Source: Flavobacteriales bacterium (GTDB taxonomy: Bacteria; Bacteroidota; Bacteroidia; Flavobacteriales_E; Vicingaceae). From it: a stretch of 64,000 bases of DNA. Position 1 is the stretch's first letter. Every line of letters begins with the position of its first letter. The position numbers were made by a program, and so were the translations under genes. Below the pieces are notes generated by a model, which ran no database searches, was not told the DNA's origin, and worked only from the letters and a program-made list of their open reading frames with translations. The stretch spans positions 1 through 64,000 of the forward strand of contig JABAZP010000015.1 in NCBI GenBank assembly GCA_018608405.1, read 5' to 3'. This document shows, piece after piece, positions 1 to 64,000 of the stretch.

Positions 1-1552
1 ATTCTCTTACCTTCTCTACTGCCTTCATGCCATCTATGGCAGCCGAAACAATTCCTCCTGCATAACCTGCTCCTTCGCCCACAGGAAATAAGTTTTTTAG
101 TTGCGTGTGTTGCATGCTTTCTCGGTCTCTAGGTATGGATACCGGTGAAGAGGTTCTACTTTCAACACCAACAATCACTGCATCGTTGGTGAAATAGCCT
201 TTCATCGATTTACCGAATAAATCAAAGGCCTTCCGTAATCTTTTCGCCACAAAACTTGGTAAAACTTGGTCTAACCTCGTTGGCACAATTCCCGGTTGGT
301 AGGAACATTTTGGTAAATCTTTGGAAGGTTTCCCCTTTACAAAATCAATCAAGCGCTGAGCTGGAGCTTGCTGACCTGCATTTTCTGGAATGGACTGAAA
401 CATTTTGTACTCCACATCTTCTTGAAATTTTAAAGCGGCCAATTCACCATACTGCGAAAATGCCGACCAATCTTCTTCTTCAATGGTTACAACAATGCCG
501 GAATTGGCGAAAGGGTTATTTCGTTTGGAAGGTGACCAACCATTGGTGACAATTTCATTAGGTGCAGTGGCACAAGGCGCAATAATACCACCCGGGCACA
601 TGCAAAAAGAATATACTCCTTTGCCATCTACTTGCTTTACAATTTTATAAGTAGCAGGTGGTAAGAGTTCGTTATCGTAATTTTCGTGATATTGAATGTG
701 GTTAATTAACTCCTGTGGATGCTCTACTCGAACGCCCAAGGCAAAAGGTTTTGCTTTTATTTCAATTTTTCGAGCGTGTAACAATTCAAAAATATCTCTG
801 GCAGAATGGCCTGTTGCCAAAATCAAATACTGAACTGGTATCGTTTCCTCGCCATTTATTTCGATGGATTTTATACTATTTTTCTCATAGTCAATGTCCG
901 TCAGCTTTTTGCCAAAATGGACCTCACCGCCATACTCAATTATCGCTTCTCGCATGGCTACAATAATTTGCGGCAGTTTGTTGGTTCCAATGTGCGGGTG
1001 CGCCTCAATTGTAATGTTTTCATCCGCACCAAATTGCACCAACCCAGCTAATATTCGATTCACATCGCCGCGTTTTTTAGACCGCGTATACAGTTTTCCG
1101 TCAGAATAAGTTCCTGCGCCACCTTCCCCAAAGCAGTAGTTCGACTCAGGATTAACGGTTTGTTCCTTGTTCAATTTTGCCAAATCTCTTCTGCGTGCTC
1201 TAATATCTTTACCTCGTTCAAAAACAATGGGTTTTAACCCTTGATGAATAGCCTCCAATGCTGCAAACAAACCTGCAGGTCCCGCTCCAACTATATGAAT
1301 AGTTTCAGCTTTTGATACGTCTTTCAAATTAAACGCCAAAGGTGCCGTTACTGCTTCTTCATCAATGTATGCCTCATATCGTAAATTGACTTTTATTTCA
1401 GGTTTACGAGCATCTAGCGAACGCTTAACGAGTTTGCATGATTTAATTCGACTTAACTCTTTAACTCTTAGATTTTTTGAAGCAAGTTGAAGGGGAGAGG
1501 CCAAACTCGATTCTGCTTCAATAGGAATTTTTATGTCGAACTGTTTAATCAT
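1..1552 (-). CDS. NAD(P)/FAD-dependent oxidoreductase (COG2509-like), 3' end outside window
   Basis: The reading frame starts at the ATG at 1552-1550 and stays open to base 1, so the stop codon lies outside the window. About 517 residues are visible, and the last ones (GEGAGYAGGIVSAAIDGMKA) are the usual FAD-binding C-terminus of this family, so probably only a few residues are missing. A short N-terminal domain of about 80 residues precedes the dinucleotide-binding motif IHIVGAGPAGLFAAL near residue 85. A GEGGAGTYSDGKLYTR segment follows, typical of a group of Bacteroidota flavoproteins often labelled FAD-dependent dehydrogenase. The substrate is unknown. It is divergent from the secreted phosphatase at 1593, with 40 bp between start codons. 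Family identity is firm; function is not. Confidence 0.85.
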   Translation of the reverse strand, partial: MIKQFDIKIPIEAESSLASPLQLASKNLRVKELSRIKSCKLVKRSLDARKPEIKVNLRYEAYIDEEAVTAPLAFNLKDVSKAETIHIVGAGPAGLFAALEAIHQGLKPIVFERGKDIRARRRDLAKLNKEQTVNPESNYCFGEGGAGTYSDGKLYTRSKKRGDVNRILAGLVQFGADENITIEAHPHIGTNKLPQIIVAMREAIIEYGGEVHFGKKLTDIDYEKNSIKSIEINGEETIPVQYLILATGHSARDIFELLHARKIEIKAKPFALGVRVEHPQELINHIQYHENYDNELLPPATYKIVKQVDGKGVYSFCMCPGGIIAPCATAPNEIVTNGWSPSKRNNPFANSGIVVTIEEEDWSAFSQYGELAALKFQEDVEYKMFQSIPENAGQQAPAQRLIDFVKGKPSKDLPKCSYQPGIVPTRLDQVLPSFVAKRLRKAFDLFGKSMKGYFTNDAVIVGVESRTSSPVSIPRDRESMQHTQLKNLFPVGEGAGYAGGIVSAAIDGMKAVEKVRE

Positions 1553-1579
1553 AAACTAGAGTGAGGAAAGTTTTAGCAC

Positions 1580-1587
1580 TAACTTTG
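1580..1587 (+). promoter_or_regulatory. Bacteroidota -7 box (TAACTTTG) 5 nt before a start codon
   Basis: The box matches the TAnnTTTG consensus exactly and ends 5 nt before the ATG at 1593. No clear TTG -33 element is visible. A start site just downstream of the box would give a leaderless or nearly leaderless mRNA. Confidence 0.55.
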
Positions 1588-1592
1588 TACAA

Positions 1593-2924
1593 ATGTCCGT
1601 AAATCAATTTTTACATTCTATGCCTTCTTTTCAAAAAATAGCCCTTGTTTCTTTTTTACTCTTTTCTACACTTTTTGCTGCAGCACAGCAGAGAGATACC
1701 GTTCGCGTAATGACGTATAATTTGATGTATTACCGTGCGTTTACATCTTTTTGTACCAGTAACAATAACAGTCCAACGGTAAAGGATAATGCCATGGAAG
1801 ACATTTTTGATTATACGTTACCTGATCTTTTTGTAGTGCAAGAAATGGGAGGAGGTAGTCCGGTAAATGCTTTTAGAATATTGCAAAACTCTATTAACCA
1901 AAACGGAAGAACGAATTATACCTTGGCTAACTCTAGCGGGTTAACCCAAACCATTGTAAACATGTTATACTTTAACACGGATAAGTTTGTGTTGGAGTCG
2001 CAAACGTTTTACGATAAGGAGTTGAACAACACCAACATTGTTCGAATAATAGACGAGTACGTGCTGTATTACAATGATAGCAATCTGGCTGTGCACCAAG
2101 ACACTACTCGAATACACGTTTTAGTAGGACATTTAAAGGCAGGCAGTTCTTCCACCGATGAACAAGAACGAGCTAGAGCAACGGAATCGTTAATGGCAAG
2201 TTTAGACAGTGCAAATGCAAGCGGCAACTATATTTTTGCTGGAGATTTTAATTTGTATAGAAGCTCAGAACCTGCTTATCAAGATTTGGTCAACTACATT
2301 GACCCAACTTTGCGGTTTTACGATCCAATTAATGTTTCAGGGAATTGGCACAATTCAGGGGTTTACGCTGCTTTGCACACTCAAAGCACTAGAACCTCAG
2401 GCGGTTGTTTTGCCGGTGGAGGAATGGATGACCGATTTGATTTTATTTTGGCTTCTGATGAAATTATGAACAACACAGACAAAATGAGGTGCATTCCAAA
2501 TACCTACGAAGCGGTTGGTCAAGATGGAAACAGATTCAACCAAACCATTATTTCACCCAATAATACTTCTGTTCCATCAGTCGTTTCTCAGGCATTGTAC
2601 AATATGAGCGACCACTTACCAGTGGTGATGGATATAGAAATTACTTTACCAAACGCAACTTCCATTCAAGAATTGACGCGATTGGAAAAATTAAAATTTG
2701 AAAACCCTAACTCAGGCAATCTATTGATTGATTTTTCAAATCAAAAACAAAAAATAGAACTGGTTCAAATTTTAGATTTAACTGGAAAGGTTTTGTTTGA
2801 AAGGTATTTAAATTCAGAGGGATATGTGCAGTTTGATATTTCTAATTTGGATTCTGGAGCCTATTTAGTTCGAGCAACTTCTACAAGTTATCAACAAATC
2901 GTCGAAAAGTTAATAAAGATTTAA
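1593..2924 (+). CDS. Secreted endonuclease/exonuclease/phosphatase-family protein with T9SS sorting domain
   Basis: The 443-residue protein starts with a signal peptide (cleavage probably after FAAAQQ, near residue 33). The EEP catalytic set is complete: TYNLMYY (Asn), VVQEMGG (Glu), VGHLKAG (His), FAGDFNLY (Asp/Asn), the DFILASDE segment and the final SDHLPVVMD (Asp-His). The last ~80 residues form a T9SS type A sorting domain ending in GAYLVRATSTSYQQIVEKLI. It is therefore a metal-dependent phosphodiesterase or nuclease that crosses the outer membrane by T9SS and is anchored or released outside. Whether it cuts DNA, RNA or a phospholipid cannot be told. A -7 box lies 5 nt upstream of the ATG. 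Confidence 0.88.
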   Translation: MSVNQFLHSMPSFQKIALVSFLLFSTLFAAAQQRDTVRVMTYNLMYYRAFTSFCTSNNNSPTVKDNAMEDIFDYTLPDLFVVQEMGGGSPVNAFRILQNSINQNGRTNYTLANSSGLTQTIVNMLYFNTDKFVLESQTFYDKELNNTNIVRIIDEYVLYYNDSNLAVHQDTTRIHVLVGHLKAGSSSTDEQERARATESLMASLDSANASGNYIFAGDFNLYRSSEPAYQDLVNYIDPTLRFYDPINVSGNWHNSGVYAALHTQSTRTSGGCFAGGGMDDRFDFILASDEIMNNTDKMRCIPNTYEAVGQDGNRFNQTIISPNNTSVPSVVSQALYNMSDHLPVVMDIEITLPNATSIQELTRLEKLKFENPNSGNLLIDFSNQKQKIELVQILDLTGKVLFERYLNSEGYVQFDISNLDSGAYLVRATSTSYQQIVEKLIKI

Positions 2925-3054
2925 CATTTCTGTCCTTGGTATTATCCGAGTCTTGTCCAATTTTGTATCGTAAAGTCTAGGCACCTATTCTCGAATTTTT
3001 CGGAATTGATAAACGGCAGACTGCTCAATTATTCTAAAAAAGGATTTTGAACGA

Positions 3055-5184
3055 ATGTTGCCAATGAGAATTCAACTTACTATAGCTCTAATATTACTTT
3101 CGCTTGCTGTTTGCGCTCAGTCGTTTGAGGAAAAAAATACGACAGTTTCTAACGTTAAGGTTGCAGTTACCAATGTAGGTACATTCGGCAATGCCTTCAG
3201 AGGTTATCGAGATGGTTCAGCTACAACCTCATGCGAATTTCCTGCAGGTTCAGGAGTGGAGCACCTTTTTGAGTCTGGTATTTGGGTAGGAGGTATACGA
3301 AATGGCCAAGAATTGGTGAGTTCAGCAGCGGTAGATGCTACACAAGGATACATTACGGGAGGGTCTGGATTTGAATTTAGTGCAGTTCCGGGTTCAGAGT
3401 TAACGGAACGTTCTAGTTTTCAAGACAGTCCATTTTACACACCCCAAGCAGTTTCTCATCAAGATTACGTAGCGACCTTCTCCGATCGATTTGTCATAGT
3501 TCCCAATACAAACATTCAAATTCAAAACCACACACCCATGTTTTTGGATGTGGAATTACGAACCTATAACTTCAACTTTGCATTTAGCGACTTTGTGGTT
3601 TTTGTGGATATGAATATTGTGAACAGAGGCGATGCAAACGGTGGTGAAAATTTACTGGATAGCTTACACATCGGACTTTGGTCAAACACGGTAGTAAGAA
3701 ATTTAAACATTACTCCAGCAGGTTCTGGTGGTGGTGCATTTTACGATAAAGGTGGGAACGGTTATATTGACAGTCTTCAAATGGCATATTGTTACGATCA
3801 TAGCGGAGATGTCGGTTTTACAAATTCATACATCGGGCAAAAGTTTTTAGGAGCTTCTGATAAATTCGGATTTCACCACCCGTTTGTTGACAGCGTTTTT
3901 TATGACAATTACAATTCATGGATTTTTAATAACCCTGGAACAGGAACTTTTCAAGCACCAGCAGGTGATGCTCAGCGGTACGACAAGTTAACACGTGGCT
4001 TAGATGATGAAACTTGTTGGACAAAAGACAGTGCTTGTGGAGGAGGAACATTTCAGGAGCAATTGAACTCAGCAGGAAACCGCTCCGATTTAGTTTCGGT
4101 TGGTCCTTTTAGAGATTTTAGAAAAGGAGATACCGTTAAGATTTCATTTGCATTTATATTAGCACCTAAGTTAGAAGACGGCAACCCTTACACTGAAAAT
4201 ACTCGTGCTCAACAAGCGCAATTTAGAGCCAATGCACAACGAGCGCAAACTGCATTTAACGGAGAGGATGTAAATTTCAATGGAATTTTAGATGAAGGAG
4301 AAGACGCTGACAAGAATGGAGTGATTACCAGATTTATTTTACCATCACCACCTGACATTCCGAAAACAAAAATTATTGCGGAAGACAATAAGGTAACACT
4401 ATATTGGTCGAATAACTCAGAAGCATCGATCGACCCTATTTCTCAAACGGTAGATTTTGAAGGCTATAGAGTGTTTCTTACGAAGTTAGGTTTTGATGTA
4501 ACTGGAGTTCCTAATCTGCTAAGAGATTTAAAACCATTAGAGGAGTATGATGTCATTGGAAATCAAATTTCAAATGAAATAGGATTAGAGGACATCACTT
4601 TGGACAGCCCAATTCAATTCGAAGGCGATACAACTACATATTACTATAAATACGAAATCAACAATTTGCTCAATGGCTGGCAGTATGCTGTTGGTGTATC
4701 TGCTTTTGATACAGGCGATGAAGAACAAAATTTAGAGTCTTTAGAATCCTCCTTATTGGCGAATAACTTTAGGGTTTTCCCAGGTAAAAAAGCCAATGAT
4801 GACATGGAAGAAAATGAGCCTTATGCTTATCCAAACCCATATTATTACGGAGCTTCTTGGGAAGGACAAAGTAACTTTCAGGAGCAAAGTAGGAAATTGA
4901 TTTTTGCTAATTTGCCGAAAAAATGTGTGATAAGGGTTTTCACGCCTTCTGGAGATTTAATTGATGAAATCTACCACGATGAAAACTATAAGGGAGAAGA
5001 CATTCGTTGGTTCCAAACATTTGGTTCTGATGATACAGAGAAGAACGTGTTCTCAGGTGGAGAACACGCTTGGGATTTACTATCTAATTTCACTCAAATC
5101 ATTAGCCGAGGAGTATATTTATTCGCCGTTGAAGACATGGAAACTGGAGAGGTCAAAACAGGAAAATTTGCAATCATTAAGTAA
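3055..5184 (+). CDS. Large secreted protein with T9SS-type C-terminus
   Basis: This 709-residue protein has a signal peptide (the MRIQLTIALILLSLAVCAQS region) and a mainly beta body. A calcium-loop-like segment, DVNFNGILDEGEDADKNG, lies near residue 415. A fibronectin/Ig-like region follows (about 445-560), and a C-terminal module has AYPNPYYYG near residue 590 and ends SRGVYLFAVEDMETG..GKFAIIK, the pattern of T9SS sorting domains. The start could be the ATG at 3055 or 3064; the second places the signal peptide better. It is the first gene of a block with another T9SS cargo, a TonB receptor and a PorV/PorQ-like barrel. I do not recognise an enzymatic domain. A surface or extracellular role is inferred. 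Confidence 0.75.
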   Translation: MLPMRIQLTIALILLSLAVCAQSFEEKNTTVSNVKVAVTNVGTFGNAFRGYRDGSATTSCEFPAGSGVEHLFESGIWVGGIRNGQELVSSAAVDATQGYITGGSGFEFSAVPGSELTERSSFQDSPFYTPQAVSHQDYVATFSDRFVIVPNTNIQIQNHTPMFLDVELRTYNFNFAFSDFVVFVDMNIVNRGDANGGENLLDSLHIGLWSNTVVRNLNITPAGSGGGAFYDKGGNGYIDSLQMAYCYDHSGDVGFTNSYIGQKFLGASDKFGFHHPFVDSVFYDNYNSWIFNNPGTGTFQAPAGDAQRYDKLTRGLDDETCWTKDSACGGGTFQEQLNSAGNRSDLVSVGPFRDFRKGDTVKISFAFILAPKLEDGNPYTENTRAQQAQFRANAQRAQTAFNGEDVNFNGILDEGEDADKNGVITRFILPSPPDIPKTKIIAEDNKVTLYWSNNSEASIDPISQTVDFEGYRVFLTKLGFDVTGVPNLLRDLKPLEEYDVIGNQISNEIGLEDITLDSPIQFEGDTTTYYYKYEINNLLNGWQYAVGVSAFDTGDEEQNLESLESSLLANNFRVFPGKKANDDMEENEPYAYPNPYYYGASWEGQSNFQEQSRKLIFANLPKKCVIRVFTPSGDLIDEIYHDENYKGEDIRWFQTFGSDDTEKNVFSGGEHAWDLLSNFTQIISRGVYLFAVEDMETGEVKTGKFAIIK

Positions 5185-5220
5185 CAATTCACTCAATAAT
5201 AAATAATTAAAATCAAAAAA

Positions 5221-7425
5221 ATGAAAAAACTATTACTATCGATCGTAGGAATCTTTGCAGCAGGCGCAGCCTTTGCTCAAACTTATCCTTACGTGGACAT
5301 TAACCAAATTAGTTTTGTAAGTCAAGCGAATTTGCAAAACTGTAACGATTCTTCTGCGTACTTAGGAGATACCATTAGAACAAGAGGTGTTGTAATTATG
5401 GATGGAAGTTTAAGTGAGGTTGCTTCTGGAAGTATTACAGGAGGAAGTAGACCATTTATTCACCTAACAGATACTGCAAACGGTGGAGTTCAATTTCCAT
5501 TTAGTGCAATCAACTTAATGGGTGTAAACGCGGGAACAAGTAACCCAAATAACAACATTGAGAATGCCTTGGCAGGAGATATTCTAGATGTTGTGTGTAT
5601 TGTAAGTGAATTTGCAGGTGGCATTCAATTGCAGCCGTTGAGTTCTACTTCAGTAACAATCGCAGGAGTTGGTAGCGCACCAGCACCGGTTGTAGTTCCG
5701 GTTGGAGATTTACAGGATAATCAAAGAGTAAATCAATTGACGACAGGTGAGCAGTGGGAAGGTTCATACATTGAAATTCAAAATGTAACTGTAACAGGTG
5801 TTTCGACTTTTAGTGGTGGAAACAGAACTGAAATTACCGTTGAAGATGCAAATGGTAACAGAATTTTAGTTGCAGATCGTTATTTAGGGATGAGAATGAC
5901 AGGTGTATCAACGGTAAACCCAAATTCACCTTATTCGGTTGGAAGATTTGTTGTTCCAGCGGTTGGAACTGTTTACAACTACATTAGAGGTGTAGTGGTG
6001 CAGGATGAAAATGGCCCATGTTATCCTGGATCAAGTGGATTTGCTGGTGGTTACGAAATTAACCCACTTGATTCAAATGATTTTGATCAAGCAGCATCTC
6101 CAGCAATCGTTTCAAACGTAACGAGAAGTGTTTTAGTTCCAAATGCAACACAATCAGTAAATGTTAGTGCCGATATTGTTGACTTTGACGGTACAGTTGT
6201 TTCTGCTACATTATTTTACACGGCTGACCAAGCTGCACCAGCAAACTTGTTTCAGTCTATAGCTATGACAAACACAACAGGAAGTATCTACGATGCAACA
6301 ATTCCTGCATTTTCATTGGATTCAGTAGTTCGTTATTTCATTGTTGCTGTAGATGATAGTTCTAACGTAACAAGCAGTCCTTCAAGTTCAGTTGCAGGAC
6401 CATTAAACACGTATTTCTATACCGTGCGTCCTAATGGAGCAACAATTATGGACATTCAGTTTAATCCTAGTGCTTCTTCTAATGCTTCTCCATTAGAAAA
6501 TGATACAGTAACTGTAACAGGTATCGTTACTGCTTCATACGCTTCAGGTGACCTAGGGTACTTATACATTCAAGATGCAACCGCTACTGAAAATGCAGGT
6601 ATTTTTGTGAATGGAGGGCCTGTTAGTGTTTTCGGTTTAAATAGAGGTGATGAGGTTACTGTTCAGGGTGTTGTAGAAGAGTCTTTTGGATTTACAAGAT
6701 TAAATGCAATAAACGTTACGGCAACGTCTAATACAGGAACCATTACTCCAATTACTTTGGATCCTTCAGATGCGGCATTATTTGGATCAAATGCTTCACC
6801 AGCTTTAGAAAAGTACGAAAGTATGTTGTTGAGATACGAGAATCCAATGATGAGTGGAACAGTTAATGTAACAGACCCTAACTTAGGTTTTGGTGAGTTT
6901 GAAGTTGGTTCTGGTGCATTAGCAACTGTTGGAGCAAGAGTATTAACAGCAAGACAAGTATTGGGTCAAGCTCAAGGTTCTATTGACGTGTCTTATACTT
7001 CTGATACTGCTCAGTATGGTTCGGCATTAAATGTAACTCCTATTCAATTGACTTCAAACTATACGTTTGATGCTTTAGAAGGAATTTTATACTATGCTTT
7101 TGGAAACTTCAAGTTAACTCCAAGAAACAATGCTGATTTTGTAAATGTGATTGTTGGAATTAAGTCGTTAACTTCTAACGAAGTTGAAACTGCTATATAT
7201 CCAAACCCAGCAGAAAATCAAGTAAACATTAAAATTGATGAGTCTTATGCATTTAATAACTTGAACGTACAAGTTGTTGACTTAACTGGTAGAATCGTTT
7301 TAGATACTCAGGTTAATTCTGCAATGAGTTCATTGAATGTTGAAGGGTTAGAAAAAGGAATTTACTTAGTTAGAATTACTAACGGAAGTGAAACAATTCA
7401 CGCTTCTAAATTGATTTTAAAATAA
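5221..7425 (+). CDS. Secreted OB-fold-rich protein with T9SS type A sorting domain
   Basis: The 734-residue protein has a signal peptide (MKKLLLSIVGIFAAGAAFAQ). It shows at least two OB-fold-like segments: about 20-155 (contains GDTIRTRGVVIM) and about 405-500 (NDTVTVTGIVTAS, LGYLYIQDAT, GDEVTVQGVVEE). The second type usually precedes the nuclease domain in extracellular nucleases such as ExeM/NucH, but no EEP catalytic domain is present here. An Ig-like stretch lies between them. The last ~75 residues (AIYPNPAENQVNIKI to the end) are a clear T9SS type A domain. A binding or scaffold role outside the cell is inferred. A perfect 14-bp-stem terminator follows 7 bp after the stop codon. Confidence 0.82.
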   Translation: MKKLLLSIVGIFAAGAAFAQTYPYVDINQISFVSQANLQNCNDSSAYLGDTIRTRGVVIMDGSLSEVASGSITGGSRPFIHLTDTANGGVQFPFSAINLMGVNAGTSNPNNNIENALAGDILDVVCIVSEFAGGIQLQPLSSTSVTIAGVGSAPAPVVVPVGDLQDNQRVNQLTTGEQWEGSYIEIQNVTVTGVSTFSGGNRTEITVEDANGNRILVADRYLGMRMTGVSTVNPNSPYSVGRFVVPAVGTVYNYIRGVVVQDENGPCYPGSSGFAGGYEINPLDSNDFDQAASPAIVSNVTRSVLVPNATQSVNVSADIVDFDGTVVSATLFYTADQAAPANLFQSIAMTNTTGSIYDATIPAFSLDSVVRYFIVAVDDSSNVTSSPSSSVAGPLNTYFYTVRPNGATIMDIQFNPSASSNASPLENDTVTVTGIVTASYASGDLGYLYIQDATATENAGIFVNGGPVSVFGLNRGDEVTVQGVVEESFGFTRLNAINVTATSNTGTITPITLDPSDAALFGSNASPALEKYESMLLRYENPMMSGTVNVTDPNLGFGEFEVGSGALATVGARVLTARQVLGQAQGSIDVSYTSDTAQYGSALNVTPIQLTSNYTFDALEGILYYAFGNFKLTPRNNADFVNVIVGIKSLTSNEVETAIYPNPAENQVNIKIDESYAFNNLNVQVVDLTGRIVLDTQVNSAMSSLNVEGLEKGIYLVRITNGSETIHASKLILK

Positions 7426-7432
7426 TTGATTA

Positions 7433-7472
7433 AAACTCGTCCCGAATTTATTTCGGGACGAGTTTATTTTTT
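7433..7472 (+). terminator. Strong intrinsic terminator or attenuator
   Basis: A perfect 14-bp stem (left arm 7433-7446, right arm 7452-7465, loop of 5 nt) is followed by a T6 run at 7467-7472. The start codon of the next gene is at 7476. There is no room for a separate promoter after the hairpin, unless the T-run (TATTTTTT) itself serves as a -7 box. Confidence 0.88.
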
Positions 7473-7475
7473 ACA

Positions 7476-8936
7476 ATGAGAAGAGACTTTTACTATTTAT
7501 TGGGAGCTTTACTGCTCTTTTTTGTTGCTTGCGACAAAGGCGAAGAGCTAGGTAACGAAGTACCTGATACCCAGTTTTCCTTAAAAGCTATTAACTTAAG
7601 CGGTGAAAACCGTTTAAATAGTATTGTGAGTTTATCCTGGTCAGGAAACGACCCGGATGGCTACGTTAAAGGGTTTGAATTATCGAGAGATGGAATTCAA
7701 TGGTCTTTTACAACAGTTCAAGATTCAACCTTCCGATTTAGTTTAACCGCTGGTTCTGACACCGCGGATATCCAACTTTTTGTCAGAGCTATAGACAATG
7801 AAAATGTAGCAGATCCTACTCCGGATCAATTGAATATTCCTATCCGGAATACACCTCCAACAGCTGAGTTTGGAGAAGATTTAAGTATCCCAGATACTGC
7901 ATACCTTGTAGCTACCACAGAGTGGAAAGCTACTGATATTGATGGGGATGCTACCATTACACAAGTTTTATTAAGTATCAACGGTAAGGAATGGTATCCT
8001 TTAAACCGCACAAAAAATATTATATCTATTGTTCCGGCAGACGCTACCGCAAATGATTCTGTAGATGCACTTATCTATTACGGAACAGAAACTAGTCCAC
8101 AAAGTCAGGTCATAAAAGGCTTAGTGATGAATGATACGAATCACTTATACATTAAGTCAATCGATCAGGCAGGTTCAGAAAGTAGCATAGATACCTCTTC
8201 TAGCTTTTACATGAAAGGAAAATCAAGCGATTTCTTGGTAATTGGTGGAGTTCCTGCTGCGAACGTACCTTATCAAGATATACTCCAAAATGGAGTCAAC
8301 ATTTCGTATGACTTTATTGATCTAGCGATCAACAACGGAGAGAACCAGCCAAAAATTTGGAACATTACTTTTAGACTACAACTACGTCAATTTTCTAAGC
8401 TATTCTTGTACAGTGACGAGTCATTATTCGACAATACCTACACGAATCAGAAAAGCTTCATTTTGGAATTTGCTGCAGCTTCTTTATTAGACTTTGCAAA
8501 CCAAGGAGGAAAGTACTTTATATCAACTTCCTTTAATCACAACACCAACATCGATGCCTTCACAGGTGTTTTACCGATTAGCACTGTTTCAACCCGAAAC
8601 TTTGGTTCAGCAAGATTATGGGGTGCAGCTCGTGGAGACTCCGCGTTAGTTTCTGACCTCCCTAATTTCCCTAACCTAACTACGCAGCAGTTTGCCATAA
8701 CAGGTGTGGGGGTTTTTAATATAGATTCTACGGATACTGAAGTATTGTATACAGGGCAATTGTCTGACGGTTCGAACCTCAATGAGTGGCCTGATACAAA
8801 GATTGTAGCCTCTGGAAGGAGATTAAATGGAAAGCTGAATCAAGTGTTCTTTAATGTGCAGCTTTTTGAATTAAAAGGAAATCCAACTAATTTGAATGCC
8901 TTATTCAACCAAATTTTAAACGTAGAATTTAATTGA
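7476..8936 (+). CDS. Outer-membrane-type lipoprotein with Ig/fibronectin-like repeats
   Basis: A 486-residue protein with a lipoprotein signal (LLGALLLFFVACDKG; lipobox Cys near residue 19) followed by negatively charged residues. Two fibronectin III/Ig-like domains occupy about 35-115 (ending in VDNEN/PIRNTPP-type linkers) and 120-245; the remaining ~240 residues are of unknown fold. It sits immediately before a TonB-dependent receptor, and its TGA stop overlaps the receptor ATG by one base (TGATG). This suggests translational coupling and a role as a surface partner of the receptor. It is not recognisably SusD. The terminator at 7433-7472 lies 3-10 bp before its start. Confidence 0.75.
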   Translation: MRRDFYYLLGALLLFFVACDKGEELGNEVPDTQFSLKAINLSGENRLNSIVSLSWSGNDPDGYVKGFELSRDGIQWSFTTVQDSTFRFSLTAGSDTADIQLFVRAIDNENVADPTPDQLNIPIRNTPPTAEFGEDLSIPDTAYLVATTEWKATDIDGDATITQVLLSINGKEWYPLNRTKNIISIVPADATANDSVDALIYYGTETSPQSQVIKGLVMNDTNHLYIKSIDQAGSESSIDTSSSFYMKGKSSDFLVIGGVPAANVPYQDILQNGVNISYDFIDLAINNGENQPKIWNITFRLQLRQFSKLFLYSDESLFDNTYTNQKSFILEFAAASLLDFANQGGKYFISTSFNHNTNIDAFTGVLPISTVSTRNFGSARLWGAARGDSALVSDLPNFPNLTTQQFAITGVGVFNIDSTDTEVLYTGQLSDGSNLNEWPDTKIVASGRRLNGKLNQVFFNVQLFELKGNPTNLNALFNQILNVEFN

Positions 8937-11884
8937 TGAAAAAGATATTCACCATCTTATTAATTGTTCTAATTGGATTTACTGCATCCGCACAAGAAGT
9001 AGGAGGTACATTGACTGGTGTAATTACTGATGCTGAAACTGGTGAAACATTAATTGGAGCAAACGTCATTATTGTTGGAACCTACAAGGCGGCAAGTTCT
9101 GATTTTGAGGGTAAATACGTATTAGACAAGGTGAAGCAAGGGGACTATTCCATTAAGTTTAGTTACATCGGATACGCTGAAAAAATTTACAACGGTATTT
9201 CTTTTAAAGAAGGAAAAACCATGACGATTAACGTGGCCCTAACCACGAAAACAAATGCTATTGAAGAAGTCGAGATTGTTGGGGCAAAGAGTTTAGTAAA
9301 CCTGGAAGAGGCAAAATCTTCTGTAACCATTTCTCAAAAAGACATTGCTGACATGAATGTTAGAGACGTTCAAGAAGTGGCAGCAATGCAGTCGGGTGTT
9401 ACAAAATCACCTGATGGATTACAAATAAGAGGTGCTCGAGTATATGAAACACAATACATTGTAGACGGTATTTCGGCGCAAGATCCTTTAGCAGGTACGG
9501 GGTTTGGATTAAATGTTGCCTCTAGTTCAGTAGGTAGTATAGATATTGTTACCGGAGGTGTAGGAGCCGAGTTTGGAGACGGTTCTTCCGGATTAATTAA
9601 CACCACCATACGAGAAGGTGGAGATATTATGGAGTATGCCGGGACTTGGCAGCGAGATAATCTTGGATTTAACAGAAACCAAGGTACTGCATGGAATACA
9701 GACATTGTAGAATTTTCTGCAGGTGGACCAGTGCCATTTACAGATAAGAAAATGACCTTCTTTACCAACTTTACGGCAAGATTAACGGATACGTATTTCG
9801 GAGAAGAAGCTGACCAACTCGAGAGCTCATTATTTTCCTCTAGTGATCATCTAGCAAATGATTTTAGCACCTCTGAGTTTTGGAATAATAATGGAAGAAC
9901 GATAAGTAATGTTGGAGATTTTGTAGATAAACAGCGGAAGGGTTTTTTTGGAGATAATACTAGACAGTTATGGGCACCAAGACAAGACAATAATTGGACG
10001 AATACCTTAAAGTTATCGTACGATTTTGGTAATGGAACTAAATTAACTCTTACCAATCAGCACAGTTTAAGCATCAATCAAAATACGAGAACACTTCAAA
10101 TTGTAGGTTTTGATGCCATTCTTCAACCGGGTTACCAATTTGAACGAAGTTTGAATTTAGATAACGCAACAACCTACACGCATCACTCAAATTTAACGGC
10201 TTTAAATTTCAAAAAACTAATCAATGACAATTGGTGGTTCAACGTATCAGCAGGTCGTTTATTTACCAACTTACGCGCTGATGCTAACGGCAGACCATTT
10301 AGAGAAGAGACAATAGATCAATTATATGATGAGCGCTCTATTGTTACAGATCCAGTCTCTATTTTTAATCCGGGAGATGATGTTCAATTTGTGTTGCCAG
10401 GTCCGGGTTTAGTAAACAATGGCGGTATAAGCAACGTTTGGCACGATCACTACGCGCGAGAATACACCTTCAAAACAAAGTTTACGAGATACTCTACGTC
10501 TCAAAAGAACAAACTGAGCTTTGGAGTTGAGCACAAAAGCACAGAATACCAGTGGGTAGATGTAAGTAGCCCATGGATAGGTGCTCCAATTCAAATCAAT
10601 GATTCAGTCACATCTCCTTCAACGAGTGTAGGTTCTTCAAATGATATTTGGAAGGTGAACCCTTTCAACGGAGGAATATTTGTTAGTGATGAAATTCGGT
10701 ACAGAGGAATTATTGCCACTTTAGGTGCAAGACTGAATTATTGGGCGCCGGGTAAATTTGCAGATGATGCTGTGGCAGATCCAAACTCACCTGTTTTAGA
10801 CCAAGTGCGCGAAGATTACATGGACAAAACAACGAGTGTTTTTGGAAGAAGAATAAAGGCAAGAATTTTACCTCGAATAAATGTATCTTTTCCTGTTACA
10901 GAGAACAACGTTTTGTACTTTAACTACAGTCACCAAATGCGTTTGCCACATCCAAGGTTTGTGTATGCAGGTTTAGATGAAGAATTTCAAGACAGATCAT
11001 TTTTATCAAATTTGGGTAATCCAGACATTAATCCTGAAGTGAACATATCTTACGAAGTAGGGTACAAGACACAAATTACAAAAGACATCGGCTTGACCTT
11101 GGCGGCATTCAACAACAATCGCTTCGATTATATTGTCCAACGACGAGTAATTGTAACAGACCAAACAGGAAGACCCGTTACTAAGAGGATGTACATCAAT
11201 CAAGATTATGCTAGAATTTTTGGTTTAGAAGGTGGGGTTTCTGTGCGGTATGCAAAGTATTTCAGAACATTTATGAATGCTACCTACCAAGTAGCCAGAG
11301 GAAAGTCAAATTCAGCAAGAGAGTCAGGATTGCAAATTGAGCAAACAGGGGCAATAGCCTTATCGTCAGAGCAGTTTTTAGCATTTGACAGACCTTGGGA
11401 TGTTACCTTAGGAATTGTTTTTAGCACCGATTCAACTTTTAAAATAAGAGGGAAAGTTATTTCCGGATTGCGAATATTTGCCTCCTTTAACTATATCTCA
11501 GGCCTTCGATATACGCCACTTCGCCAAGAGGGTGTTAACTCAATTGGACGTCCACAATTTATTACTCTGGATGATGAGTACTTACAAGGCCAAGGCTCTG
11601 CTTGGTTTAACTCTGATTTAAAGATTAGTAAAAACATTTGGCTTTCTAAGGCAAAGAAATCTGGGTTAATTGTAAGTGTTGAGGTTCGTAATTTATTGAA
11701 CATGAAAAATGCTCAGCGAATTAATCCGGTGACCGGAAGAGGTTACGAACCTGGAGATGATGTACCAAACGAATGGAGAGATCCTAGGTTTATTGGTCCG
11801 GAAGAAAATGGCGTTCCACCGGACGATCCTGCAAGATATCAGGCACCAAGACAAATTTTATATGGCTTATCATTTAAATTTTAA
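8936..11884 (+). CDS. TonB-dependent receptor with N-terminal carboxypeptidase-regulatory-like domain
   Basis: The protein is about 982 residues from the ATG at 8936; a TTG three bases earlier is a less likely start. A signal peptide (KKIFTILLIVLIGFTASAQ) is followed by a CarboxypepD_reg-like domain (about 25-110: GVITDAETGETLIGANVII), a plug domain (about 120-230, VQEVAAMQSGVTKSPDGLQIRG type) and a 22-strand-type beta-barrel ending LYGLSFKF with a terminal Phe. It imports or displays an unknown ligand with TonB/ExbBD energy. It is translationally coupled to the lipoprotein before it and followed 10 bp later by a PorV/PorQ-like gene. No B12 or other riboswitch was seen upstream. The ligand cannot be inferred. 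Confidence 0.93.
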   Translation: MKKIFTILLIVLIGFTASAQEVGGTLTGVITDAETGETLIGANVIIVGTYKAASSDFEGKYVLDKVKQGDYSIKFSYIGYAEKIYNGISFKEGKTMTINVALTTKTNAIEEVEIVGAKSLVNLEEAKSSVTISQKDIADMNVRDVQEVAAMQSGVTKSPDGLQIRGARVYETQYIVDGISAQDPLAGTGFGLNVASSSVGSIDIVTGGVGAEFGDGSSGLINTTIREGGDIMEYAGTWQRDNLGFNRNQGTAWNTDIVEFSAGGPVPFTDKKMTFFTNFTARLTDTYFGEEADQLESSLFSSSDHLANDFSTSEFWNNNGRTISNVGDFVDKQRKGFFGDNTRQLWAPRQDNNWTNTLKLSYDFGNGTKLTLTNQHSLSINQNTRTLQIVGFDAILQPGYQFERSLNLDNATTYTHHSNLTALNFKKLINDNWWFNVSAGRLFTNLRADANGRPFREETIDQLYDERSIVTDPVSIFNPGDDVQFVLPGPGLVNNGGISNVWHDHYAREYTFKTKFTRYSTSQKNKLSFGVEHKSTEYQWVDVSSPWIGAPIQINDSVTSPSTSVGSSNDIWKVNPFNGGIFVSDEIRYRGIIATLGARLNYWAPGKFADDAVADPNSPVLDQVREDYMDKTTSVFGRRIKARILPRINVSFPVTENNVLYFNYSHQMRLPHPRFVYAGLDEEFQDRSFLSNLGNPDINPEVNISYEVGYKTQITKDIGLTLAAFNNNRFDYIVQRRVIVTDQTGRPVTKRMYINQDYARIFGLEGGVSVRYAKYFRTFMNATYQVARGKSNSARESGLQIEQTGAIALSSEQFLAFDRPWDVTLGIVFSTDSTFKIRGKVISGLRIFASFNYISGLRYTPLRQEGVNSIGRPQFITLDDEYLQGQGSAWFNSDLKISKNIWLSKAKKSGLIVSVEVRNLLNMKNAQRINPVTGRGYEPGDDVPNEWRDPRFIGPEENGVPPDDPARYQAPRQILYGLSFKF

Positions 11885-11894
11885 GATGAGAGAT

Positions 11895-12917
11895 ATGAAG
11901 AATATAGCGACTATTTTTATTGGTCTAGTGCTTTTAGTTTCTAGCGCGTCGGCACAATTAATACCCAACTTTGGAGCGCAGCGAGCAGGTTTGTCTACTC
12001 TTGCATTTTTGAAAAATGATTTAAATCCGCGTTCAACAGCTCTAAGTGGAGCAAGTGTGTCATTGGACGCTGATGCTTTTTCATCCTATACAAACCCCGC
12101 GGCAACAGCAGATTTAAAGAGTTTTCACGGAGCCATGAGTAATGTAACTATTGGGGCAGGAATTCAACAGTCTTTTTTATCTGTTTCAATACCGCGTAAA
12201 AAGAATTTTTCAACTTTCGGGTTTTCGCTAAACATGTTGAATTCTGGAGCAATGGAAAAACGTACGGAATTTCAACCGGAAGGTACTGGAGAGAAATTCT
12301 ACGTTACGAATATGGCGCTAGGTGGCACGTATGCTCAACAATTGAGTGACATGTTCTCAGCTGGAATTACCATGAAGTTTATATACGAGCAAATAGATAC
12401 CTATACAAATGCTACAGTTGCCGCTGATGTTAGCTTCTTGTATAAAACAGACTATAAAGATTTAAACTTTGCTGTAATGATTCAAAATTTTGGAGGTAGC
12501 TCTTCCATCAATGGAGATGATTTACCTGAGGATTTTAACCGAAACTTGAATCCAACTGCTGACGATTATTCTGTTCCAACTGTATTTAGTTTGGGAGCTT
12601 CAATTATACCTTGGAAAAAAGAAAAGCAGTCGTTGTTGATTGCACTGCAATTGAATCACCCTTCAGATAATGCTGAAAATTATAGAATTGGCTTAGAATA
12701 TGAGTACATGAAGTTATTGTATGTTAGAGCTGGTTATATGTTAAATGTGGCTAGTCAAAGCTTACCGACGTTCGGGTTTGGATTACGACACAGAATAGGG
12801 GCACACCCTTTTTACATCAACTACGCTGCTAATCCTACCGACTTCTTGGGTGTACAGCACACCGTTGGGTTGGCTATTGGAATAAATAAAATGGATCGAG
12901 AGAATGAAGAACGTTAG
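11895..12917 (+). CDS. PorV/PorQ-family outer-membrane protein
   Basis: The frame is open upstream into the receptor gene, but the signal peptide begins at MKNIATIFIGLVLLVSSASAQ, so the ATG at 11895 (or 11886) is the likely start, giving about 340 residues. The sequence after the signal (NFGAQRAGLSTLAFLKNDL, RSTALSGASVSLDADAFSSY, TNPAATA) is the hallmark N-terminus of PorV/PorQ (UPF0164-like) beta-barrels. In T9SS, PorV carries cargo to the sortase PorU and PorQ associates with PorZ. Paralogues like this one often sit next to TonB receptors and cargo genes. Here two T9SS cargo genes lie upstream in the same block. A dedicated shuttle for them is an inference. Confidence 0.82.
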   Translation: MKNIATIFIGLVLLVSSASAQLIPNFGAQRAGLSTLAFLKNDLNPRSTALSGASVSLDADAFSSYTNPAATADLKSFHGAMSNVTIGAGIQQSFLSVSIPRKKNFSTFGFSLNMLNSGAMEKRTEFQPEGTGEKFYVTNMALGGTYAQQLSDMFSAGITMKFIYEQIDTYTNATVAADVSFLYKTDYKDLNFAVMIQNFGGSSSINGDDLPEDFNRNLNPTADDYSVPTVFSLGASIIPWKKEKQSLLIALQLNHPSDNAENYRIGLEYEYMKLLYVRAGYMLNVASQSLPTFGFGLRHRIGAHPFYINYAANPTDFLGVQHTVGLAIGINKMDRENEER

Positions 12918-14085
12918 TATAAAGACACTTGGTTTTGCAGTACTGATGGTTCTCCTTTCAGGCTGTGAAAGCTATTTTGGTGATAAAACGGATTTGTCGT
13001 TTATTGAACTCCCTGAGCAGAATTTTCGTGAAGTAGCGTACGTTCCTGTTCAGCCAATTTTAACACAATTCGCATCTCCAACAGATGTTGTTGCCGGTTT
13101 TGATGAACTTATTTACGTGGTGGATAATGGCAGTCAGGAAGTTATTGCCTTGGACCAGTCTGGTAGAGAAATTGGCCGAAAATTTATTCAAGGAGCAATG
13201 ACCATGGCACAAGATAGGAGTCTTGATTTGTTGGTCATAGGAACCATCACTGATACTGCAAATTCTAGTATAGTAAGAAGTTGTATTTATCGTTTAGACT
13301 TATCAACTTCGATGGGGTATGGTCTGCGATTTGCTGAGTTTACGGATACCATCATTCACCCATTTTATTTTAAATCATCTTCCATTTCAAGTGATCAGGA
13401 TGTAAGTTTAAAAAATATTGCGGTGTTAGAAGATAACTCCTTCTATGTTACTAGAACTGGACCAAGAACAGTACCCACTAGAGACGATGCTATTTTGTTG
13501 TTTGACCAAAACGGCAGATTCATCACTCCTTTGGAAATAACAGATAGTCGAGGTGCTGTTTTTCGTGACTTTTTTAAAGATCCGGTAGGAATAACTAGTC
13601 TGGTAAAACCGCCACAGATTAATGTGGATACCAGAGGCGACTTTATTTTTACCTCTGTTGATCCAAATGGTGTTTTAAAAGTTCAATACATTGAGAAACT
13701 CGAATCTATCGATGGAACAGCGTATACACCAAAAGTTAATTTTAGTGCAGATACAACCTTGGCGAGCAGCTTTATTAATGAGCCATTTAAATTTGAACGA
13801 CCCTTAGACGTAGAGTTCACCGGTGATGGTACGAACTATATTTTCGTGATTGATGCGGAAAAGGATTCCTTGTACCAATTTACAGCAAATGGTCTAGAAG
13901 GGGTTGAACCTCCGCCCGCTTCTGGTCAAACAAAGTTTATCAAAACTTCTTTTGGAGGAACAGGTATTGGCGCTGCGCAGTTTAACGAACCAGCCGCGGT
14001 AGCTTACAACAACAGAATTCTTTACGTTGCTGATAAGGGAAATAGCAGATTATTACGTTTTAAACTGACCTTAGATATTCGTTAG
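12904..14085 (+). CDS. Lipoprotein with NHL/beta-propeller repeats
   Basis: The 393-residue protein overlaps the previous gene by 14 bp. Its lipoprotein signal is LGFAVLMVLLSGCES (Cys near residue 20). The rest has repeated propeller-like segments: FASPTDVVAGFDELIYVVD, GNSFYV-type strands, FERPLDVEFTGDGTNYIFVID and FNEPAAVAYNNRILYVADKG, which fit a six-bladed NHL or 6-blade propeller. Such lipoproteins close similar receptor/PorV-type operons in Bacteroidota; the role is probably ligand or protein binding at the cell surface. It is the last gene of the plus-strand block; the convergent CDGSH gene ends only 6 bp away and no terminator hairpin was seen. Confidence 0.78.
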   Translation: MKNVSIKTLGFAVLMVLLSGCESYFGDKTDLSFIELPEQNFREVAYVPVQPILTQFASPTDVVAGFDELIYVVDNGSQEVIALDQSGREIGRKFIQGAMTMAQDRSLDLLVIGTITDTANSSIVRSCIYRLDLSTSMGYGLRFAEFTDTIIHPFYFKSSSISSDQDVSLKNIAVLEDNSFYVTRTGPRTVPTRDDAILLFDQNGRFITPLEITDSRGAVFRDFFKDPVGITSLVKPPQINVDTRGDFIFTSVDPNGVLKVQYIEKLESIDGTAYTPKVNFSADTTLASSFINEPFKFERPLDVEFTGDGTNYIFVIDAEKDSLYQFTANGLEGVEPPPASGQTKFIKTSFGGTGIGAAQFNEPAAVAYNNRILYVADKGNSRLLRFKLTLDIR

Positions 14086-14091
14086 TTGTAG

Positions 14092-14517
14092 TTAACCCTT
14101 AAAGCTAGCTGCAACATGTGATCCATCACAATAAGGTTTGTTGTTTGAGGCTCCGCATCTGCAAAAGGCAGCTTTTGTCTTCACTTCTTTATTTCCATTC
14201 TGATCTGTCATTTCAAATGAACCGCTAACCATAAGAGGACCATTTTCAGCAACCGTTATGGCAGTAGAACTTTCAGTTTTCTCGCTTGATTCTTTATTAT
14301 TCATATAGTAGGTTAAAGCTCCCGAAGGACAGTTATCTATTTGTTTTTTTAATTTATCGGTAGTTGCATCTTCAGGAGTAATCCAAGGTTTTTTATTGGG
14401 ATCATAGACGTTAGGAAGCGTTGAAACACAAACTTTAGCATGGATACATTTAGCGGGTTTCCAAACCACCGTAAGCTCACCGTTGGTATATTCTTTATTG
14501 ATTTCTTTTTGATTCAT
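14092..14517 (-). CDS. Two-cluster iron-sulfur protein: divergent 4Fe-4S plus CDGSH domain
   Basis: From the ATG at 14517 the protein has 141 residues; the frame is open further upstream but those codons lack protein-like sequence. Residues about 10-70 form a small divergent 4Fe-4S mono-cluster domain (CIHAKVC, then NCPSGALTYY). Residues about 110-141 are a CDGSH domain (AFCRCGASNNKPYCDGSH) that binds a [2Fe-2S] cluster through three Cys and one His. Proteins with this layout are predicted cytosolic redox or cluster-transfer proteins of unknown partner. It is monocistronic and convergent with the beta-propeller lipoprotein. Confidence 0.85.
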   Translation of the reverse strand: MNQKEINKEYTNGELTVVWKPAKCIHAKVCVSTLPNVYDPNKKPWITPEDATTDKLKKQIDNCPSGALTYYMNNKESSEKTESSTAITVAENGPLMVSGSFEMTDQNGNKEVKTKAAFCRCGASNNKPYCDGSHVAASFKG

Positions 14518-14582
14518 AATTCTGGGGTTACTGATTTTGCAAGTAATGTAAGAAAAACTACTCGTGTTATTCAAATTTAGCG

Positions 14583-14816
14583 GACAATTTGCAGCATCTT
14601 TCTGTTTTAGGATTGAATTATGGGCAATTATCGAAATTTGAAGATAACGTAAATTTTCAATTGAGGGATATGAATGCAATTCGCATTGGACTTTCAAAAT
14701 ACTTTAAAGGCAACGATTTAAAACTGCAAACAGCCTTTTCTTCCATAACGGATAATTCAGGGCTAGAAGTTGTGACGATGTTACGAGGAGAGTTGCTTTT
14801 GCAGTTAATTTTTTAA
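14583..14816 (+). pseudogene. C-terminal remnant of an outer-membrane porin
   Basis: An open stretch with no good start codon encodes about 77 residues with alternating beta-strand character, including LNYGQLSKFED, ISYFKGNDLKLQ-like text (KYFKGNDLKLQTAFSS) and a terminal LRGELLLQLIF with final Phe. This resembles the last strands of phosphate-selective-type (OprO/P-like) porins. The N-terminal part is absent: sequence before 14583 is the divergent promoter and N-terminus of the CDGSH gene. It is best read as a decayed leftover. The family assignment rests on pattern only. Confidence 0.5.
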
Positions 14817-14857
14817 CCTTCTTGCGTTAGAAGTTAAATTACATTGTTAAAGAAACC

Positions 14858-15460
14858 TTAAACTTCTATAACTTTAGTTTTTGAGATGCTATCGTGCCAT
14901 CCGCTTGCCTCTGCATTTAAAAATGAGAAGGCGTTAAATGGAATATAACGGCAAAGAGAACGGATGACAATAGTTTTAAATTCGGGCTTTTCTCCTTTCT
15001 CATTGACAACTTTCGTCTTGGTAACATACTTTCCTATTGACCTCCCTGTTGTTGCTTCAAAAAGGCTGTAATAAAAGGTTCCAATAATTGCGGTTAAAAT
15101 ATAGTCAGTTACTTTTGAAACCACAATAGACTGACTTTCAAAATCGAATATCTCTACATTAAGTGCGATGCAAATTAAAGCGTAAAAGGTTCCTATAATC
15201 GAGCCTATAACAAATAAACATACTAGGTCAACTATGTAATTGATGAAACGTTGTTTTTGACTTGCAGCTTTGCCAACAAGGTTTGTGTCGAATTCTGACA
15301 AATAACTATTTTCAGTTTTACTTGTATCTTCCTCAAAAGTATCACAGGTGTCTTCAAAATCAGCTTTTTTGTTGGTCAAACTGCAAATAATACCCTGTTG
15401 TAAATCGAATTTCTGATTGGTGCAAATTTTGCAAAATCTTAGTTGCTCTGCTCTTGTCAT
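14858..15460 (-). CDS. RDD-family integral membrane protein with N-terminal Cys motif
   Basis: A 200-residue protein. Residues 9-40 contain CKICTNQKFDLQQGIICSLT followed by CDTFEED, a zinc-ribbon-like cysteine arrangement common ahead of membrane domains in Bacteroidota. From about residue 68 an RDD domain follows: QRFINYIVDLVCLFVIGSII (with the RDD-type R..D), a second helix near residues 90-110 and a third around TAIIGTFYYSLFE, then TTGRSIGKYVTKTKVV, the conserved RDD tail. Function is unknown; RDD proteins are proposed transporters or ion/stress-related factors. It appears to be a single gene. Confidence 0.8.
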   Translation of the reverse strand: MTRAEQLRFCKICTNQKFDLQQGIICSLTNKKADFEDTCDTFEEDTSKTENSYLSEFDTNLVGKAASQKQRFINYIVDLVCLFVIGSIIGTFYALICIALNVEIFDFESQSIVVSKVTDYILTAIIGTFYYSLFEATTGRSIGKYVTKTKVVNEKGEKPEFKTIVIRSLCRYIPFNAFSFLNAEASGWHDSISKTKVIEV

Positions 15461-15570
15461 ATTCTTGTAAAATAGTGGAACAAGAATAAGTATAATTTAA
15501 AGAACAATAATTGAGGAATGTACAAATACTTCTCGCGAGTAATAGGAGCAATCATATTTGTGAAATGCGA

Positions 15571-17238
15571 CTAAAACAATCCTGCAATTGTTCCATTTTC
15601 ATCCATTTCAATTTTTTCGGCAGACGGAGTAACTGGTAAACCGGGCATTCTTAGCATATTTCCGGCAATTGGAATGATAAAACCGGCTCCCGTCGCAATT
15701 TCAAACTCGCGAATGTGAATGTCAAAATTTTTGGGTCTTCCAATCAGCTTTTCGTTATCACTTAAGCTCTTCTGTGTCTTTGCCATACAAATGGGCAGCT
15801 TACCATAGCCCAAGCTTTCAAAACGCCTTAATTGATTTTTTGCTTTCGCAGTAAGTTCCACATTATTTGCACCGTAGATGGTTTTACAAATTTTTTCAAT
15901 CTTGTTAATAGGAGTATCCTCCAAGTCGTAAGTTGGAGTGAACTGCTGCTTGCAAGAAGCGGCAGCGGTAACGACTTTTTCAGCCAACTCATTGCAGCCT
16001 TTTCCTCCTTCAGCCCAACCGTAACTTAATGCAACTGGAACTCCCATTTTTTCGCAATGTGCATACACTGCAGCTTTTTCTGCTTCTGTATCACTACTGA
16101 AAGCATTGACAGAAACAACCACCGGCAATCCAAAACTCTGAATGCTTTCAATGTGTTTTTCTAAATTGGGCATTCCTTTCTCGAGAGCATCTACATTCTC
16201 ATCTGTCAATTGCTCTAAAGGCTGTCCTCCGTGGTACTTTAATGCCCGAATGGTTGCCACAACTACCACAGCCTTTGGAGATAGACCTGCTTTACGACAT
16301 TTAATATTTAAGAATTTCTCAGCACCTAAATCCGCAGCAAACCCAGCTTCTGTTACCACATAGTCACCCAAGCTCATTCCCATTTTAGTCGCAATAATAG
16401 AGTTGGTACCTTGCGCAATATTCGCAAACGGTCCACCGTGAAGAATAGCAGGATTTCCTTCGAGCGTTTGCACCAAGTTAGGTTTTATCGCATCTTTTAA
16501 CAGCACGGCAATAGCACCTGAAGCGTTGAGGTCTCTTGCGAAAACAGCCTTTCCCTCAAAAGTATCAGCAATGTAAATATTACCGCACATTTCTTGCAAG
16601 TCATCTAAGTCTTTGCACAAGCATAGAATAGCCATTATTTCAGAAGCTGCTGTAATGTTAAAACCGGTCTCACTTGGAATTCCTCCGGTTTTCCCCCCTA
16701 AACCAGTAACAATGTTTCGCAAGGAGCGATCGTTCATATCCATGCAGCGCTTCCAAATAACCGTTCTAGGATCAATTCCTAAATTCCTGCTTTTACTTTG
16801 TATGTTGTTGTCTATTAAGGCTGCTAATAGGTTATTCGCCATACCAATAGCATGAAAATCTCCTGTAAAATGCAAGTTAATGTCGACCATGGGAATAACC
16901 TGACTCCAACCGCCACCAGCAGCACCGCCTTTCATTCCAAATACAGGTCCTAAACTCGGTTCTCTTAGCACAACAACTGACTTTTTACCAATGTGATTTA
17001 ATCCATCACTTAAGCCAATAGAGGTAGTCGTTTTTCCTTCACCGGCAGGAGTAGGAGTGATGGCAGTTACCAAAATCAGATTACTTTGATTAATAGCGTT
17101 GTCATTGATTAGATCCAGTGGAAGCTTGGCCTTTTCATTGCCATAGTACTCCAAGCTCTCTTCTTGGATGCTAAGTTTCTTTGCTACCTCTCGAATGTGC
17201 TTGGCAGTAACTTTTTGTGCAATTTCTATGTCAGTCAT
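15571..17238 (-). CDS. fhs: Formate--tetrahydrofolate ligase
   Basis: At 555 residues this is the usual length for the enzyme, which makes 10-formyl-THF from formate, THF and ATP. The P-loop-like motif TPAGEGKTTTSIGL is near residue 65, followed by LREPSLGPVFGMKGGAAGGG, a signature of the family, and GDFHAI and GGPFANIAQGTNSI further on. The start MTDIEIAQKV matches the family N-terminus. The upstream gene on the same strand, a PLP enzyme, ends 63 bp before it. With folD at 34686 it supplies C1 units for purine and formyl-Met synthesis. No THF riboswitch was recognised upstream. Confidence 0.97.
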   Translation of the reverse strand: MTDIEIAQKVTAKHIREVAKKLSIQEESLEYYGNEKAKLPLDLINDNAINQSNLILVTAITPTPAGEGKTTTSIGLSDGLNHIGKKSVVVLREPSLGPVFGMKGGAAGGGWSQVIPMVDINLHFTGDFHAIGMANNLLAALIDNNIQSKSRNLGIDPRTVIWKRCMDMNDRSLRNIVTGLGGKTGGIPSETGFNITAASEIMAILCLCKDLDDLQEMCGNIYIADTFEGKAVFARDLNASGAIAVLLKDAIKPNLVQTLEGNPAILHGGPFANIAQGTNSIIATKMGMSLGDYVVTEAGFAADLGAEKFLNIKCRKAGLSPKAVVVVATIRALKYHGGQPLEQLTDENVDALEKGMPNLEKHIESIQSFGLPVVVSVNAFSSDTEAEKAAVYAHCEKMGVPVALSYGWAEGGKGCNELAEKVVTAAASCKQQFTPTYDLEDTPINKIEKICKTIYGANNVELTAKAKNQLRRFESLGYGKLPICMAKTQKSLSDNEKLIGRPKNFDIHIREFEIATGAGFIIPIAGNMLRMPGLPVTPSAEKIEMDENGTIAGLF

Positions 17239-17301
17239 TTATTATTGAGTTTTATGCCTTTCTGAGATTGAGCGGTGCAGGTAATAATCCTTTTTCAGCT
17301 A

Positions 17302-19146
17302 TCAATTGCTTTCTACAAAGTCTAAAAATACTTTTTTATGTAGTTCGAGGTCCATATTCGGAGAAAGAGAAACACGGGCAATATAATCCTTATCTCCTTC
17401 TTTGGTTGTACCCTGAGTTGAAGTTGCCGGAATTGTCCAGTAACATCCCTTTAACTGACCATAACTCACACAGTATTTACTTTCGTCAGGAATGTTCGTG
17501 ATCATTAAATTTATTAACTTATGATTTAAAGCTCTTTTATATTCCTCTCTTTCCTCTTCAGTATTTCCTTTCGTTGGTAAATCTAAAGAAAATACAGAGG
17601 GGGTAAATCCTTCTTTTGCAAGTTCTTCGGAAACAAAATTAATTTTTGCAGTAGGTAGTGTTTCCTTAATAAAATTCACAAATTCTCGTGTTTTTAGATA
17701 GGCATCTTGAATTCGTTGATTCATCGAAGGCAATTGTTTTGCTAGTATTTCATACTGAAGGTCAGTAGCTTCATTGTCACAAAGACTGAGGTGCAATTCA
17801 ATTTTTTCCATTAACGCATTTCCTTTTTTATTGGCTACACAGTAACCAGCCGTGCATTTTCCGCCACTTGGAAATTTTGAACCACTGGCATATGAAATGG
17901 CTCGAACGGTAGATAAGATATCTGCTTCACCTAAAAAGTGAACATTCGGGCAAAATGTCTGGTCCAAAATAAAGACAGGGTCTATTGCTATTTGTCCACT
18001 TGCTGTTTTACGTTCTGCACTCAAAACATTTTGCAGTGCAGTAAGGTCTGGAACTTCCACCCTAGGGTTAGTAGGAATTTCAGCAATAATATATGGAACT
18101 ACATCTTCTTTTGCAATTTTGGTTAGCACGGTATCAATACTTTGCACCATGTCGTTGTCTCCGTCCACCGGTAGGTCCACCACTTCAACATTGTCCAAGC
18201 AGGCAGCGACTCTTCTTGCTTGATCATTTGTTCCACCATAGCAGTTTGGCGGTACTATAAATTTAATCGCCTTCCCTTTGTAATTCTCAATAGCATCATG
18301 AATTAGGCCCATCATAATTGCATACTGAACAGATAGACCGCTAGAACCCACAAGAGCAGGTGTATCAGCCACAGTTATGGTAGAAATGGAATCTAAAACA
18401 AGTGATTTGTTTTTAGTAACACTTAAGTCAGGAACATTAATTTGTTCCTGTTTAATAAGTGAATTCAATGCAATTAAAGAATTAGCAGGTGTCATTGCAA
18501 TGGTCTCTCTTCTTCTTACGTGTTGAATATCTGAAATGTAACTTTCATTTGACTCGCCGTTCACAACTAGAACACTCCCTAAATTTGGTAGAATGTTAAT
18601 GTAAAAGTCTGCACCTTTGGCGAAATCAATTAAACCAATCTCATCGTGATGAGAAACTAAAATCGTTGAACCATCAAACTCTGGCAGTGAATCTGCTTCT
18701 TCGACTTCTTTCAATTCGAAGTTGTAGCCATAAACCTTGCGTACTATTTTAGCGTCAAAAAATTCAGGCAATTCTCCTGCGTATACGATTTGAGTGTTTT
18801 TTTTATCGAATAAATTTTTTCTTAAAACGGATAAAATTGGAATCGTTGCCGAGGAAAAACTAATTGCATTCTGTGATTGGAGATTATTCTGCTTTGCAAT
18901 GGCCCATTCGAGTATACAAGATAGGGGATGTCCCAATCGGATGTAATCGTACGCAGTGGGAATTTTATGCAGTGATGATGTATTCGAATTGTTGGCCTCG
19001 TATAGGGCATCAAACTCTTCTAAAAACTCAGTTTTTGCTAACTTTTCGTTATAAATGTCTAATCGATGAGTTGTTAATCCCAACCAATCATTTGGCATAT
19101 TTTCTACTACCGCTTTCAGGTAATTAAGCATTCTTTCGTTTTCCAT
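17302..19146 (-). CDS. PLP-dependent Cys/Met-metabolism-like transferase
   Basis: The 614-residue protein resembles the Cys/Met metabolism PLP family (cystathionine gamma-synthase fold) but is about 200 residues longer than the classic enzymes. The core is in the middle: VQYAIMMGLIHDA, FIVPPNCYGGTNDQARR, VVDLPVDGD, then IAIDPVFILDQTFCPNV and RAISYASGSKFPSGGKCTAGY, where the SGSK lysine is the likely Schiff-base residue. The N-terminal ~250 residues form a domain I cannot name. A role in sulfur amino acid metabolism is likely, but the exact reaction is not readable. It lies 63 bp upstream of fhs on the same strand. Confidence 0.7.
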   Translation of the reverse strand: MENERMLNYLKAVVENMPNDWLGLTTHRLDIYNEKLAKTEFLEEFDALYEANNSNTSSLHKIPTAYDYIRLGHPLSCILEWAIAKQNNLQSQNAISFSSATIPILSVLRKNLFDKKNTQIVYAGELPEFFDAKIVRKVYGYNFELKEVEEADSLPEFDGSTILVSHHDEIGLIDFAKGADFYINILPNLGSVLVVNGESNESYISDIQHVRRRETIAMTPANSLIALNSLIKQEQINVPDLSVTKNKSLVLDSISTITVADTPALVGSSGLSVQYAIMMGLIHDAIENYKGKAIKFIVPPNCYGGTNDQARRVAACLDNVEVVDLPVDGDNDMVQSIDTVLTKIAKEDVVPYIIAEIPTNPRVEVPDLTALQNVLSAERKTASGQIAIDPVFILDQTFCPNVHFLGEADILSTVRAISYASGSKFPSGGKCTAGYCVANKKGNALMEKIELHLSLCDNEATDLQYEILAKQLPSMNQRIQDAYLKTREFVNFIKETLPTAKINFVSEELAKEGFTPSVFSLDLPTKGNTEEEREEYKRALNHKLINLMITNIPDESKYCVSYGQLKGCYWTIPATSTQGTTKEGDKDYIARVSLSPNMDLELHKKVFLDFVESN

Positions 19147-19378
19147 AATATCTGTTGATAGGCCGTTAATTTACATTAATGGAAAATATCTTCAAAGAGA
19201 TATTAAGACTTTTTTTAATCTTAGCAACCGCACCTTTTAAAGGAATACAATTGGGGAGTATGAAGTGTTTGTAAAAGTGTTGTAAATAATTTATACTATT
19301 CATTTTGAGTGATATAACTGTAAAAAAATCGTTAGGCAAACCAATATTAAAGCATCTGTTATTTCCTTTAGAAATAAA

Positions 19379-19696
19379 TTACTCCTTCAAGATTTTTTCG
19401 GCAATTTGCTGAGCATCCTTGCAATACTGATCATCCCCTTGCAGGGTCCATTCGCCAGTTTTTTCAAGGTAAAATCGAACAGTTTTTTCCACTACTTCCA
19501 AATAACCACCAAATGATTCTAGCGTGCTTTGAACTTCTTCCAAATAATCAGCATTGCTTAGCTCGTCACTTAAGACTAATTTCCAAAGTCTGTTAATGCG
19601 TTTAGATTTCTCTTTATAAGTTGGACCTTTTGTTTTGTATGCCATTAAAAAGAGGGAAAGTGCTTTTGCCTCCGGTGTTGGCTTGTTTGATTTCAT
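19379..19696 (-). CDS. Small hypothetical protein, 105 aa
   Basis: A charged, mostly helical soluble protein with no signal peptide or membrane segment. It has a lysine-rich middle (TKGPTYKEKSKRINRLWK) and ends DAQQIAEKILKE. I do not recognise a family. It is divergent from the SRPBCC-like gene at 19804, with about 107 bp between starts. Amino-acid composition and a clean ATG support a real gene. Confidence 0.55.
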   Translation of the reverse strand: MKSNKPTPEAKALSLFLMAYKTKGPTYKEKSKRINRLWKLVLSDELSNADYLEEVQSTLESFGGYLEVVEKTVRFYLEKTGEWTLQGDDQYCKDAQQIAEKILKE

Positions 19697-19803
19697 CAGC
19701 TTACTATTTCTGTAAAAGTACGGCTATCCAATCATTCTAATTCTAAAAAAAAGTTATGGTTGCCGGGATGAACATATTTCCTCGGAATTTGTAAATTGCT
19801 AGT

Positions 19804-20226
19804 ATGAGAATCAGACTAAAATCAAAAGTGGCTTGCGACTTAGAAACCGTTCATAGAAGGTTTGATGGTGAATTATTTAACTATTTATTACCTCCGGGTG
19901 CCAAGTTGATTCAGTTTGGTGGTTCAACAAAAGGAGACATTGTTCACCTTAAATTACCGGTTGCCGGGGAATGGATCAGTGAAATAACGGAAAATGGAAA
20001 ATCTGAGAATAGCTACTACTTTATTGATGAAGGTAAAAAGTTACCCTTTCCTCTAAAAACTTGGCGGCACAAACATGTTTTGAAGGCCTCAGGACAGCAT
20101 ACTATAGTTGAAGATGACATGAGTTTCTCTTCCGGAAACGCATTTTTTGACATTCTCATTTACCCAGTGTTACTACTATCGTTCTTGCCCAGAATTTGGC
20201 AATACAAAAGTTATTTCAAAAGCTAA
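19804..20226 (+). CDS. SRPBCC/START-like ligand-binding protein
   Basis: The 140-residue protein has the usual size and pattern of small SRPBCC proteins in Flavobacteriales: a first strand MRIRLKSKVACDLETVHRRF, the phrase LPPGAKLIQFGG, VHLKLP-type strands, and a long C-terminal helix region (FFDILIYPVLLLSFLPRIWQYK). It probably binds a small hydrophobic ligand. No operon partner is evident. Confidence 0.6.
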   Translation: MRIRLKSKVACDLETVHRRFDGELFNYLLPPGAKLIQFGGSTKGDIVHLKLPVAGEWISEITENGKSENSYYFIDEGKKLPFPLKTWRHKHVLKASGQHTIVEDDMSFSSGNAFFDILIYPVLLLSFLPRIWQYKSYFKS

Positions 20227-20725
20227 TATTCTTGCGCTGTAGTCTAAAGCATTACTCTGCTTCAATTTTCAGATGGAATTGATAAGAACAACAAACTTCC
20301 TGAGTGTAATTTTCTATTTTCTCGTGCAAATGCCAAAGATGGAGCAGGATTTGTTGAATGCGAAAGTACCTTCTGTTAAGGGATTTAGTCTGAAGTAGAG
20401 CAGACATGGTTTAAGGAAGTATCGGAAAAAAGTACGCTAACGTTTAGTATATGTGGCGTGTGCCACTGCTGTTGTTTTGAAAACCGAAGATAGTGAAAAA
20501 GCGAAAAGCACTTTCTATTCTCCGTCAACTTTTGATTTCCTTACTCGTAATTGTGGGTTATGTTAGCGGACCGAGCTATGAAAAGCAAACCTTAGACGCT
20601 TTTAAACGACTTACATTAAACATATGATTTATTGAACTGGCATAGCACATGACATATACACGGAGTTGTGAAGAGTTATTTTTCTCTCTGTCAAGCACTT
20701 TCGTGAAATAAAGTGAGTCAAAAGT
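20227..20725. other. 500-bp gene-poor stretch with decayed sequence
   Basis: No intact gene was found. A short open stretch (about 20265-20375) reads protein-like text such as DGIDKNNKLPECNFLFS and then meets stops, so it may be a gene remnant of unknown family. An inverted repeat pair at 20435 and 20562 and a copy of the TTTTAAACGACT motif (20600-20611) also lie here. Confidence 0.4.
20435..20568. repeat. attC-like imperfect inverted repeat element
   Basis: The 7-mer CGCTAAC (20435-20441) and its exact complement GTTAGCG (20562-20568) enclose 120 bp that contains a TATATGTGGCG segment next to the left core. Length and paired outer cores resemble integron attC sites, but the cores deviate from the RYYYAAC/GTTRRRY consensus and no integrase is in the window. 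It lies about 160 bp beyond the end of a toxin gene, which is a common cassette cargo. Confidence 0.3.
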
Positions 20726-21016
20726 TTAGTTGAAAATATTTTCTAAGTCTTGACTTCCTACTATTGCAACAATTTCAACAATATCCTTTAAATAGGTATA
20801 ATAAATGCTGTCAGATCCGCATGGGCAACATCTGCAGTTTTTGCTAATTTCATCAACTGATTTGAAAGCTAAAGGTTTTTGAGCAATTAATTCAAAGTAG
20901 TCAAAGAAGTTATGGAAATATTTGTCAGCTTGAGTCATACCAAATTTCCTGACTCCATATTGATGGATTCTTATTAAATCAGATTCTGCCTCGTTAGTCA
21001 ATCTATAATTAGCCAT
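20726..21016 (-). CDS. parE: RelE/ParE-family toxin
   Basis: A 96-residue protein with the ParE pattern: MANYRLTNEAESDLIRIHQYGVRKFG at the N-terminus (the YRLT..A..DL start), a helical hairpin, then CRCCPCGSDSIYYTYLKDIVEIVAIVG matching the RelE/ParE C-terminal strands (usual form: hs.YY....i.iv.Il..). The GSDSIYYTY region replaces the common GSHRIYY. ParE toxins poison gyrase; RelE relatives cut mRNA. Its start overlaps the antitoxin gene by 8 bp, the normal type II arrangement. The cysteine-rich CRCCPC stretch is unusual. Confidence 0.82.
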   Translation of the reverse strand: MANYRLTNEAESDLIRIHQYGVRKFGMTQADKYFHNFFDYFELIAQKPLAFKSVDEISKNCRCCPCGSDSIYYTYLKDIVEIVAIVGSQDLENIFN

Positions 21017-21248
21017 TCAAAGAGGTCTTGGACTTAGCTAATATTTCAGATGCAGAACTATTGGAAATTCCACTCTTCTTTGCTCTGTCCAATTTTGCTG
21101 CAAGCCAATCTATCTTTTGCTGTTGACCTCTTGCCTGTCTAATTAAATCATTTACTAATTCGCTTTTACTTGCGTATTCATTGCTTGTAACTTGTGATTT
21201 TAACCAATTATCATTTGGTTCAGTGAATGAAATGCTTTGACGTCCCAT
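21009..21248 (-). CDS. parD: ParD-like antitoxin
   Basis: A 79-residue protein beginning MGRQSISFTEPNDNWLKSQV, a ribbon-helix-helix start (SISFTEPNDNWLK) typical of ParD antitoxins, followed by ASKSELVNDLIRQAR, the RHH second helix. The C-terminal half is charged and would wrap the toxin. It is the first gene of the pair. A perfect palindrome 14 bp upstream of its ATG is a candidate operator for self-repression. Confidence 0.8.
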   Translation of the reverse strand: MGRQSISFTEPNDNWLKSQVTSNEYASKSELVNDLIRQARGQQQKIDWLAAKLDRAKKSGISNSSASEILAKSKTSLNG

Positions 21249-21262
21249 AACTTCATGTTTGA

Positions 21263-21274
21263 TGTAAATTTACA
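21263..21274. promoter_or_regulatory. Palindrome upstream of parD, candidate autoregulatory operator
   Basis: TGTAAATTTACA is a perfect 12-bp palindrome starting 14 bp upstream of the ParD start codon. RHH antitoxins bind such operators as dimers of dimers. The function is inferred from position; the AT-rich content lowers its significance. Confidence 0.4.
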
Positions 21275-21628
21275 CCTTAAATTTTGAAATTTATATAGAA
21301 AAGTTATTTTTTCGGGAATTCTTTATAATATTTGTGTAACAGTATGACTGTTATTTCACCTATGTCATTATTGATGATATATTCAAATATAAGTAATCTG
21401 AAGGTGTTCAGAAGATACAGTTTTAACCATTTTTAAACGACTACAAGTATTCTTTAACAATTGCTATCAATTAAATATGAGATACTATTTACGCATAGCT
21501 GCATACTTTATATGCCATATCGATCTGCTGTTTTATTTCACATTTATCGGACTGTAAAGGCCCAATTGTTATATTTTTTTATGTTAATATTTCTCTTCTT
21601 TTCTATTTCCAATGCTGGCTTATAGTTT
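21275..21628. other. Intergenic stretch before guaA
   Basis: No gene was found between the toxin-antitoxin promoter and guaA. It is very A+T rich, has a small hairpin (AACAGT/ACTGTT near 21340) and one copy of the 26-bp dispersed repeat at 21422-21447. Confidence 0.5.
21422..21447 (+). repeat. 26-bp dispersed intergenic repeat, copy 1
   Basis: The 26 bases here are identical to 55329-55354 except at one position (C versus T, position 23). The core TTTTAAACGACT occurs again at 20600-20611. All copies are intergenic, and the orientation is the same. Confidence 0.6.
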
Positions 21629-21636
21629 TATCTTTG
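21629..21636 (+). promoter_or_regulatory. -7 box (TATCTTTG) 5 nt before guaA
   Basis: The box matches TAnnTTTG exactly and is separated from the guaA ATG (21642) by CCGCC. It lies within the frame of a longer N-terminal reading, which argues that 21642 and not 21612 is the true start, and that the mRNA has almost no leader. Confidence 0.6.
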
Positions 21637-21641
21637 CCGCC

Positions 21642-23174
21642 ATGCAAGAGAAGATTATCATCATAGATTTTGGCTCTCAGTACACCCAACTTATTGGGAG
21701 GAGAGTGCGCGAGTTGAATGTGTATTCGGAAATTCATCCGTATAATAAATTACCGGAGTTTGACGAAGCCGTGAAAGGGGTAATCCTTTCAGGCAGTCCT
21801 TTTTCAGTGCTCGACGAAATGGCACCGCAATTCAATTTCGATTTGATGAAAGGGAACATTCCCTTGTTGGGAGTTTGTTATGGTGCTCAATACATGTCAC
21901 ACACCTTTGGTGGCAATGTTGCTCCATCAAACACAAGAGAGTACGGTAGAGCAAACTTAAATTTTGTAGACAATACAAATGTATTAATGAAGGAAGTGCC
22001 TTTGAACTCTCAAGTGTGGATGTCGCACGGAGATACCATCAACACGATACCAGAAAATTTTCAGCTAATTGCCAGCACTCCCGATGTGGAAGTGGCGGCA
22101 TTTCAATTGAAAAATGAGCAAACCTTTGGAATTCAATTCCACCCTGAGGTTTATCACAGCACAGACGGTTTGCAATTGCTTAAAAATTTCATTGTTGATG
22201 TATGTGCTTGCGACCAATCATGGACGCCAGACGCTTTTGCTGAAACAACCATCGAGAAACTGAAAAACCAAATTGGCAACGACAAAGTAGTACTTGGCTT
22301 AAGCGGTGGTGTAGATTCTACCGTGGCAGCAATGCTGTTGCACAACGCTATTGGTAAAAACCTCTATTGCATTTTTGTAGATAATGGTTTGTTGCGTAAA
22401 AATGAATTTGAATCTGTTCTAGATCAATACAAACACTTAGGCTTAAACATTAAGGGAGTGGATGCAAAAGATAGATTTCTATCTGCATTAGCAGGAGAAT
22501 CTGATCCAGAAACAAAACGAAAAGCCATCGGTAGAGTATTTATTGAAGTGTTCGACGATGAGGCACATGCTGTGACAGACGTCAAATGGTTGGGCCAAGG
22601 AACCATTTATCCCGATGTAATTGAATCTGTTTCAGCCACAGGAGGTCCCTCAGCCACCATCAAATCGCATCACAATGTTGGAGGTTTACCCGACTTTATG
22701 AAATTGAAGGTGGTAGAGCCTTTGCGTTTGTTGTTTAAAGATGAAGTGCGAAGAGTAGGAGCGTCTTTAGGATTAAGTCAAGACTTATTAGGCCGTCATC
22801 CTTTTCCAGGTCCAGGTTTGGCCATTCGTATTCTTGGAGACATCACCGCAGAAAAGGTACGGATCTTGCAAGAAGTGGATGCAATATTCATTAATGGGTT
22901 AAAGGCAGACGGACTATATGATGAAGTATGGCAGGCTGGAGCAATTCTTTTGCCGGTGCAGTCAGTTGGCGTGATGGGAGATGAAAGAACCTACGAACAA
23001 GCAGTTGCGCTGCGGGCGGTAAGTTCTACTGATGGAATGACGGCCGATTGGAGTCACTTGCCCTATGAGTTTTTAGCAAAAGTTTCAAACCAAATCATTA
23101 ATAAGGTGAAAGGTGTAAATCGAGTGGTTTACGATATCAGCAGTAAGCCACCTGCAACAATAGAATGGGAATAA
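21642..23174 (+). CDS. guaA: GMP synthase (glutamine-hydrolysing)
   Basis: From the ATG at 21642 the enzyme has 510 residues, the normal length; an upstream ATG at 21612 would add ten residues that overlap the promoter box. Domains: class I glutamine amidotransferase (about 1-190) with nucleophile motif [11 protein letters not shown] and [11 protein letters not shown] pyrophosphatase domain with [12 protein letters not shown], and the GMP synthase C-terminal dimerisation domain ending [14 protein letters not shown]. It converts XMP to GMP with glutamine and ATP. The LysM protein gene starts 10 bp downstream, so the two are probably cotranscribed. Confidence 0.97.
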
Positions 23175-23184
23175 TAGAAATAAT

Positions 23185-25005
23185 ATGAGGTATTTATTGG
23201 TTTTTCTTTTTGTAAGTTGTTCCTTTTTAAGTTTCGCACAAGAAACCCAAAAAGAAGAATTAGTAATCCATAAAATAGGAGGGAAGGAGTATTACATTCA
23301 CGTTGTTGATACAGGAAACACCTTATTTGCTATTAGCAGAAAATACGCTATTCCCCGCGAAGAAATATTGAAGGCGAACCCCCAATTAACGGAGATTCTA
23401 ACCTTGGGTGATCGCTTAATGATTCCCCTAGATAAAATTACCCGCAGAGATTTAGACGAGGCTCCAGAAATCGATGGAAATTTTCTAATACATGAAGTAC
23501 AACGGAAGAACACCTTATATTCTATTGCAAAGGAATACAATGTTGAAATTAATGACATTATTGTTGCAAACCCTGAAATCGAAGATGGTTTAAAAAAGGG
23601 AGCAAAAATTAAGATTCCAGTTGCAAAAATTAAAAGTTCATCAGGAGAAGAAGAGTATGTAGTTCCTGCTGCTGCAAGTCCTTATGTTACCCATAAGGTA
23701 GAACCGAAAGAGACGCTTTACTCGTTGAGTAAATTATACAATGTTACTATTGACTCCATTAAAATGGTTAACAATGGCTTGGTTGGCGGATTAAAAGAAA
23801 ACGACCTTATTAACATTCCCATTTTAAAGAATTATAAGAAAATGGCGGTTCAAGCCATTGAAGATGTAGAGTTTGATAGTGCTGCAGTTAAAGGGTCATA
23901 TAAAGTAGCTGTTTTGTTACCTTTCTATTTAGACTTAATGGATTCCTCTAATAATTTAGGATATAGACAGTCGCAAGAAGCAAGTAAAGAGTTATTCAAT
24001 AAGGCACAATACGCTATCGATTTTTACCAAGGGTTCAAGTTAGCAGCTCAAGAAAAGGCAAATGAAGGATTGAATTTAGAATTGGAGGTTTTTGATACCG
24101 GAAAGGACAGCGCCACAGTATCAGAAATTATTAATTCAGATAAATTGAATGGCACCGACTTGCTAGTTGGACCGTTATTTTTGAGCAACTTTTTGCAAGT
24201 GGCAGATTATGCTAAGCGGAATAAAATCAATATAGTTTCGCCTGTAAAATTGAGTAACAAAGTTTTACTTGGGAATAGCTATGTGAGTAAGGTAGCAACA
24301 AGTGAACCCATTCAAACGCGGTTTTTAGGGCAATACATTTTCGACTCCCTTCGATTTAGTAATCTAATTGTAGTTTATCCCGACAAATTTCAAGATCGAA
24401 AACGAATGGAGGTCTTAAAAAAACAAATTAAAACTGCTTCTGAGCTTAATCAAGATACCACTCGAATTTCACCATTGCGTGAAGTATTTTGGAATCCAAA
24501 AGATTTGAGTGGAATTAAATCTAAATTGAAAGAAGATGAGCTAAATGTGATTGTTGCGCCAAGTTCAGACCAGTCCTTTGTCACTCGATTACTCACTTCG
24601 CTAAATATGATGGGCAATTATAAATTTAAGGTAGTTGGCCTAGAACCGTGGCAAAATTTTGAAAACATTGAAATTGATTATTTGCACAACCTGAATGTTC
24701 ATTTAATTACTTCAGAATTTATTAATAAAGAAGCCATAGAAAACGCAGAATTTATTCATCGGTTTAACGAGACTTACGAGACACTGCCTTCTGACTTTGC
24801 ATACTTAGGTTACGATGTAGCTTCTTACTATTTAAATTTATTACAAGTCAGTGGAGCAAATTTCGAAATTATGTTACCTACGGAAAAGATGCAGGGCTTA
24901 AGCCGTAAATTCCATTTTGTTAAAACAGGGATTGAAAGTGGTTTTGAAAATCACTCATCCTATATTGTTCGTTACCAAGATTATAAATTGGTAAAAGTGC
25001 ATTAA
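23185..25005 (+). CDS. Three-LysM protein fused to a type 1 periplasmic-binding fold
   Basis: The 606-residue exported protein has a signal peptide (LLVFLFVSCSFLSFAQ), then three LysM domains at about 35-85 (VVDTGNTLFAISRKY), 100-145 (HEVQRKNTLYSIAKEY) and 165-210 (HKVEPKETLYSLSKLY), which bind peptidoglycan. From about residue 235 to the end it has a Leu/Ile/Val-binding-protein-like fold (YKVAVLLPFYLDL, NIVSPVKLSNK, DFAYLGYDVASYYLNLL). The architecture is common in Bacteroidota, but the role is unclear; cell-wall sensing or amidase control is possible. It follows guaA by 10 bp; this pairing recurs in the phylum to my knowledge. Confidence 0.88.
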   Translation: MRYLLVFLFVSCSFLSFAQETQKEELVIHKIGGKEYYIHVVDTGNTLFAISRKYAIPREEILKANPQLTEILTLGDRLMIPLDKITRRDLDEAPEIDGNFLIHEVQRKNTLYSIAKEYNVEINDIIVANPEIEDGLKKGAKIKIPVAKIKSSSGEEEYVVPAAASPYVTHKVEPKETLYSLSKLYNVTIDSIKMVNNGLVGGLKENDLINIPILKNYKKMAVQAIEDVEFDSAAVKGSYKVAVLLPFYLDLMDSSNNLGYRQSQEASKELFNKAQYAIDFYQGFKLAAQEKANEGLNLELEVFDTGKDSATVSEIINSDKLNGTDLLVGPLFLSNFLQVADYAKRNKINIVSPVKLSNKVLLGNSYVSKVATSEPIQTRFLGQYIFDSLRFSNLIVVYPDKFQDRKRMEVLKKQIKTASELNQDTTRISPLREVFWNPKDLSGIKSKLKEDELNVIVAPSSDQSFVTRLLTSLNMMGNYKFKVVGLEPWQNFENIEIDYLHNLNVHLITSEFINKEAIENAEFIHRFNETYETLPSDFAYLGYDVASYYLNLLQVSGANFEIMLPTEKMQGLSRKFHFVKTGIESGFENHSSYIVRYQDYKLVKVH

Positions 25006-25090
25006 GCTATAATTCGTGCAGCAATCTATTTTGAATTAGGTATACTGATTAGAGGAGATACTTTATATTAACGAGATTCGTTGTATTTAA

Positions 25091-25579
25091 CTATTCAATT
25101 TTTTATTAGGGTCAATAAGTATATCTACAACATCTTTTGTCAAAAGCGGAAATACAAATAAAAAAACGGTAGAAACAAATTTTGTTGCTGCCAAGAAGCT
25201 TGCCCCTTTAACAACACATCATTTAAATTTTGATTTGTTCAATTTTTGCAAGTATCTGGAAAATGGAAATCCAAAAAAAGCTGAAGGAGTTTACCGCAGT
25301 CCAGATGGAAGATATGTAATAGCGCTAATCAAAAACAACGAAGTAGGACATGATTTTATTGGCGTTGTTTGTGCAGCGGACAATCCTTACTGGACGAAGG
25401 GAGAGGTGAAATTTAACTTCGTACTCGGCAATAACAATGAATTGAATGGATACTATTATAACAGCTTAGGAGAGTATGTTCCAGTTAGTTTTACCATCGA
25501 CGGGGATAGCCTAAAAACAAATAGATTAATTGAGGTAGATGTGCAAAAAATTAAAGCCACGACAAGTGCGTGGCTTTAA
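25091..25579 (+). pseudogene. Small hypothetical protein lacking a usable start codon
   Basis: The frame is open from about 25091 to the TAA at 25577-25579 but contains no ATG; a TTG at 25235 would give 114 residues. Upstream codons still look protein-like (LLGSISISTTSFVKSGNTNKK, a possible remnant of a signal peptide). The body (GVYRSPDGRYVIALIKNN, VVCAADNPYWTKGEVKFNFV, ELNGYYYNSLGEYVPVSF) has regular beta-strand spacing. Either the 5' end has been lost or shifted by an indel, or a non-ATG start is used. Family unknown. Confidence 0.45.
25551..25579 (-). terminator. Hairpin ending the ftsK-lolA transcript
   Basis: Stem TTAAAGCCACG / CGTGGCTTTAA (25551-25561 and 25569-25579) with a 7-nt loop. 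Read on the minus strand it is followed by AATTTTTTG, a proper U-tract, so it terminates lolA, which ends at 25602. It also overlaps the last codons of the plus-strand gene. Confidence 0.75.
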
Positions 25580-25601
25580 TAATAAAATATGTTTTTAATA
25601 C

Positions 25602-26261
25602 TTATCTCAAATCGATTACATCGTAGGTCGGATTCTTTGCAGTTGAAAATACAAAAGTATCTGCTGAGATGTTTTCGTTTGTTTTAAATGTTTTGATTTT
25701 GTATACAAAATCAGTCCCATCTTTTCCTTTAATGTCAATTTGATCAACTTCCATTTGAGCTTTATTTACATAAATTTTAATGGTGTGGAAGCTTTGTTCG
25801 TCAGCCTTTTCAGGATAGAGGTTAATCACATCTACTGCGGCACCATTTAAGGTAATGCTTTTATCGAATTTGTATTTAAAGCCTTTTTCCCAAAGCGTTA
25901 ATATGTTAGTAGGGCTAATGTAGTCTTCTGTTTCGTCAGCGTCAGGAACACCGTTTATTTGCACTTCTTCGGCCTCATCTAGAACAGTCCAAACTGTTTC
26001 TCCATCACAAATAATTTTCTGACCAGCAATTTCAAGATGGTATTTATCACCTTGTGTTACCAGCGATCCGGATTGAGATTCCTCAATATCTTCAGCAACA
26101 TTTTTCATGGTGTACTCAAAAGTTGCGCTCATGCTCGTATACGTTTTTGTCTTTGCGCTAAGCTTATCTAAAATTCCCTTTGCTTTTGCATCTTGAGCAC
26201 TCACATTAACGGTTGCTATAACTAAGCTTAATACCGTTCCAATTTTTAATAAAAATTTCAT
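25602..26261 (-). CDS. lolA: Outer-membrane lipoprotein carrier protein (LolA family)
   Basis: The 219-residue periplasmic protein has a signal peptide (KIGTVLSLVIATVNVSAQ). A half-barrel LolA-like sequence follows: LDKLSAKTKTYTSMSATFEYTM, GDKYHLEIAGQKIICDGETVW, then YKFDKSITLNGAAVDVINLYP and a C-terminal strand ending YDVIDLR. LolA carries lipoproteins across the periplasm. It starts 13 bp after the ftsK stop codon, so the two form an operon, an arrangement seen in many Bacteroidota. Confidence 0.88.
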   Translation of the reverse strand: MKFLLKIGTVLSLVIATVNVSAQDAKAKGILDKLSAKTKTYTSMSATFEYTMKNVAEDIEESQSGSLVTQGDKYHLEIAGQKIICDGETVWTVLDEAEEVQINGVPDADETEDYISPTNILTLWEKGFKYKFDKSITLNGAAVDVINLYPEKADEQSFHTIKIYVNKAQMEVDQIDIKGKDGTDFVYKIKTFKTNENISADTFVFSTAKNPTYDVIDLR

Positions 26262-26274
26262 ATTTATTTATTTT

Positions 26275-28824
26275 CTACTCGTTATTCAATAATTGTTCCA
26301 AACTCATTTCATCTACTATGAGCACTTGTCTGGCCTTACTTCCTTCAAAAGGACCGATGATTCCGGCAGCCTCTAATTGGTCAACAATACGACCAGCTCT
26401 ATTGTAGCCAAGCTTCAATTTTCGTTGTAAAAGTGAAGCTGACCCTTGCTGATGTTGTACTATAATTCTAGCAGCATCTTCAAACAATGCATCTCGCTCC
26501 GACTTATCTATTTCTCCAATCGACTGAGCATTTTCATCAATGTATTCAGGTAGCAGAAATGCATCGGGATATGCTCGTTGATTGCCAATGAACTCTGTGA
26601 TTGCTTCTACTTCTGGAGTATCGACAAATGCACACTGCAAACGTACTAAATCGCTTCCTGTTGAAAGCAACATATCTCCTCTACCTATTAACTGCTCAGC
26701 GCCTCCTGAATCTAAGATAGTTCTAGAGTCAATTCCCGTTGTTACTCGAAATGCTATACGAGCTGGGAAGTTGGCCTTAATGGACCCAGTAATAATGTTG
26801 GTAGACGGTCGCTGTGTTGCAATAATTAAGTGAATGCCTATGGCTCTTGCTAACTGAGCCAATCGTGCAATAGGGGTTTCCACCTCCTTTCCTGCAGTCA
26901 TTATTAAATCAGCAAACTCGTCAATGACCAAAACAATGTAAGGCAAGTATTTGTGACCATTTTCGGGGTTTAGCTTTCTTGCAATGAATTTCGCATTGTA
27001 CTCTTTAATGTTTCGTACAAATGCATTTTTCAATAATTCATAGCGATCATCCATTTCAATACACAATGAATTTAGTGTATGAATTACTTTCTGATTATCG
27101 GTAATAATGGCATCCTCTGAATCTGGAAGTTTAGCTAAAAAGTGGCGTTCAATTTTGTTGAACAAAGTCAATTCAACCTTTTTAGGGTCTACTAACACAA
27201 ACTTCAGTTGCGCAGGATGCTTTTTGTACAACAGCGAAGTTAAAACAGCATTTAAACCAACTGACTTACCCTGACCTGTTGCTCCTGCCATCAGCAGGTG
27301 AGGCATTTTTGCCAAATCAAAAGCAAAAATTTCATTTGAAATGGTTTTGCCCATTACAACTGGTAAATCATATTTTGCATTCTGAAATTTCTCAGAAGCA
27401 ATTACTGTTCGCATGGAAACTACATCTGGATTCTGATTTGGCACTTCAATTCCGATGGTTCCTTTTCCCGGAATAGGAGCAATGATTCGAATACCTAAGG
27501 CGGCTAAACTAAGTGCAATATCATCTTCTAAATTCTTGATTTTTGATATTCTAACACCCGGAGCAGGTACAATTTCATACAAGGTAACCGTTGGCCCAAT
27601 GGTTGCCTTGATGGATTGTATTTTGATGTTGTAATTTTCTAAGGTATTGACAATCCTATTTTTATTCGCCTCTAGTTCTTCTTTGTCAACCTTTATCTTT
27701 CCGTCGCCATGGTCAGCAAGTAAATCAATACCGGGCATTTTGTATTCTGAAAGGTCTAAGGTTGGGTCGTACTCACCATAATCTTTCAACTTCTTATTAA
27801 CCTCCTTGTCACTTAATATTTCATCCTTCTCTGCTGACTCCTCAATTTCTAAAGCAACTTCATCAGGTATCTCATTTAGTTCTTCCGTTACTTCAGTGTC
27901 TAACTCAACAGCTCCTGCTGCTTTTTCTTCAACTGGAGTTTCAACCTCAAGCGGAAAGTTGTCTTCAACAACTTTTTCTTCCTCCGTTTCATCTACTTCT
28001 AATTGAAACTCTTCTTTAACAGGAATTTCACTTTCTTGATTAAGATCATCGTTTTCGCTTTCTAATTCCGCTTCTGCAGCATCATGAAGTTCATCGATGG
28101 TTTTTTCTGGGTTAATTGCTTCTCGATTTTCCGCTTCTTCTTGTCGAATTTGATCTACCTCTTTTTTGAAACTTTTGAAAAATGCTTTAACATCGAAAAC
28201 GCTAATGATAAAAATGCTAAGCAAAAAGAAAATAAAAATTCCACTTCCAATTTTACCGAGGTTAGAATTTAAAAAGAGATTTAATTCATAACCAACAGCC
28301 CCACCAAGATAGAACAAGTCATTTTTAAAAAAGAATCCAAAGAATAACGCTAACCATACTAAACCAAACAAGGAATATTTAATGGTTTTGAAAATTGGCA
28401 AGAGGCTCGTTTTGAATAGAATTCTAAATCCAATTAAAAAAGAAAGCCCAACAAAAAGAAAGGAAGCGATTCCAAACCACTCGTATATAAATTGGTGAGA
28501 AACAGCTGCACCGATTTTTCCCAGCCAGTTTTCTGCAACTAACGATGAGTCTTGATAGTAATCCCAAAAAGGTATTTCAACTTTACTTTGGTCAGCTTTC
28601 CATGTAAATAAGAATGAAGTAAAAGCGAGTAGAAGTACGGCAGAAGTTAGTATTAGTCCAACACCTACAACCTGCTGTGTCTTCTCATTCTTGAAGAAAT
28701 TTGCGTACTTAGAGATAGTTACTTTCTTCTCGCCTAAGATCTTTTTCTTGCTAGTCGTTTTTTTGTCTCTCTTTTTAGAAGAATTTTCTTCAGGAGTATC
28801 TGATTTAAAACGATTTTGAGCCAT
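26275..28824 (-). CDS. ftsK: DNA translocase FtsK
   Basis: The 849-residue protein has a short basic start, about four transmembrane helices (residues about 55-210), an acidic linker (about 225-350, rich in Glu), and the motor domain with Walker A LLMAGATGQGKSVGLNAVL, Walker B-type YIVLVIDEFADLIM and RPSTNIITGSIKANFPARIAF. The C-terminal gamma winged helix (DAARIIVQHQQGSASLLQRK, VDQLEAAGIIGPFEGSK) reads polar DNA motifs. It pumps chromosome dimers toward XerCD at the septum. A terminator and an overlapping -7 box lie just upstream. Confidence 0.96.
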   Translation of the reverse strand: MAQNRFKSDTPEENSSKKRDKKTTSKKKILGEKKVTISKYANFFKNEKTQQVVGVGLILTSAVLLLAFTSFLFTWKADQSKVEIPFWDYYQDSSLVAENWLGKIGAAVSHQFIYEWFGIASFLFVGLSFLIGFRILFKTSLLPIFKTIKYSLFGLVWLALFFGFFFKNDLFYLGGAVGYELNLFLNSNLGKIGSGIFIFFLLSIFIISVFDVKAFFKSFKKEVDQIRQEEAENREAINPEKTIDELHDAAEAELESENDDLNQESEIPVKEEFQLEVDETEEEKVVEDNFPLEVETPVEEKAAGAVELDTEVTEELNEIPDEVALEIEESAEKDEILSDKEVNKKLKDYGEYDPTLDLSEYKMPGIDLLADHGDGKIKVDKEELEANKNRIVNTLENYNIKIQSIKATIGPTVTLYEIVPAPGVRISKIKNLEDDIALSLAALGIRIIAPIPGKGTIGIEVPNQNPDVVSMRTVIASEKFQNAKYDLPVVMGKTISNEIFAFDLAKMPHLLMAGATGQGKSVGLNAVLTSLLYKKHPAQLKFVLVDPKKVELTLFNKIERHFLAKLPDSEDAIITDNQKVIHTLNSLCIEMDDRYELLKNAFVRNIKEYNAKFIARKLNPENGHKYLPYIVLVIDEFADLIMTAGKEVETPIARLAQLARAIGIHLIIATQRPSTNIITGSIKANFPARIAFRVTTGIDSRTILDSGGAEQLIGRGDMLLSTGSDLVRLQCAFVDTPEVEAITEFIGNQRAYPDAFLLPEYIDENAQSIGEIDKSERDALFEDAARIIVQHQQGSASLLQRKLKLGYNRAGRIVDQLEAAGIIGPFEGSKARQVLIVDEMSLEQLLNNE

Positions 28825-28846
28825 TCAGTTGAATCTTTGTGTAAAA

Positions 28847-28854
28847 CAAAAATA
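28847..28854 (-). promoter_or_regulatory. -7 box (TATTTTTG) for ftsK inside a terminator U-tract
   Basis: On the minus strand the bases right after the hairpin read TATTTTTG, an exact TAnnTTTG match, 22 nt before the ftsK ATG. The T-rich tail of one transcript may therefore serve as promoter of the next. Confidence 0.4.
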
Positions 28855-28885
28855 AAGCCGTTCCTACACATGTAAAAACGGCTTT
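28854..28885 (-). terminator. Terminator after the DUF4412-like pair
   Basis: A 9-bp stem (AAAGCCGTT / AACGGCTTT, arms 28854-28862 and 28877-28885, loop 14 nt) is followed on the minus strand by ATTTTTGTTTT. It lies 25 bp beyond the stop of the gene ending at 28911 and 30 bp before ftsK. Confidence 0.78.
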
Positions 28886-28910
28886 GAATAAGTTATGAAC
28901 AGTGGATACT

Positions 28911-29546
28911 TTACATTCCGCCTGCACCCATTTTTTGCAATTCTTCAAGGGTCTTTAATGTATAATCTGAAGGAACCTCCATTTTAATTTTTTTAACCTT
29001 TCCTTTATCGATTTCAGTCACTGTTTGAGTCATCGTAAACATGTCCTGCGTAATCATTACTTGCATTGGGAAACCTTTTATACCATCCACTGATTTAGAA
29101 GCTTTTACATCGATTTCCTCCGTGTAATAAACTTCCACTTCATTGCCTTCTTTGTCTGTAGCAACTGCTTTTTTACAATCGTACCCTAAAATCTCTTTCG
29201 TCTCGTCAGTGTAAACAATTTCAGGTTTTTCCTCATCCTTAATGTCTTCGCTATTCATTTTGGTTGCATACTTCTGACCCATCAAATTCATTAAAGTCAG
29301 TGTTTCGCCGGTTGTACTGTTAATGATTACATTAATTTCACCACCCATTGCGTTTGGTGTAGTTGTTTTAGAAAGTTCTCCTCTCACTTCTACAGTAGAA
29401 GATTTTGGTAACATTCCTGCCATTGGCTTAATCTGTGGAGAAAGGTTTTCATATACCATTTCATAAGTAATGGTTCCTTCAAAATCTTGAGCAATGATTG
29501 AAAAACTGCTTAGTAAGAAAGCAATTGCTAATGTTATATTTTTCAT
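28911..29546 (-). CDS. Secreted DUF4412/GLPGLI-like protein
   Basis: From the ATG at 29546 (211 residues) the protein begins with a clean signal peptide, MKNITLAIAFLLSSFSIIAQ; the open frame upstream adds 21 residues without such a start. The mature part has FEGTITYEMVYENL, VIYTDETKEILGYDCKKAVA-like text, VYYTEEIDVK and IKGFPMQVMI, matching periplasmic DUF4412/GLPGLI-type proteins. It is a paralogue of the next gene upstream (29581-30297), with which it shares the order of these motifs. Probably ligand-binding in the periplasm; function unknown. Confidence 0.7.
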   Translation of the reverse strand: MKNITLAIAFLLSSFSIIAQDFEGTITYEMVYENLSPQIKPMAGMLPKSSTVEVRGELSKTTTPNAMGGEINVIINSTTGETLTLMNLMGQKYATKMNSEDIKDEEKPEIVYTDETKEILGYDCKKAVATDKEGNEVEVYYTEEIDVKASKSVDGIKGFPMQVMITQDMFTMTQTVTEIDKGKVKKIKMEVPSDYTLKTLEELQKMGAGGM

Positions 29547-29580
29547 GGTTTTAATTTTTCTACAAAAATAACCAACAGAA

Positions 29581-30297
29581 CTAGATAATGTTGGCGAAAA
29601 GCTTCTCAATTTCCAATTTTAATTTCTTGGGTTCTACCATTTCATAGTCTTCATCAAGCGCTAATACTGAAGCATCAATGTCTTCCTGAATCACCTTGGT
29701 TGCAGTAAACTTCATTAAAACATTATTGCTTAACAACTGATATTCCATTAATACGCCCTTAATCGGTTTAAAGGGAGTATGGCCATTTACATTTTTAATG
29801 TTAATCTCATCAGTATAGAAAACGTTAAACGTCCACACGCTGTCTCCAAGTACTTTAACCTCTGCTGACTTGCAATTGTATCCTGCAATTTCTTTCGTTT
29901 CATCCGTAAATTTCACCTCCACTTCATTAAATGCAGGGTTAAATTTTTTGAAGTCTTCTTTAGTAAGTTCACTTGCATACTTTGTACGTAGCATTTTAAT
30001 CGAATGAATTAACTTTTCGTTTCCCTCATTACAAATAATGGAAGTTTTGAAAATTCCCATTCCTGCAATGATGTCACTTCGATAACTGTTATCGACAAAA
30101 GTAGTGCTCATGTTTTTCGGCATTAGGTCCAACATGAAGTTATCTTCTGCGATGTTTGGGTAAGAAATGTCGTATTCTATTTTACCCTCAGTAATACCAT
30201 CTTGAAATGAAATGTTATCACAAGCGCTAAATAAAAGCACAAATAGCACAAAAAGAGTTAAATGACTCCTTGTTTTAAAAAGCTCTTGCTTTCGCAT
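29581..30297 (-). CDS. Lipoprotein paralogue of the DUF4412-like protein
   Basis: A 238-residue lipoprotein (signal LTLFVLFVLLFSACDN, Cys near residue 26). The mature part repeats the motif order of its neighbour: GKIEYDISYP, VEVKFTDETKEIAGYNCKSA, NVFYTDEINIK, PIKGVLMEYQL. It precedes the neighbour by 34 bp on the same strand, so the pair is probably cotranscribed and arose by tandem duplication, one copy lipid-anchored and one soluble. Function unknown. Confidence 0.68.
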   Translation of the reverse strand: MRKQELFKTRSHLTLFVLFVLLFSACDNISFQDGITEGKIEYDISYPNIAEDNFMLDLMPKNMSTTFVDNSYRSDIIAGMGIFKTSIICNEGNEKLIHSIKMLRTKYASELTKEDFKKFNPAFNEVEVKFTDETKEIAGYNCKSAEVKVLGDSVWTFNVFYTDEINIKNVNGHTPFKPIKGVLMEYQLLSNNVLMKFTATKVIQEDIDASVLALDEDYEMVEPKKLKLEIEKLFANII

Positions 30298-30447
30298 GAA
30301 ATGTTAATCGACTTAATTGGTTAAGGTTGGGAAAGTAGAAAGAAAAAAGTTGATGTACAAATATTTATTGTCTGATATTTTAGATGAATGTATAAAAATG
30401 ATAGTCAAATAAGAATATCACACGATTAATGGATACTTGAATTAACT

Positions 30448-30455
30448 TATTTTTG
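30448..30455 (+). promoter_or_regulatory. -7 box (TATTTTTG) upstream of arginase gene
   Basis: An exact TAnnTTTG match 23 nt before the ATG at 30479, the only good box in the 181-bp gap. A TSS a few bases downstream would give a short leader. Confidence 0.5.
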
Positions 30456-30478
30456 CCTCGAATTACCAATGTTTTTAT

Positions 30479-31435
30479 ATGCAAATACAATTAATCGAGA
30501 ACAAATCGGAATTAGGAGCTGGAACCAGGGGAGCTAGTTTAGGGATAGATGCATTGCGGATTGCATCATTGAATAAAGGGAGTGATTACTTTTTAAAAAA
30601 CAAGATTGTTACCTTGAAGCATAACAATGAATTGCTTTTTGATTCTGTTAAATTAGCTACCGCTAAGCGAATAAAAGGAATTACGAAAGTATATAAACGA
30701 GTTTGCAACCAAGTTGAGGAAACGCTTTCTGAAGGCAAATTTCCATTGATTTTAGCGGCAGATCATTCTTCTGCGGGTGGAACAATAGCAGGTATTAAAA
30801 AGAAGTATCCAACAAAGAGATTAGGTGCCATATGGATTGATGCACATGCTGATTTACATTCACCTTATACCTCACCAACAGGGAACGTACATGGTATGCC
30901 TTTGGCAACAGCCATTGCGTTTGACAACAAAGAATGTCAAGTGAAAGAACCTTCAAAGGAGGCAATTGAGCACTGGAATGAGTTAAAGGAAATGGGAGGT
31001 ATTTCTCCAAAAGTAAAAACGGAAGATATTGTATTTTTTGGAGTTCGGGACACAGAGTTTCCGGAGAATGAGTTGATTCGTCGCGAAGGGATAAAGAACT
31101 TTACGGTAGCTGAAACGAGAGAAAAAGGAATAAAAGCGGCTTGTAAAGCGGCACTTGAAATTTTGAAAAACTGTGACTTGATTTACATCTCTTTTGATGT
31201 GGATAGCATGGATTGTGATCTTGTGTCAATGGGGACAGGGACTCCAGTTCCAAACGGTTACACTCCGGAAGAAGCAAATTCAATCATTCAACATTTAATT
31301 CAATCAGATAAATTGGTTTGTTTTGAAATGGTGGAAATCAATCCAACACTTGACAACAAACAAAACTTAATGGCTGAAACGGCTTTTGATATTTTGGTAA
31401 ACACAACAAATACGTTAGAACAGAAACTTTCTTAA
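30479..31435 (+). CDS. Arginase/agmatinase-family ureohydrolase, probably arginase
   Basis: The 318-residue protein carries the binuclear manganese motifs: AADHSSAGG (the first motif, usually GGDHS), WIDAHADLHSPYTSPTGNVHGMPL (DAHAD plus the arginase-type substrate loop), and SFDVDSMDCD. The SPTGNVHGMPL loop favours arginase over agmatinase or formimidoylglutamase. It would hydrolyse arginine to ornithine and urea. Its TAA stop overlaps the argS ATG by one base, pairing an arginine-degrading enzyme with the arginyl-tRNA synthetase. The Ala before DHS is a mild deviation. Confidence 0.85.
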   Translation: MQIQLIENKSELGAGTRGASLGIDALRIASLNKGSDYFLKNKIVTLKHNNELLFDSVKLATAKRIKGITKVYKRVCNQVEETLSEGKFPLILAADHSSAGGTIAGIKKKYPTKRLGAIWIDAHADLHSPYTSPTGNVHGMPLATAIAFDNKECQVKEPSKEAIEHWNELKEMGGISPKVKTEDIVFFGVRDTEFPENELIRREGIKNFTVAETREKGIKAACKAALEILKNCDLIYISFDVDSMDCDLVSMGTGTPVPNGYTPEEANSIIQHLIQSDKLVCFEMVEINPTLDNKQNLMAETAFDILVNTTNTLEQKLS

Positions 31436-33222
31436 TGGAAAACTTAAACAATCAACTAGTAAGAGCAATAAAAGAAACATTTGTTGCAGTATTTGAAATT
31501 GCTTTGGATGATTCCCAAATTCAGCTTCAAAAAACACGAAAAGAATTTGATGGAGATATTACGCTGGTTGTTTTCCCATTCTTGCGAATTACGAAAAAAT
31601 CTCCTGAACAATCAGGTGAAGTAATTGGTGAGTACTTGAAAAACAACGTTGATCTAGTTGTTGATTATAACGTAGTCAAAGGCTTTTTAAATTTAGTAAT
31701 AAATCCAAGCTATTGGTCTGACTTTTTAAAGTCAACAGGCACTTCGTCTACTTTTGGTTACGCTGAACCGAACTCCAAAGAAATAGTAATGGTGGAGTAC
31801 TCTTCTCCAAACACCAATAAACCATTGCATCTAGGACATTTACGGAATAACTTCTTAGGGAATTCGGTTTCACGAATCTTAAAAGCGAATGGTCATGAAG
31901 TAATAAAAGTTCAGATTATTAATGATCGTGGAATTCATATTTGTAAGTCAATGGTGGCTTGGAAGAAATTTGGAAATGCTGAAACACCTGCCACCACCGG
32001 ATTAAAAGGGGATAAACTGGTGGGTAATTTTTATGTTCGTTTTGACCAAGAATACAAGAAGGAAATAGCAGCATTAATGGCTGCCGGGAAAACCGAAGAC
32101 GAAGCAAAAAAGGAGGCACCAATTATTATAGAAGCACAAGAAATGTTGCGACAATGGGAAGCGGGAAAACCCGAAATCGTTGAGCTTTGGAAAACCATGA
32201 ACTCATGGGTATACGAAGGCTTTGAAAGTACTTACGCCACCATGGGAGTTGATTTTGATAAGTTGTATTATGAATCAGATACGTATTTAATTGGAAAGGA
32301 AAAGGTACTGGCGCATATCGATACAGAGTCATTTTATAAAAAAGATGATGGTTCCATCTGGATTAATCTTGAGGGAGATAAGCTAGATAATAAGATACTA
32401 TTGCGTTCTGATGGTACATCCGTTTACATTACACAAGATATTGGGACAGCAATTATTAGAGAAGAAGAATTTCATTGCAAGAATTATTACTACGTAGTTG
32501 GAAATGAGCAAGATTATCACTTCAATGTGTTGGCTTTGATACTGCAAAAAATGGGATTTGATTGGGCAAAAGGAATTGAACACCTTTCTTATGGGATGGT
32601 TGATTTACCTTCTGGCAAAATGAAGTCGAGAGAAGGAACTGTAGTTGATGCCGACGATTTAATGCTGGAAATGAAAAATACTGCACAAGAAATTTCTGAA
32701 GAACTAGGAAAGTTGGAAGGAATGGAAGACGAGCAGAGACAAGAATTGTATTGGAAAATTGGGTTGGGAGCATTGAAATATTTCATCTTAAAAGTAGATC
32801 CTAAAAAGAGAATGTTATTTGATCCAAAGGAGTCGGTTGATTTTAACGGTAATACAGGACCTTTCATTCAATACACACACGCAAGAATTAAATCCATTTT
32901 AAGAAAATCTAATTATACTGAAGGTTCTCTTGACTTTAAGAATGCTCCTTTAGATGCAGAAGATATTTCTGTGATTAAGCAATTGTATGACTTTCCGGAA
33001 ATACTAGACGAATCAGCTGTTCAGAAAAGTCCGGCATTATTGGCGAACTACATTTATGAGTTGGTGAAAGTGTTCAATCATTTTTACCAAAATACAACGC
33101 CAATTGTTAAGGAAGAAAATGAGGAGATAAAGAACCTAAGGTTAATGATTTGTGCTAAAACTGCAGAGGTTATTTCTAATGGAATGGATTTATTGGGAGT
33201 TCAGGTTCCTGAAAAAATGTAG
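31435..33222 (+). CDS. argS: Arginyl-tRNA synthetase
   Basis: A 595-residue class I synthetase of normal length. It has an Arg_tRNA_synt_N domain (about 5-90), the HIGH-type motif NTNKPLHLGHLRNNFLG near residue 125, KMSK-type loop SGKMKSREGTVV near residue 385, and the DALR anticodon-binding domain at the C-terminus (TGPFIQYTHARI, ALLANYIYELVKVFNHFY, LLGVQVPEKM). It charges tRNA-Arg. It is translationally coupled to the arginase gene (TAATG). Confidence 0.97.
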   Translation: MENLNNQLVRAIKETFVAVFEIALDDSQIQLQKTRKEFDGDITLVVFPFLRITKKSPEQSGEVIGEYLKNNVDLVVDYNVVKGFLNLVINPSYWSDFLKSTGTSSTFGYAEPNSKEIVMVEYSSPNTNKPLHLGHLRNNFLGNSVSRILKANGHEVIKVQIINDRGIHICKSMVAWKKFGNAETPATTGLKGDKLVGNFYVRFDQEYKKEIAALMAAGKTEDEAKKEAPIIIEAQEMLRQWEAGKPEIVELWKTMNSWVYEGFESTYATMGVDFDKLYYESDTYLIGKEKVLAHIDTESFYKKDDGSIWINLEGDKLDNKILLRSDGTSVYITQDIGTAIIREEEFHCKNYYYVVGNEQDYHFNVLALILQKMGFDWAKGIEHLSYGMVDLPSGKMKSREGTVVDADDLMLEMKNTAQEISEELGKLEGMEDEQRQELYWKIGLGALKYFILKVDPKKRMLFDPKESVDFNGNTGPFIQYTHARIKSILRKSNYTEGSLDFKNAPLDAEDISVIKQLYDFPEILDESAVQKSPALLANYIYELVKVFNHFYQNTTPIVKEENEEIKNLRLMICAKTAEVISNGMDLLGVQVPEKM

Positions 33223-33336
33223 CATTCAATTTCATTTCTAAGTTTGGATGCATTCAAGGCTAGATTATATCTCGTTCAAGGTTTTATAGGCTAGCTATAT
33301 TCGTTAATTTTACATTTCTAAAAATTGTGAAGAAAG

Positions 33337-34683
33337 ATGTTTGAGAATTTATCCGACAAGCTCGACAGAGCGCTAAAAGTACTAAAAGGTCAAGGTCAAA
33401 TTAGTGAGGTTAACGTAGCGGAAACCACAAAAGAAATTCGACGTGCTTTATTAGATGCCGATGTAAACTACAAAACGGCAAAAAGCTTTTCTGATGCGGT
33501 AAAGGACAAAGCCATTGGTCAGAATGTATTGACATCCGTTTCTCCAAGTCAGCTTTTTACAAAAATTACCCACGACGAGCTTTCTAGCTTAATGGGAGGT
33601 GAGCAGGTAGATATTAATCTTTCTGGAAACCCTTCGGTTGTCTTAATCGCAGGCTTGCAGGGGTCAGGTAAAACAACTTTTTCAGGAAAATTAGCCCACT
33701 TACTGCTTAACAAGAGAAAGAAGAAGCCTCTTTTAGTAGCTTGTGATGTTTACCGACCTGCAGCAGTTGACCAATTGCATGTCTTGGGTGAACAAATTGG
33801 AGTAGAAGTATATTCTGATAAAGACAATAAAGATCCTGTATCAATTGCGAAGGCCGCAATTGTACACGCTAAATCGAAAGGTTTCGATACGGTTATTGTA
33901 GATACTGCAGGTCGTTTAGCAGTAGATCAACAGATGATGGCTGAAATAGCTGCTGTTAAAAATGCAATTACTCCTTCTGAGACATTGTTTGTAGTTGATT
34001 CAATGACTGGTCAAGATGCAGTGAATACAGCAAAGGCGTTCAACGAAAAAATTAATTTTGATGGCGTTGTACTTACTAAATTAGACGGTGATACGAGAGG
34101 TGGAGCGGCACTATCTATTCGCTCTGTTGTTGATAAGCCTATTAAATTTGTTGGTACGGGTGAGAAAATGGAAGCCCTTGATTTATTCTATCCAAACAGA
34201 ATGGCCGATCGTATTTTGGGTATGGGTGATGTGGTTTCTTTAGTAGAAAGAGCGCAAGAACAATACGACGAGGAAAAGGCGAGAAGGCTGCAGAAGAGAA
34301 TTGCAAAGAATCAATTTGACTTCAACGATTTCTTGGATCAAATAAACCAAATCAAGAAAATGGGTAACATGAAAGATTTGGTAGGAATGATTCCTGGAGT
34401 CGGCAAAGCCATTAAAGATGTTGACATTGACGATGATCCTTTTAAAGGAATTGAAGCCATGATTCATTCAATGACCCCTGAAGAAAGAGGGAACCCCAAA
34501 ATCATTAATGGTACAAGAAGAAAGCGAATTGCTGATGGAAGTGGAAATTCTGTTCAAGAATTGAATAAATTAATGAAGCAGTTTGAACAAACCAGCAAGA
34601 TGATGAAGATGATGGGTAACAAACAGAACATGGCTAAAATGACGAAAAACATGCCTCAAATGCCTGGCGGAATAGGACGATAA
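33337..34683 (+). CDS. ffh: Signal recognition particle GTPase Ffh
   Basis: The 448-residue protein has the N domain ([20 protein letters not shown]), the G domain with [38 protein letters not shown] and [13 protein letters not shown], and the methionine-rich M domain at the C-terminus (residues about 320-448, ending in [14 protein letters not shown]). It binds 4.5S RNA and signal peptides and delivers inner-membrane proteins with FtsY. Its folD neighbour begins 2 bp after the stop. Confidence 0.97.
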
Positions 34684-34685
34684 TT

Positions 34686-35558
34686 ATGCAACTACTAGAC
34701 GGTAAAAAGACAGCTACAGAAATTAAATTAGAAGTAGCCGAGGAAATCAAAAGAGTTAAGGCTAAGGGTGGGAAAATTCCTCACTTAGTAGCTGTTTTAG
34801 TGGGCAGTAATGGAGCAAGTATTACTTATGTTAATGCAAAAATTGCTGCTTGTGAGAAAGTAGGAATGCACAGCACCATCGTTCGTTTAAATGATACTGT
34901 ATCCGAAAAGGAATTGCTTGAAGAGGTTGATCGTTTGAACAAGGACGAGGAGATTGACGGATTCATTGTTCAATTGCCACTTCCAAAACACATTAGCGAT
35001 AAAAAAGTGACGGAAGCCATCTCTCCTGAAAAGGACGTTGACGGTTTTCATCCTTGGAACATTGGCAAAATGATGTTGAATTTACCTACCTTTTTACCGG
35101 CTACACCATTTGGGATATTGCAACTAATTGAACGTTACAATATAGAAACCAATGGTAAACATTGTGTTGTGGTAGGCAGAAGTTCAATTGTTGGTTCTCC
35201 CATTGCAAATTTAATGTCGAGAAATTCGTATCCAGGTAATTGCACAGTTACCTTAACTCATAGCAGAACGGTTAACCTAAAGGAAATTACACTTTCAGCA
35301 GATATCTTAATCGTTGCCTTAGGTAAGCCAGAATTTATAACGGCTGATATGGTGAAGGACGGCGTGGTAGTTTTCGATGTTGGAATTACGAGAAAAGCTG
35401 ACAAATCGAAGAAGTCTGGTTATAAACTATATGGAGATGTAGATTTTGATGGAGTTGCTGAGAAAGCTTCTTTCATCACTCCTGTTCCTGGTGGCGTTGG
35501 GCCAATGACCATTGTTTCCTTATTGAAGAATACCTTATTGGCCGCGAAAGGGAAATAG
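34686..35558 (+). CDS. folD: Bifunctional methylene-THF dehydrogenase / methenyl-THF cyclohydrolase
   Basis: The 290-residue enzyme has the family motifs: [20 protein letters not shown] with the catalytic Lys, [25 protein letters not shown], the NADP site [17 protein letters not shown], and the closing [18 protein letters not shown]. It interconverts methylene-, methenyl- and formyl-THF. It is cotranscribed with ffh and works with fhs (15571-17238). Confidence 0.97.
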
Positions 35559-35606
35559 GGTCTTTAGAATGACACTAGAAGACAATCAATCTAACTGTAT
35601 TGGTCT

Positions 35607-35614
35607 TATCTTTG
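35607..35614 (+). promoter_or_regulatory. -7 box (TATCTTTG) upstream of the Crp/Fnr-like gene
   Basis: An exact TAnnTTTG match 22 nt before the ATG at 35637. It supports 35637 as the original start of the damaged regulator gene. Confidence 0.5.
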
Positions 35615-35636
35615 AGCTTCTTACGATAGTTGATTG

Positions 35637-36324
35637 ATGAACGGCAGCACAGAATTCAAAATTATGGCATCTCGAACAAATTAATTTGTTCAAAAACCTT
35701 ACTGACGATGAGTTGGCAGAGTTAGATGATTTGACGGTGATGAAAACTACCGGTAAAAACGACTTTATATACTTCCCAAAAGAACCCAGTAAGATTTTAT
35801 TTTTTCTTAAAGCTGGCCGCATAAAAATTGGCAGCTACTCAGAAGATGGGAAGGAGATTATAAAAGCAATTCTTTACCCGGGAGAAGTTTTTGGAGAGAT
35901 TGGAATTGTAGGAGAAGAAAGTCGCAAAGACTTCGCAGTTGCCATGGATGCGGAAACTAGAATGTGCACCTTGAATGTAGATCAGTTTAAAAAGATGATG
36001 GAAGCGAATGATCAATTGAGCTTAGCAGTAACCAAGACGATTAGAGAAAAACTAAGAAATATCGAAAGAAGACTGGAGTCGTTAATTTTCAAAGATGCAC
36101 GAGAACGAATCATTGACTTCATGAAGGAAATGGCTGAGAAATACGGTAAAAAAATTGGAGTTGAAGTGCTCGTAAAACACGACCTAACACATCAAGACAT
36201 GGCCAATCTTACTGCCACTTCTAGACAAACAGTAACTACTGTTTTAAATGATTTATAAGAAAAGGATTTAATTTACATGGAGCGCAAACGTTTCCTAATT
36301 CGAGAACTTGATAAGTTAGCCTAA
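35637..36324 (+). pseudogene. Crp/Fnr-family regulator with a frameshift and an in-frame stop
   Basis: The longest clean frame (TTG 35686 to TAA 36258) lacks the family start and end. The ATG at 35637 opens a frame (NGSTEFK) that joins the main frame (LWHLEQINLFKNLTDDEL) if one A is removed from AAAA at 35658-35661. The cyclic-nucleotide-binding fold (GRIKIGSYSEDGKEIIK, LYPGEVFGEIGIVGEE) and helix-turn-helix (DLTHQDMANLTATSRQTVTT) are intact. Directly after VLNDL comes TAA at 36256-36258, but the same frame then continues EKDLIYMERKRFLIRELDKLA, the family's usual tail, to a TAA at 36322-36324 that overlaps the next ATG. No Fnr-type N-terminal cysteines are present. Confidence 0.78.
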
Positions 36325-36545
36325 TGTATACTCTGTTTACCGCTGAAAATTGCACCCAATGTGCTCAGGTTGAATCGTATTTAACGAAGCACGAAGTAGC
36401 TTTTAGAAAAGTAAATGTAGATCAATCTACAGAATGCCCACCTTTACAGATATTTGCTTTTCCAGCGCTTTTTGCGGATACAGAATTGTTGGGTTACGGC
36501 ACTGACATTATTGAGTATGTCAAAAAAAAATCTCAAACTATTTAG
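36324..36545 (+). CDS. Glutaredoxin/thioredoxin-fold small redox protein
   Basis: The 73-residue protein begins MYTLFTAENCTQCAQVESYL: beta strand, then a CxxC active site (CTQC), as in NrdH/glutaredoxin-like proteins. FAFPALFAD carries the cis-Pro of the fold. Its ATG overlaps the original stop of the Crp-like gene (TAATG), so it was translationally coupled to it. The last codons form the left part of a terminator. Substrate unknown. Confidence 0.72.
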   Translation: MYTLFTAENCTQCAQVESYLTKHEVAFRKVNVDQSTECPPLQIFAFPALFADTELLGYGTDIIEYVKKKSQTI

Positions 36546-36556
36546 TTTGAGATTTT
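36528..36556. terminator. Bidirectional terminator between glutaredoxin-like and RRM genes
   Basis: A perfect 13-bp stem (36528-36540 and 36543-36555) with a TT loop. On the plus strand it is followed by TTTTG; on the minus strand by a T9 run (the A9 at 36522-36530). It serves the convergent genes ending at 36545 and 36581. Confidence 0.85.
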
Positions 36557-36580
36557 GAAGTCTTAAAGAAATATATTGGT

Positions 36581-36829
36581 CTATTTTTCTTCCCTTGGGT
36601 TACCGGGACTTACTTTTAGATTTCTTCCCATGTGGTCAAATCCGTTTAAAGCTTCTATTGCTTTAGTTCCGGTTTCTTCGCTCATTTCAACGAAACCAAA
36701 ACCTTTAGAGCGACCTGTGAATTTGTCTGTAATAATCTTTACTGAGGTGACATCACCAAACTCAGCAAAAAGGTTTCCTAAATCGTCTTCAGTAGATTTG
36801 TACGAAATATTTCCTACGTAAATGTTCAT
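36581..36829 (-). CDS. RRM-domain RNA-binding protein
   Basis: An 82-residue single-RRM protein with RNP2 (MNIYVGNISYKS) and RNP1 (SKGFGFVEM) in the right positions and spacing. Such small RRM proteins are abundant in Bacteroidota and cyanobacteria, often cold-induced, and bind single-stranded RNA. The A-rich 5' region (ATAATTGTTTAGTTC) has no Shine-Dalgarno sequence. Confidence 0.9.
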   Translation of the reverse strand: MNIYVGNISYKSTEDDLGNLFAEFGDVTSVKIITDKFTGRSKGFGFVEMSEETGTKAIEALNGFDHMGRNLKVSPGNPREEK

Positions 36830-36936
36830 GATATAATTGTTTAGTTCAAAACAAAGAAAAGAAATATTTTATAAATATTTGGATTTCAATTAAAATATCA
36901 CGCTACGGTTGGGTTAAATCGAAACTAGCTTCTGGA

Positions 36937-37473
36937 TTAATTTGCACTTATGGCACTCTGAAATTCTTTTACATACTGGTCCCAAGGTGTTGATTGATAA
37001 GATCCTTCTCCAAAATACTTTATAATTTCTTCTAAACTTTTTGGATCTTGATACCCTGCAATTGATGGGTGCATCAGTTCTACATTTTCATCGAGGTAAA
37101 CAATTGAAGGATAGGTCATTTTACCATTCAATAGGGCTACTGCAAGTTGATGTGGCCCTCGTCGCTGCGTTAAGTTTTCGTTAATAAATGTTTGCTGACC
37201 CAAAACCACTGTGTCTTTGCGCTCTGCGTTTAATTTAACTGCCCAGTAATTCTCGTTAATGTATTTGATGATTACAGGATTCGTAAACGTATTGGCATCC
37301 ATTTTTTTGCACCATCCGCACCAATCAGTATATACATCTACAATAAACTTTTTCGGTTCTTTTTCATTTCGCTTCACAGCTTCCTCAAAACTCAACCACT
37401 CAATTTTATCCTTTTGTGCAGCACTGCTTAGTCCTAATAGCACGCAAAACAATAGAGGCAATAATTTATTCAT
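36937..37473 (-). CDS. Exported thioredoxin-like protein (CGWC)
   Basis: The 178-residue protein has a signal peptide (LLPLLFCVLLGLSSAAQ) and a thioredoxin fold with VDVYTDWCGWCKKMDANTF, i.e. a CGWC active site near residue 52, and the cis-Pro segment MTYPSIVYLDE. It resembles periplasmic thioredoxin-family proteins of Bacteroidota (DUF255-like). Role: disulfide reduction or exchange in the periplasm. Divergent from the putative porin at 37590 with about 115 bp between starts. Confidence 0.8.
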   Translation of the reverse strand: MNKLLPLLFCVLLGLSSAAQKDKIEWLSFEEAVKRNEKEPKKFIVDVYTDWCGWCKKMDANTFTNPVIIKYINENYWAVKLNAERKDTVVLGQQTFINENLTQRRGPHQLAVALLNGKMTYPSIVYLDENVELMHPSIAGYQDPKSLEEIIKYFGEGSYQSTPWDQYVKEFQSAISAN

Positions 37474-37576
37474 GACATAAAGTTCACATTTTTTTCTTTG
37501 TGCTAAGGTGAAATTTTGTTAAACTAATTTTTAGGTAAATAGGGCGGTAAATCAACAGTATTTTCAATCAGAACGC

Positions 37577-37584
37577 TATCTTTG
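37577..37584 (+). promoter_or_regulatory. -7 box (TATCTTTG) 5 nt before the putative porin start
   Basis: An exact TAnnTTTG match followed by TCGCA and the ATG at 37590; the spacing is the same as at 1580 and 21629. No convincing -33 element was seen. Confidence 0.58.
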
Positions 37585-37589
37585 TCGCA

Positions 37590-39407
37590 ATGAAGAGCTT
37601 TGGGCTATTGTTATCGTTTATGTTTTCCTTCTGTGCTTTGTGGGCACAAAATAAAATACTCGCTGATGATAGTTTACAGCTGACTTATAGGAATATAGGG
37701 AGATATTCGATCAGCCAGAGCGAAGCTTATTTTGACGTTTCCTCGTTCAGAAGATACCGTCCAATTCCCAATCAATTTAGTGCATTTGCAAGGTCGGGGA
37801 ACAATGGGTTACCAAGTCATTCGTATCGCTTTTCTGCACAAGATTGGAATTCAAATTCAATGTTGGGTGGTTTTCAACCGCTATTATTCACGAAAGATTC
37901 CTTGCGATTTTATACATCTTCGCGACCGTTTACGCAGCTTAGTTACTTTAACGGATCAAAGAGTGAACAACAGTTCAGCATTTTTCATACCCAAAATTTA
38001 GGAGAGGGAATGAACTTAGCGTTCAATTATAGAAGAATTACGTCTGAAGGATTTTACATACGTCAATTGGCAACCCACACCCAATTTAATGCCAGTGTAA
38101 AGTTGAAAAGCAGGGATCAGCGCTTTAACACTGATTTGTATTATTTGATTAACTCGATAGAGAATCAAGAAAATGGGGGAGTAGTGCTTTCAGACGATGA
38201 CTCAGAAACTGACAATACAGTGCTGTTGGCTATCAATTTGAGAAATGCTCAGAATCAATCAAAATCACAGGACTGGGGTGCCAAGTCTACTTATGATTTG
38301 ATGTATACCAATGACTCAACCAAAGAGCCATTGCTTTCGATATCACATGAATTTAATTGGCTGAAAGTAAGTCGCAAATACACCGACAACCTGAGTGAAT
38401 CCGCAGACTTTTACGAGACGAGCATTTTTGATGAAATCAATAGTAACGACAGTAGTTTTTCGCAAACCATTTCAAACGAAGTGTTCGCCAATTTTTGGGG
38501 AAATAAATTACAGCTTGGTGCAAGAAATGAGCAGTTGCAATGGTTTCAAAATTACCTTATTCAAGAAGAAACAAGTTCTAATTTCTTGCTTGCTAAGGCC
38601 AATTTAAATTTCGCGGGCGTGCACTTTGCGACTGCTTTTGAAAAAGGCATTTCCGGCTTTCATGAAAACGAGTTGGATTGGAAAATAAGTGCAGCATTTA
38701 ACGATAGTGTGACTTTTCAACCACGATTATATAGCAGAATTAGCAGAAAGCAAAGTGATTTTTTATTGACCAACCAACGAGGTAATAGGAATTACTTTAA
38801 CGCTAACCTGAATACTTCTAATCAGGTTCAAATTGGTGGAGCAGTGAGCCATGAGAAGTATCGTTTTACGGTTGATGTGAATTACAGGTTATTAACCGAT
38901 TATGTTTACTTAGATAGCCTGCAGACTCCTCAGCAAGAAGGAGATCAAATTTCAATTCTACAAGTAAATTTGAGAAAGAATTTTATTTTCTTGAAAAACT
39001 TTAGGTGGAACAATCACTTCCAAATTCAGGCTATATCAAATACTGATGTTGTTCCTCTACCGGCTTTTAGTTCATTTCATTCATTGTTTTACGATAATGA
39101 CTTTTTTAAGAATTCATTGAATTTTCAATTAGGTGCAGATTTTGCATTTATTGGTGAATACGGAGGTTACGCGTATTCCCCTAGTTTGGCACAGTTTTAC
39201 TTACGCCAAGAGAATGCAGCAGCATTGGGTAATATCATCCAATTGGATCTTTTTATGAACTTAAGAATTCACAAAGCTGCTAGAATTTTTGCCAAGCTTG
39301 AGAATATCACCGGTAAACCATTTTCAGAAGAGTCCTATCGCATAGAAAATTACCCTGTGCCTGGAAGGGTATTAAAATTGGGTTTGAGCTGGAGAATGCT
39401 AAATTAA
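37590..39407 (+). CDS. Putative outer-membrane porin (Porin_10-type)
   Basis: The 605-residue protein has a signal peptide (SFGLLLSFMFSFCALWAQ), then DSLQLTYRNIGRYSISQSEA-type text, and a long run of alternating beta-strands rich in Phe/Tyr (FTQLSYFNGSKSEQQFSIFHTQNL, LNLAFNYRRITSEGFY-like). It ends FSEESYRIENYPVPGRVLKLGLSWRM, the pattern of Bacteroidota putative porins, with a final-strand aromatic-rich end. It probably forms a pore or surface barrel; the substrate is unknown. Leaderless promoter upstream. Confidence 0.8.
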   Translation: MKSFGLLLSFMFSFCALWAQNKILADDSLQLTYRNIGRYSISQSEAYFDVSSFRRYRPIPNQFSAFARSGNNGLPSHSYRFSAQDWNSNSMLGGFQPLLFTKDSLRFYTSSRPFTQLSYFNGSKSEQQFSIFHTQNLGEGMNLAFNYRRITSEGFYIRQLATHTQFNASVKLKSRDQRFNTDLYYLINSIENQENGGVVLSDDDSETDNTVLLAINLRNAQNQSKSQDWGAKSTYDLMYTNDSTKEPLLSISHEFNWLKVSRKYTDNLSESADFYETSIFDEINSNDSSFSQTISNEVFANFWGNKLQLGARNEQLQWFQNYLIQEETSSNFLLAKANLNFAGVHFATAFEKGISGFHENELDWKISAAFNDSVTFQPRLYSRISRKQSDFLLTNQRGNRNYFNANLNTSNQVQIGGAVSHEKYRFTVDVNYRLLTDYVYLDSLQTPQQEGDQISILQVNLRKNFIFLKNFRWNNHFQIQAISNTDVVPLPAFSSFHSLFYDNDFFKNSLNFQLGADFAFIGEYGGYAYSPSLAQFYLRQENAAALGNIIQLDLFMNLRIHKAARIFAKLENITGKPFSEESYRIENYPVPGRVLKLGLSWRMLN

Positions 39408-39503
39408 TTGGATCCCAACTCTACCTTACATCTGCATTTGATTGTTCCAAAATTCCCTTTAAGATTGTATGCTTTATTTCTTGTTCAATTCCCAAACTCG
39501 AGA

Positions 39504-39755
39504 TTAATTTAACCCAAGTTTTAATCCAACAAAAACAGTTCTTGGACGAGAAGGGCCATAGATGTATGCTGCATCTCTGTCAATTCCTATATCGAAATCA
39601 GACTGATAGCTGTTAAATGCATTTTGGATTCCACCAAAGAGTTGCACGCTGTAATCGTCGTTCATCTCGAAGGTGTAGGCAACTTTTACATTGTTTTCAA
39701 AGAAAGTGGGAGTGTTCTCAATAATGGTTTGTTCGTTGTCAGGGTCAATTAAATG
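39504..39755 (-). pseudogene. C-terminal fragment of a TonB-dependent receptor
   Basis: Read on the minus strand, the frame ending at the TAA at 39504-39506 encodes about 83 residues beginning around HLIDPDNEQTIIENTPTFFE and including FGGIQNAFNSYQSDFDIGID and the terminal PRTVFVGLKLGLN. These are the last barrel strands of a TonB-dependent receptor. Homology stops at about 39755, where the group II intron sequence begins on the other strand. The rest of the receptor is not found on the far side of the intron, so the locus is rearranged. Confidence 0.78.
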
Positions 39756-40654
39756 AAGCCATAGAACAATGCCGTATCAATTGTATGAAATACAGTTGGG
39801 CAATTGATTTGGACATCAAAGGGTTCTTCGATAACATTGACCATGAACTACTGCTAAAAGCAGTGGAACACTACACCGATAAGAAACACATCTTATTGTA
39901 TGTAAAACGGTGGATAGAGGTTGCTGTAGAGTTACCCGAGGGTACAATCAAACCATCCGAAGGAAAAGGTACCCCACAAGGCGGAGTAATCAGCCCTATG
40001 CTAGCCAATATCTTTATGGACATCGTGTTTGATAAATGGATAGCCAAAGAATATCCTGAAAATGCTATTGAGAGGTATGCAGATGATATTATTGTGCATT
40101 GCAAGAATATCAAAGAAGCATTGCGTTTATTGGAGGCAATAAAGCAACGATTAAAAGACTGTAAATTGGAGTTAAACCGAGAGAAGTCCAAAATCGTTTA
40201 TTGCCGTAGAAACCAAAAACGACAACCGCCTTTTAAAGCGAGGTATCAGGAGTTTGACTTCTTAGGCTTTACCTTTAAACCGAGAATGGAGAAGAAAGGA
40301 GGGAAGATGCGATTAGGCTTTTCTCCTGCCATCAGTCAAAAGAGTATTAGTAGAATAACGAGCGAACTGTTTAAGATGAAGATACACCGTTGGGTGCATT
40401 TGCCTTTTAGCAGAATCGCCTATCAACTCAATCTCAAAATACGCGGATGGCTCAACTATTACGGTGTGTACCGAAAATCTGAAATGCGCAGGTTGTTCAA
40501 GACGTTAAATCAACGATTATACAAGTGGGTTCTCAACAAATACAAACGGTTGAAAAAGAAGCATTGGTATTATTCACTTAAACATTTACAAGGCATAGCC
40601 GAGAGCTACCCGAATATGTTTGAGCATTGGAAATACGAAGGCTTCAGACCGTGA
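39752..40654 (+). pseudogene. ltrA: 5'-truncated group II intron reverse transcriptase/maturase
   Basis: The open frame gives about 300 residues: EAIEQCRINCMKYSWAIDLD, DIKGFFDNIDHELLLKAV (RT3), GTPQGGVISPMLANIF (RT4), ERYADDIIVHC (YADD catalytic core, RT5), FDFLGFTFKPR (RT7) and a C-terminal maturase domain (RWVHLPFSRIAYQLN, IRGWLNYYGVYRKSEMRR, ESYPNMFEHWKYEGFRP). Motifs RT0-RT2, normally ~110-150 residues, are missing, and the nearest ATG (39785) is only a local Met. No HNH endonuclease follows. It can still be a maturase fragment but is not a functional intron protein on its own. Confidence 0.9.
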
Positions 40655-40667
40655 CTTGGATTTTGAA

Positions 40668-40701
40668 GAGCCGTATGAATCGAGAGGTTCACGTACGGTT
40701 C
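40668..40701 (+). ncRNA. Group II intron domain V
   Basis: Exactly 34 nt, starting GAGCCG and ending CGGTTC, with the AGC catalytic triad, a GAGA tetraloop and a two-base bulge on the 3' side of the stem. This is the standard domain V layout. Confidence 0.9.
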
Positions 40702-40743
40702 TGTGAGAGATTTAGGGGTGAGATTCCCCTTTACCTACTCGAC

Positions 40744-40845
40744 TTTATTTTTTTTATTCAGTTTCGTCACTTTATCTTTCCATGAGGCTTCAATCTCACT
40801 TTCCCAATTATCGATTTATTCCAGGCGAAATCTTGTAAATGTATA
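40744..40845. other. Unassigned 100 bp between intron end and glycosyltransferase fragment
   Basis: No complete gene. One minus-strand frame reads SEIEASWKDKVTKLNKKNK over part of it and is then interrupted by a stop, so it may be part of a third disrupted gene; I cannot name it. Confidence 0.3.
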
Positions 40846-41115
40846 TATGTCTTCTCCTCTTGGTGGATGTGGTTTTACGGCGGAAGCTTTTCCGCCCGAG
40901 TCATGGTGGAATATATTCCGTTATTCATGCTGCCTTCGGCGCTATTATTAACACAATTAAAAGGCAGTCAAAGAGCAGTGATTACAACGCTAGTCCTCAT
41001 ATTGGTAATAGTTTGTCAACTCCAGTCGTATCAATATCGCTATTACGAAATTCATTATGGCGACATGACCAAAGAAAAATACTGGGAGGTATTTCTCCTC
41101 CGGAACCGCTTCTAG
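40846..41115 (+). pseudogene. C-terminal fragment of a membrane glycosyltransferase
   Basis: About 88 residues of open frame begin around IYVFSSWWMWFYGGSFSARV and continue VEYIPLFMLPSALLL, a hydrophobic helix VITTLVLILVIVCQ, and EIHYGDMTKEKYWEVFLLRN. This pattern is the end of Bacteroidota ArnT/mannosyltransferase-like polytopic proteins. The preceding ~400 residues are missing. Its TAG stop overlaps the stop of the convergent M1 peptidase (CTAG), so that right-hand neighbourhood is old and the damage came from the left. The related N-terminal stub at 59261 may be the other part of such a gene. Confidence 0.62.
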
Positions 41116-43022
41116 TCTATTTTTTGAAACTTAGCTCTTCGTATATTATTTTGGTGTTCAATTTCTAGCACATAAAATCCATTGCTCAAGCCACTCACAT
41201 CAATGGATTGAACAGCGCGTTGTTCGTGCACTAATTTGCCTTCCACACTGCAGATACGAAGAGTGCTTCCAATTAAACCCTCGGAGTTCTGTAAATACAA
41301 ATAGGCACTTGTTGGGTTCGGGAAAACAGTTAAATCCGTTGCTGCAGGCGTTTCAGAAATGTCAACCGTAAACAACTCTCTCGCAAAAATTCGATCGTCA
41401 GGATTAAAAATAACATTCGTAACGCCTTGTAGGTTGGGGATGTTGAATGCTTGAAAACTTGAAGTTGGTTCAACCACAATAATAGTGTCTATGTTGTTGC
41501 CTGTTAAACGATAGGGTATGGGGATCTCAAAAAACGAAACAGCCGTATCTGAAGGGATTTGCGTTACGTTCAAGGTTAAGTTACTGCCATTCATACTCCA
41601 TGAAGTGTGTATTTGTGGAAAACCTGGACCATAAATCCAATCGTTGAAAAACTCCGTTAAACTCTGGCCATAACTCGCTTCTAAGTGAGCTTTTAAATCT
41701 GGTGTTCTGGCGAAACCAAAAGCTAAGCTCGAATCAGAAATGTAATTCTTTACACCCGCAAAAAAGGCGCTATCTCCAATTTTCCATCGTAACGTATGTA
41801 AGGTAATGGCTCCTTTATTATATACTTGATTATTAAAGAGGCTGTTTACATTGGATGTATCATAGCGATAAACAGAACCATTGGGATAGTTAAAACCCGA
41901 TCGCATGGTTTGATCGAGCCAAACTGGCCAAAATGCAGGATTATGAACTACTCCGAACTCATACGTAAGCCCTGTGATGTACGTCGCAAAAGATTCGTTT
42001 AACCATAAATCACTCCAAGAACCACACGTGATTTTGTTTCCAAACCACTGATGTGCTAATTCATGCGCCTTTAAACCACCACCATAATTTCCCATAAAAC
42101 TCATGGTCTGGTGCTCCATTCCACCTCCAAAAGTAAAGGAAGCGTGGCCGTATTTTTCGTCTTTAAAAGGGTATTCACCGAATAAGGAGTCAAACATGAC
42201 CATAAAATCTTGAACACCAAATAATGACTGTGCGTGCGATTCATTTTGGAACAAGTAGTGCTCCATTAAAATACTATCTCCTTTCACATACAATTGGTCT
42301 TGGTAGGAATCGTATTTACCTGCACCAATCGCTACCAAATAAGCAACGGTAGGATAAGTAGTTTTCCATTTGTATTTCACAGCCGTACCAATGGTATCAA
42401 TTCCTTGTAAAAGTCCAAGCGATGCTACTTTATTGCCTTGGGGAACCGTTACATGAATACTAATGGAGTCTGCTTTATCGGTTAAATCGCTTTTGCAAGG
42501 CCACCAATAACTTGCTCCGTAAGGTTCTGAAAGCGTCCAAATTAAATTTCCATTGGGCACATTCACTCGTGCAAAAGGTGTTCCTACTGGATTGCCGCTG
42601 GGTGTTCCCTTGTAAAATACTTGCACTGAATCGTACGATTGAGAGGGAATAGTGCTTGGAAAGACAAAACCAACTGTATTAAAACCATTGGTTTTTGCTG
42701 TTAAGTAGGTGTTTTGTGCGTAAACTATAGAGTCTACAATTAGTTGATTTCCAAAATCTAAAACAATGCTATCCATTGCAGTTAGTGCCCGAAAATGTAC
42801 GGTAACATCTCCTTGAACAAACCGGACAGCTGGATCCAAATCTAAATCAATTTCATAGTAATGCACATTGTAGTCTGAGGTTTGAGGGGCAGACTTATTG
42901 TTCATTCTGCCAATGGCCGAACGTTTTTCAACGTCAAACAATTTGGTTGGAACGTGCTGAGCCGAAAGAGTGATGCTCAATAAAAAGGAATAGAGGAGTA
43001 GGTATTGTTTCATAATTGACAA
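41112..43022 (-). CDS. M1-family aminopeptidase with T9SS sorting domain
   Basis: A 636-residue secreted zinc peptidase. Signal peptide in the first ~20 residues (LLLYSFLLSITLSAQ). The exopeptidase motif is FGGGMEHQTMSF near residue 300, and the zinc site is LKAHELAHQWFGNK with the distant Glu in WLNESFATYIT. The M1 C-terminal helical domain is absent. Instead the last ~80 residues are a T9SS type A domain (VFPNPTSAYLYLQNSEG to the end). It removes N-terminal amino acids from peptides at the cell surface. It is convergent with the glycosyltransferase fragment and divergent from the sugar transporter gene. Confidence 0.9.
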   Translation of the reverse strand: MSIMKQYLLLYSFLLSITLSAQHVPTKLFDVEKRSAIGRMNNKSAPQTSDYNVHYYEIDLDLDPAVRFVQGDVTVHFRALTAMDSIVLDFGNQLIVDSIVYAQNTYLTAKTNGFNTVGFVFPSTIPSQSYDSVQVFYKGTPSGNPVGTPFARVNVPNGNLIWTLSEPYGASYWWPCKSDLTDKADSISIHVTVPQGNKVASLGLLQGIDTIGTAVKYKWKTTYPTVAYLVAIGAGKYDSYQDQLYVKGDSILMEHYLFQNESHAQSLFGVQDFMVMFDSLFGEYPFKDEKYGHASFTFGGGMEHQTMSFMGNYGGGLKAHELAHQWFGNKITCGSWSDLWLNESFATYITGLTYEFGVVHNPAFWPVWLDQTMRSGFNYPNGSVYRYDTSNVNSLFNNQVYNKGAITLHTLRWKIGDSAFFAGVKNYISDSSLAFGFARTPDLKAHLEASYGQSLTEFFNDWIYGPGFPQIHTSWSMNGSNLTLNVTQIPSDTAVSFFEIPIPYRLTGNNIDTIIVVEPTSSFQAFNIPNLQGVTNVIFNPDDRIFARELFTVDISETPAATDLTVFPNPTSAYLYLQNSEGLIGSTLRICSVEGKLVHEQRAVQSIDVSGLSNGFYVLEIEHQNNIRRAKFQKID

Positions 43023-43171
43023 ATAGTTCTATAAAGTTAAGTCAAAACCTATACGTATTGTTTACTTCTTACTATAATTCGCCCAATTGTCGAAAACTAA
43101 CCCAAAACTTATGGCTTTGATTATAGCTTTCCCTTGAAAAATGATTTACTATTGTTATCTAAATAAATACT

Positions 43172-44479
43172 ATGGCTCAGTCGTATAAAAAGGCATTTTA
43201 CTTATTGACCTCTTTGTTCTTTACGTTCGGACTAATAACGGTATTGGTCGATTCTTTAATACCGAGGTTGAAAGATATATTTGAATTGTCCTACTTTCAG
43301 GCTGGTATGGTTCAGTTTGCCTTTTTTATCGCTTATGGTATAATCTCCATTCCTTCAGGTAGATTACTCCATAAAATTGGATACAAAAGAGGGATAATGT
43401 TGGGTTTAGCGATTATGGGAGTTGGCTGTTTATTGTTTCTGCCAGCAGCCGTTTATCGCTTATTTCCGGTGTTTATGTTAGGATACTTTACGCTCGCTTC
43501 TGGTATGACGATTCTTCAGGTTGCTGCAAATCCATACATTACCATTTTGGGTGAGCCAAGAACTGCGTCTAGCAGACTTATTTTATCTCAAGCATTCAAC
43601 TCGCTCGGAACTACGATTGCTCCGGCAATTGGAGCCATTTTCATTTTAAGTGATACTATTAAATCATCAAATGAGATAAGTCTACTCAATGACATAGATT
43701 TACAAGTATATATGGATGTTGAGTCCTCTGCAATTCGTATGCCTTTTATCGTGCTCGCAGGGATTTTAATTTTGTTGTCTTTTATTGTTTCAAAAACCAA
43801 CTTGCCTCAACTCTTGTCTAGCAAGATTAAAGGGAACTATTCAGAGGCGTTGAAACATACTAAACTAAAAATGGGAGCTGTTGGAATCTTTGTTTATGTA
43901 GGAGCTGAAGTGACGATTGGGAGCTACTTGGTTAACTATTTTATGGACATGAACCTGGCTGAAGTAATTCGTGTGACTCCTTTTATGAGTTCTATCGCTT
44001 CTAGCTTCCATTCAGGAGGTCTAGATACTGTTGACGGTAAGGCTGTTGTGGGCACGTTTGTTACTTTTTATTGGGGCGGTGCAATGGTGGGCCGTTTCAT
44101 TGGATCTTACCTTACCAAAGTTTTCAAACCAAATTTGGTGTTAACAGTATTTGCCTCATTGGCTATTTGTTGTGTGTTGATGAGTATTTCTACCTCTGGA
44201 ATAGCTGCGTTATGGTCTATTGTGGGAGCAGGGTTGTTTAATTCCATTATGTTTCCTACCATTTTTAGCATTGCCATTGAAGATTTAGGGAATTTAAAAC
44301 CGGAAGGTTCGGGAGTTCTGTGCACTGCCATAGCTGGAGGGGCATTTATACCGCCCATGTTCGGCTTTTTTGCAGACATAAGCGGCTTCAAAGTTGCTTT
44401 TGCCTTGGTTATTCTATGTTATGCCTATATTTTATTTTTTGGAAGGGTCTCCTCCAAACTTAAAGCTCCAACAGTATGA
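43172..44479 (+). CDS. FucP-like MFS sugar:proton symporter
   Basis: The 435-residue protein has about 12 transmembrane helices. It has the FucP/NagP/glucose-galactose group features: KKAFYLLTSLFFTFGLITVL-type first helix, IPSGRLLHKIGYKRGIMLGL loop, and GMTILQVAANPYITILGEP, the signature of this family. The second half has TFYWGGAMVGRFIGSYLT and NSIMFPTIFSIAIEDLG. It would import a monosaccharide such as fucose, GlcNAc or mannose; the exact one is inferred from the neighbours. Its stop overlaps the GH92 start by 4 bp, so the two are cotranscribed. Confidence 0.9.
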   Translation: MAQSYKKAFYLLTSLFFTFGLITVLVDSLIPRLKDIFELSYFQAGMVQFAFFIAYGIISIPSGRLLHKIGYKRGIMLGLAIMGVGCLLFLPAAVYRLFPVFMLGYFTLASGMTILQVAANPYITILGEPRTASSRLILSQAFNSLGTTIAPAIGAIFILSDTIKSSNEISLLNDIDLQVYMDVESSAIRMPFIVLAGILILLSFIVSKTNLPQLLSSKIKGNYSEALKHTKLKMGAVGIFVYVGAEVTIGSYLVNYFMDMNLAEVIRVTPFMSSIASSFHSGGLDTVDGKAVVGTFVTFYWGGAMVGRFIGSYLTKVFKPNLVLTVFASLAICCVLMSISTSGIAALWSIVGAGLFNSIMFPTIFSIAIEDLGNLKPEGSGVLCTAIAGGAFIPPMFGFFADISGFKVAFALVILCYAYILFFGRVSSKLKAPTV

Positions 44480-47397
44480 AGTTTAAAATAGTTTTTGTGT
44501 TGTTCTGTTTATTGACTGTAACTTCTTGTACATATCAGTCATCTCTTGAAAATGAAGTAGCCCCAAAAGGAGTGCTGCAATATGTGAATCCATTCATTGG
44601 AACTGGTGGTCATGGACATACCTTTCCTGGAGCAACTGCCCCTTTTGGAATGGTTCAGCTCAGCCCTGATACCCGTTTGGAAGGTTGGGATGGCTGCTCG
44701 GGTTATCATTATTCAGATTCAATCATTTATGGCTTTTCACACACACATTTAAGCGGCACAGGAGTTAGTGACTACGGTGATTTGCTGTTAATGCCTTCTC
44801 AGGGAGAAATATACTTTGACAACGGATACAAAAGCAATTCAAATAATAGCTATCGCTCAGCTTTCAGAAAGGAAACGGAGAAAGCTAGTCCGGGATTATA
44901 CCATGTAACGTTAGACAAACACGATATTGATGTTCGACTGGTTGCTGGAAAAAGAGCTGGGATTCATGAGTATACCTTCAATAAGGCCGGGGAAAGTCAC
45001 GTAATACTTGATTTAGCGCATCGCGACGAAGTGCTAAGCGATACGCTGATATTTTTAGAAGATGGAAAGGTAGAAGGAAAGCGTATTTCTGAAGCTTGGG
45101 CAACGGAACAGCATTTCTACTTTTCGTTGCAGTTCTCTAAACCGTATGAATCAGTGCAATTAGACTCTTCAGGTAAAAAGGCCGCATTTACATTTGATGT
45201 AGAGATTGAGGAAGCCATTCTTATAAAGGTTGGAATTTCAGCTGTGAGTATGGAAGGTGCTCGAAATAATTTGAATTCAGAGATTAAAGACTTTGATGTT
45301 GAGCAATTAAAAATAGCAACCGAGGCTACTTGGACAGCGGCCTTATCAAAAATTGAAGTAGAATCTGATCAAACTGATAAAAAGACCATCTTCTACACAG
45401 CCTTGTATCACACTATGATTGCTCCCAACTTATTTTCTGATGTGGATGGGAAATATCGCGGCATGGACTTAAAAGTTCATGAATCAGACCATGATGTGTA
45501 CACCGTTTTTTCTTTGTGGGATACGTTTAGAGCCGCTCATCCGCTGTACACGATTATTGAACAAGACAAAACCAAAGACTTTTTACAAACCTTCATGAAG
45601 CAATACGACGATAGAGGAATTTTGCCCATTTGGGAGTTGTCGGCCAACTACACCGGTTGTATGATTGGTTATCACGGTGTTTCTGTGCTTGCTGACGCTC
45701 AAGTTAAAGGAATTGAAGGTATTGATTGGAACAAAGCCTTAAAAGCGATGAAACACTCTGCGAATCAAAGTCATTTAGGATTAGAATCTTACCGCACCAA
45801 AGGTTTTATAGAAGTACAAGATGAGCCGGAGTCCGTCTCAAAAACATTGGAATACGCGTATGACGATTGGACCATTGCTCAAATGGCAAAGCGCATAGGA
45901 GATACAGCAACCTTCAATGAATTTATTCAACGAGCGCAGTATTACAAAAACATGTTCAATCCTGAAGTAGGTTTTATGCAAAGCAAAGCCAATGGCGGTT
46001 GGAGTGTAGGGTTTAATCCTGCAGAAGTAAATTTCAACTTTACGGAGGCTAATTCTTGGCAGTATAGCATGTTTGTTCCTCAAGATATTCAAGGCATGAT
46101 TAATTTATACGGTGGGAGTGATGCTTTTGAAAACAAATTAGACCAATTGTTTACCACTGAAATGAAGTTGGCCGGCCGTCATCAAGCGGATATTACAGGT
46201 TTGATTGGTCAATATGCTCATGGAAATGAGCCAAGTCATCACATGGCATATTTGTACAACGCTATTGGTAAAGCATATAAAACACAAGAAAAAGTCCATC
46301 AAATATTAACCGAGCAATATCAAAATGCACCCGATGGGTTGAGTGGCAATGAAGATTGCGGACAAATGTCTGCTTGGTACGTGTTAAGTGCAATGGGTTT
46401 TTATTCCGTTACGCCCGGAGAGGATTATTACGTCATTGGAACACCACATTTTGAATCAATTCAATTAAACTTGGAGAATGGTAAGCAATTCGTTGTGAAG
46501 GCAAATGGACGGAGTGCAAAGAACATTTACATACAGTCTGCAACTTTAAATGGCGACGTTTTAAATAGCACAAAACTTCCACACCAGGCAATTATGAATG
46601 GGGGGGAGCTAATTTTTGAAATGGGAGCCTCACCCAATAAAAACTGGGGAAGCGATAATTTGCCAGTGACGACGATTGAGCCTCAAAACCAAATGGTCGC
46701 AACTCCTTATTTTCTTGCACCAAGTAGAACCTTTACGGAAACGATGACAATTGCTGTAGCTTCTGTGGATATTGAGAGTCAGCTTTATGCGAAAGTAGGA
46801 GATAAGGCGTTTGAGCTCTATACAGGTCCAATTACGATAGACAAATCAACCGCATTCGAAGCTTATGCTGAAAAAAATGGAAAGAAAAGTTTCACGGTAA
46901 AGGGAGTGGATTATAAAAAAATCAAAGGAGGTCGATCTATAACATTGAGTACGGAATATGCGAATGAATATTCTGCCGGAGGAGATAACGGGTTGATTGA
47001 TTTGTTGCGTGGAAGCGAAAACTTTAGAACAGGTCAGTGGCAAGGGTACTCGGGTGAAAATTTAGTTGCTGTTGTTGATTTAGGCGAGATAGAACCTGTT
47101 TCAACTGTTACAGTTGGTGCGCTGCAAGACATTAAATCATGGATTTTCTATCCCAAGCAAGTAGCTGTTTCTATTTCTACAGATGGAAAGAACTTTAAGA
47201 AAGTGAAAACGATCAACAATGCCTTTTCCGATCGAGAATACGGTTCATTCACACAAGACTTTGTATTCAACTTTAGCACGCCTCTAAAAGCAAAATATGT
47301 AAAGGTAGAAGCTGAGAATTACGGTGAGATAGGCGATTGGCACTTAGGTGAGGGGAACACTGCTTGGTTGTTTGTGGATGAGATATTGATAGAGTGA
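44476..47397 (+). CDS. GH92 alpha-mannosidase lipoprotein with C-terminal binding module
   Basis: The 973-residue lipoprotein (signal IVFVLFCLLTVTSCTYQ) is a GH92 exo-acting alpha-mannosidase. Diagnostic motifs: VNPFIGTGGHGHTFPGAT, FSHTHLSGTGVSDYGDL, SLWDTFRAAHPLYTIIEQDK, GNEPSHHMAYLYNAIG and SGNEDCGQMSAWYVLSAMGF. It is Ca-dependent in known members. After about residue 720 come a chitobiase C-terminal-like region and a ~130-residue discoidin-like module with AGGDNGLIDLLRGSE, SWIFYPKQVAVSIS and WLFVDEILIE; the same module ends the GH20 enzyme below. It likely trims outer alpha-1,2/1,3/1,6-linked mannoses of N-glycans on the cell surface. Confidence 0.95.
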   Translation: MKFKIVFVLFCLLTVTSCTYQSSLENEVAPKGVLQYVNPFIGTGGHGHTFPGATAPFGMVQLSPDTRLEGWDGCSGYHYSDSIIYGFSHTHLSGTGVSDYGDLLLMPSQGEIYFDNGYKSNSNNSYRSAFRKETEKASPGLYHVTLDKHDIDVRLVAGKRAGIHEYTFNKAGESHVILDLAHRDEVLSDTLIFLEDGKVEGKRISEAWATEQHFYFSLQFSKPYESVQLDSSGKKAAFTFDVEIEEAILIKVGISAVSMEGARNNLNSEIKDFDVEQLKIATEATWTAALSKIEVESDQTDKKTIFYTALYHTMIAPNLFSDVDGKYRGMDLKVHESDHDVYTVFSLWDTFRAAHPLYTIIEQDKTKDFLQTFMKQYDDRGILPIWELSANYTGCMIGYHGVSVLADAQVKGIEGIDWNKALKAMKHSANQSHLGLESYRTKGFIEVQDEPESVSKTLEYAYDDWTIAQMAKRIGDTATFNEFIQRAQYYKNMFNPEVGFMQSKANGGWSVGFNPAEVNFNFTEANSWQYSMFVPQDIQGMINLYGGSDAFENKLDQLFTTEMKLAGRHQADITGLIGQYAHGNEPSHHMAYLYNAIGKAYKTQEKVHQILTEQYQNAPDGLSGNEDCGQMSAWYVLSAMGFYSVTPGEDYYVIGTPHFESIQLNLENGKQFVVKANGRSAKNIYIQSATLNGDVLNSTKLPHQAIMNGGELIFEMGASPNKNWGSDNLPVTTIEPQNQMVATPYFLAPSRTFTETMTIAVASVDIESQLYAKVGDKAFELYTGPITIDKSTAFEAYAEKNGKKSFTVKGVDYKKIKGGRSITLSTEYANEYSAGGDNGLIDLLRGSENFRTGQWQGYSGENLVAVVDLGEIEPVSTVTVGALQDIKSWIFYPKQVAVSISTDGKNFKKVKTINNAFSDREYGSFTQDFVFNFSTPLKAKYVKVEAENYGEIGDWHLGEGNTAWLFVDEILIE

Positions 47398-47572
47398 GGA
47401 ATGTAGAGTGAAGAATGAAGAATGTGGAATGTGGAATGGTTTTTCGAGTTGGGTGTTGTCTTTCATTTGTTTGAAGGAAAGCATTCTATTCCTAGATGAC
47501 CGATTGCCACACTCCATTTCACTCCATTCGCAATGACTTCAAGATAGACATTCATCATTCAAAGATTCGTAA
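47398..47572. repeat. Low-complexity and REP-like repeat between convergent genes
   Basis: About 47400-47440 is a run of degenerate GAATG(T/A)(A/G)GA(A/G)-type repeats (AGAATGAAGAATGTGGAATG). At about 47504-47535 is a sequence of the GATTGCCACACT...CGCAATGAC type, which resembles widespread bacterial intergenic repeats (GTCATTGCGA...GCAATC). No gene is present. Confidence 0.5.
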
Positions 47573-49567
47573 TTAATTAAACGCTACTTTAACAGAGTAG
47601 TATGCTACTTTTTCATTGCCGTAGTAATCGATGATGGACCAACTTGGCCCGGGCCAACAATCGTTCAGCTGCCAAAATAAGGTTCCCATGCAATGTGTTT
47701 GCTTTCGAATATTTGCATCTATGGCCATTTTTAAGCCTTTTGCTTGCGTTTCTTGACTCAGTTGTACAAAATCCTCAAAAGAAGCAGGCGCATCGTAATA
47801 CTGCTTGATATGCTTTTCAATAAGTCCATTTCCAATATAGCTCTTTTGTCGGTTTTGCATTACCCCTGAATTGAGGTATAAACTACTGTCGTGCATTACC
47901 TTTTTTAAGGTCTCCATACTTGGGAAAGACTGAAAACCATATTCTACCATGAAACGACCGACGTTGTTTTTAAAGTTTTCAAAAGGTTCTTTACCGTGCC
48001 AAACACCCCAATAGTGCATGCTTCCATGTTTGAAGTTTTCTTCGGTTCCCCAATTACTCAAGGGTGAAGTTGGAGTGTAGTCAATTGAAGGAGAGTGTTC
48101 TGAAACTAATTTAGGAATCAAATCACGAAACAAGTATTGCTGGTAGTCCCATATTTTTATCGAATCTTCTGTTGAGTAATTGTACTGTTGTTGCCAGCCC
48201 CAATTCTTCCAAGCGACTTCTTGCTCGTTATTGCCACACCATAATGCCAAGCAAGGATGACTTCTCAATCTCTTGATGTTATCGATTACTTCTTGGGTGA
48301 CATTGTCAGTAAATTCTTTTGATTCAGGATAAAGGCTCCCTGCAAACATAAAGTCTTGCCACACCAAAATACCGTATTTGTCGCATAAATCATAGAAGAT
48401 ATCCCGCTCGTAAATACCACCGCCCCAAACGCGTAACATGTTCATGCCAGCAGTTTTCGCCTGTAGAATTAACCTTTCATACTTGGCAGGCGTTACTCTT
48501 GAAAGAAAAATGTCTTGAGGAATATAATTGGCTCCTTGTGCAAAAAATTGCCTGCCATTGAGCTTAAAAAAGAACGAAGTTCCTTTAGCATCGGCTTCGT
48601 TGATTAGCTCAATGGTTCGAATTCCAAATTCCGTTTTACTGAAAAATGCCTTCTTTCCCTCTTTCGTTAAAAAGATAATTTGTTTGTAAAGATAATTAGG
48701 GTCTTCATTATTGATTGACCATAAATTAGGATTTCTTACTTGAAATGAATGTTTAACCGTGTTTATTCCTTCATTTAATTGTTTTACAATTCTAATTCCA
48801 TCAATCTCTAGCTCGTACTGACCTGCTGAAATTGCATCAATCTCAATCTCAGTTTCCATAAAAGCCAAGTTATCTTTAATCGATTTTGTGTAGGTATATA
48901 CATTCAGAATCCGAGCATAGTTCCAATCCACTAATTCAATGGGTTTCCAAATACCTGAAGTCACAAAACGAGGCCCAAAATCCCAACCAAATTGATAGGC
49001 AGCTTTTCGAGTAAAATTGGACACTTTTGTCTCAACATCAGCCGATTCATTTCCTGAGGGTAAGCGGTAAGGGTAATTTTCAACGGCCGCTTTGTTGTGT
49101 AAAACGGGCGACTCTAACTCAATTCTTAGTTCATTCGTACCAAGGTGAAGCAAATCCTGAACCAGCACTTCCCAAGATCGAAACATATTATTTGCAGTTA
49201 GAATCAACGTGTCGTTTAGAAATACGTTAGCGTAGGTATCTAGTCCATCAAACTTTAAACTGTTTCGCTGAGAAGAGAGATTTAAACTATCCACTTCAAA
49301 AGTCGTTCTATAGCTCCAATTTTTGTTTTCAATCCAACGTTGTTTGAGTTCGTTATTTTCAAAAAAGGGGTCCTCAATTTGTTGGTTGTTCAATAAATCC
49401 ATGTGAACGGAGCCTGGTACTTTAGCAGGGAACCATTCATTTTTACCCTGTTCGCTAAACTCCCAATTTCCCTCAAGTTGTTGTGATTGATAAATCACGC
49501 CTACTTCCTCCTGTTTACTGCAAGAAAGGAGAACAAATACAAGCGTCAAGTAAATAATATTTTTCAT
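47573..49567 (-). CDS. GH2 beta-mannosidase lipoprotein (C-terminally short)
   Basis: A 664-residue lipoprotein (signal TLVFVLLSCSKQE). The domain order is GH2 sugar-binding (about 30-200: GNWEFSEQGKNEWFPAKVPGSVHMDLL), Ig-like (about 200-300), and TIM barrel. Acid/base Glu sits in LALWCGNNEQEVAW and the nucleophile Glu in MVEYGFQSFPSM; FWQLNDCWPGPSWSIIDY closes the barrel. It cleaves the core beta-1,4 mannose from chitobiose. Usual GH2 beta-mannosidases have about 820-880 residues with further Ig domains; this one stops just after the barrel. It follows the CutC gene with a 4-bp overlap. Confidence 0.88.
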   Translation of the reverse strand: MKNIIYLTLVFVLLSCSKQEEVGVIYQSQQLEGNWEFSEQGKNEWFPAKVPGSVHMDLLNNQQIEDPFFENNELKQRWIENKNWSYRTTFEVDSLNLSSQRNSLKFDGLDTYANVFLNDTLILTANNMFRSWEVLVQDLLHLGTNELRIELESPVLHNKAAVENYPYRLPSGNESADVETKVSNFTRKAAYQFGWDFGPRFVTSGIWKPIELVDWNYARILNVYTYTKSIKDNLAFMETEIEIDAISAGQYELEIDGIRIVKQLNEGINTVKHSFQVRNPNLWSINNEDPNYLYKQIIFLTKEGKKAFFSKTEFGIRTIELINEADAKGTSFFFKLNGRQFFAQGANYIPQDIFLSRVTPAKYERLILQAKTAGMNMLRVWGGGIYERDIFYDLCDKYGILVWQDFMFAGSLYPESKEFTDNVTQEVIDNIKRLRSHPCLALWCGNNEQEVAWKNWGWQQQYNYSTEDSIKIWDYQQYLFRDLIPKLVSEHSPSIDYTPTSPLSNWGTEENFKHGSMHYWGVWHGKEPFENFKNNVGRFMVEYGFQSFPSMETLKKVMHDSSLYLNSGVMQNRQKSYIGNGLIEKHIKQYYDAPASFEDFVQLSQETQAKGLKMAIDANIRKQTHCMGTLFWQLNDCWPGPSWSIIDYYGNEKVAYYSVKVAFN

Positions 49568-50256
49568 TGAAAAAGGGCTGTAATCAATTCAATTTTAGAT
49601 TTGTTAGGTACAGTTGAAGCTCCCATTCCCAATTGATAAGGTTGTAAATCATGAGATGTAAAATGCAAGGCGGTAATACCTGATGAAGCTAATGCTTTTG
49701 CATTTAACGCATTCACACCACTTCCAGCCATGATTTCTAATTGTCCGGTTGCATATTCAACCAACTGCCTGATTTCTTCTATTCCTTCAATTGCTGTTGG
49801 TTTTCCTCCGGAGGTTAAAATCCGCTTGAAGCCAATATTAATCAATGATTCCAATGCTTCAATGGGCGAGTCAACAAAATCGAATGCTCGGTGAAAGGTA
49901 CATTCTAAACCATATTTTCGGGCTTCTTCTACCAAAGTGATATTTTGTTGAACATCAATTGAATTCTCTTTCGTTAGGCAGCCAAAAACAACTCCTTTTG
50001 CACCAGCTTCAGCTTGAAGTTGAATGTCTTTCAGCATCACTTCAAGTTCTACAGCAGAATAGACAAAGTCACCTTCCCTTGGACGAATCATAACATGTGT
50101 TTCAACTTGCGGTATGGTCGCGCAAATTGCTGTAATAGTAGGACTTGGCGTTAATCCGCCAACAGAAAGGGCAGAGCAGAGCTCAATTCGCTTGGCGCCA
50201 TATTGTTGGGCTAATTTTGCCCCTTTAAAAGAGTCTGTGCACAGTTCAAAAATCAT
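49564..50256 (-). CDS. cutC: CutC-family TIM-barrel protein
   Basis: A 230-residue CutC-family protein: IFELCTDSFKGAKLAQQYGAKRIELCSAL at the start, GLTPSPTITAICA, VMIRPREGDFVYS, FHRAFDFVDS, ILTSGGKPTAIEGIEE and MAGSGVNALNAKAL follow the family pattern. CutC is labelled copper homeostasis, but its biochemical activity is unsettled. Here it is locked between GH20 and GH2 genes with 4-bp overlaps on both sides (ATGA), so a task in N-glycan breakdown seems more likely than copper handling. No signal peptide: it is cytosolic, unlike its secreted neighbours. Confidence 0.9.
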   Translation of the reverse strand: MIFELCTDSFKGAKLAQQYGAKRIELCSALSVGGLTPSPTITAICATIPQVETHVMIRPREGDFVYSAVELEVMLKDIQLQAEAGAKGVVFGCLTKENSIDVQQNITLVEEARKYGLECTFHRAFDFVDSPIEALESLINIGFKRILTSGGKPTAIEGIEEIRQLVEYATGQLEIMAGSGVNALNAKALASSGITALHFTSHDLQPYQLGMGASTVPNKSKIELITALFQ

Positions 50257-52484
50257 CTTACAATTATTTCATCCATAAAGATCCATGCATCTGAACCTGC
50301 GGCTTCATGCCAATCGGGGACTTTTTTAATATTTTTTATACTTACCCTAAGGTATTTAGCATTGGTTTTCTTCTCATTTGTATATTGTATACCCAAGATA
50401 GATTTACCCCTTGTTTTGTTTTTATCTTTAAATGTGTTGGTATCCTTCTCGTACAACTTCCAACGCTTACCATTTTTTGAGTAATAAATTTTTACACCTT
50501 CGGGGAGGAAAATCCACGAATTGATATATTGATAAAAATTTAGCTCAACACCTTTGATTTCTATGACAGAATCAAACGTTAGAGTAATTTCTGCATCTGT
50601 TCCGTAAAAGCCTTGCCAACTTCCGTCTTTAAAGTCCAAAGTGCCTATTTTTCCATCAACCAGTCCAGTGTCTCCGCCGGCCGTGTAATAAGGACTATAC
50701 TGATCTTGGTAAGTAACCGCAGAGTGCAGACCTTTATGTATTTTAGTTTGAATGTATTCAACACTTCCATATGCTTTTCCATTTTTATAAGCTTGAACTC
50801 CTAAGTCTAAATCTTTCTCTAAGTATATTGGTCCTTTATACTCTTTGGTAGTGTTGAATCGATAGCCAACTTTCTCTTGGTATAAGATATTTATGTTTTT
50901 GTCTAAACTATTAATTGCTATGAACATAGAATCTCTCCTTGTGAATATTTCATAATAAAATGGTTCGCTTTCACTTCCGTAATTTACATTGTATTCACTA
51001 AGAATAGCATAATGCACTTGAACACGATCTCGAAATTCTTGAAAATCCTTTTCTCCTGAGCTCCAAAGTGCTTCCGCCATGCCTAGTATTCTTGGGAAAA
51101 CTTTGTAGTCCAATGTCTTTTCATCTGGCACATGTTCGGTCCACATGTTACATTCTCCACCAATAATATTGGCATGAAAATCAGATGATAAGTCAGTAGG
51201 AATTGGGTTGAAGCTGTAAATTTTCTCCAGATTAATGGCTTTCAAGTCGTAGTCTAAATAGGCATGTGAAGTAGGGGACATAATTACTTTGTTCCCTTGT
51301 TTTGCAGCGGCTATTCCGCCTTCAACTCCACGCCAAGACTGAACAATTGCTCCTTCGGTAAGGCCACCTTCTAAAATTTCGTCCCAACCAATGATTTCCT
51401 TTCCTTTTGAATTTAAAAACGTTTGAATTCGTTTGATGAAGTATGCTTGTAATTCATGTTCATCTTTTAAACCCTCTTCTTCAATTCTATTTTGGCATTT
51501 TGAGCATGCCTCCCAGCGTGATTTTGGTGCTTCATCGCCACCAATGTGAAGGTATTTCGAGGGAAATAAGTCAACAACCTCAGTTAATACATCCTCTAAG
51601 AAGGTAAAAACTGAATCATTGCCCGCACAATAAATTTCCTTGAAAACTCCCCAGTCGTTTGCAATAGCTACTTGTTTGCCAGTGCACGATAAATGTGGAT
51701 AAGCCGCAATAGCTGCTTGGGAATGGCCGGGCATTTCAATTTCAGGAATTACTTCAATGCCATTTTTCGAAGCATACGCTACAACTTCTCGAATGTCAGC
51801 TTTCGAATAAATTCCGCCGTATTCAGAACCATCCAGTTCAGTTCTTTTTGAGGCGATGGATTCTAATTTTGGGTATTTGTCAATGGCAATTCGCCAGCCT
51901 TGGTCTTCTGTCAAATGCCAATGCAAAACATTCATTTTGTACAAGGTAAGTAGGTCGATGTACTTTAGAATGGTTTCCTTCTCAAAGAAATGTCGAGAAC
52001 AATCGAGTAGGAAGCCTCGGTGCTTAAAGGAAGGGCTGTCTTCTATTTTACCTAATGGAAGTTTATAAATGTAGCTTCCTTCATCATTATTTAATAATAA
52101 TAGCTGTAAAAGGCTAGATATTCCATGGTTTAGTCCTGTTTGTGTACTAAAGTGCAAGGCGATTGTGTCTAAAGAAATAGTTAATGCGTACTCTTCTTGT
52201 TCGTAGGTTTCTGATTGGTTTAGAATGATTTTTTTAGCAAAAAAATTACCAACCTTAAGTTTGTTTTGTGTGAAATAGGTATTCAGCCGATTCGTATTCC
52301 AATCGCCGCTTCTGTTTTGAATGTCTATTCCTTGAGAAATGTACATCCATTTATGATGTTTCTGAAGCTTTAAGGGTTTTGGAATTATACCGTAATTGCC
52401 ATCATTCAACTGGTCTTGAGAAGCAACGGAAAGATTGAATATCAGTAAAATTAGTACAGTGGCAATTCTACCATTCCATTTCAT
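50253..52484 (-). CDS. GH20 beta-N-acetylhexosaminidase with C-terminal discoidin-like module
   Basis: From the ATG at 52484 (MKWNGRIATVLILLIFNLSVAS, signal peptide) it has about 743 residues; ATG 52493 and TTG 52496 are possible but less likely starts. It has a GH20b N-terminal domain (about 30-150), then the GH20 barrel with KYLHIGGDEAPKSRWEAC (catalytic Asp-Glu), LHWHLTEDQGWRIAIDKYPKL and the IIGWDEILEGG strand. The last ~150 residues match the GH92 tail: AGGDTGLVDGKIGT, INSWIFLPEGVKIYYS, WIFMDEIIVR. It removes terminal beta-GlcNAc. Its start overlaps the AGA gene by 17 bp. Confidence 0.93.
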   Translation of the reverse strand: MKWNGRIATVLILLIFNLSVASQDQLNDGNYGIIPKPLKLQKHHKWMYISQGIDIQNRSGDWNTNRLNTYFTQNKLKVGNFFAKKIILNQSETYEQEEYALTISLDTIALHFSTQTGLNHGISSLLQLLLLNNDEGSYIYKLPLGKIEDSPSFKHRGFLLDCSRHFFEKETILKYIDLLTLYKMNVLHWHLTEDQGWRIAIDKYPKLESIASKRTELDGSEYGGIYSKADIREVVAYASKNGIEVIPEIEMPGHSQAAIAAYPHLSCTGKQVAIANDWGVFKEIYCAGNDSVFTFLEDVLTEVVDLFPSKYLHIGGDEAPKSRWEACSKCQNRIEEEGLKDEHELQAYFIKRIQTFLNSKGKEIIGWDEILEGGLTEGAIVQSWRGVEGGIAAAKQGNKVIMSPTSHAYLDYDLKAINLEKIYSFNPIPTDLSSDFHANIIGGECNMWTEHVPDEKTLDYKVFPRILGMAEALWSSGEKDFQEFRDRVQVHYAILSEYNVNYGSESEPFYYEIFTRRDSMFIAINSLDKNINILYQEKVGYRFNTTKEYKGPIYLEKDLDLGVQAYKNGKAYGSVEYIQTKIHKGLHSAVTYQDQYSPYYTAGGDTGLVDGKIGTLDFKDGSWQGFYGTDAEITLTFDSVIEIKGVELNFYQYINSWIFLPEGVKIYYSKNGKRWKLYEKDTNTFKDKNKTRGKSILGIQYTNEKKTNAKYLRVSIKNIKKVPDWHEAAGSDAWIFMDEIIVR

Positions 52485-53463
52485 ACCCTGCATCAATTAG
52501 TTCTGCTTTTGCGTTATCTGTATAGGCGTAGTTAAAACCAGCGTAAGTAGAATATCCGCCTGCTTCTCCGTTTTTATTTAGGGCTAAGAAACCGACTTGC
52601 AAACCTTTCAAGTCTTTATGTTTTGCAATGATTCGTTCAACTGCTAGCTTGCAAGCTTCGTTAGGTGTTTTGCCTTGTCGCATTAGTTCTACTACCGTGT
52701 GACTTCCAGCAATGCGAATAACAGCTTCTCCCATGCCCGTAGCACAAGCTGCACCTATTTCATTGTCCACAAACAAACCTGCTCCAATAATGGGAGAGTC
52801 ACCGACGCGACCTGGCAATTTGTACGCCCAACCACTTGTGGTGCAAGCTCCTGAGAGATTTCCATCTTCATCTATCGCCAACATGCCAATGGTGTCGTGG
52901 TTTTCGTGATTGATTTCGGGTTTCTTTAACTCTTCTGTTGCTTTCCACTTTTCCCATGCAGTTTTTGCTTCGTCTGTTAATAAGTTCTTTTTTGGAAATC
53001 CTTTTTCGTAGGCAAATTCTTCTGCGCCTTTACCCACAATCATCACATGGGGTGTGCCTTCCATCACTTTCCGAGCAACAGAAATAGGGTTTTCAATGTT
53101 CTGCAAACAGGCTACAGCACCGCATTCACTTTCATGGTTCATGATGCACGCATCTAAGGTAACGTTGCCATCACGATCAGGGTTTCCGCCCAGTCCCACG
53201 CTTCTGTTGGTGGCATCCGATTCGGTAACTCTCACCCCTTGTTCAACTGCATCTAATGCTGATTTATTTGCCTTTAATAGAGACCAAGCTGCTTTGTTGG
53301 CGTCCATTCCGTGAATCCAAGTGGAAACCACTACTGGTTTTTTGATGGGAGAACTAGGTTGTTTGATGGTATTTCTCTCTGAGCTGGATGCAAATCCGGA
53401 TCTTGTAAACAATACGCCTAAAGAGGCTAATGCGGTTGAGCTAAGGAAGGTTCTTCTTTTCAT
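52468..53463 (-). CDS. N4-(beta-N-acetylglucosaminyl)-L-asparaginase
   Basis: The 331-residue Ntn-hydrolase carries the autocleavage site HENHDTIGMLAIDEDGNLSG, where Thr of DTIGM is the new N-terminal nucleophile, and GRVGDSPIIGAGLFVDNEIGA, CATGMGEAVIRIAGSHTVVELMR of the AGA family. It hydrolyses the GlcNAc-Asn linkage left after glycan trimming. The start KRRTFLSSTALASLGVLFTR resembles a twin-arginine or Sec signal with an RR pair, suggesting periplasmic export. It is the first gene of the AGA-GH20-cutC-GH2 operon. A terminator hairpin ends two bases before its ATG. Confidence 0.93.
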   Translation of the reverse strand: MKRRTFLSSTALASLGVLFTRSGFASSSERNTIKQPSSPIKKPVVVSTWIHGMDANKAAWSLLKANKSALDAVEQGVRVTESDATNRSVGLGGNPDRDGNVTLDACIMNHESECGAVACLQNIENPISVARKVMEGTPHVMIVGKGAEEFAYEKGFPKKNLLTDEAKTAWEKWKATEELKKPEINHENHDTIGMLAIDEDGNLSGACTTSGWAYKLPGRVGDSPIIGAGLFVDNEIGAACATGMGEAVIRIAGSHTVVELMRQGKTPNEACKLAVERIIAKHKDLKGLQVGFLALNKNGEAGGYSTYAGFNYAYTDNAKAELIDAGYEMEW

Positions 53464-53464
53464 A

Positions 53465-53505
53465 AAAAAAGGTTAACGTCAAGAACAGTGAAATTAACCT
53501 TTTTT
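53465..53505 (-). terminator. Terminator hairpin abutting the AGA start codon
   Basis: Stem AAAAAAGGTTAA / TTAACCTTTTTT (arms 53465-53476 and 53494-53505, loop 17 nt). Read on the minus strand the T-run leads directly into the ATG at 53463. It terminates the T9SS cargo gene and leaves no space for an ordinary leader or promoter of the N-glycan operon. Confidence 0.8.
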
Positions 53506-53522
53506 GATTGTTTTTATTACCG

Positions 53523-54712
53523 TTACTGCACCACCAACTTCTTCACCTCATTGGTTCCAACTATTTTGAAAAAGTAAATGCCCTTGTTGGCATTGCTCAA
53601 CTCAATTTGCGAAAAGGTTGATTCAATTCTAGCTTCGTGAATGATAGAACCTTTCATGTCGAAAATTTGATAGCTCTTCCCTATCATCTCAGAAGTAGCT
53701 TTTAAATTGAAATTACCGTTGTTGGGGTTGGGGTAGAGTTGAAATGCAGACTCCAAACTTTTTTTTGAATAGAAACAGAGGTGCGGTACACCTTAATGTC
53801 ATCAATGACCATGTCACCTAGTCGAAGTGGGCTATTTTCAATTGGAACTATGTACCCTCTAACGGCTATGCGCACAATTTGGCCAGCAAAATTAGATAAG
53901 TTCACTTTTCTAGTAATCCAAGGCGCTGTATTGCTTTGTTGAACATCTCCTAAAACGAAATCGACTTCATGAGTTACTCCTATTGAATCTATCACTTCAA
54001 AATATAGATCGCCCATCCAATCAGCAGACCCTAATACTGGTCTGCCGTACATGTGAAATTTATATTCTAATTCTATATTGGTTTCTTCAGTAAAATCAAA
54101 ACAACCTAATTCTAATAAACTACTTCTTGTAGCATTGTTTGGATTAAAACCAATAACTCTATCTGCTTCCATGTATAAGAAGTTATTGCCGGATGTAGCA
54201 TTTGCAGGTCCGGTAAATATTGACGGTGTTGCTCCTTTATCTGCACCATAATTACACAAGGTATCGTTTTGAACAGTCCACGCTCGGTCTAAATTTCGTG
54301 TATAAGGAGGTAATATCCGCGGACCTAGGAAAGTACTATCTAAACTATTTGAAGGAATTGAGTCGCTTTCTATTCCGCTTTGGGGTGCATAAAAAGTAAA
54401 AGGTAATTCAACTTCAAATCCTAACCTGTCAATAGGTGCCCATTCATATTCAATTAATGCTTCGTAGGCATCAAATTTTAGATTGTCTGTTAATCCTAAA
54501 CCAACATTCCACTCTTTTTCTCCTTTTCTCGCACCTAAATCGCGTATTAGGTCAATATAGAGCGGTTCAGCGTGTAATACTTTGTCGGGCTCTTTATGGT
54601 CTTCGATTTGTTGGATAAAAATACTGTCTTTTTCAGTCTTTGTAATTTGGACAATTGAATATGTTGAAGATGCCAATAAAATTATTAGCATCAATGTTTT
54701 TTTTGTATACAT
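53523..54712 (-). CDS. Secreted protein whose T9SS domain is out of frame at an A8 tract
   Basis: Frame 1 (54712 down to 53702, 336 residues) starts with a signal peptide (TLMLIILLASSTYSIVQ) and has a beta-rich body with GDLYFEVIDSIGVTHEVDFV-type strands and a VIDDIKVYRTSVSI segment, like a MAM/laminin-type domain. The sorting domain (LESAFQLYPNPNNGNFNLK ... GIYFFKIVGTNEVKKLVVQ, 53523-53756) is in the next frame. The shift falls in the tract of eight A's at 53759-53766 (plus-strand T8): one more A, or a -1 ribosomal slip on A AAA AAA G, gives the clean SIQKKSLESAFQLYPNPN. Unspecified ligand; upstream of the N-glycan operon on the same strand. Confidence 0.8.
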
Positions 54713-54795
54713 TTTGATTTGTTTTTAAAGCATTATGAAATTATCCCGCTACTATTGAATAGGTGGGAATTAGTCAAGTCAGAAAACAAATCAAA
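54713..54795. repeat. 13-bp inverted repeat across an intergenic gap
   Basis: TTTGATTTGTTTT (54713-54725) and AAAACAAATCAAA (54783-54795) are perfect complements separated by 57 bp. They bracket the gap between a small envelope protein and the T9SS cargo gene. AT-rich, so possibly coincidental. Confidence 0.35.
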
Positions 54796-55177
54796 TTTTG
54801 GGCGGTGGAATATCGAGCTTTTGAAAGCCGTTAGCCAAAAAGGTGTTTAAGTCAGGAAAATTTTGTCGGATTGTTATTCTCGATTCTTTATGTAAGTCTA
54901 TTTCTGTTGTATAATGATTGGTTAAATCAATTTTAACATTTGTATTTTTATTGTGTTCTTCGGTGTCATTGTCATCATATTCTTCAATAGCATTTTCATA
55001 CCCTAAAATCTTCTCGACCACAATTTCTATAATACTTTCTTGGTCATTGATTGATAAGTCTTCAGGAATGTGTTCAGGGTTAGGGTCTGCCGTGTCAACA
55101 CTTATGTTGAGCAGATATAATCCCATTAGTCCCCAAAGGATTTTTGTAAATACGCTATTTCTTATTTGACTAATCAC
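54791..55177 (-). CDS. Small exported or membrane-anchored hypothetical protein
   Basis: 128 residues with one hydrophobic N-terminal segment (FTKILWGLMGLYLLNISVD) followed by an acidic region (NPEHIPEDLSINDQESIIE, EEYDDNDTEEHNKN) and a C-terminal PPPKI end. I recall similar short proteins of this layout in Flavobacteriales but know no function. It precedes the T9SS cargo gene by 78 bp on the same strand. Confidence 0.6.
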   Translation of the reverse strand: MISQIRNSVFTKILWGLMGLYLLNISVDTADPNPEHIPEDLSINDQESIIEIVVEKILGYENAIEEYDDNDTEEHNKNTNVKIDLTNHYTTEIDLHKESRITIRQNFPDLNTFLANGFQKLDIPPPKI

Positions 55178-55375
55178 AGTTCAAAGTTAACGTTCTTTTG
55201 TCGTTTTTCTTATATGGCTACCAACAATTGAATATGTTGAAAGGTAATCTTATTCCCCTTTTGTCCTGACTCAATTTTATTATTTCAAAATAACACAATA
55301 AACTATTCAAATTATTCTAATTGAATGGTTTAACCATTTTTAAACGACTATAAGCGGTTGTTGTCGGATATTGTA
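55178..55375. other. Intergenic stretch with the second 26-bp repeat copy
   Basis: No gene seen. The repeat copy at 55329-55354 is the only recognisable element; the MBL-fold gene's stop codon follows at 55376. Confidence 0.5.
55329..55354 (+). repeat. 26-bp dispersed intergenic repeat, copy 2
   Basis: 25 of 26 bases are identical to 21422-21447, in the same orientation. Located 22 bp beyond the end of the MBL-fold gene. Confidence 0.6.
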
Positions 55376-56362
55376 TCACAACTCAAACTGCTCATTGATC
55401 TGTGCAATTCGAAAGCTTTTTTGTAATACTCTTTTGTATGCGTTACTCAAAGTATCAATAACCGGGTTGGTGTGATTAAAGTGAATAAAAATGACCTTCT
55501 TTTTATTGGCGCTACTCATTCCTTTAAACTTTTCTAAACTTTCAATTATAAAAGGGTGGGGGATTTCCAAAATATCTCGGTTATTGAGCTCCACGCTATC
55601 AAAAAAGGTGGCATCTAAAAAAGCATAGTCAACTTGCTCTATTTGTGCAACAATGTCTTTTTCCCACTTTTCCCATTTGTCAATGTCCGGAATAAATAGC
55701 GCACTTTTATTAGGTCCTTGTATTTTGTAGCCTACTGTTTCAGAAAACTCATCTCTATGAGGCACCAAAAAAGGCGTCACTTTCAATTCACTAGAAAGTT
55801 GGATGGTAGAATCTGCTTTTAATGCGTGAATATCGATGTTATTTCGAACTACCAATTGACTCCAAGGTCCGTTATTTTCTAAAAAAGTTTTCATTTGTGG
55901 CATAGCGTAAACAGGAGTTCGGTTGGCGTCCACAACTTCTTTTCCCAAGTACATTAAACCGGTGTAATGGCCAATGTGTGCATGGGTTAAGAAAATACCG
56001 TCTACCAATTCGTTTTGGCTATTGGGTTCCAATTGAGTCAAGGTTTTAACTTGACTACTGATGTCGGGGGTGGCTTCAAATAAGTATGTTTTATTGGTGG
56101 AAGCATCTACCACACCCAAAGCAACAACCTTTCTATCTGGATCTGGCTTATCAAACAAGTCTTTACAGCATGCTTTTTTACATCCAATTTGGGGTGAGCC
56201 AGCATCTTGAATTGTTCCCAATACCACCAAGGTAGTTTTTGTGAGTGGCGCAGCCATTGCTTTTTCGGTAATCGTTTCAGGTTTTGTCACTTCGCTACAA
56301 GCGGCTAGTAAAAGGGCCGTGGCTGCGCTTAAGCACAGCAGTAAAATATTGTAAAATTTCAT
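55376..56362 (-). CDS. PqqB-like metallo-beta-lactamase-fold lipoprotein
   Basis: From the ATG at 56362 (the TTG three bases upstream is less likely) the protein has 328 residues with a lipoprotein signal (ILLLCLSAATALLLAACSE). The MBL fold follows: LVVLGTIQDAGSPQIGCKKACC, the metal motif FLTHAHIGHYTG (THAHxxH form with Gly in place of Asp), LVPHRDEFSETVGY, and VIFIHFNHTNP. This layout is that of PqqB-like hydrolases, lipid-anchored here. Substrate unknown. The cysteine-rich GCKKACCKD is typical of this group. Confidence 0.82.
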   Translation of the reverse strand: MKFYNILLLCLSAATALLLAACSEVTKPETITEKAMAAPLTKTTLVVLGTIQDAGSPQIGCKKACCKDLFDKPDPDRKVVALGVVDASTNKTYLFEATPDISSQVKTLTQLEPNSQNELVDGIFLTHAHIGHYTGLMYLGKEVVDANRTPVYAMPQMKTFLENNGPWSQLVVRNNIDIHALKADSTIQLSSELKVTPFLVPHRDEFSETVGYKIQGPNKSALFIPDIDKWEKWEKDIVAQIEQVDYAFLDATFFDSVELNNRDILEIPHPFIIESLEKFKGMSSANKKKVIFIHFNHTNPVIDTLSNAYKRVLQKSFRIAQINEQFEL

Positions 56363-56441
56363 CAAACTTCCTTTTTTGAGATTTTCCTCAAAAATAGAAC
56401 AAAGCTGGCAAAACCTAGCGCTGCTTTCTCACAACAAAAAA

Positions 56442-56467
56442 AGCCCGAAGAAGTATTTCTTCGGGCT
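56442..56467 (-). terminator. Terminator after clpB
   Basis: Stem AGCCCGAAGAA / TTCTTCGGGCT (arms 56442-56452 and 56457-56467, loop GTAT). On the minus strand it is followed by a T7 run. It lies 20 bp downstream of the clpB stop codon. Confidence 0.9.
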
Positions 56468-56486
56468 ATCCACTTTGTCGCCTTTT

Positions 56487-59111
56487 TTATGATTTAATGG
56501 CTTGTTGTATTTCCTCTTCCAACGGTTTTCTAAATACTACCGTGCTTTCAAATACATCCATTACTACCACATCTCCTGGAGCAATTTTACTTGCCAATAT
56601 ATCTTTCGACAATTGGTTCAGTACTTCTCGTTGCAGCGCTCTTTTAATTGGTCTAGCTCCAAATTGAGGGTCGTAGCCAATTTCAGAGAGGTAATCAATT
56701 ACTTCATCCGTTTCAGTTAAACTGATGTTGTTCTTCGCTGCCAACTTCTCGATGCCTTTCAACTGTATTTTCACAATTTTTTTCACATCTTCCTTGGTCA
56801 ATGGTGTAAACATAATGGTTTCATCAATCCGGTTTAGAAACTCTGGTCGCAATGTTTTGCGCAACAAGCCAAGAACCTCACCTTTGGTGCTTTCCATAAA
56901 ACTGTCGAGGTTTTTATCTTCTAGGTTTTCAAACCGTTCTTGAATGATTCCAGAACCTAAGTTAGAGGTCATGATGATAATGGTGTTCTTAAAGTTCACC
57001 ACACGACCTTTGTTGTCGGTCAATCTACCATCGTCCAAAACTTGCAGTAAAATGTTAAAGACATCGAGGTGTGCTTTTTCAATTTCATCGAGCAACACAA
57101 CAGAGTAGGGCTTTCTTCGAACTGCTTCTGTTAACTGTCCACCTTCATCATAACCAACGTACCCCGGAGGTGCTCCAATTAATCGAGAAACAGCATGTCG
57201 TTCTTGGTACTCACTCATGTCAATTCTGGTCATGGCGTTTTCATCGTTAAACAAATACTCACTCAACGATTTAGCTAACTCCGTTTTACCAACACCTGTG
57301 GTTCCTAAAAAGATGAAGGATCCGATGGGTTTCTTTTCGTCCTGCAATCCCGCTCGGCTTCTTCGTATGGCGTCAGAAACCGCTTCAATGGCTTCGTTTT
57401 GACCTACCACACGTTTGTGCAATTCATCTTCTAAGTATAGCAATTTTTCGCGCTCACTTTGCAACATTTTTGAAATCGGAATTCCTGTCCATCGGCTTAC
57501 CACGTCAGCAATCTCTTCTGCATCAACTTCCTCTTTAATTAAGGTTGATTTCTCCTTCAGTTCATCCAATTGCGCTTTAAAATTTTCAAGGCTAATCTCA
57601 CTTTCTTTGATTTTACCATATCTAATTTCAGCTACCTTCTCGTAGTTTCCTGATCGTTCAGCTTGTTCTGCTTCAAACTTGTAATTGTCAATCTCTTCTT
57701 TCGCCTTTTGAATGCCGTCTACAATTTCACGTTCTGCCTGCCATTTGGCGCTTAACTCGTTTCGTCTTTCGTTAAGGTTGGCAATTTCCTCAGATAGTAA
57801 TTTCAATTTTGCAGTATCCTTTTCACGTTTAATGGCCTCTCTTTCAATTTCAAGCTGCATTACTTTACGGTCTAGTTCATCTAGTTCTTCTGGCTTGGAG
57901 TTCATTTCCATGCGCAATTTAGAAGCTGCTTCGTCAATCAAGTCAATGGCCTTGTCTGGTAAAAAACGGTCGGTAATATAGCGCTGCGACAATTCAACAG
58001 CGGCTATAATTGCCTCATCTTTAATTTGAACCCTGTGATGTGTTTCGTACTTCTCTTTGATTCCTCTTAAAATAGAAATAGCATCTTCGTTGCTTGGTTC
58101 ATCAATTAAAACCTTTTGGAAACGTCTTTCAAGTGCCTTGTCTTTTTCAAAATACTTTTGGTATTCGTTTAAGGTGGTCGCACCAATGGCTCTTAACTCA
58201 CCTCGCGCTAAAGCAGGTTTTAAAATGTTTGCTGCATCCATAGCACCTTCGCCGCCACCTGCACCAACCAAGGTGTGTATTTCGTCAATGAACAGCACAA
58301 TCTCTCCATCTGCAGAAGTTACCTCCTTAATCACCGATTTTAACCGGTCTTCAAACTCTCCTTTGTATTTAGCACCTGCAATCAGTGCGCCCATATCAAG
58401 CGAATAAATTTGTTTGCTCTTTAAATTGTCTGGCACATCTTCGTTAATTATTCTGTGCGCTAATCCTTCGGCAATGGCGGTTTTACCAACGCCGGGCTCA
58501 CCAATTAATATGGGGTTGTTCTTTGTTCTTCGAGAAAGAATCTGCAAGACTCTTCTAATCTCCTCATCTCGTCCAATAACAGGGTCAAGTTTGTTTTCGG
58601 AGGCCAACTTGTTCAAGTTTTTCGCGTACTTTTCCAAGGAGTTGTAATTGTCTTCAGCAGAGGCTGATGTTACTTTTTCTCCTTTTCTTAATTCTAGAAT
58701 AGCAGCTTTCAAGTCTTTTTTATTCAGTCCGCTGTCTTTTAGCATTTGAGCAACAGCATCAGAGCCATTAAGTAATGCCATTATTAAGTGCTCAATGGAA
58801 ACGTATTCATCTCCAAAAGACTTCAAGAGGCTGTTTGCTTCTTGTAATGTTGCATTTGCAGATTTAGATAAATATTGTTCTCCGCCTTGAACGGTTGGAT
58901 ACCCTTTTAATATGCTGTTTGTTGCTTGTTCAATTATCTCTTTATTTACGCCTAGTTTCTTTAATAAAAAAGGGGTTACGTTTTCGTCTGTATCGAGAAT
59001 GGCCTTTAAGATATGCCCATTCTCAATCGCCTGATGATTCGAACTTGTAGCCAACTGCTGGGCTTGTTGAATCACTTCTTGCGATTTTATGGTATAGTTT
59101 TTAAAATTCAT
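56487..59111 (-). CDS. clpB: ATP-dependent disaggregase ClpB
   Basis: The 874-residue protein has the Clp N-terminal repeat domain (about 1-150), two AAA+ domains with [15 protein letters not shown] (D1, near residue 208) and [15 protein letters not shown] (D2, near residue 610), and the coiled-coil M domain between them (about 410-525, [18 protein letters not shown]). [19 protein letters not shown] is the D2 C-terminal signature. It resolubilises aggregated proteins with DnaK. Single gene with its own terminator; upstream of it a TTAATTTG-type box is visible. Confidence 0.97.
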
Positions 59112-59260
59112 TTCAGTGTGGTTTTTGATTTCTTCTTCAATTTATCAAATTAACCTCCAAACGAAAAAAGTTTACTTTTAATGACTTTTTGGCTGAAATT
59201 AACACAAAATCAACATGAATTAGCGCTTTTTACTGTCTAATTGACAATTAGTTGCGATGA

Positions 59261-59491
59261 ATGAAGACGTTTAGAAGTCACATATATTCCCGATTTTTGT
59301 CGGGTATGAAAAGTAAAGTTGTTTCCATATCCTACGTTTTAATTGCAATTATTTTACTTTTTGTTACAACCAATATTAATTGGGGAAAAGACGATTGGAA
59401 GGGCGCCTTAGAGTCTGATGCGAAAGGCTATTATGCATACTTACATGCAGTTTTTCCCTTCATAAATTGCAAGGTTTTAAATACAATTTAA
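59261..59491 (+). pseudogene. N-terminal stub of a membrane glycosyltransferase
   Basis: 76 residues: a basic start, one transmembrane helix (SISYVLIAIILLFVTTN) and INWGKDDWKGALESDAKGYY followed by AYLHAVF. The D-(A/G)-KGYYAYL(P)AVF pattern is the first lumenal loop of Bacteroidota polytopic mannosyltransferase-like proteins. The frame ends after VLNTI, where a transporter-sized protein should continue. No remaining homology is visible downstream up to 59828. The stub might be the other part of the fragment at 40846-41115. Confidence 0.5.
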
Positions 59492-59828
59492 GACTTATCT
59501 TGCAATTAAAAGAACCTAATCACTCTATTTTATCAACTTAAAATATTAATAAGTAGTCTATTACGATATAAATAAGGAGCGACTAAATAGTCTATTAAAT
59601 TTCTTTTCATGAGTTAGTCCTGGGATTGCCCATAACACATACACATGTGCCATGTGTTATGTTCGCACTATGTCTTTTTTATGCTTCTAAATTAGTTATA
59701 AAATCTATTTTTCATTCAATTTGAGTGACATAACACTTCTTATCCGATGGCTATGCGCATATTATTCGACTAATCTGAACGAGCCATTCTAAAAGTGGCA
59801 TTTTGATAAAAGCGAATCTTCACCTCAA
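59492..59828. other. Intergenic region with one hairpin
   Basis: No gene. The hairpin CATAACACAT / ATGTGTTATG (59631-59640 and 59652-59661, loop 11 nt) is the only clear structure. It lacks a T-run, so it is not a typical terminator. Confidence 0.45.
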
Positions 59829-60203
59829 TTATTCTCCTCCCTTAATGTGTTTCAATTTGTACTCAAACATCATTCCCATCTGGGTGCTTCTTTTCTTAAT
59901 TTCTTCGGCGTTTTGTCCTTCAAAGTGATGGTCAATAGTGGCATGAAAAATTGTTAACCATCGTTCAAAATGCTTTCCATCAATGGGCAGGGGAGTGTGT
60001 TTTTGAAAAGGACTACCAGAGTACTTTTTTACATTGAACACAATGGTCTCCCAAAAGCCATACATTTTTTCTAAATGAGGTTGCCAATTACCCTTCACAA
60101 CACTCTCGAAAATGGATCCAAGTAGCTCATCTTCTCTCACTTTTCCATAAAACTCATTTACTAGTAACTGTATATCTTCGCTGCTCGTTATTTCTTTTGC
60201 CAT
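59829..60203 (-). CDS. Group III truncated hemoglobin
   Basis: The 124-residue protein fits group III truncated hemoglobins: IQLLVNEFYGKVREDELLGSIF, the MYGFWETIVFN helix with Phe/Trp residues of the heme pocket, SGSPFQKHTPLPIDGKHFERWL with the proximal-side signature (HxxLPI-type), and a distal DHHFEG region. Group III members bind O2/NO; the role is possibly detoxification. It is monocistronic and lies near the peroxidase gene. Confidence 0.9.
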   Translation of the reverse strand: MAKEITSSEDIQLLVNEFYGKVREDELLGSIFESVVKGNWQPHLEKMYGFWETIVFNVKKYSGSPFQKHTPLPIDGKHFERWLTIFHATIDHHFEGQNAEEIKKRSTQMGMMFEYKLKHIKGGE

Positions 60204-60299
60204 GCTTTAAAATTAAGCCTCTTCTACATTTTACTCACTATTTTTCCCATTTTTCAAACTCTTTTTTCGTTCATTTGTCTTCTACATAAAACCATTCCC

Positions 60300-60845
60300 A
60301 TGAAATTACATAAATTACTCATTAGTAGCATTTGTTTACTAGCAACGCTCGCACTAAACGCACAAGACATGAACTTTTTTGATTTTAAAGTAGAAAGCAT
60401 AACAGGAGAAGCAATTGAACTCAATAAATTTAAAGGAAAGAAGATTCTAGTGGTCAATACTGCATCTAAATGTGGCCTCACACCACAATACGAGACCTTG
60501 GAGGAATTGTATAAAACCTACAATGAAAAAGATTTTGTAATCATCGGTTTTCCGGCAAACAACTTTGGGGCACAAGAGCCTGGCACAAATGAAGAGATTG
60601 CAACCTTTTGCAAAGCAAACTACGGCGTTTCATTTCCTATGATGGGAAAAATTTCTGTGAAAGGAGACGACATGCATGAACTGTATCAGTGGTTAACACA
60701 GAAGTCGAAAAATGGAGTAGAAGACTCTGAAGTATCATGGAACTTTCAAAAATATTTGATTGACGCCAACGGAAATTATGTGGCAATGGTTGCCCCACAA
60801 GAATCACCTGCATGTGATCAGATTATCAATTTCATTGAACAATGA
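60300..60845 (+). CDS. Glutathione peroxidase-family thiol peroxidase (exported)
   Basis: 181 residues with a signal peptide (ISSICLLATLALNAQ), then the GPx fold: FDFKVESITGEAIELNKFKGKKILVVNTASKCGLTP-type text with catalytic Cys in NTASKCGLTPQYETLEELY, the second motif FPANNFGAQEPGTNEEI, and the Trp-Asn of SWNFQKYLID. It is a Cys-based peroxidase, so thioredoxin-like or bacillithiol reductants are likely in place of glutathione. Its stop overlaps the bshB1 start by 4 bp. Confidence 0.9.
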   Translation: MKLHKLLISSICLLATLALNAQDMNFFDFKVESITGEAIELNKFKGKKILVVNTASKCGLTPQYETLEELYKTYNEKDFVIIGFPANNFGAQEPGTNEEIATFCKANYGVSFPMMGKISVKGDDMHELYQWLTQKSKNGVEDSEVSWNFQKYLIDANGNYVAMVAPQESPACDQIINFIEQ

Positions 60846-61558
60846 AATTAGATATACTCGCCATTGGCGTTCACCCTGACGACGTTGAACTGAGTTGTGC
60901 AGGGACTATTTTAAAAGAAATAGCGGCCGGTAAAAAAGTTGGCGTTCTTGACTTAAGCCATGGAGAGCTAGGTACACGAGGTTCTGGGCCTTTGCGTTTA
61001 AAGGAGGCTGCAAAATCTGCAGAGATTTTAGGATTAGCTTGTCGCGAAAACGTTGGAATGGCCGATGGATTTTTTAAAAATGACCAAGAACACATTCTGC
61101 TCATAGCACAAATATTAAGGAAATACCAACCCGACATTATTCTGTCAAATGCACCGAGAGACCGGCATCCGGACCATGGTAGGGCGTCCAAACTTATCTC
61201 TGATGCTTGTTTTTACAGCGGACTGCGGAAAGTAGAAACAAAACTAGACGTTGAAATTCAAGAAGCATGGCGCCCAAAAGCGATTTACAATTACATTCAA
61301 GATCGTTTCATTGAGCCCGATTTTGTGGTAGACGTAACTCCATTTGTAGATACTAAGATGGATGCCATCAAAGCCTTTTCATCGCAATTTTACAATGAGG
61401 GGTCGAACGAACCCGAGTCTCCTTTAACGATGAAAAATTTCTTTGAGTTCGTACGCGCACGCATGGCTGATATGGGACGTTATATTCAAGTAGACTATGC
61501 AGAAGGTTTTTTAGTAGAACGACCGGCAGGAGTGAAGTCCCTAAGCGATTTACATTAG
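60842..61558 (+). CDS. bshB1: Bacillithiol biosynthesis deacetylase BshB1
   Basis: 238 residues with the PIG-L deacetylase motifs LAIGVHPDDVELSCAGTI (zinc-binding HPDD) and NAPRDRHPDHGRASKL (HPDH). It also has YNYIQDRFIEPDFVVDVT, the BshB1 pattern. It deacetylates GlcNAc-malate to GlcN-malate in bacillithiol synthesis. Translationally coupled to the peroxidase gene, and 4-bp convergent overlap with the flippase gene. bshA and bshC are not in the window. Confidence 0.92.
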   Translation: MKLDILAIGVHPDDVELSCAGTILKEIAAGKKVGVLDLSHGELGTRGSGPLRLKEAAKSAEILGLACRENVGMADGFFKNDQEHILLIAQILRKYQPDIILSNAPRDRHPDHGRASKLISDACFYSGLRKVETKLDVEIQEAWRPKAIYNYIQDRFIEPDFVVDVTPFVDTKMDAIKAFSSQFYNEGSNEPESPLTMKNFFEFVRARMADMGRYIQVDYAEGFLVERPAGVKSLSDLH

Positions 61559-62820
61559 GATTTTCGCACCTTTCGAAATACTCTTTTCAAGTAAATAAAG
61601 TCTTGTTTTTTCAATAAGAAATCACCACCTCGAACATCGGTAGTTGCTATCATTTTGTAAAATAAGAATAGGAAAATACTGAGGTACGATAAACTGGCAC
61701 AGATTGCAGCCCCAATAAGTCCCAACTCAGTAATGAGGCTAAATCCTGCAATAACAGTCACCACCAGACCAATGCTTGAGCTTGTTGCGTTTATTTTTTG
61801 CTGACCAGTTCCTGCGAAAAACCTGCTTAAAATCACTTCGCAAGCTAAGGCAACAATTCCTACACTCATAAAACTTATGACAATCGGTGTTTCATTAAAA
61901 TCGGAACCCAGTAAGCCGGTGTAAATCACCTCTGGAATAAGCATTAGAATCGCAACTAGCGGCAACGTAAGTAAGAACACCACTTTTAAAAGAATAAGAC
62001 TTAATCGGGCGGCATTTTCTTTTGATTTTTGACTCGATATTTTTGCATACTGAACGGCTCCGATGCTTTTGCTTGGCAGCAATAAACCTTCAGAAAGCTG
62101 AACGCCTGCCATAAGCTTACCTACAGTCGCCCTTCCGCTAAAATAATCCAACAAAAAGTAGTTTAGCCGATAGTTTAACAACTGCGTTATGTTGGCAATT
62201 TGCAGGTAAAACCCATATTGAATTAATTCTTTAAAAAGTTTGAGGGTAGGCCAAATGATTTGTTTTTCAAGTGTCGGAATCAAGCGGGCAAAACTTAAAA
62301 TAAATGCTAGGCAATAGGCGATAAATGTACTTTGAATGAATGCGTCAATGCTTTGGTCGTTCAGCACAAAATAAAATATGCAAAGTGCCCCAATTTGCAC
62401 TAGTGCTTGCATAAGGGCCACAAAATTGAAGGTTTTAAAACGCTGTTGACCTGCCAATAAACCTAAGTTGGCACCTATGGCAGATTGTAAAAAACCTAAA
62501 ACCAAAATAGCGTTTGCATATTCTGAGTCCAACGCGGGAATGAGTAAAAGTAGGCTATAGTATAAAGCAGCACTCAGTACAATCCAAGTGTAAGCAGCAA
62601 TAAGTAAGGAATTTGCACTCTTGCGAGAAGTAAAATACACCAAACTTCCACCACAAACTACATTGCTAATTAAAAGGTAGATGGTAATTTCTAGTATAAT
62701 AATACCGACCGTTCCCAGGCCCTCACTGCCTAAAAAGTTAGAGTTCAGCAAGAGCAATACAATGGAAAGCACAGCCAAGCTTATTCGAGTTGAAACGGTA
62801 TTTATAATATTGCCTATCAA
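61555..62820 (-). CDS. Oligosaccharide flippase (Wzx/MATE-like polysaccharide transporter)
   Basis: The 421-residue protein has 12-14 predicted transmembrane helices distributed over its length (LAVLSIVLLLLNSNFLG, IILEITIYLLISNVVCG, and so on), the SEGLGTVGIIILEI pattern at the N-terminus and LNYRLNYFLLDYFSGRATVG in the middle, matching polysaccharide biosynthesis flippases. It would flip lipid-linked repeat units to the periplasm. It follows the glycan-like gene below by 5 bp, same strand. Confidence 0.85.
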   Translation of the reverse strand: MIGNIINTVSTRISLAVLSIVLLLLNSNFLGSEGLGTVGIIILEITIYLLISNVVCGGSLVYFTSRKSANSLLIAAYTWIVLSAALYYSLLLLIPALDSEYANAILVLGFLQSAIGANLGLLAGQQRFKTFNFVALMQALVQIGALCIFYFVLNDQSIDAFIQSTFIAYCLAFILSFARLIPTLEKQIIWPTLKLFKELIQYGFYLQIANITQLLNYRLNYFLLDYFSGRATVGKLMAGVQLSEGLLLPSKSIGAVQYAKISSQKSKENAARLSLILLKVVFLLTLPLVAILMLIPEVIYTGLLGSDFNETPIVISFMSVGIVALACEVILSRFFAGTGQQKINATSSSIGLVVTVIAGFSLITELGLIGAAICASLSYLSIFLFLFYKMIATTDVRGGDFLLKKQDFIYLKRVFRKVRKS

Positions 62821-62825
62821 GTTGT

Positions 62826-64000
62826 TTATTTGTTAAAGCTAGCTTTCAGCTGATTCCAAAAATTCCAAAAATTGAAATGATAACGCTTGCCATCTACCAA
62901 TATTTCATCGCCTGTTGTGCTAAGGGTGTGTAAACCTTCAGCATACCTGCCTTTTGGCGGAAGAATTTCTCTTACAAAAGACTCTTCAAACTCTGTAGGG
63001 CTAAGCTTTTCAATTTGTTTTAACACAATGTTACCGCCGTATGTTTTTGAACAGTTTTGGGTAGGTCGAATGATTTTGCCATTTAAAAGAAAAGGTGTTC
63101 CGGCTGGTCTTGCCGAACGAATGTCGGTCGACACAGGATTTAAAAGATGCGGATGGTATGGTCCCTCAATGGAGTTGGCATAAAATAAATACAGGTTTTC
63201 TTTGGGTGAACTTGCATGCATGCAGCTCAACCACCATTTTCCGTCTTTTTCAAACAGGGTAGGGTCAATCCACTGACCTTCTAAAAGCACACGCTTTTGC
63301 AAAACGTTCAGTTGTTCATCTACTTCGTGCAATTGAAGTAGGTTGCTTGTGTAATTCTCTGGTAAAACGTAACGCTTCTCATCGTGTTGGATGCTAAAAG
63401 GGTAGGAGTAGTGAGTCTTATCATCTAAAAAATTGCTCAGTTTACCTGAATTTGTGTCTAGCTTTTTTAGACTTCCCTTGCTGGTTATATAATTGTACAA
63501 CTCTAAGAGTACTTCCTTTTTGTTCCATGCAAATGGGTCGGCATAATAGCTGCTGTTTGGTGCTTCATTCAACCACTTTACCGGTTTCAACGGATGATTT
63601 ACTAGCTCTTCAATCGGTTGGGCAACTCGTCCAACGTTCCACTTTTCTGCTCTAAACAAACGGTCAAGGTGAAAACGAACCTTGTTGGCAATTAACTTAA
63701 ATAGAAACTGAAGCGAAGTAAAGTTACCCGGCAGTTTGTATAATTTCCCTTTTTCAGGAATTGCTTGTAACTTCAACCTTCGTTGCGGATGATGAACGAT
63801 TGCTTTAACGGCAAGTGCAGGCCAAACGGAAGTTTCTTCTAAAACGTGGTGCAGGTTAGCTCGATAACTGTGGTTGGTGGTTTGGAAAAATCCTTCTCTG
63901 ATCAGCTGACCTTGATCTAGTTGCTCAGTAAGCTGCTGTAACATGCTTCCTGTAATGGAATCGCCGTTAAAAATTTCCCAAAACGCGGCAGGACCACCTC
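62826..64000 (-). CDS. Formyltransferase-like protein with glycoside-binding beta-propeller, 5' end outside window
   Basis: The frame remains open to the window edge; upstream of the internal Met at 63944 it reads GGPAAFWEIFNGDSITGS, the end of a formyltransferase-type domain (GgP..fWEi.ngd..tG), so the ATG at 63944 is not the start. After about residue 110 a five-bladed, GH43/GIPC-transferase-type propeller follows: WLNEAPNSSYYADPFAWNKK, LLEGQWIDPTLFEKDGKWWLSC, PAGTPFLLNGKIIRPTQNC. Fusion of these two domains is typical of polysaccharide biosynthesis clusters. It probably N-formylates a nucleotide-linked amino sugar. It continues outside the window. Confidence 0.82.
   Translation of the reverse strand, partial: GGPAAFWEIFNGDSITGSMLQQLTEQLDQGQLIREGFFQTTNHSYRANLHHVLEETSVWPALAVKAIVHHPQRRLKLQAIPEKGKLYKLPGNFTSLQFLFKLIANKVRFHLDRLFRAEKWNVGRVAQPIEELVNHPLKPVKWLNEAPNSSYYADPFAWNKKEVLLELYNYITSKGSLKKLDTNSGKLSNFLDDKTHYSYPFSIQHDEKRYVLPENYTSNLLQLHEVDEQLNVLQKRVLLEGQWIDPTLFEKDGKWWLSCMHASSPKENLYLFYANSIEGPYHPHLLNPVSTDIRSARPAGTPFLLNGKIIRPTQNCSKTYGGNIVLKQIEKLSPTEFEESFVREILPPKGRYAEGLHTLSTTGDEILVDGKRYHFNFWNFWNQLKASFNK

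Follow-up and report, generated by a model that had tools for sequence, protein, structure and literature searches.

The Crp/Fnr-family (crp-like) gene at positions 35641-36324 of the forward strand of the window, which is the whole stretch of 64,000 nucleotides analysed here, is quite probably a recently inactivated regulator gene, broken by two substitutions within a loss of Crp/Fnr regulators that is still going on in its genus. Aligned with intact orthologues, the gene has lost its start codon and carries a nonsense codon. An earlier note, made from the letters of the window, had proposed a real pseudogene with two lesions. The intact orthologues and the independent lesions in two sister species strengthen this proposal, and the explanation it offered for the first lesion is wrong. 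Annotation based on open reading frames would show a functional Crp/Fnr regulator of 190 residues at this place, and reading frames alone gave a wrong first lesion, which calls for caution. Its genus lends itself to observing how a regulatory circuit is taken apart.

The window, with a GC content of 0.38, lies on contig C37 of a draft genome of 2.64 Mb in 38 contigs, 93% complete (G000); the other five species genomes of its genus are designated G001 to G005. The host is an uncultured, probably marine bacterium of the Vicingaceae, and its genus would be UBA1494, which the accessible text of PMC7214798 gives as a placeholder genus within this family. Elsewhere on the forward strand of the window, positions 39785-40743 hold a group II intron, probably 5'-truncated, with a maturase domain and a 289-residue reverse transcriptase that matches RVT_1 from profile position 66; a match to RF00029 (40666-40743) is found downstream of the reverse transcriptase. 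The gene order around the regulator locus is ffh, folD, the crp-like gene and a glutaredoxin-like gene, followed on the opposite strand by an RNA-binding-protein-like gene (rbp) and a thioredoxin-like gene (trx). We take ffh, rbp and trx to be the proper names of these neighbours from their sequences. The upstream neighbour folD (34686-35558, forward strand), which is intact by its open frame and its profile match, serves as a control gene, while the small rbp gene (36581-36829, reverse strand), delimited by its open frame and by comparison, is a conserved downstream flank. The glutaredoxin-like gene (36324-36545, forward strand), the intact partner of the regulator, scores 30.0 bits with PF00462 for a cut-off of 22.9, and its scores with the NCBIfam redoxin subfamilies are all below their cut-offs. 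Its ATG, at 36324, overlaps the former stop codon of the regulator at 36322-36324, just as the earlier note had read it.

The assignment of the locus to the Crp/Fnr family, also made in that note, agrees with the profile matches. The cNMP-binding domain PF00027 (35755-36009) scores 55.9 bits for a cut-off of 27.5, and the helix-turn-helix part of HTH_Crp_2 (PF13545, 36103-36255) scores 29.9 bits for a cut-off of 27, with profile positions 1-46 of 70 only. The window copy lacks a complete winged helix, which the ancestral gene had, so it is a broken member of the family. NCBIfam equivalogs were compared with the intact orthologue of G004 and all stay far below their cut-offs, with 71.6 bits of the 266 required for CRP and 71.9 of the 244.95 required for NtcA. 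An N-terminal cysteine cluster that holds an iron-sulphur cluster is a feature of the FNR subtype; the 21 aligned orthologues have no cysteine within their first 100 residues, and the sole invariant cysteine among them is at codon 109. A second copy that could act as a backup was sought in G000 and there is none, the other Crp/Fnr matches being paralogues with 19-23% identity.

The first lesion is a substitution from ATG to ACG at the start codon, with no frameshift, because the ATG of nine of nine orthologues aligns with ACG at 35641-35643 of the window (bases checked) and the codons that follow are gapless. This alignment covers the start regions of G000 and of nine other family members and has no gap through Ser-Lys-Leu-Trp in any of the ten sequences. 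The earlier note had taken ATG 35637-35639 as the original start and had explained the shift of frame downstream of it by one extra A within the AAAA at 35658-35661. The note was right that this ATG and the body are in different frames, but the orthologues have an equal coding length over this stretch, and their ATG corresponds to ACG 35641-35643, four bases past ATG 35637. The AAAA is ordinary Ser-Lys coding sequence with equal length in 9/9 orthologues and the same four A in seven of them; the stretch reads TCA AAA in these seven and TCT AAA in the other two, followed by a leucine codon and TGG. There is thus no insertion, and the start-region alignment rules out the frameshift, to which we leave practically no probability. 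ATG 35637, which opens a frame of only 15 codons and is the start in none of the nine orthologues, is a chance out-of-frame codon. The promoter-like -7 box noted upstream is present as TATCTTTG (35607-35614, forward strand), with a similar sequence at the aligned position within the genus; the consensus of this element is TAnnTTTG. The frame of the body is open from just past TGA 35638-35640 to TAA 36256, so that the open remainder of the gene spans 35641-36258, and the first common start codon remaining in frame is TTG 35686, whose use would lose the first 15 residues.

The second lesion is a TAA at codon 206 (36256-36258), a position that is lysine or arginine in 21/21 aligned orthologues. 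The in-frame stop had been pointed out from the window, and translation and orthologue alignment confirm it. After this stop the conserved tail with its former stop codon (36259-36324) runs on in the same frame to TAA 36322-36324. AlphaFold2 modelling of an intact orthologue, with a mean pLDDT of 81, gives a helix at residues 195-207 followed by two wing strands, at 211-214 and 217-220. The stop thus takes the wing away from the winged-helix DNA-binding domain. The tail beyond it has remained almost identical to the orthologue tails, which suggests that the stop is young. A shortened protein that starts at ACG or at TTG 35686 and works without the wing, as a dimer partner or as a weak binder, is very unlikely. 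Its body remains near the orthologues, and the model gives low confidence to the first 14 residues, so that their loss might be tolerated, but the parts lost here, the wing and the last portion of the recognition helix, are conserved in all 21 orthologues, none of which ends at VLNDL as the open frame of the window does. The lesions of G001 and G002 lie elsewhere in the gene, so no common short form has been kept.

The crp-like gene is present beside the same flanking genes in all six genomes of the genus, and three of the six carry disabling lesions, which are all different. In addition to G000, these are G001 (locus L007), with a TGA at codon 109, where 21/21 aligned orthologues have cysteine, and G002, which has a frameshift at about codon 47 and differs at nine sites that do not otherwise vary among twelve genomes. 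The frames of G003, G004 and G005 are full-length; that of G004 is open but has two changes at otherwise invariant sites. The genes folD, rbp and trx are intact in all six genomes. The tree of the control genes places G000 and G002 as sisters with a support of 0.997, and since the lesions differ even between these sisters, there have been at least three independent inactivations in the genus. Two redoxin genes of the genus are altered as well: the one of G002 (L011) has two stops and a changed second cysteine, and in that of G004 (L005) the first cysteine of the CxxC motif is replaced by phenylalanine.

The stop codons of these genes could also be imagined as recoded, with the TAA of the window read through and the TGA of G001 translated as selenocysteine at the invariant cysteine. 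The tail past the stop is conserved, and the TGA falls exactly on the codon that encodes cysteine in every aligned orthologue, as such recoding would require. However, neither selB nor tRNA-Sec is found over curated cut-offs in any of the six genomes, so that selenocysteine is rejected as unsupported and the TGA is read as a plain nonsense codon, and the lesions differ by species and include a start-codon loss and a frameshift that read-through leaves unexplained. Recoding has hardly any chance of being the correct explanation.

The selection values of the gene bodies fit an inactivation that is very recent in G000 and in G001, and an older decay in G002; sequence errors in G000 or G001 would be compatible with them too. 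With a background omega of 0.016 for the crp-like gene, the joint fit gives tip values of 0.028 for G000, 0.006 for G001 and 0.077 for G002, compared with 0.029, 0.005 and 0.040 in folD, all of them rough values because several branches are close to saturated with synonymous change. Fitted alone, the omega of G000 is unbounded upward, the branch length trading against omega, and that of G002 is 0.089, which overlaps its folD value of 0.060. The protein branch of G000 equals that of the controls (0.025 and 0.023), whereas that of G002 is longer (0.116 versus 0.032), and G002 has nine changes at invariant sites in the crp-like gene versus two in folD (p = 0.011). The body of the G000 gene thus resembles that of a gene which worked until very recently, since selection is not measurably relaxed and the branch is like those of the controls.

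A body without clear excess of amino-acid change is also what an intact gene would have if both substitutions were errors of assembly or consensus and absent from the organism, and the genome is a draft in 38 contigs. Such an error is nevertheless unlikely: it would have to place two lesions of substitution type in one gene of 0.7 kb while both neighbours remain intact, and the gene is also broken in two further genomes that differ in origin, a metagenome bin and a record not labelled as a MAG. The sequence of the window is presumably free of assembly error here, and the preferred reading remains a recent inactivation by two substitutions.

Breakage of this gene is concentrated in the genus. 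Outside it, one of 71 orthologues is broken, versus 3/6 inside (Fisher p = 0.001, the species being not fully independent). The 71 orthologues are the 79 loci of the scan minus five of the genus and minus three spirochaete partial matches, and the scan used short motifs, so that badly decayed copies may be missed. The broken orthologue outside the genus is L135, from isolate RH-18aug17-329, with a frame change near codon 95; L109, whose flag arose solely from its two tandem copies, is not counted as broken. An intact orthologue (L067) is present in a cultured relative, Acidiluteibacter ferrifornacis. Other genes are broken too. In the compared stretches of the six genomes, breakage affects 8 of 162 copies of other genes after exclusions, from a raw count of 15/173 from which the six copies of the crp-like gene (three broken) and the rbp row (five copies, four flagged) were removed, the latter because the stop flagged there lies upstream, in an extension of the start; of the rows left, two cover one and the same fast-changing gene. 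At this rate pseudogenes are common in the genus, and one broken gene would be weak evidence alone, because other genes of the genus are broken as well. The probability of at least three broken copies among six at the 8/162 rate is 0.002 before allowing for the 61 gene groups examined, so the enrichment in the crp-like gene is suggestive and not overwhelming. Two other places of the same contig can be described here. A 114-residue open frame of the window with no Pfam match (25235-25579, forward strand) is interrupted by stops or frame changes in its G002 and G004 counterparts; it is either a spurious open reading frame or another case, the second, of a gene that has broken in several species. 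On the reverse strand of C37, at 100264-102220, two adjacent genes are broken by stops or a frame change in comparison with G004; their sequence resembles a DNA methyltransferase of restriction-modification type.

Beyond the genus, 17 of the 31 other genomes of the family have no close match to the crp-like gene (E-values above 1e-60), and the matches that remain are distant paralogues. Three of these genomes (G007, G010 and G012) retain the order ffh-folD-rbp-trx and cleanly lack the pair of regulator and redoxin. The redoxin is absent from 10/10 genomes without the regulator that were searched and present in both of the two with it. It lies downstream of the regulator in 22 of 79 loci, a count in which one row (L095) is false and rows with an altered CxxC are lacking. 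Because both genes are absent together, the regulator and the redoxin behave as one dispensable module, which appears to have been lost repeatedly in the family.

A second Crp/Fnr gene of G000, on contig C22, has the FNR-like N-terminal motif CxxC-x8-C and is broken by a frameshift. Together with a relic of a cbb3-oxidase cluster it occupies positions 35545-37100 of this contig (loci L194 and L207). This FNR-type gene has a nonsense codon in G003, is intact in G005 and was not detected in G001, G002 and G004; in the five other genera searched that have one (G007, G010, G012, G013 and G019) it is always intact. It adjoins the cbb3 cluster in G003, G005, G010 and G019. The cluster, which consists of ccoNO, ccoP, ccoG and a metal-ATPase gene as identified in G003, is intact in G003, G010 and G019, and a frame change splits ccoN in G005. 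G000 lacks the cluster: the DNA matches G003 up to its position 1520 and, after fewer than 400 bases, again from position 12751 onward, and the relic is the start of the ATPase gene, with stops. No ccoN match over or near the cut-off was found in G000, G001, G002 and G004, a group that includes all the species of the genus whose window gene is broken. Loss of the cbb3 oxidase was considered as the cause of the regulator decay and, although it fits the genus, it was rejected. Across 37 genomes, ccoN is present in 14 of the 17 whose window gene is unbroken and in 13 of the other 20 (p = 0.29; partial or split ccoN scored as present, and G029, 69% complete, as without both), and in G007, G010 and G012, which lack the window regulator, both ccoN and the FNR-type regulator persist. 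A causal link between regulator and cbb3 oxidase is unproven because the family-wide association is not significant. The earlier note had proposed a possible loss of control over redox or carbon genes. A redox or oxygen-related role of the window regulator is plausible from the downstream redoxin and from the parallel loss of the FNR-type regulator and the cbb3 genes.

In the explanation that we propose, the change from ATG to ACG removes the start codon and the TAA removes the DNA-binding wing, and presumably no active regulator is made from the locus. Transcription through it may continue, because the intact glutaredoxin-like gene follows in what would be the same operon. The regulator and its partner would be dispensable in the family, and their loss would be caught in progress in the genus, in three of six species, with a parallel decay of the FNR-type regulator and, in G000, the deletion of the adjacent cbb3 cluster. 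The cause may be a relaxed need for micro-oxic or redox control. A bolder idea, which we regard as doubtful, is that null alleles of Crp/Fnr genes are repeatedly favoured in wild populations of the genus and are short-lived, with a shift away from micro-oxic respiration as the shared driver. The lesions differ and look recent in bodies that are still marked by strong purifying selection, which would speak for favoured loss, and the same species lose both the FNR-type regulator and the cbb3 oxidase, which would speak for the shared driver.

Compared with other members of the Crp/Fnr family, the window gene shares the domain order, the cNMP-binding fold and the helix-turn-helix, and its nearest solved relatives by profile are NtcA, mycobacterial Crp and CooA, but the window copy has no wing. 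The second lost regulator of G000 is of the FNR type found beside the cbb3 cluster with ccoNO, ccoP and ccoG, whereas the window gene is another paralogue, located beside folD and the redoxin and without the N-terminal cysteine cluster; members of the family keep either of the two regulators without the other. Among the papers listed by a literature search, none deals with the window regulator or with pseudogenes of the genus. For Salmonella, the accessible part of Kuo and Ochman 2010 (PMC2916853) describes the rapid removal of young pseudogenes. The window gene is likewise a young and lightly damaged copy, and the clean absence of the pair in related genera fits a rapid removal of this kind. 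This kind of event is known and ordinary, and its recurrence across species is the only unusual part: unlike the pseudogenes described in that part of the paper, here, in an uncultured genus, three of six species have independently taken damage in the same regulator, whose operon partner is mostly intact.

Follow-up and report, generated by a model that had tools for sequence, protein, structure and literature searches.

The locus is read here, with moderate confidence, as a recent rearrangement scar with multiple breakpoints that carries what is left of a group II intron, a mobile element now dead. The intron would have inserted at a normal site and would then have been reduced by deletions and rearrangement. 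It is truncated at its 5' end, is present as a single copy in the assembly, and stands between fragments of two genes. The other part of one of these genes ends at a truncated insertion sequence (IS) end, and the flanking gene blocks are permuted.

The window, i.e., the whole stretch of 64,000 nucleotides that was analysed, covers the first 64 kb of a contig of 157,928 bp (C37) and contains no Ns. The draft assembly comprises 2.64 Mb in 38 contigs and is estimated to be 93% complete. The locus was compared with five genomes of the same genus (G001 to G005) and with 29 related intron loci obtained from a scan of 84,980 species, one genome each. The following features were assigned.

37590 to 39407, plus strand: intact Porin_10 outer-membrane protein, the left neighbour (Pfam PF14121, 8e-86)
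39408 to 39506, no strand: spacer of 99 bp between porin and receptor fragment, no assignment
39507 to 39755, minus strand: last 83 codons of a TonB-dependent receptor (homology to intact orthologues in G007 and G013)
39753 to 39755, no strand: ATG microhomology of 3 bp at the receptor/intron junction (aligned with the L093 intron and receptor orthologues)
39753 to 40743, plus strand: remnant of a group II intron truncated at its 5' end (DNA 92% identical to the full-length L093/L113 intron)
39756 to 40654, plus strand: reverse transcriptase (RT) motifs 3 to 7 and maturase X domain of the intron-encoded protein (PF00078, PF08388)
40666 to 40743, plus strand: intron domains V and VI, with the terminus ...CTACTCGAC (Rfam RF00029)
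40744 to 40839, minus strand: intron 3' flank of about 95 bp, probably the tail of an antisense gene (antisense open frame)
40840 to 41115, plus strand: C-terminal fragment of a membrane protein, residues 341 to 433 of 442, about 90 codons (protein homology)
41112 to 43022, minus strand: M1 peptidase, first gene of block A, which spans 41.1 to about 53.8 kb (colinear with congeners)
55376 to 59111, minus strand: block B, a 329-aa protein and ClpB (before block A in G002)
59306 to 59454, plus strand: N-terminal fragment of the same membrane protein, about 50 codons (G001 orthologue, DNA and protein)
59455 to 59586, plus strand: truncated IS end with the terminal repeat AAGGAGCGACTAA (IS relative in G006)

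All pieces described by the first-pass annotation, made from the sequence alone, were found in the order it gave: the receptor C-terminus on the minus strand, followed on the plus strand by the RT from motif RT3, domains V and VI, and the C-terminus of the membrane protein. The stretch of 100 unassigned bases that it placed after the intron was also present, but its length is about 95 bp, with the intron ending at about 40743. Its naming of the membrane protein as a glycosyltransferase was not confirmed, as the intact relative had no Pfam match at E<=0.01; the product is therefore called a membrane protein here.

Content and age of the intron remnant

The retained coding region matched RVT_1 (PF00078; 5.7e-33) and GIIM (PF08388; 8.8e-10), the match beginning just before RT motif 3, and domains V and VI at 40666 to 40743 matched RF00029 with 59.1 bits (E 4.6e-9). 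The L093 and L113 introns, both from one Flavobacteriaceae MAG (M30B34), are 99.9% identical over about 2043 bp and diverge beyond. Since their identity stops there, the intron ends were set at GTGTGTCCTGCG... and ...CTACTCGAC. The 3' end of the window copy is the same as in its relatives. The window copy aligned to about positions 1049 to 2043 of the full-length relative, and about 1050 bp of the 5' end are gone. Because the alignment starts only at about 1049, the missing part extends from domain I as far as the beginning of the open reading frame in domain IV, including RT motifs 0 to 2. With positions 1 to 1048 absent, the copy has no 5' GUGYG end, no domains I to IV and no RT motifs 0 to 2; it retains the ribozyme core of domains V and VI and, of the RT/maturase, only the part from RT3 onward. 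Without domains I to III and RT motifs 0 to 2, it is capable neither of splicing nor of autonomous movement.

The reading frame of the intron-encoded protein is open to its own stop, without internal stops. Over the 299 codons compared with L093, 80 differences were detected, of which 13, 6 and 61 fell on codon positions 1, 2 and 3, respectively, resulting in 18 amino-acid changes. The excess at third positions and the open frame indicate a protein under selection and thus a truncation that took place after nearly all of the divergence. The nearest solved proteins in the PDB were group II RTs, with GsI-IIC first, a similarity insufficient to set the class of the intron-encoded protein. The assembly yielded a single intron match, with no second copy and none at contig ends, and no close intron was found among plasmid records.

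Insertion target and 3' flank

In 18 of the 19 intact relatives, TGTTR was present 14 to 16 nt before the first base of the intron, against a background of 4.6% of random 22-nt windows. Many intact relatives carry an antisense open reading frame of 100 to 287 aa whose stop lies within about 30 nt of the intron 3' end. Stems were strong in some 5' flanks only (z of -6.2 for L116, -5.1 for L096 and -4.2 for L113), the mean being just -1.5. Repeats of attC-type motifs were weakly enriched in the intron loci (10 observed, about 6 expected). No integron integrase above the cut-off was detected in 60 genomes; tyrosine recombinases below the cut-off occurred in all 60 and also in all 14 controls and were uninformative. 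The target features of the relatives are read here as attC-like targeting, with moderate support.

The window copy shows target features on its 3' side only; the sequence upstream is receptor coding sequence and contains no TGTTR. Read antisense, the 3' flank of about 95 bp encodes IDNWESEIEASWKDKVTKLNKKNKVE up to a stop located inside the intron terminus; L113, L101 and L107 show the same arrangement. No homologue of this flank was found in the genome or in the relatives. In the simplest reading, the flank is what is left of the 3' exon at the first insertion site, probably the end of a gene in antisense orientation. Because the flank reads in this way and the other half of the receptor is missing, insertion into the receptor or the membrane-protein gene was probably not the origin of the locus. 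The earlier proposal of an intron insertion followed by deletion or recombination therefore holds for the rearrangement, which is visible in synteny, in the split gene and in the permuted blocks, but insertion into either of these genes was not supported.

Other reduced copies were seen among the relatives. A 5'-truncated copy with a different truncation point is present in another genus of the family (G006, L118, the same as L088 18660-19063); an attC-like sequence directly precedes it, and an antisense gene borders it on the 3' side. A related intron in G012 (L168 550-1370, contig C14) consists of positions 1 to 695 and 1952 to 2040 without an RT gene and is probably an ORF-less deletion derivative.

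Broken genes and permuted blocks

The receptor fragment corresponds to about residues 712 to 797 of a TonB receptor of 797 residues, with 55 to 59% identity. Homology to the receptor orthologues reaches the histidine codon at 39753 to 39755. The similarity of the intron to its relatives begins with this very ATG, and receptor and intron thus overlap at the break by these 3 bp only. As the first-pass annotation had noted, the receptor N-terminus does not continue beyond the intron. No close match to the N-terminal residues (about 710) was found elsewhere in the assembly, only paralogues with about 29% identity or less, and no congener has an orthologue of the receptor C-terminus. In G007, G013 and G010, the receptor orthologue and the M1 peptidase share a contig, with about 10 to 22 kb between them, and in G007 the receptor gene precedes putative metal ABC-transporter genes. 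On the left, homology to the contig of the nearest congener ends at the porin stop codon (blastn, G002 C46, to 39407). The 99-bp spacer that follows had no match in the genome or the relatives except a weak one of 37 bp in G057. The porin was rejected as the original neighbour of the receptor, an arrangement found in none of the five congeners.

The membrane-protein piece at 40840 to 41115 shares 65% identity (E 4.8e-37) with residues 341 to 433 of the 442-aa congener protein. The N-terminal piece at 59306 to 59454 has 76% DNA identity to the G001 orthologue up to 59454 and a protein match of E 1.6e-20. The two ends of this gene are thus 18 kb apart in the window, the N-terminal piece lying beside ClpB and the truncated IS end. 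The first-pass annotation had suggested a search for the missing halves of both genes next to a second intron copy; the N-terminal piece of the membrane protein was present, but beside the IS, and the N-terminal half of the receptor was absent.

The membrane-protein gene is whole in G005 (442 aa), where it lies between ClpB and the M1 peptidase. In G002, M1 (from 27827) comes immediately after the ClpB segment (C7:23850-27748). The window has another order, with M1 and the genes downstream of it first (41.1 to 50.3 kb) and ClpB last (55.3 to 59.2 kb). Because the gene is whole and the blocks are adjacent in the congeners, the blocks in the window are permuted, with the breaks within the membrane-protein gene. 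Several breakpoints are seen by congener synteny, and more than one intron event is involved in the breaks. The membrane-protein gene is decaying through an internal deletion at the ancestral position in G001 (L080 7033-7793) and is gone from that position in G002, indicating that it is dispensable in the genus. Near the meeting of the permuted blocks, at 53523 to 54712, lies an apparently frameshifted gene in two overlapping frames with a C-terminus resembling a secretion tail.

The IS end at 59455 to 59586 is 70% identical to an IS of G006 that has both ends and a decayed transposase. Identical copies of its last 52 bp (59535 to 59586) close contig C36 and open contig C30, indicating that the IS is multi-copy and interrupts the assembly at other places. 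From about 59678, the window again matches the congener sequence that lies downstream of the globin gene. Since the breakpoint of the membrane-protein gene runs through this multi-copy IS end, no join of the locus is less secure than the one at 59.5 kb, where a mis-join is possible.

Possible histories and known systems

We infer the order of events and the mechanism of deletion from the alignments described above. First, an endonuclease-less intron of a mostly Bacteroidota lineage would have inserted beside an attC-like stem, in antisense orientation at a gene end. A deletion at the 3-bp microhomology may then have joined the intron interior to the receptor C-terminus, removing the 5' half of the intron, its 5' exon and the N-terminal half of the receptor. 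Finally, a break about 95 bp past the intron 3' end would have brought the C-terminal part of the membrane-protein gene up against the scar, the N-terminal part being cut at the truncated IS end 18 kb away and the blocks left permuted.

Alternatively, the intron may have been truncated on insertion: reverse transcription halted, the end of the cDNA became attached to the receptor, and the intervening sequence was lost. The loss of the 5' part with an intact 3' end, here beside a putative 3' exon, is the expected product of incomplete target-primed reverse transcription, which the first-pass annotation had also invoked. The 5' part has been lost and the 3' end kept in further copies as well (L118 in G006, L119, L121 and G341), and the G006 copy, with its attC-like sequence just upstream of the truncation, resembles such a product. 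Sonbol and Siam (PMC7923331) described an attC cluster with group IIB class E introns truncated at the 5' end, for which they proposed that reverse transcription had been incomplete. In the window, however, the upstream flank is receptor coding sequence and not a TGTTR-type 5' exon, and truncated insertion therefore still needs at least one added deletion. A later microhomology deletion accounts for the 5' break at least as well, and truncation on insertion is regarded as a possible but rather unlikely origin.

An assembly artefact, in which separate loci were joined across a repeat, is improbable, although the assembly is a draft of 38 contigs and the 52 bp of the IS end recur at two other contig ends. 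The earlier suggestion of a misassembly at a repeated intron can largely be set aside because the intron is single-copy and lies at no contig end. The receptor/intron join shares 3 bp only, and the right-hand join is without a repeat. Real damage to the membrane-protein gene is also plausible, as the gene of G001 is decaying as well. Homologous recombination between intron copies is a recognised source of deletions (reviewed in PMC5894124). An origin by such recombination between two copies, with segments shifted and the other copy later lost, would fit a remnant located at a seam, but it is highly improbable here: neither a second copy nor a reciprocal half of the receptor or membrane-protein gene flanked by an intron was found, and the N-terminal piece of the latter adjoins the IS and not an intron.

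Insertion at a normal site followed by deletion and rearrangement is accordingly the reading preferred here. Among intron copies in bacteria, truncated or inactivated ones are the majority (PMC4424553), and the locus is largely an ordinary scar, mainly informative as a timed example. It provides a worked example of mobile-intron death, in which the protein was under selection until shortly before truncation and the remnant marks a rearrangement seam. More speculatively, and with low confidence, the relatives may represent Bacteroidota-centred, IIB-like, endonuclease-less introns that insert at attC-like cassette ends 14 to 16 nt 3' of TGTTR by a rule unlike that of IIC-attC introns, that are often 5'-truncated, and whose fragments, together with IS ends, form rearrangement seams. 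A sharp target rule at attC-like sites, for a widespread lineage with a IIB-type domain V, would enlarge the small set of cassette-linked non-IIC introns.

Among known introns, the window copy is most similar to L093 and L113: what it retains is 92% identical in DNA and 94% in protein, and the 3' end CTACTCGAC is shared. Those introns keep the complete 2043-bp ribozyme and a 464-aa protein, whereas the first 1048 bp are missing from the window copy. Like the introns H.ha.F1 and H.ha.F2 (PMC7923331), it is 5'-truncated, has kept the 3' end with domains V and VI, has lost the N-terminal RT motifs, and is putatively associated with attC-like structures. H.ha.F1 and H.ha.F2 are group IIB class E introns of Halorhodospira halochloris, from another phylum; they stay in a cassette array (an attC cluster), whereas the window copy lies in a rearranged locus with no visible array. 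The likeness to group IIC-attC introns (e.g., S.ma.I2) consists in a putative place beside attC-like stems, an orientation antisense to a gene and the lack of an endonuclease domain. In contrast to these introns, domain V in the window reads GAGC, with an AGC triad and not the CGC catalytic triad of group IIC domain V (PMC7923331), and the relatives insert 14 to 16 nt past TGTTR and not within TTGT/T. FRE652 of Sinorhizobium (PMC5894124) is likewise a fragment of an intron that has persisted close to loci with presumed recombination; it retains the 5' part (domains I to III and some of domain IV), whereas the window copy retains the 3' half.
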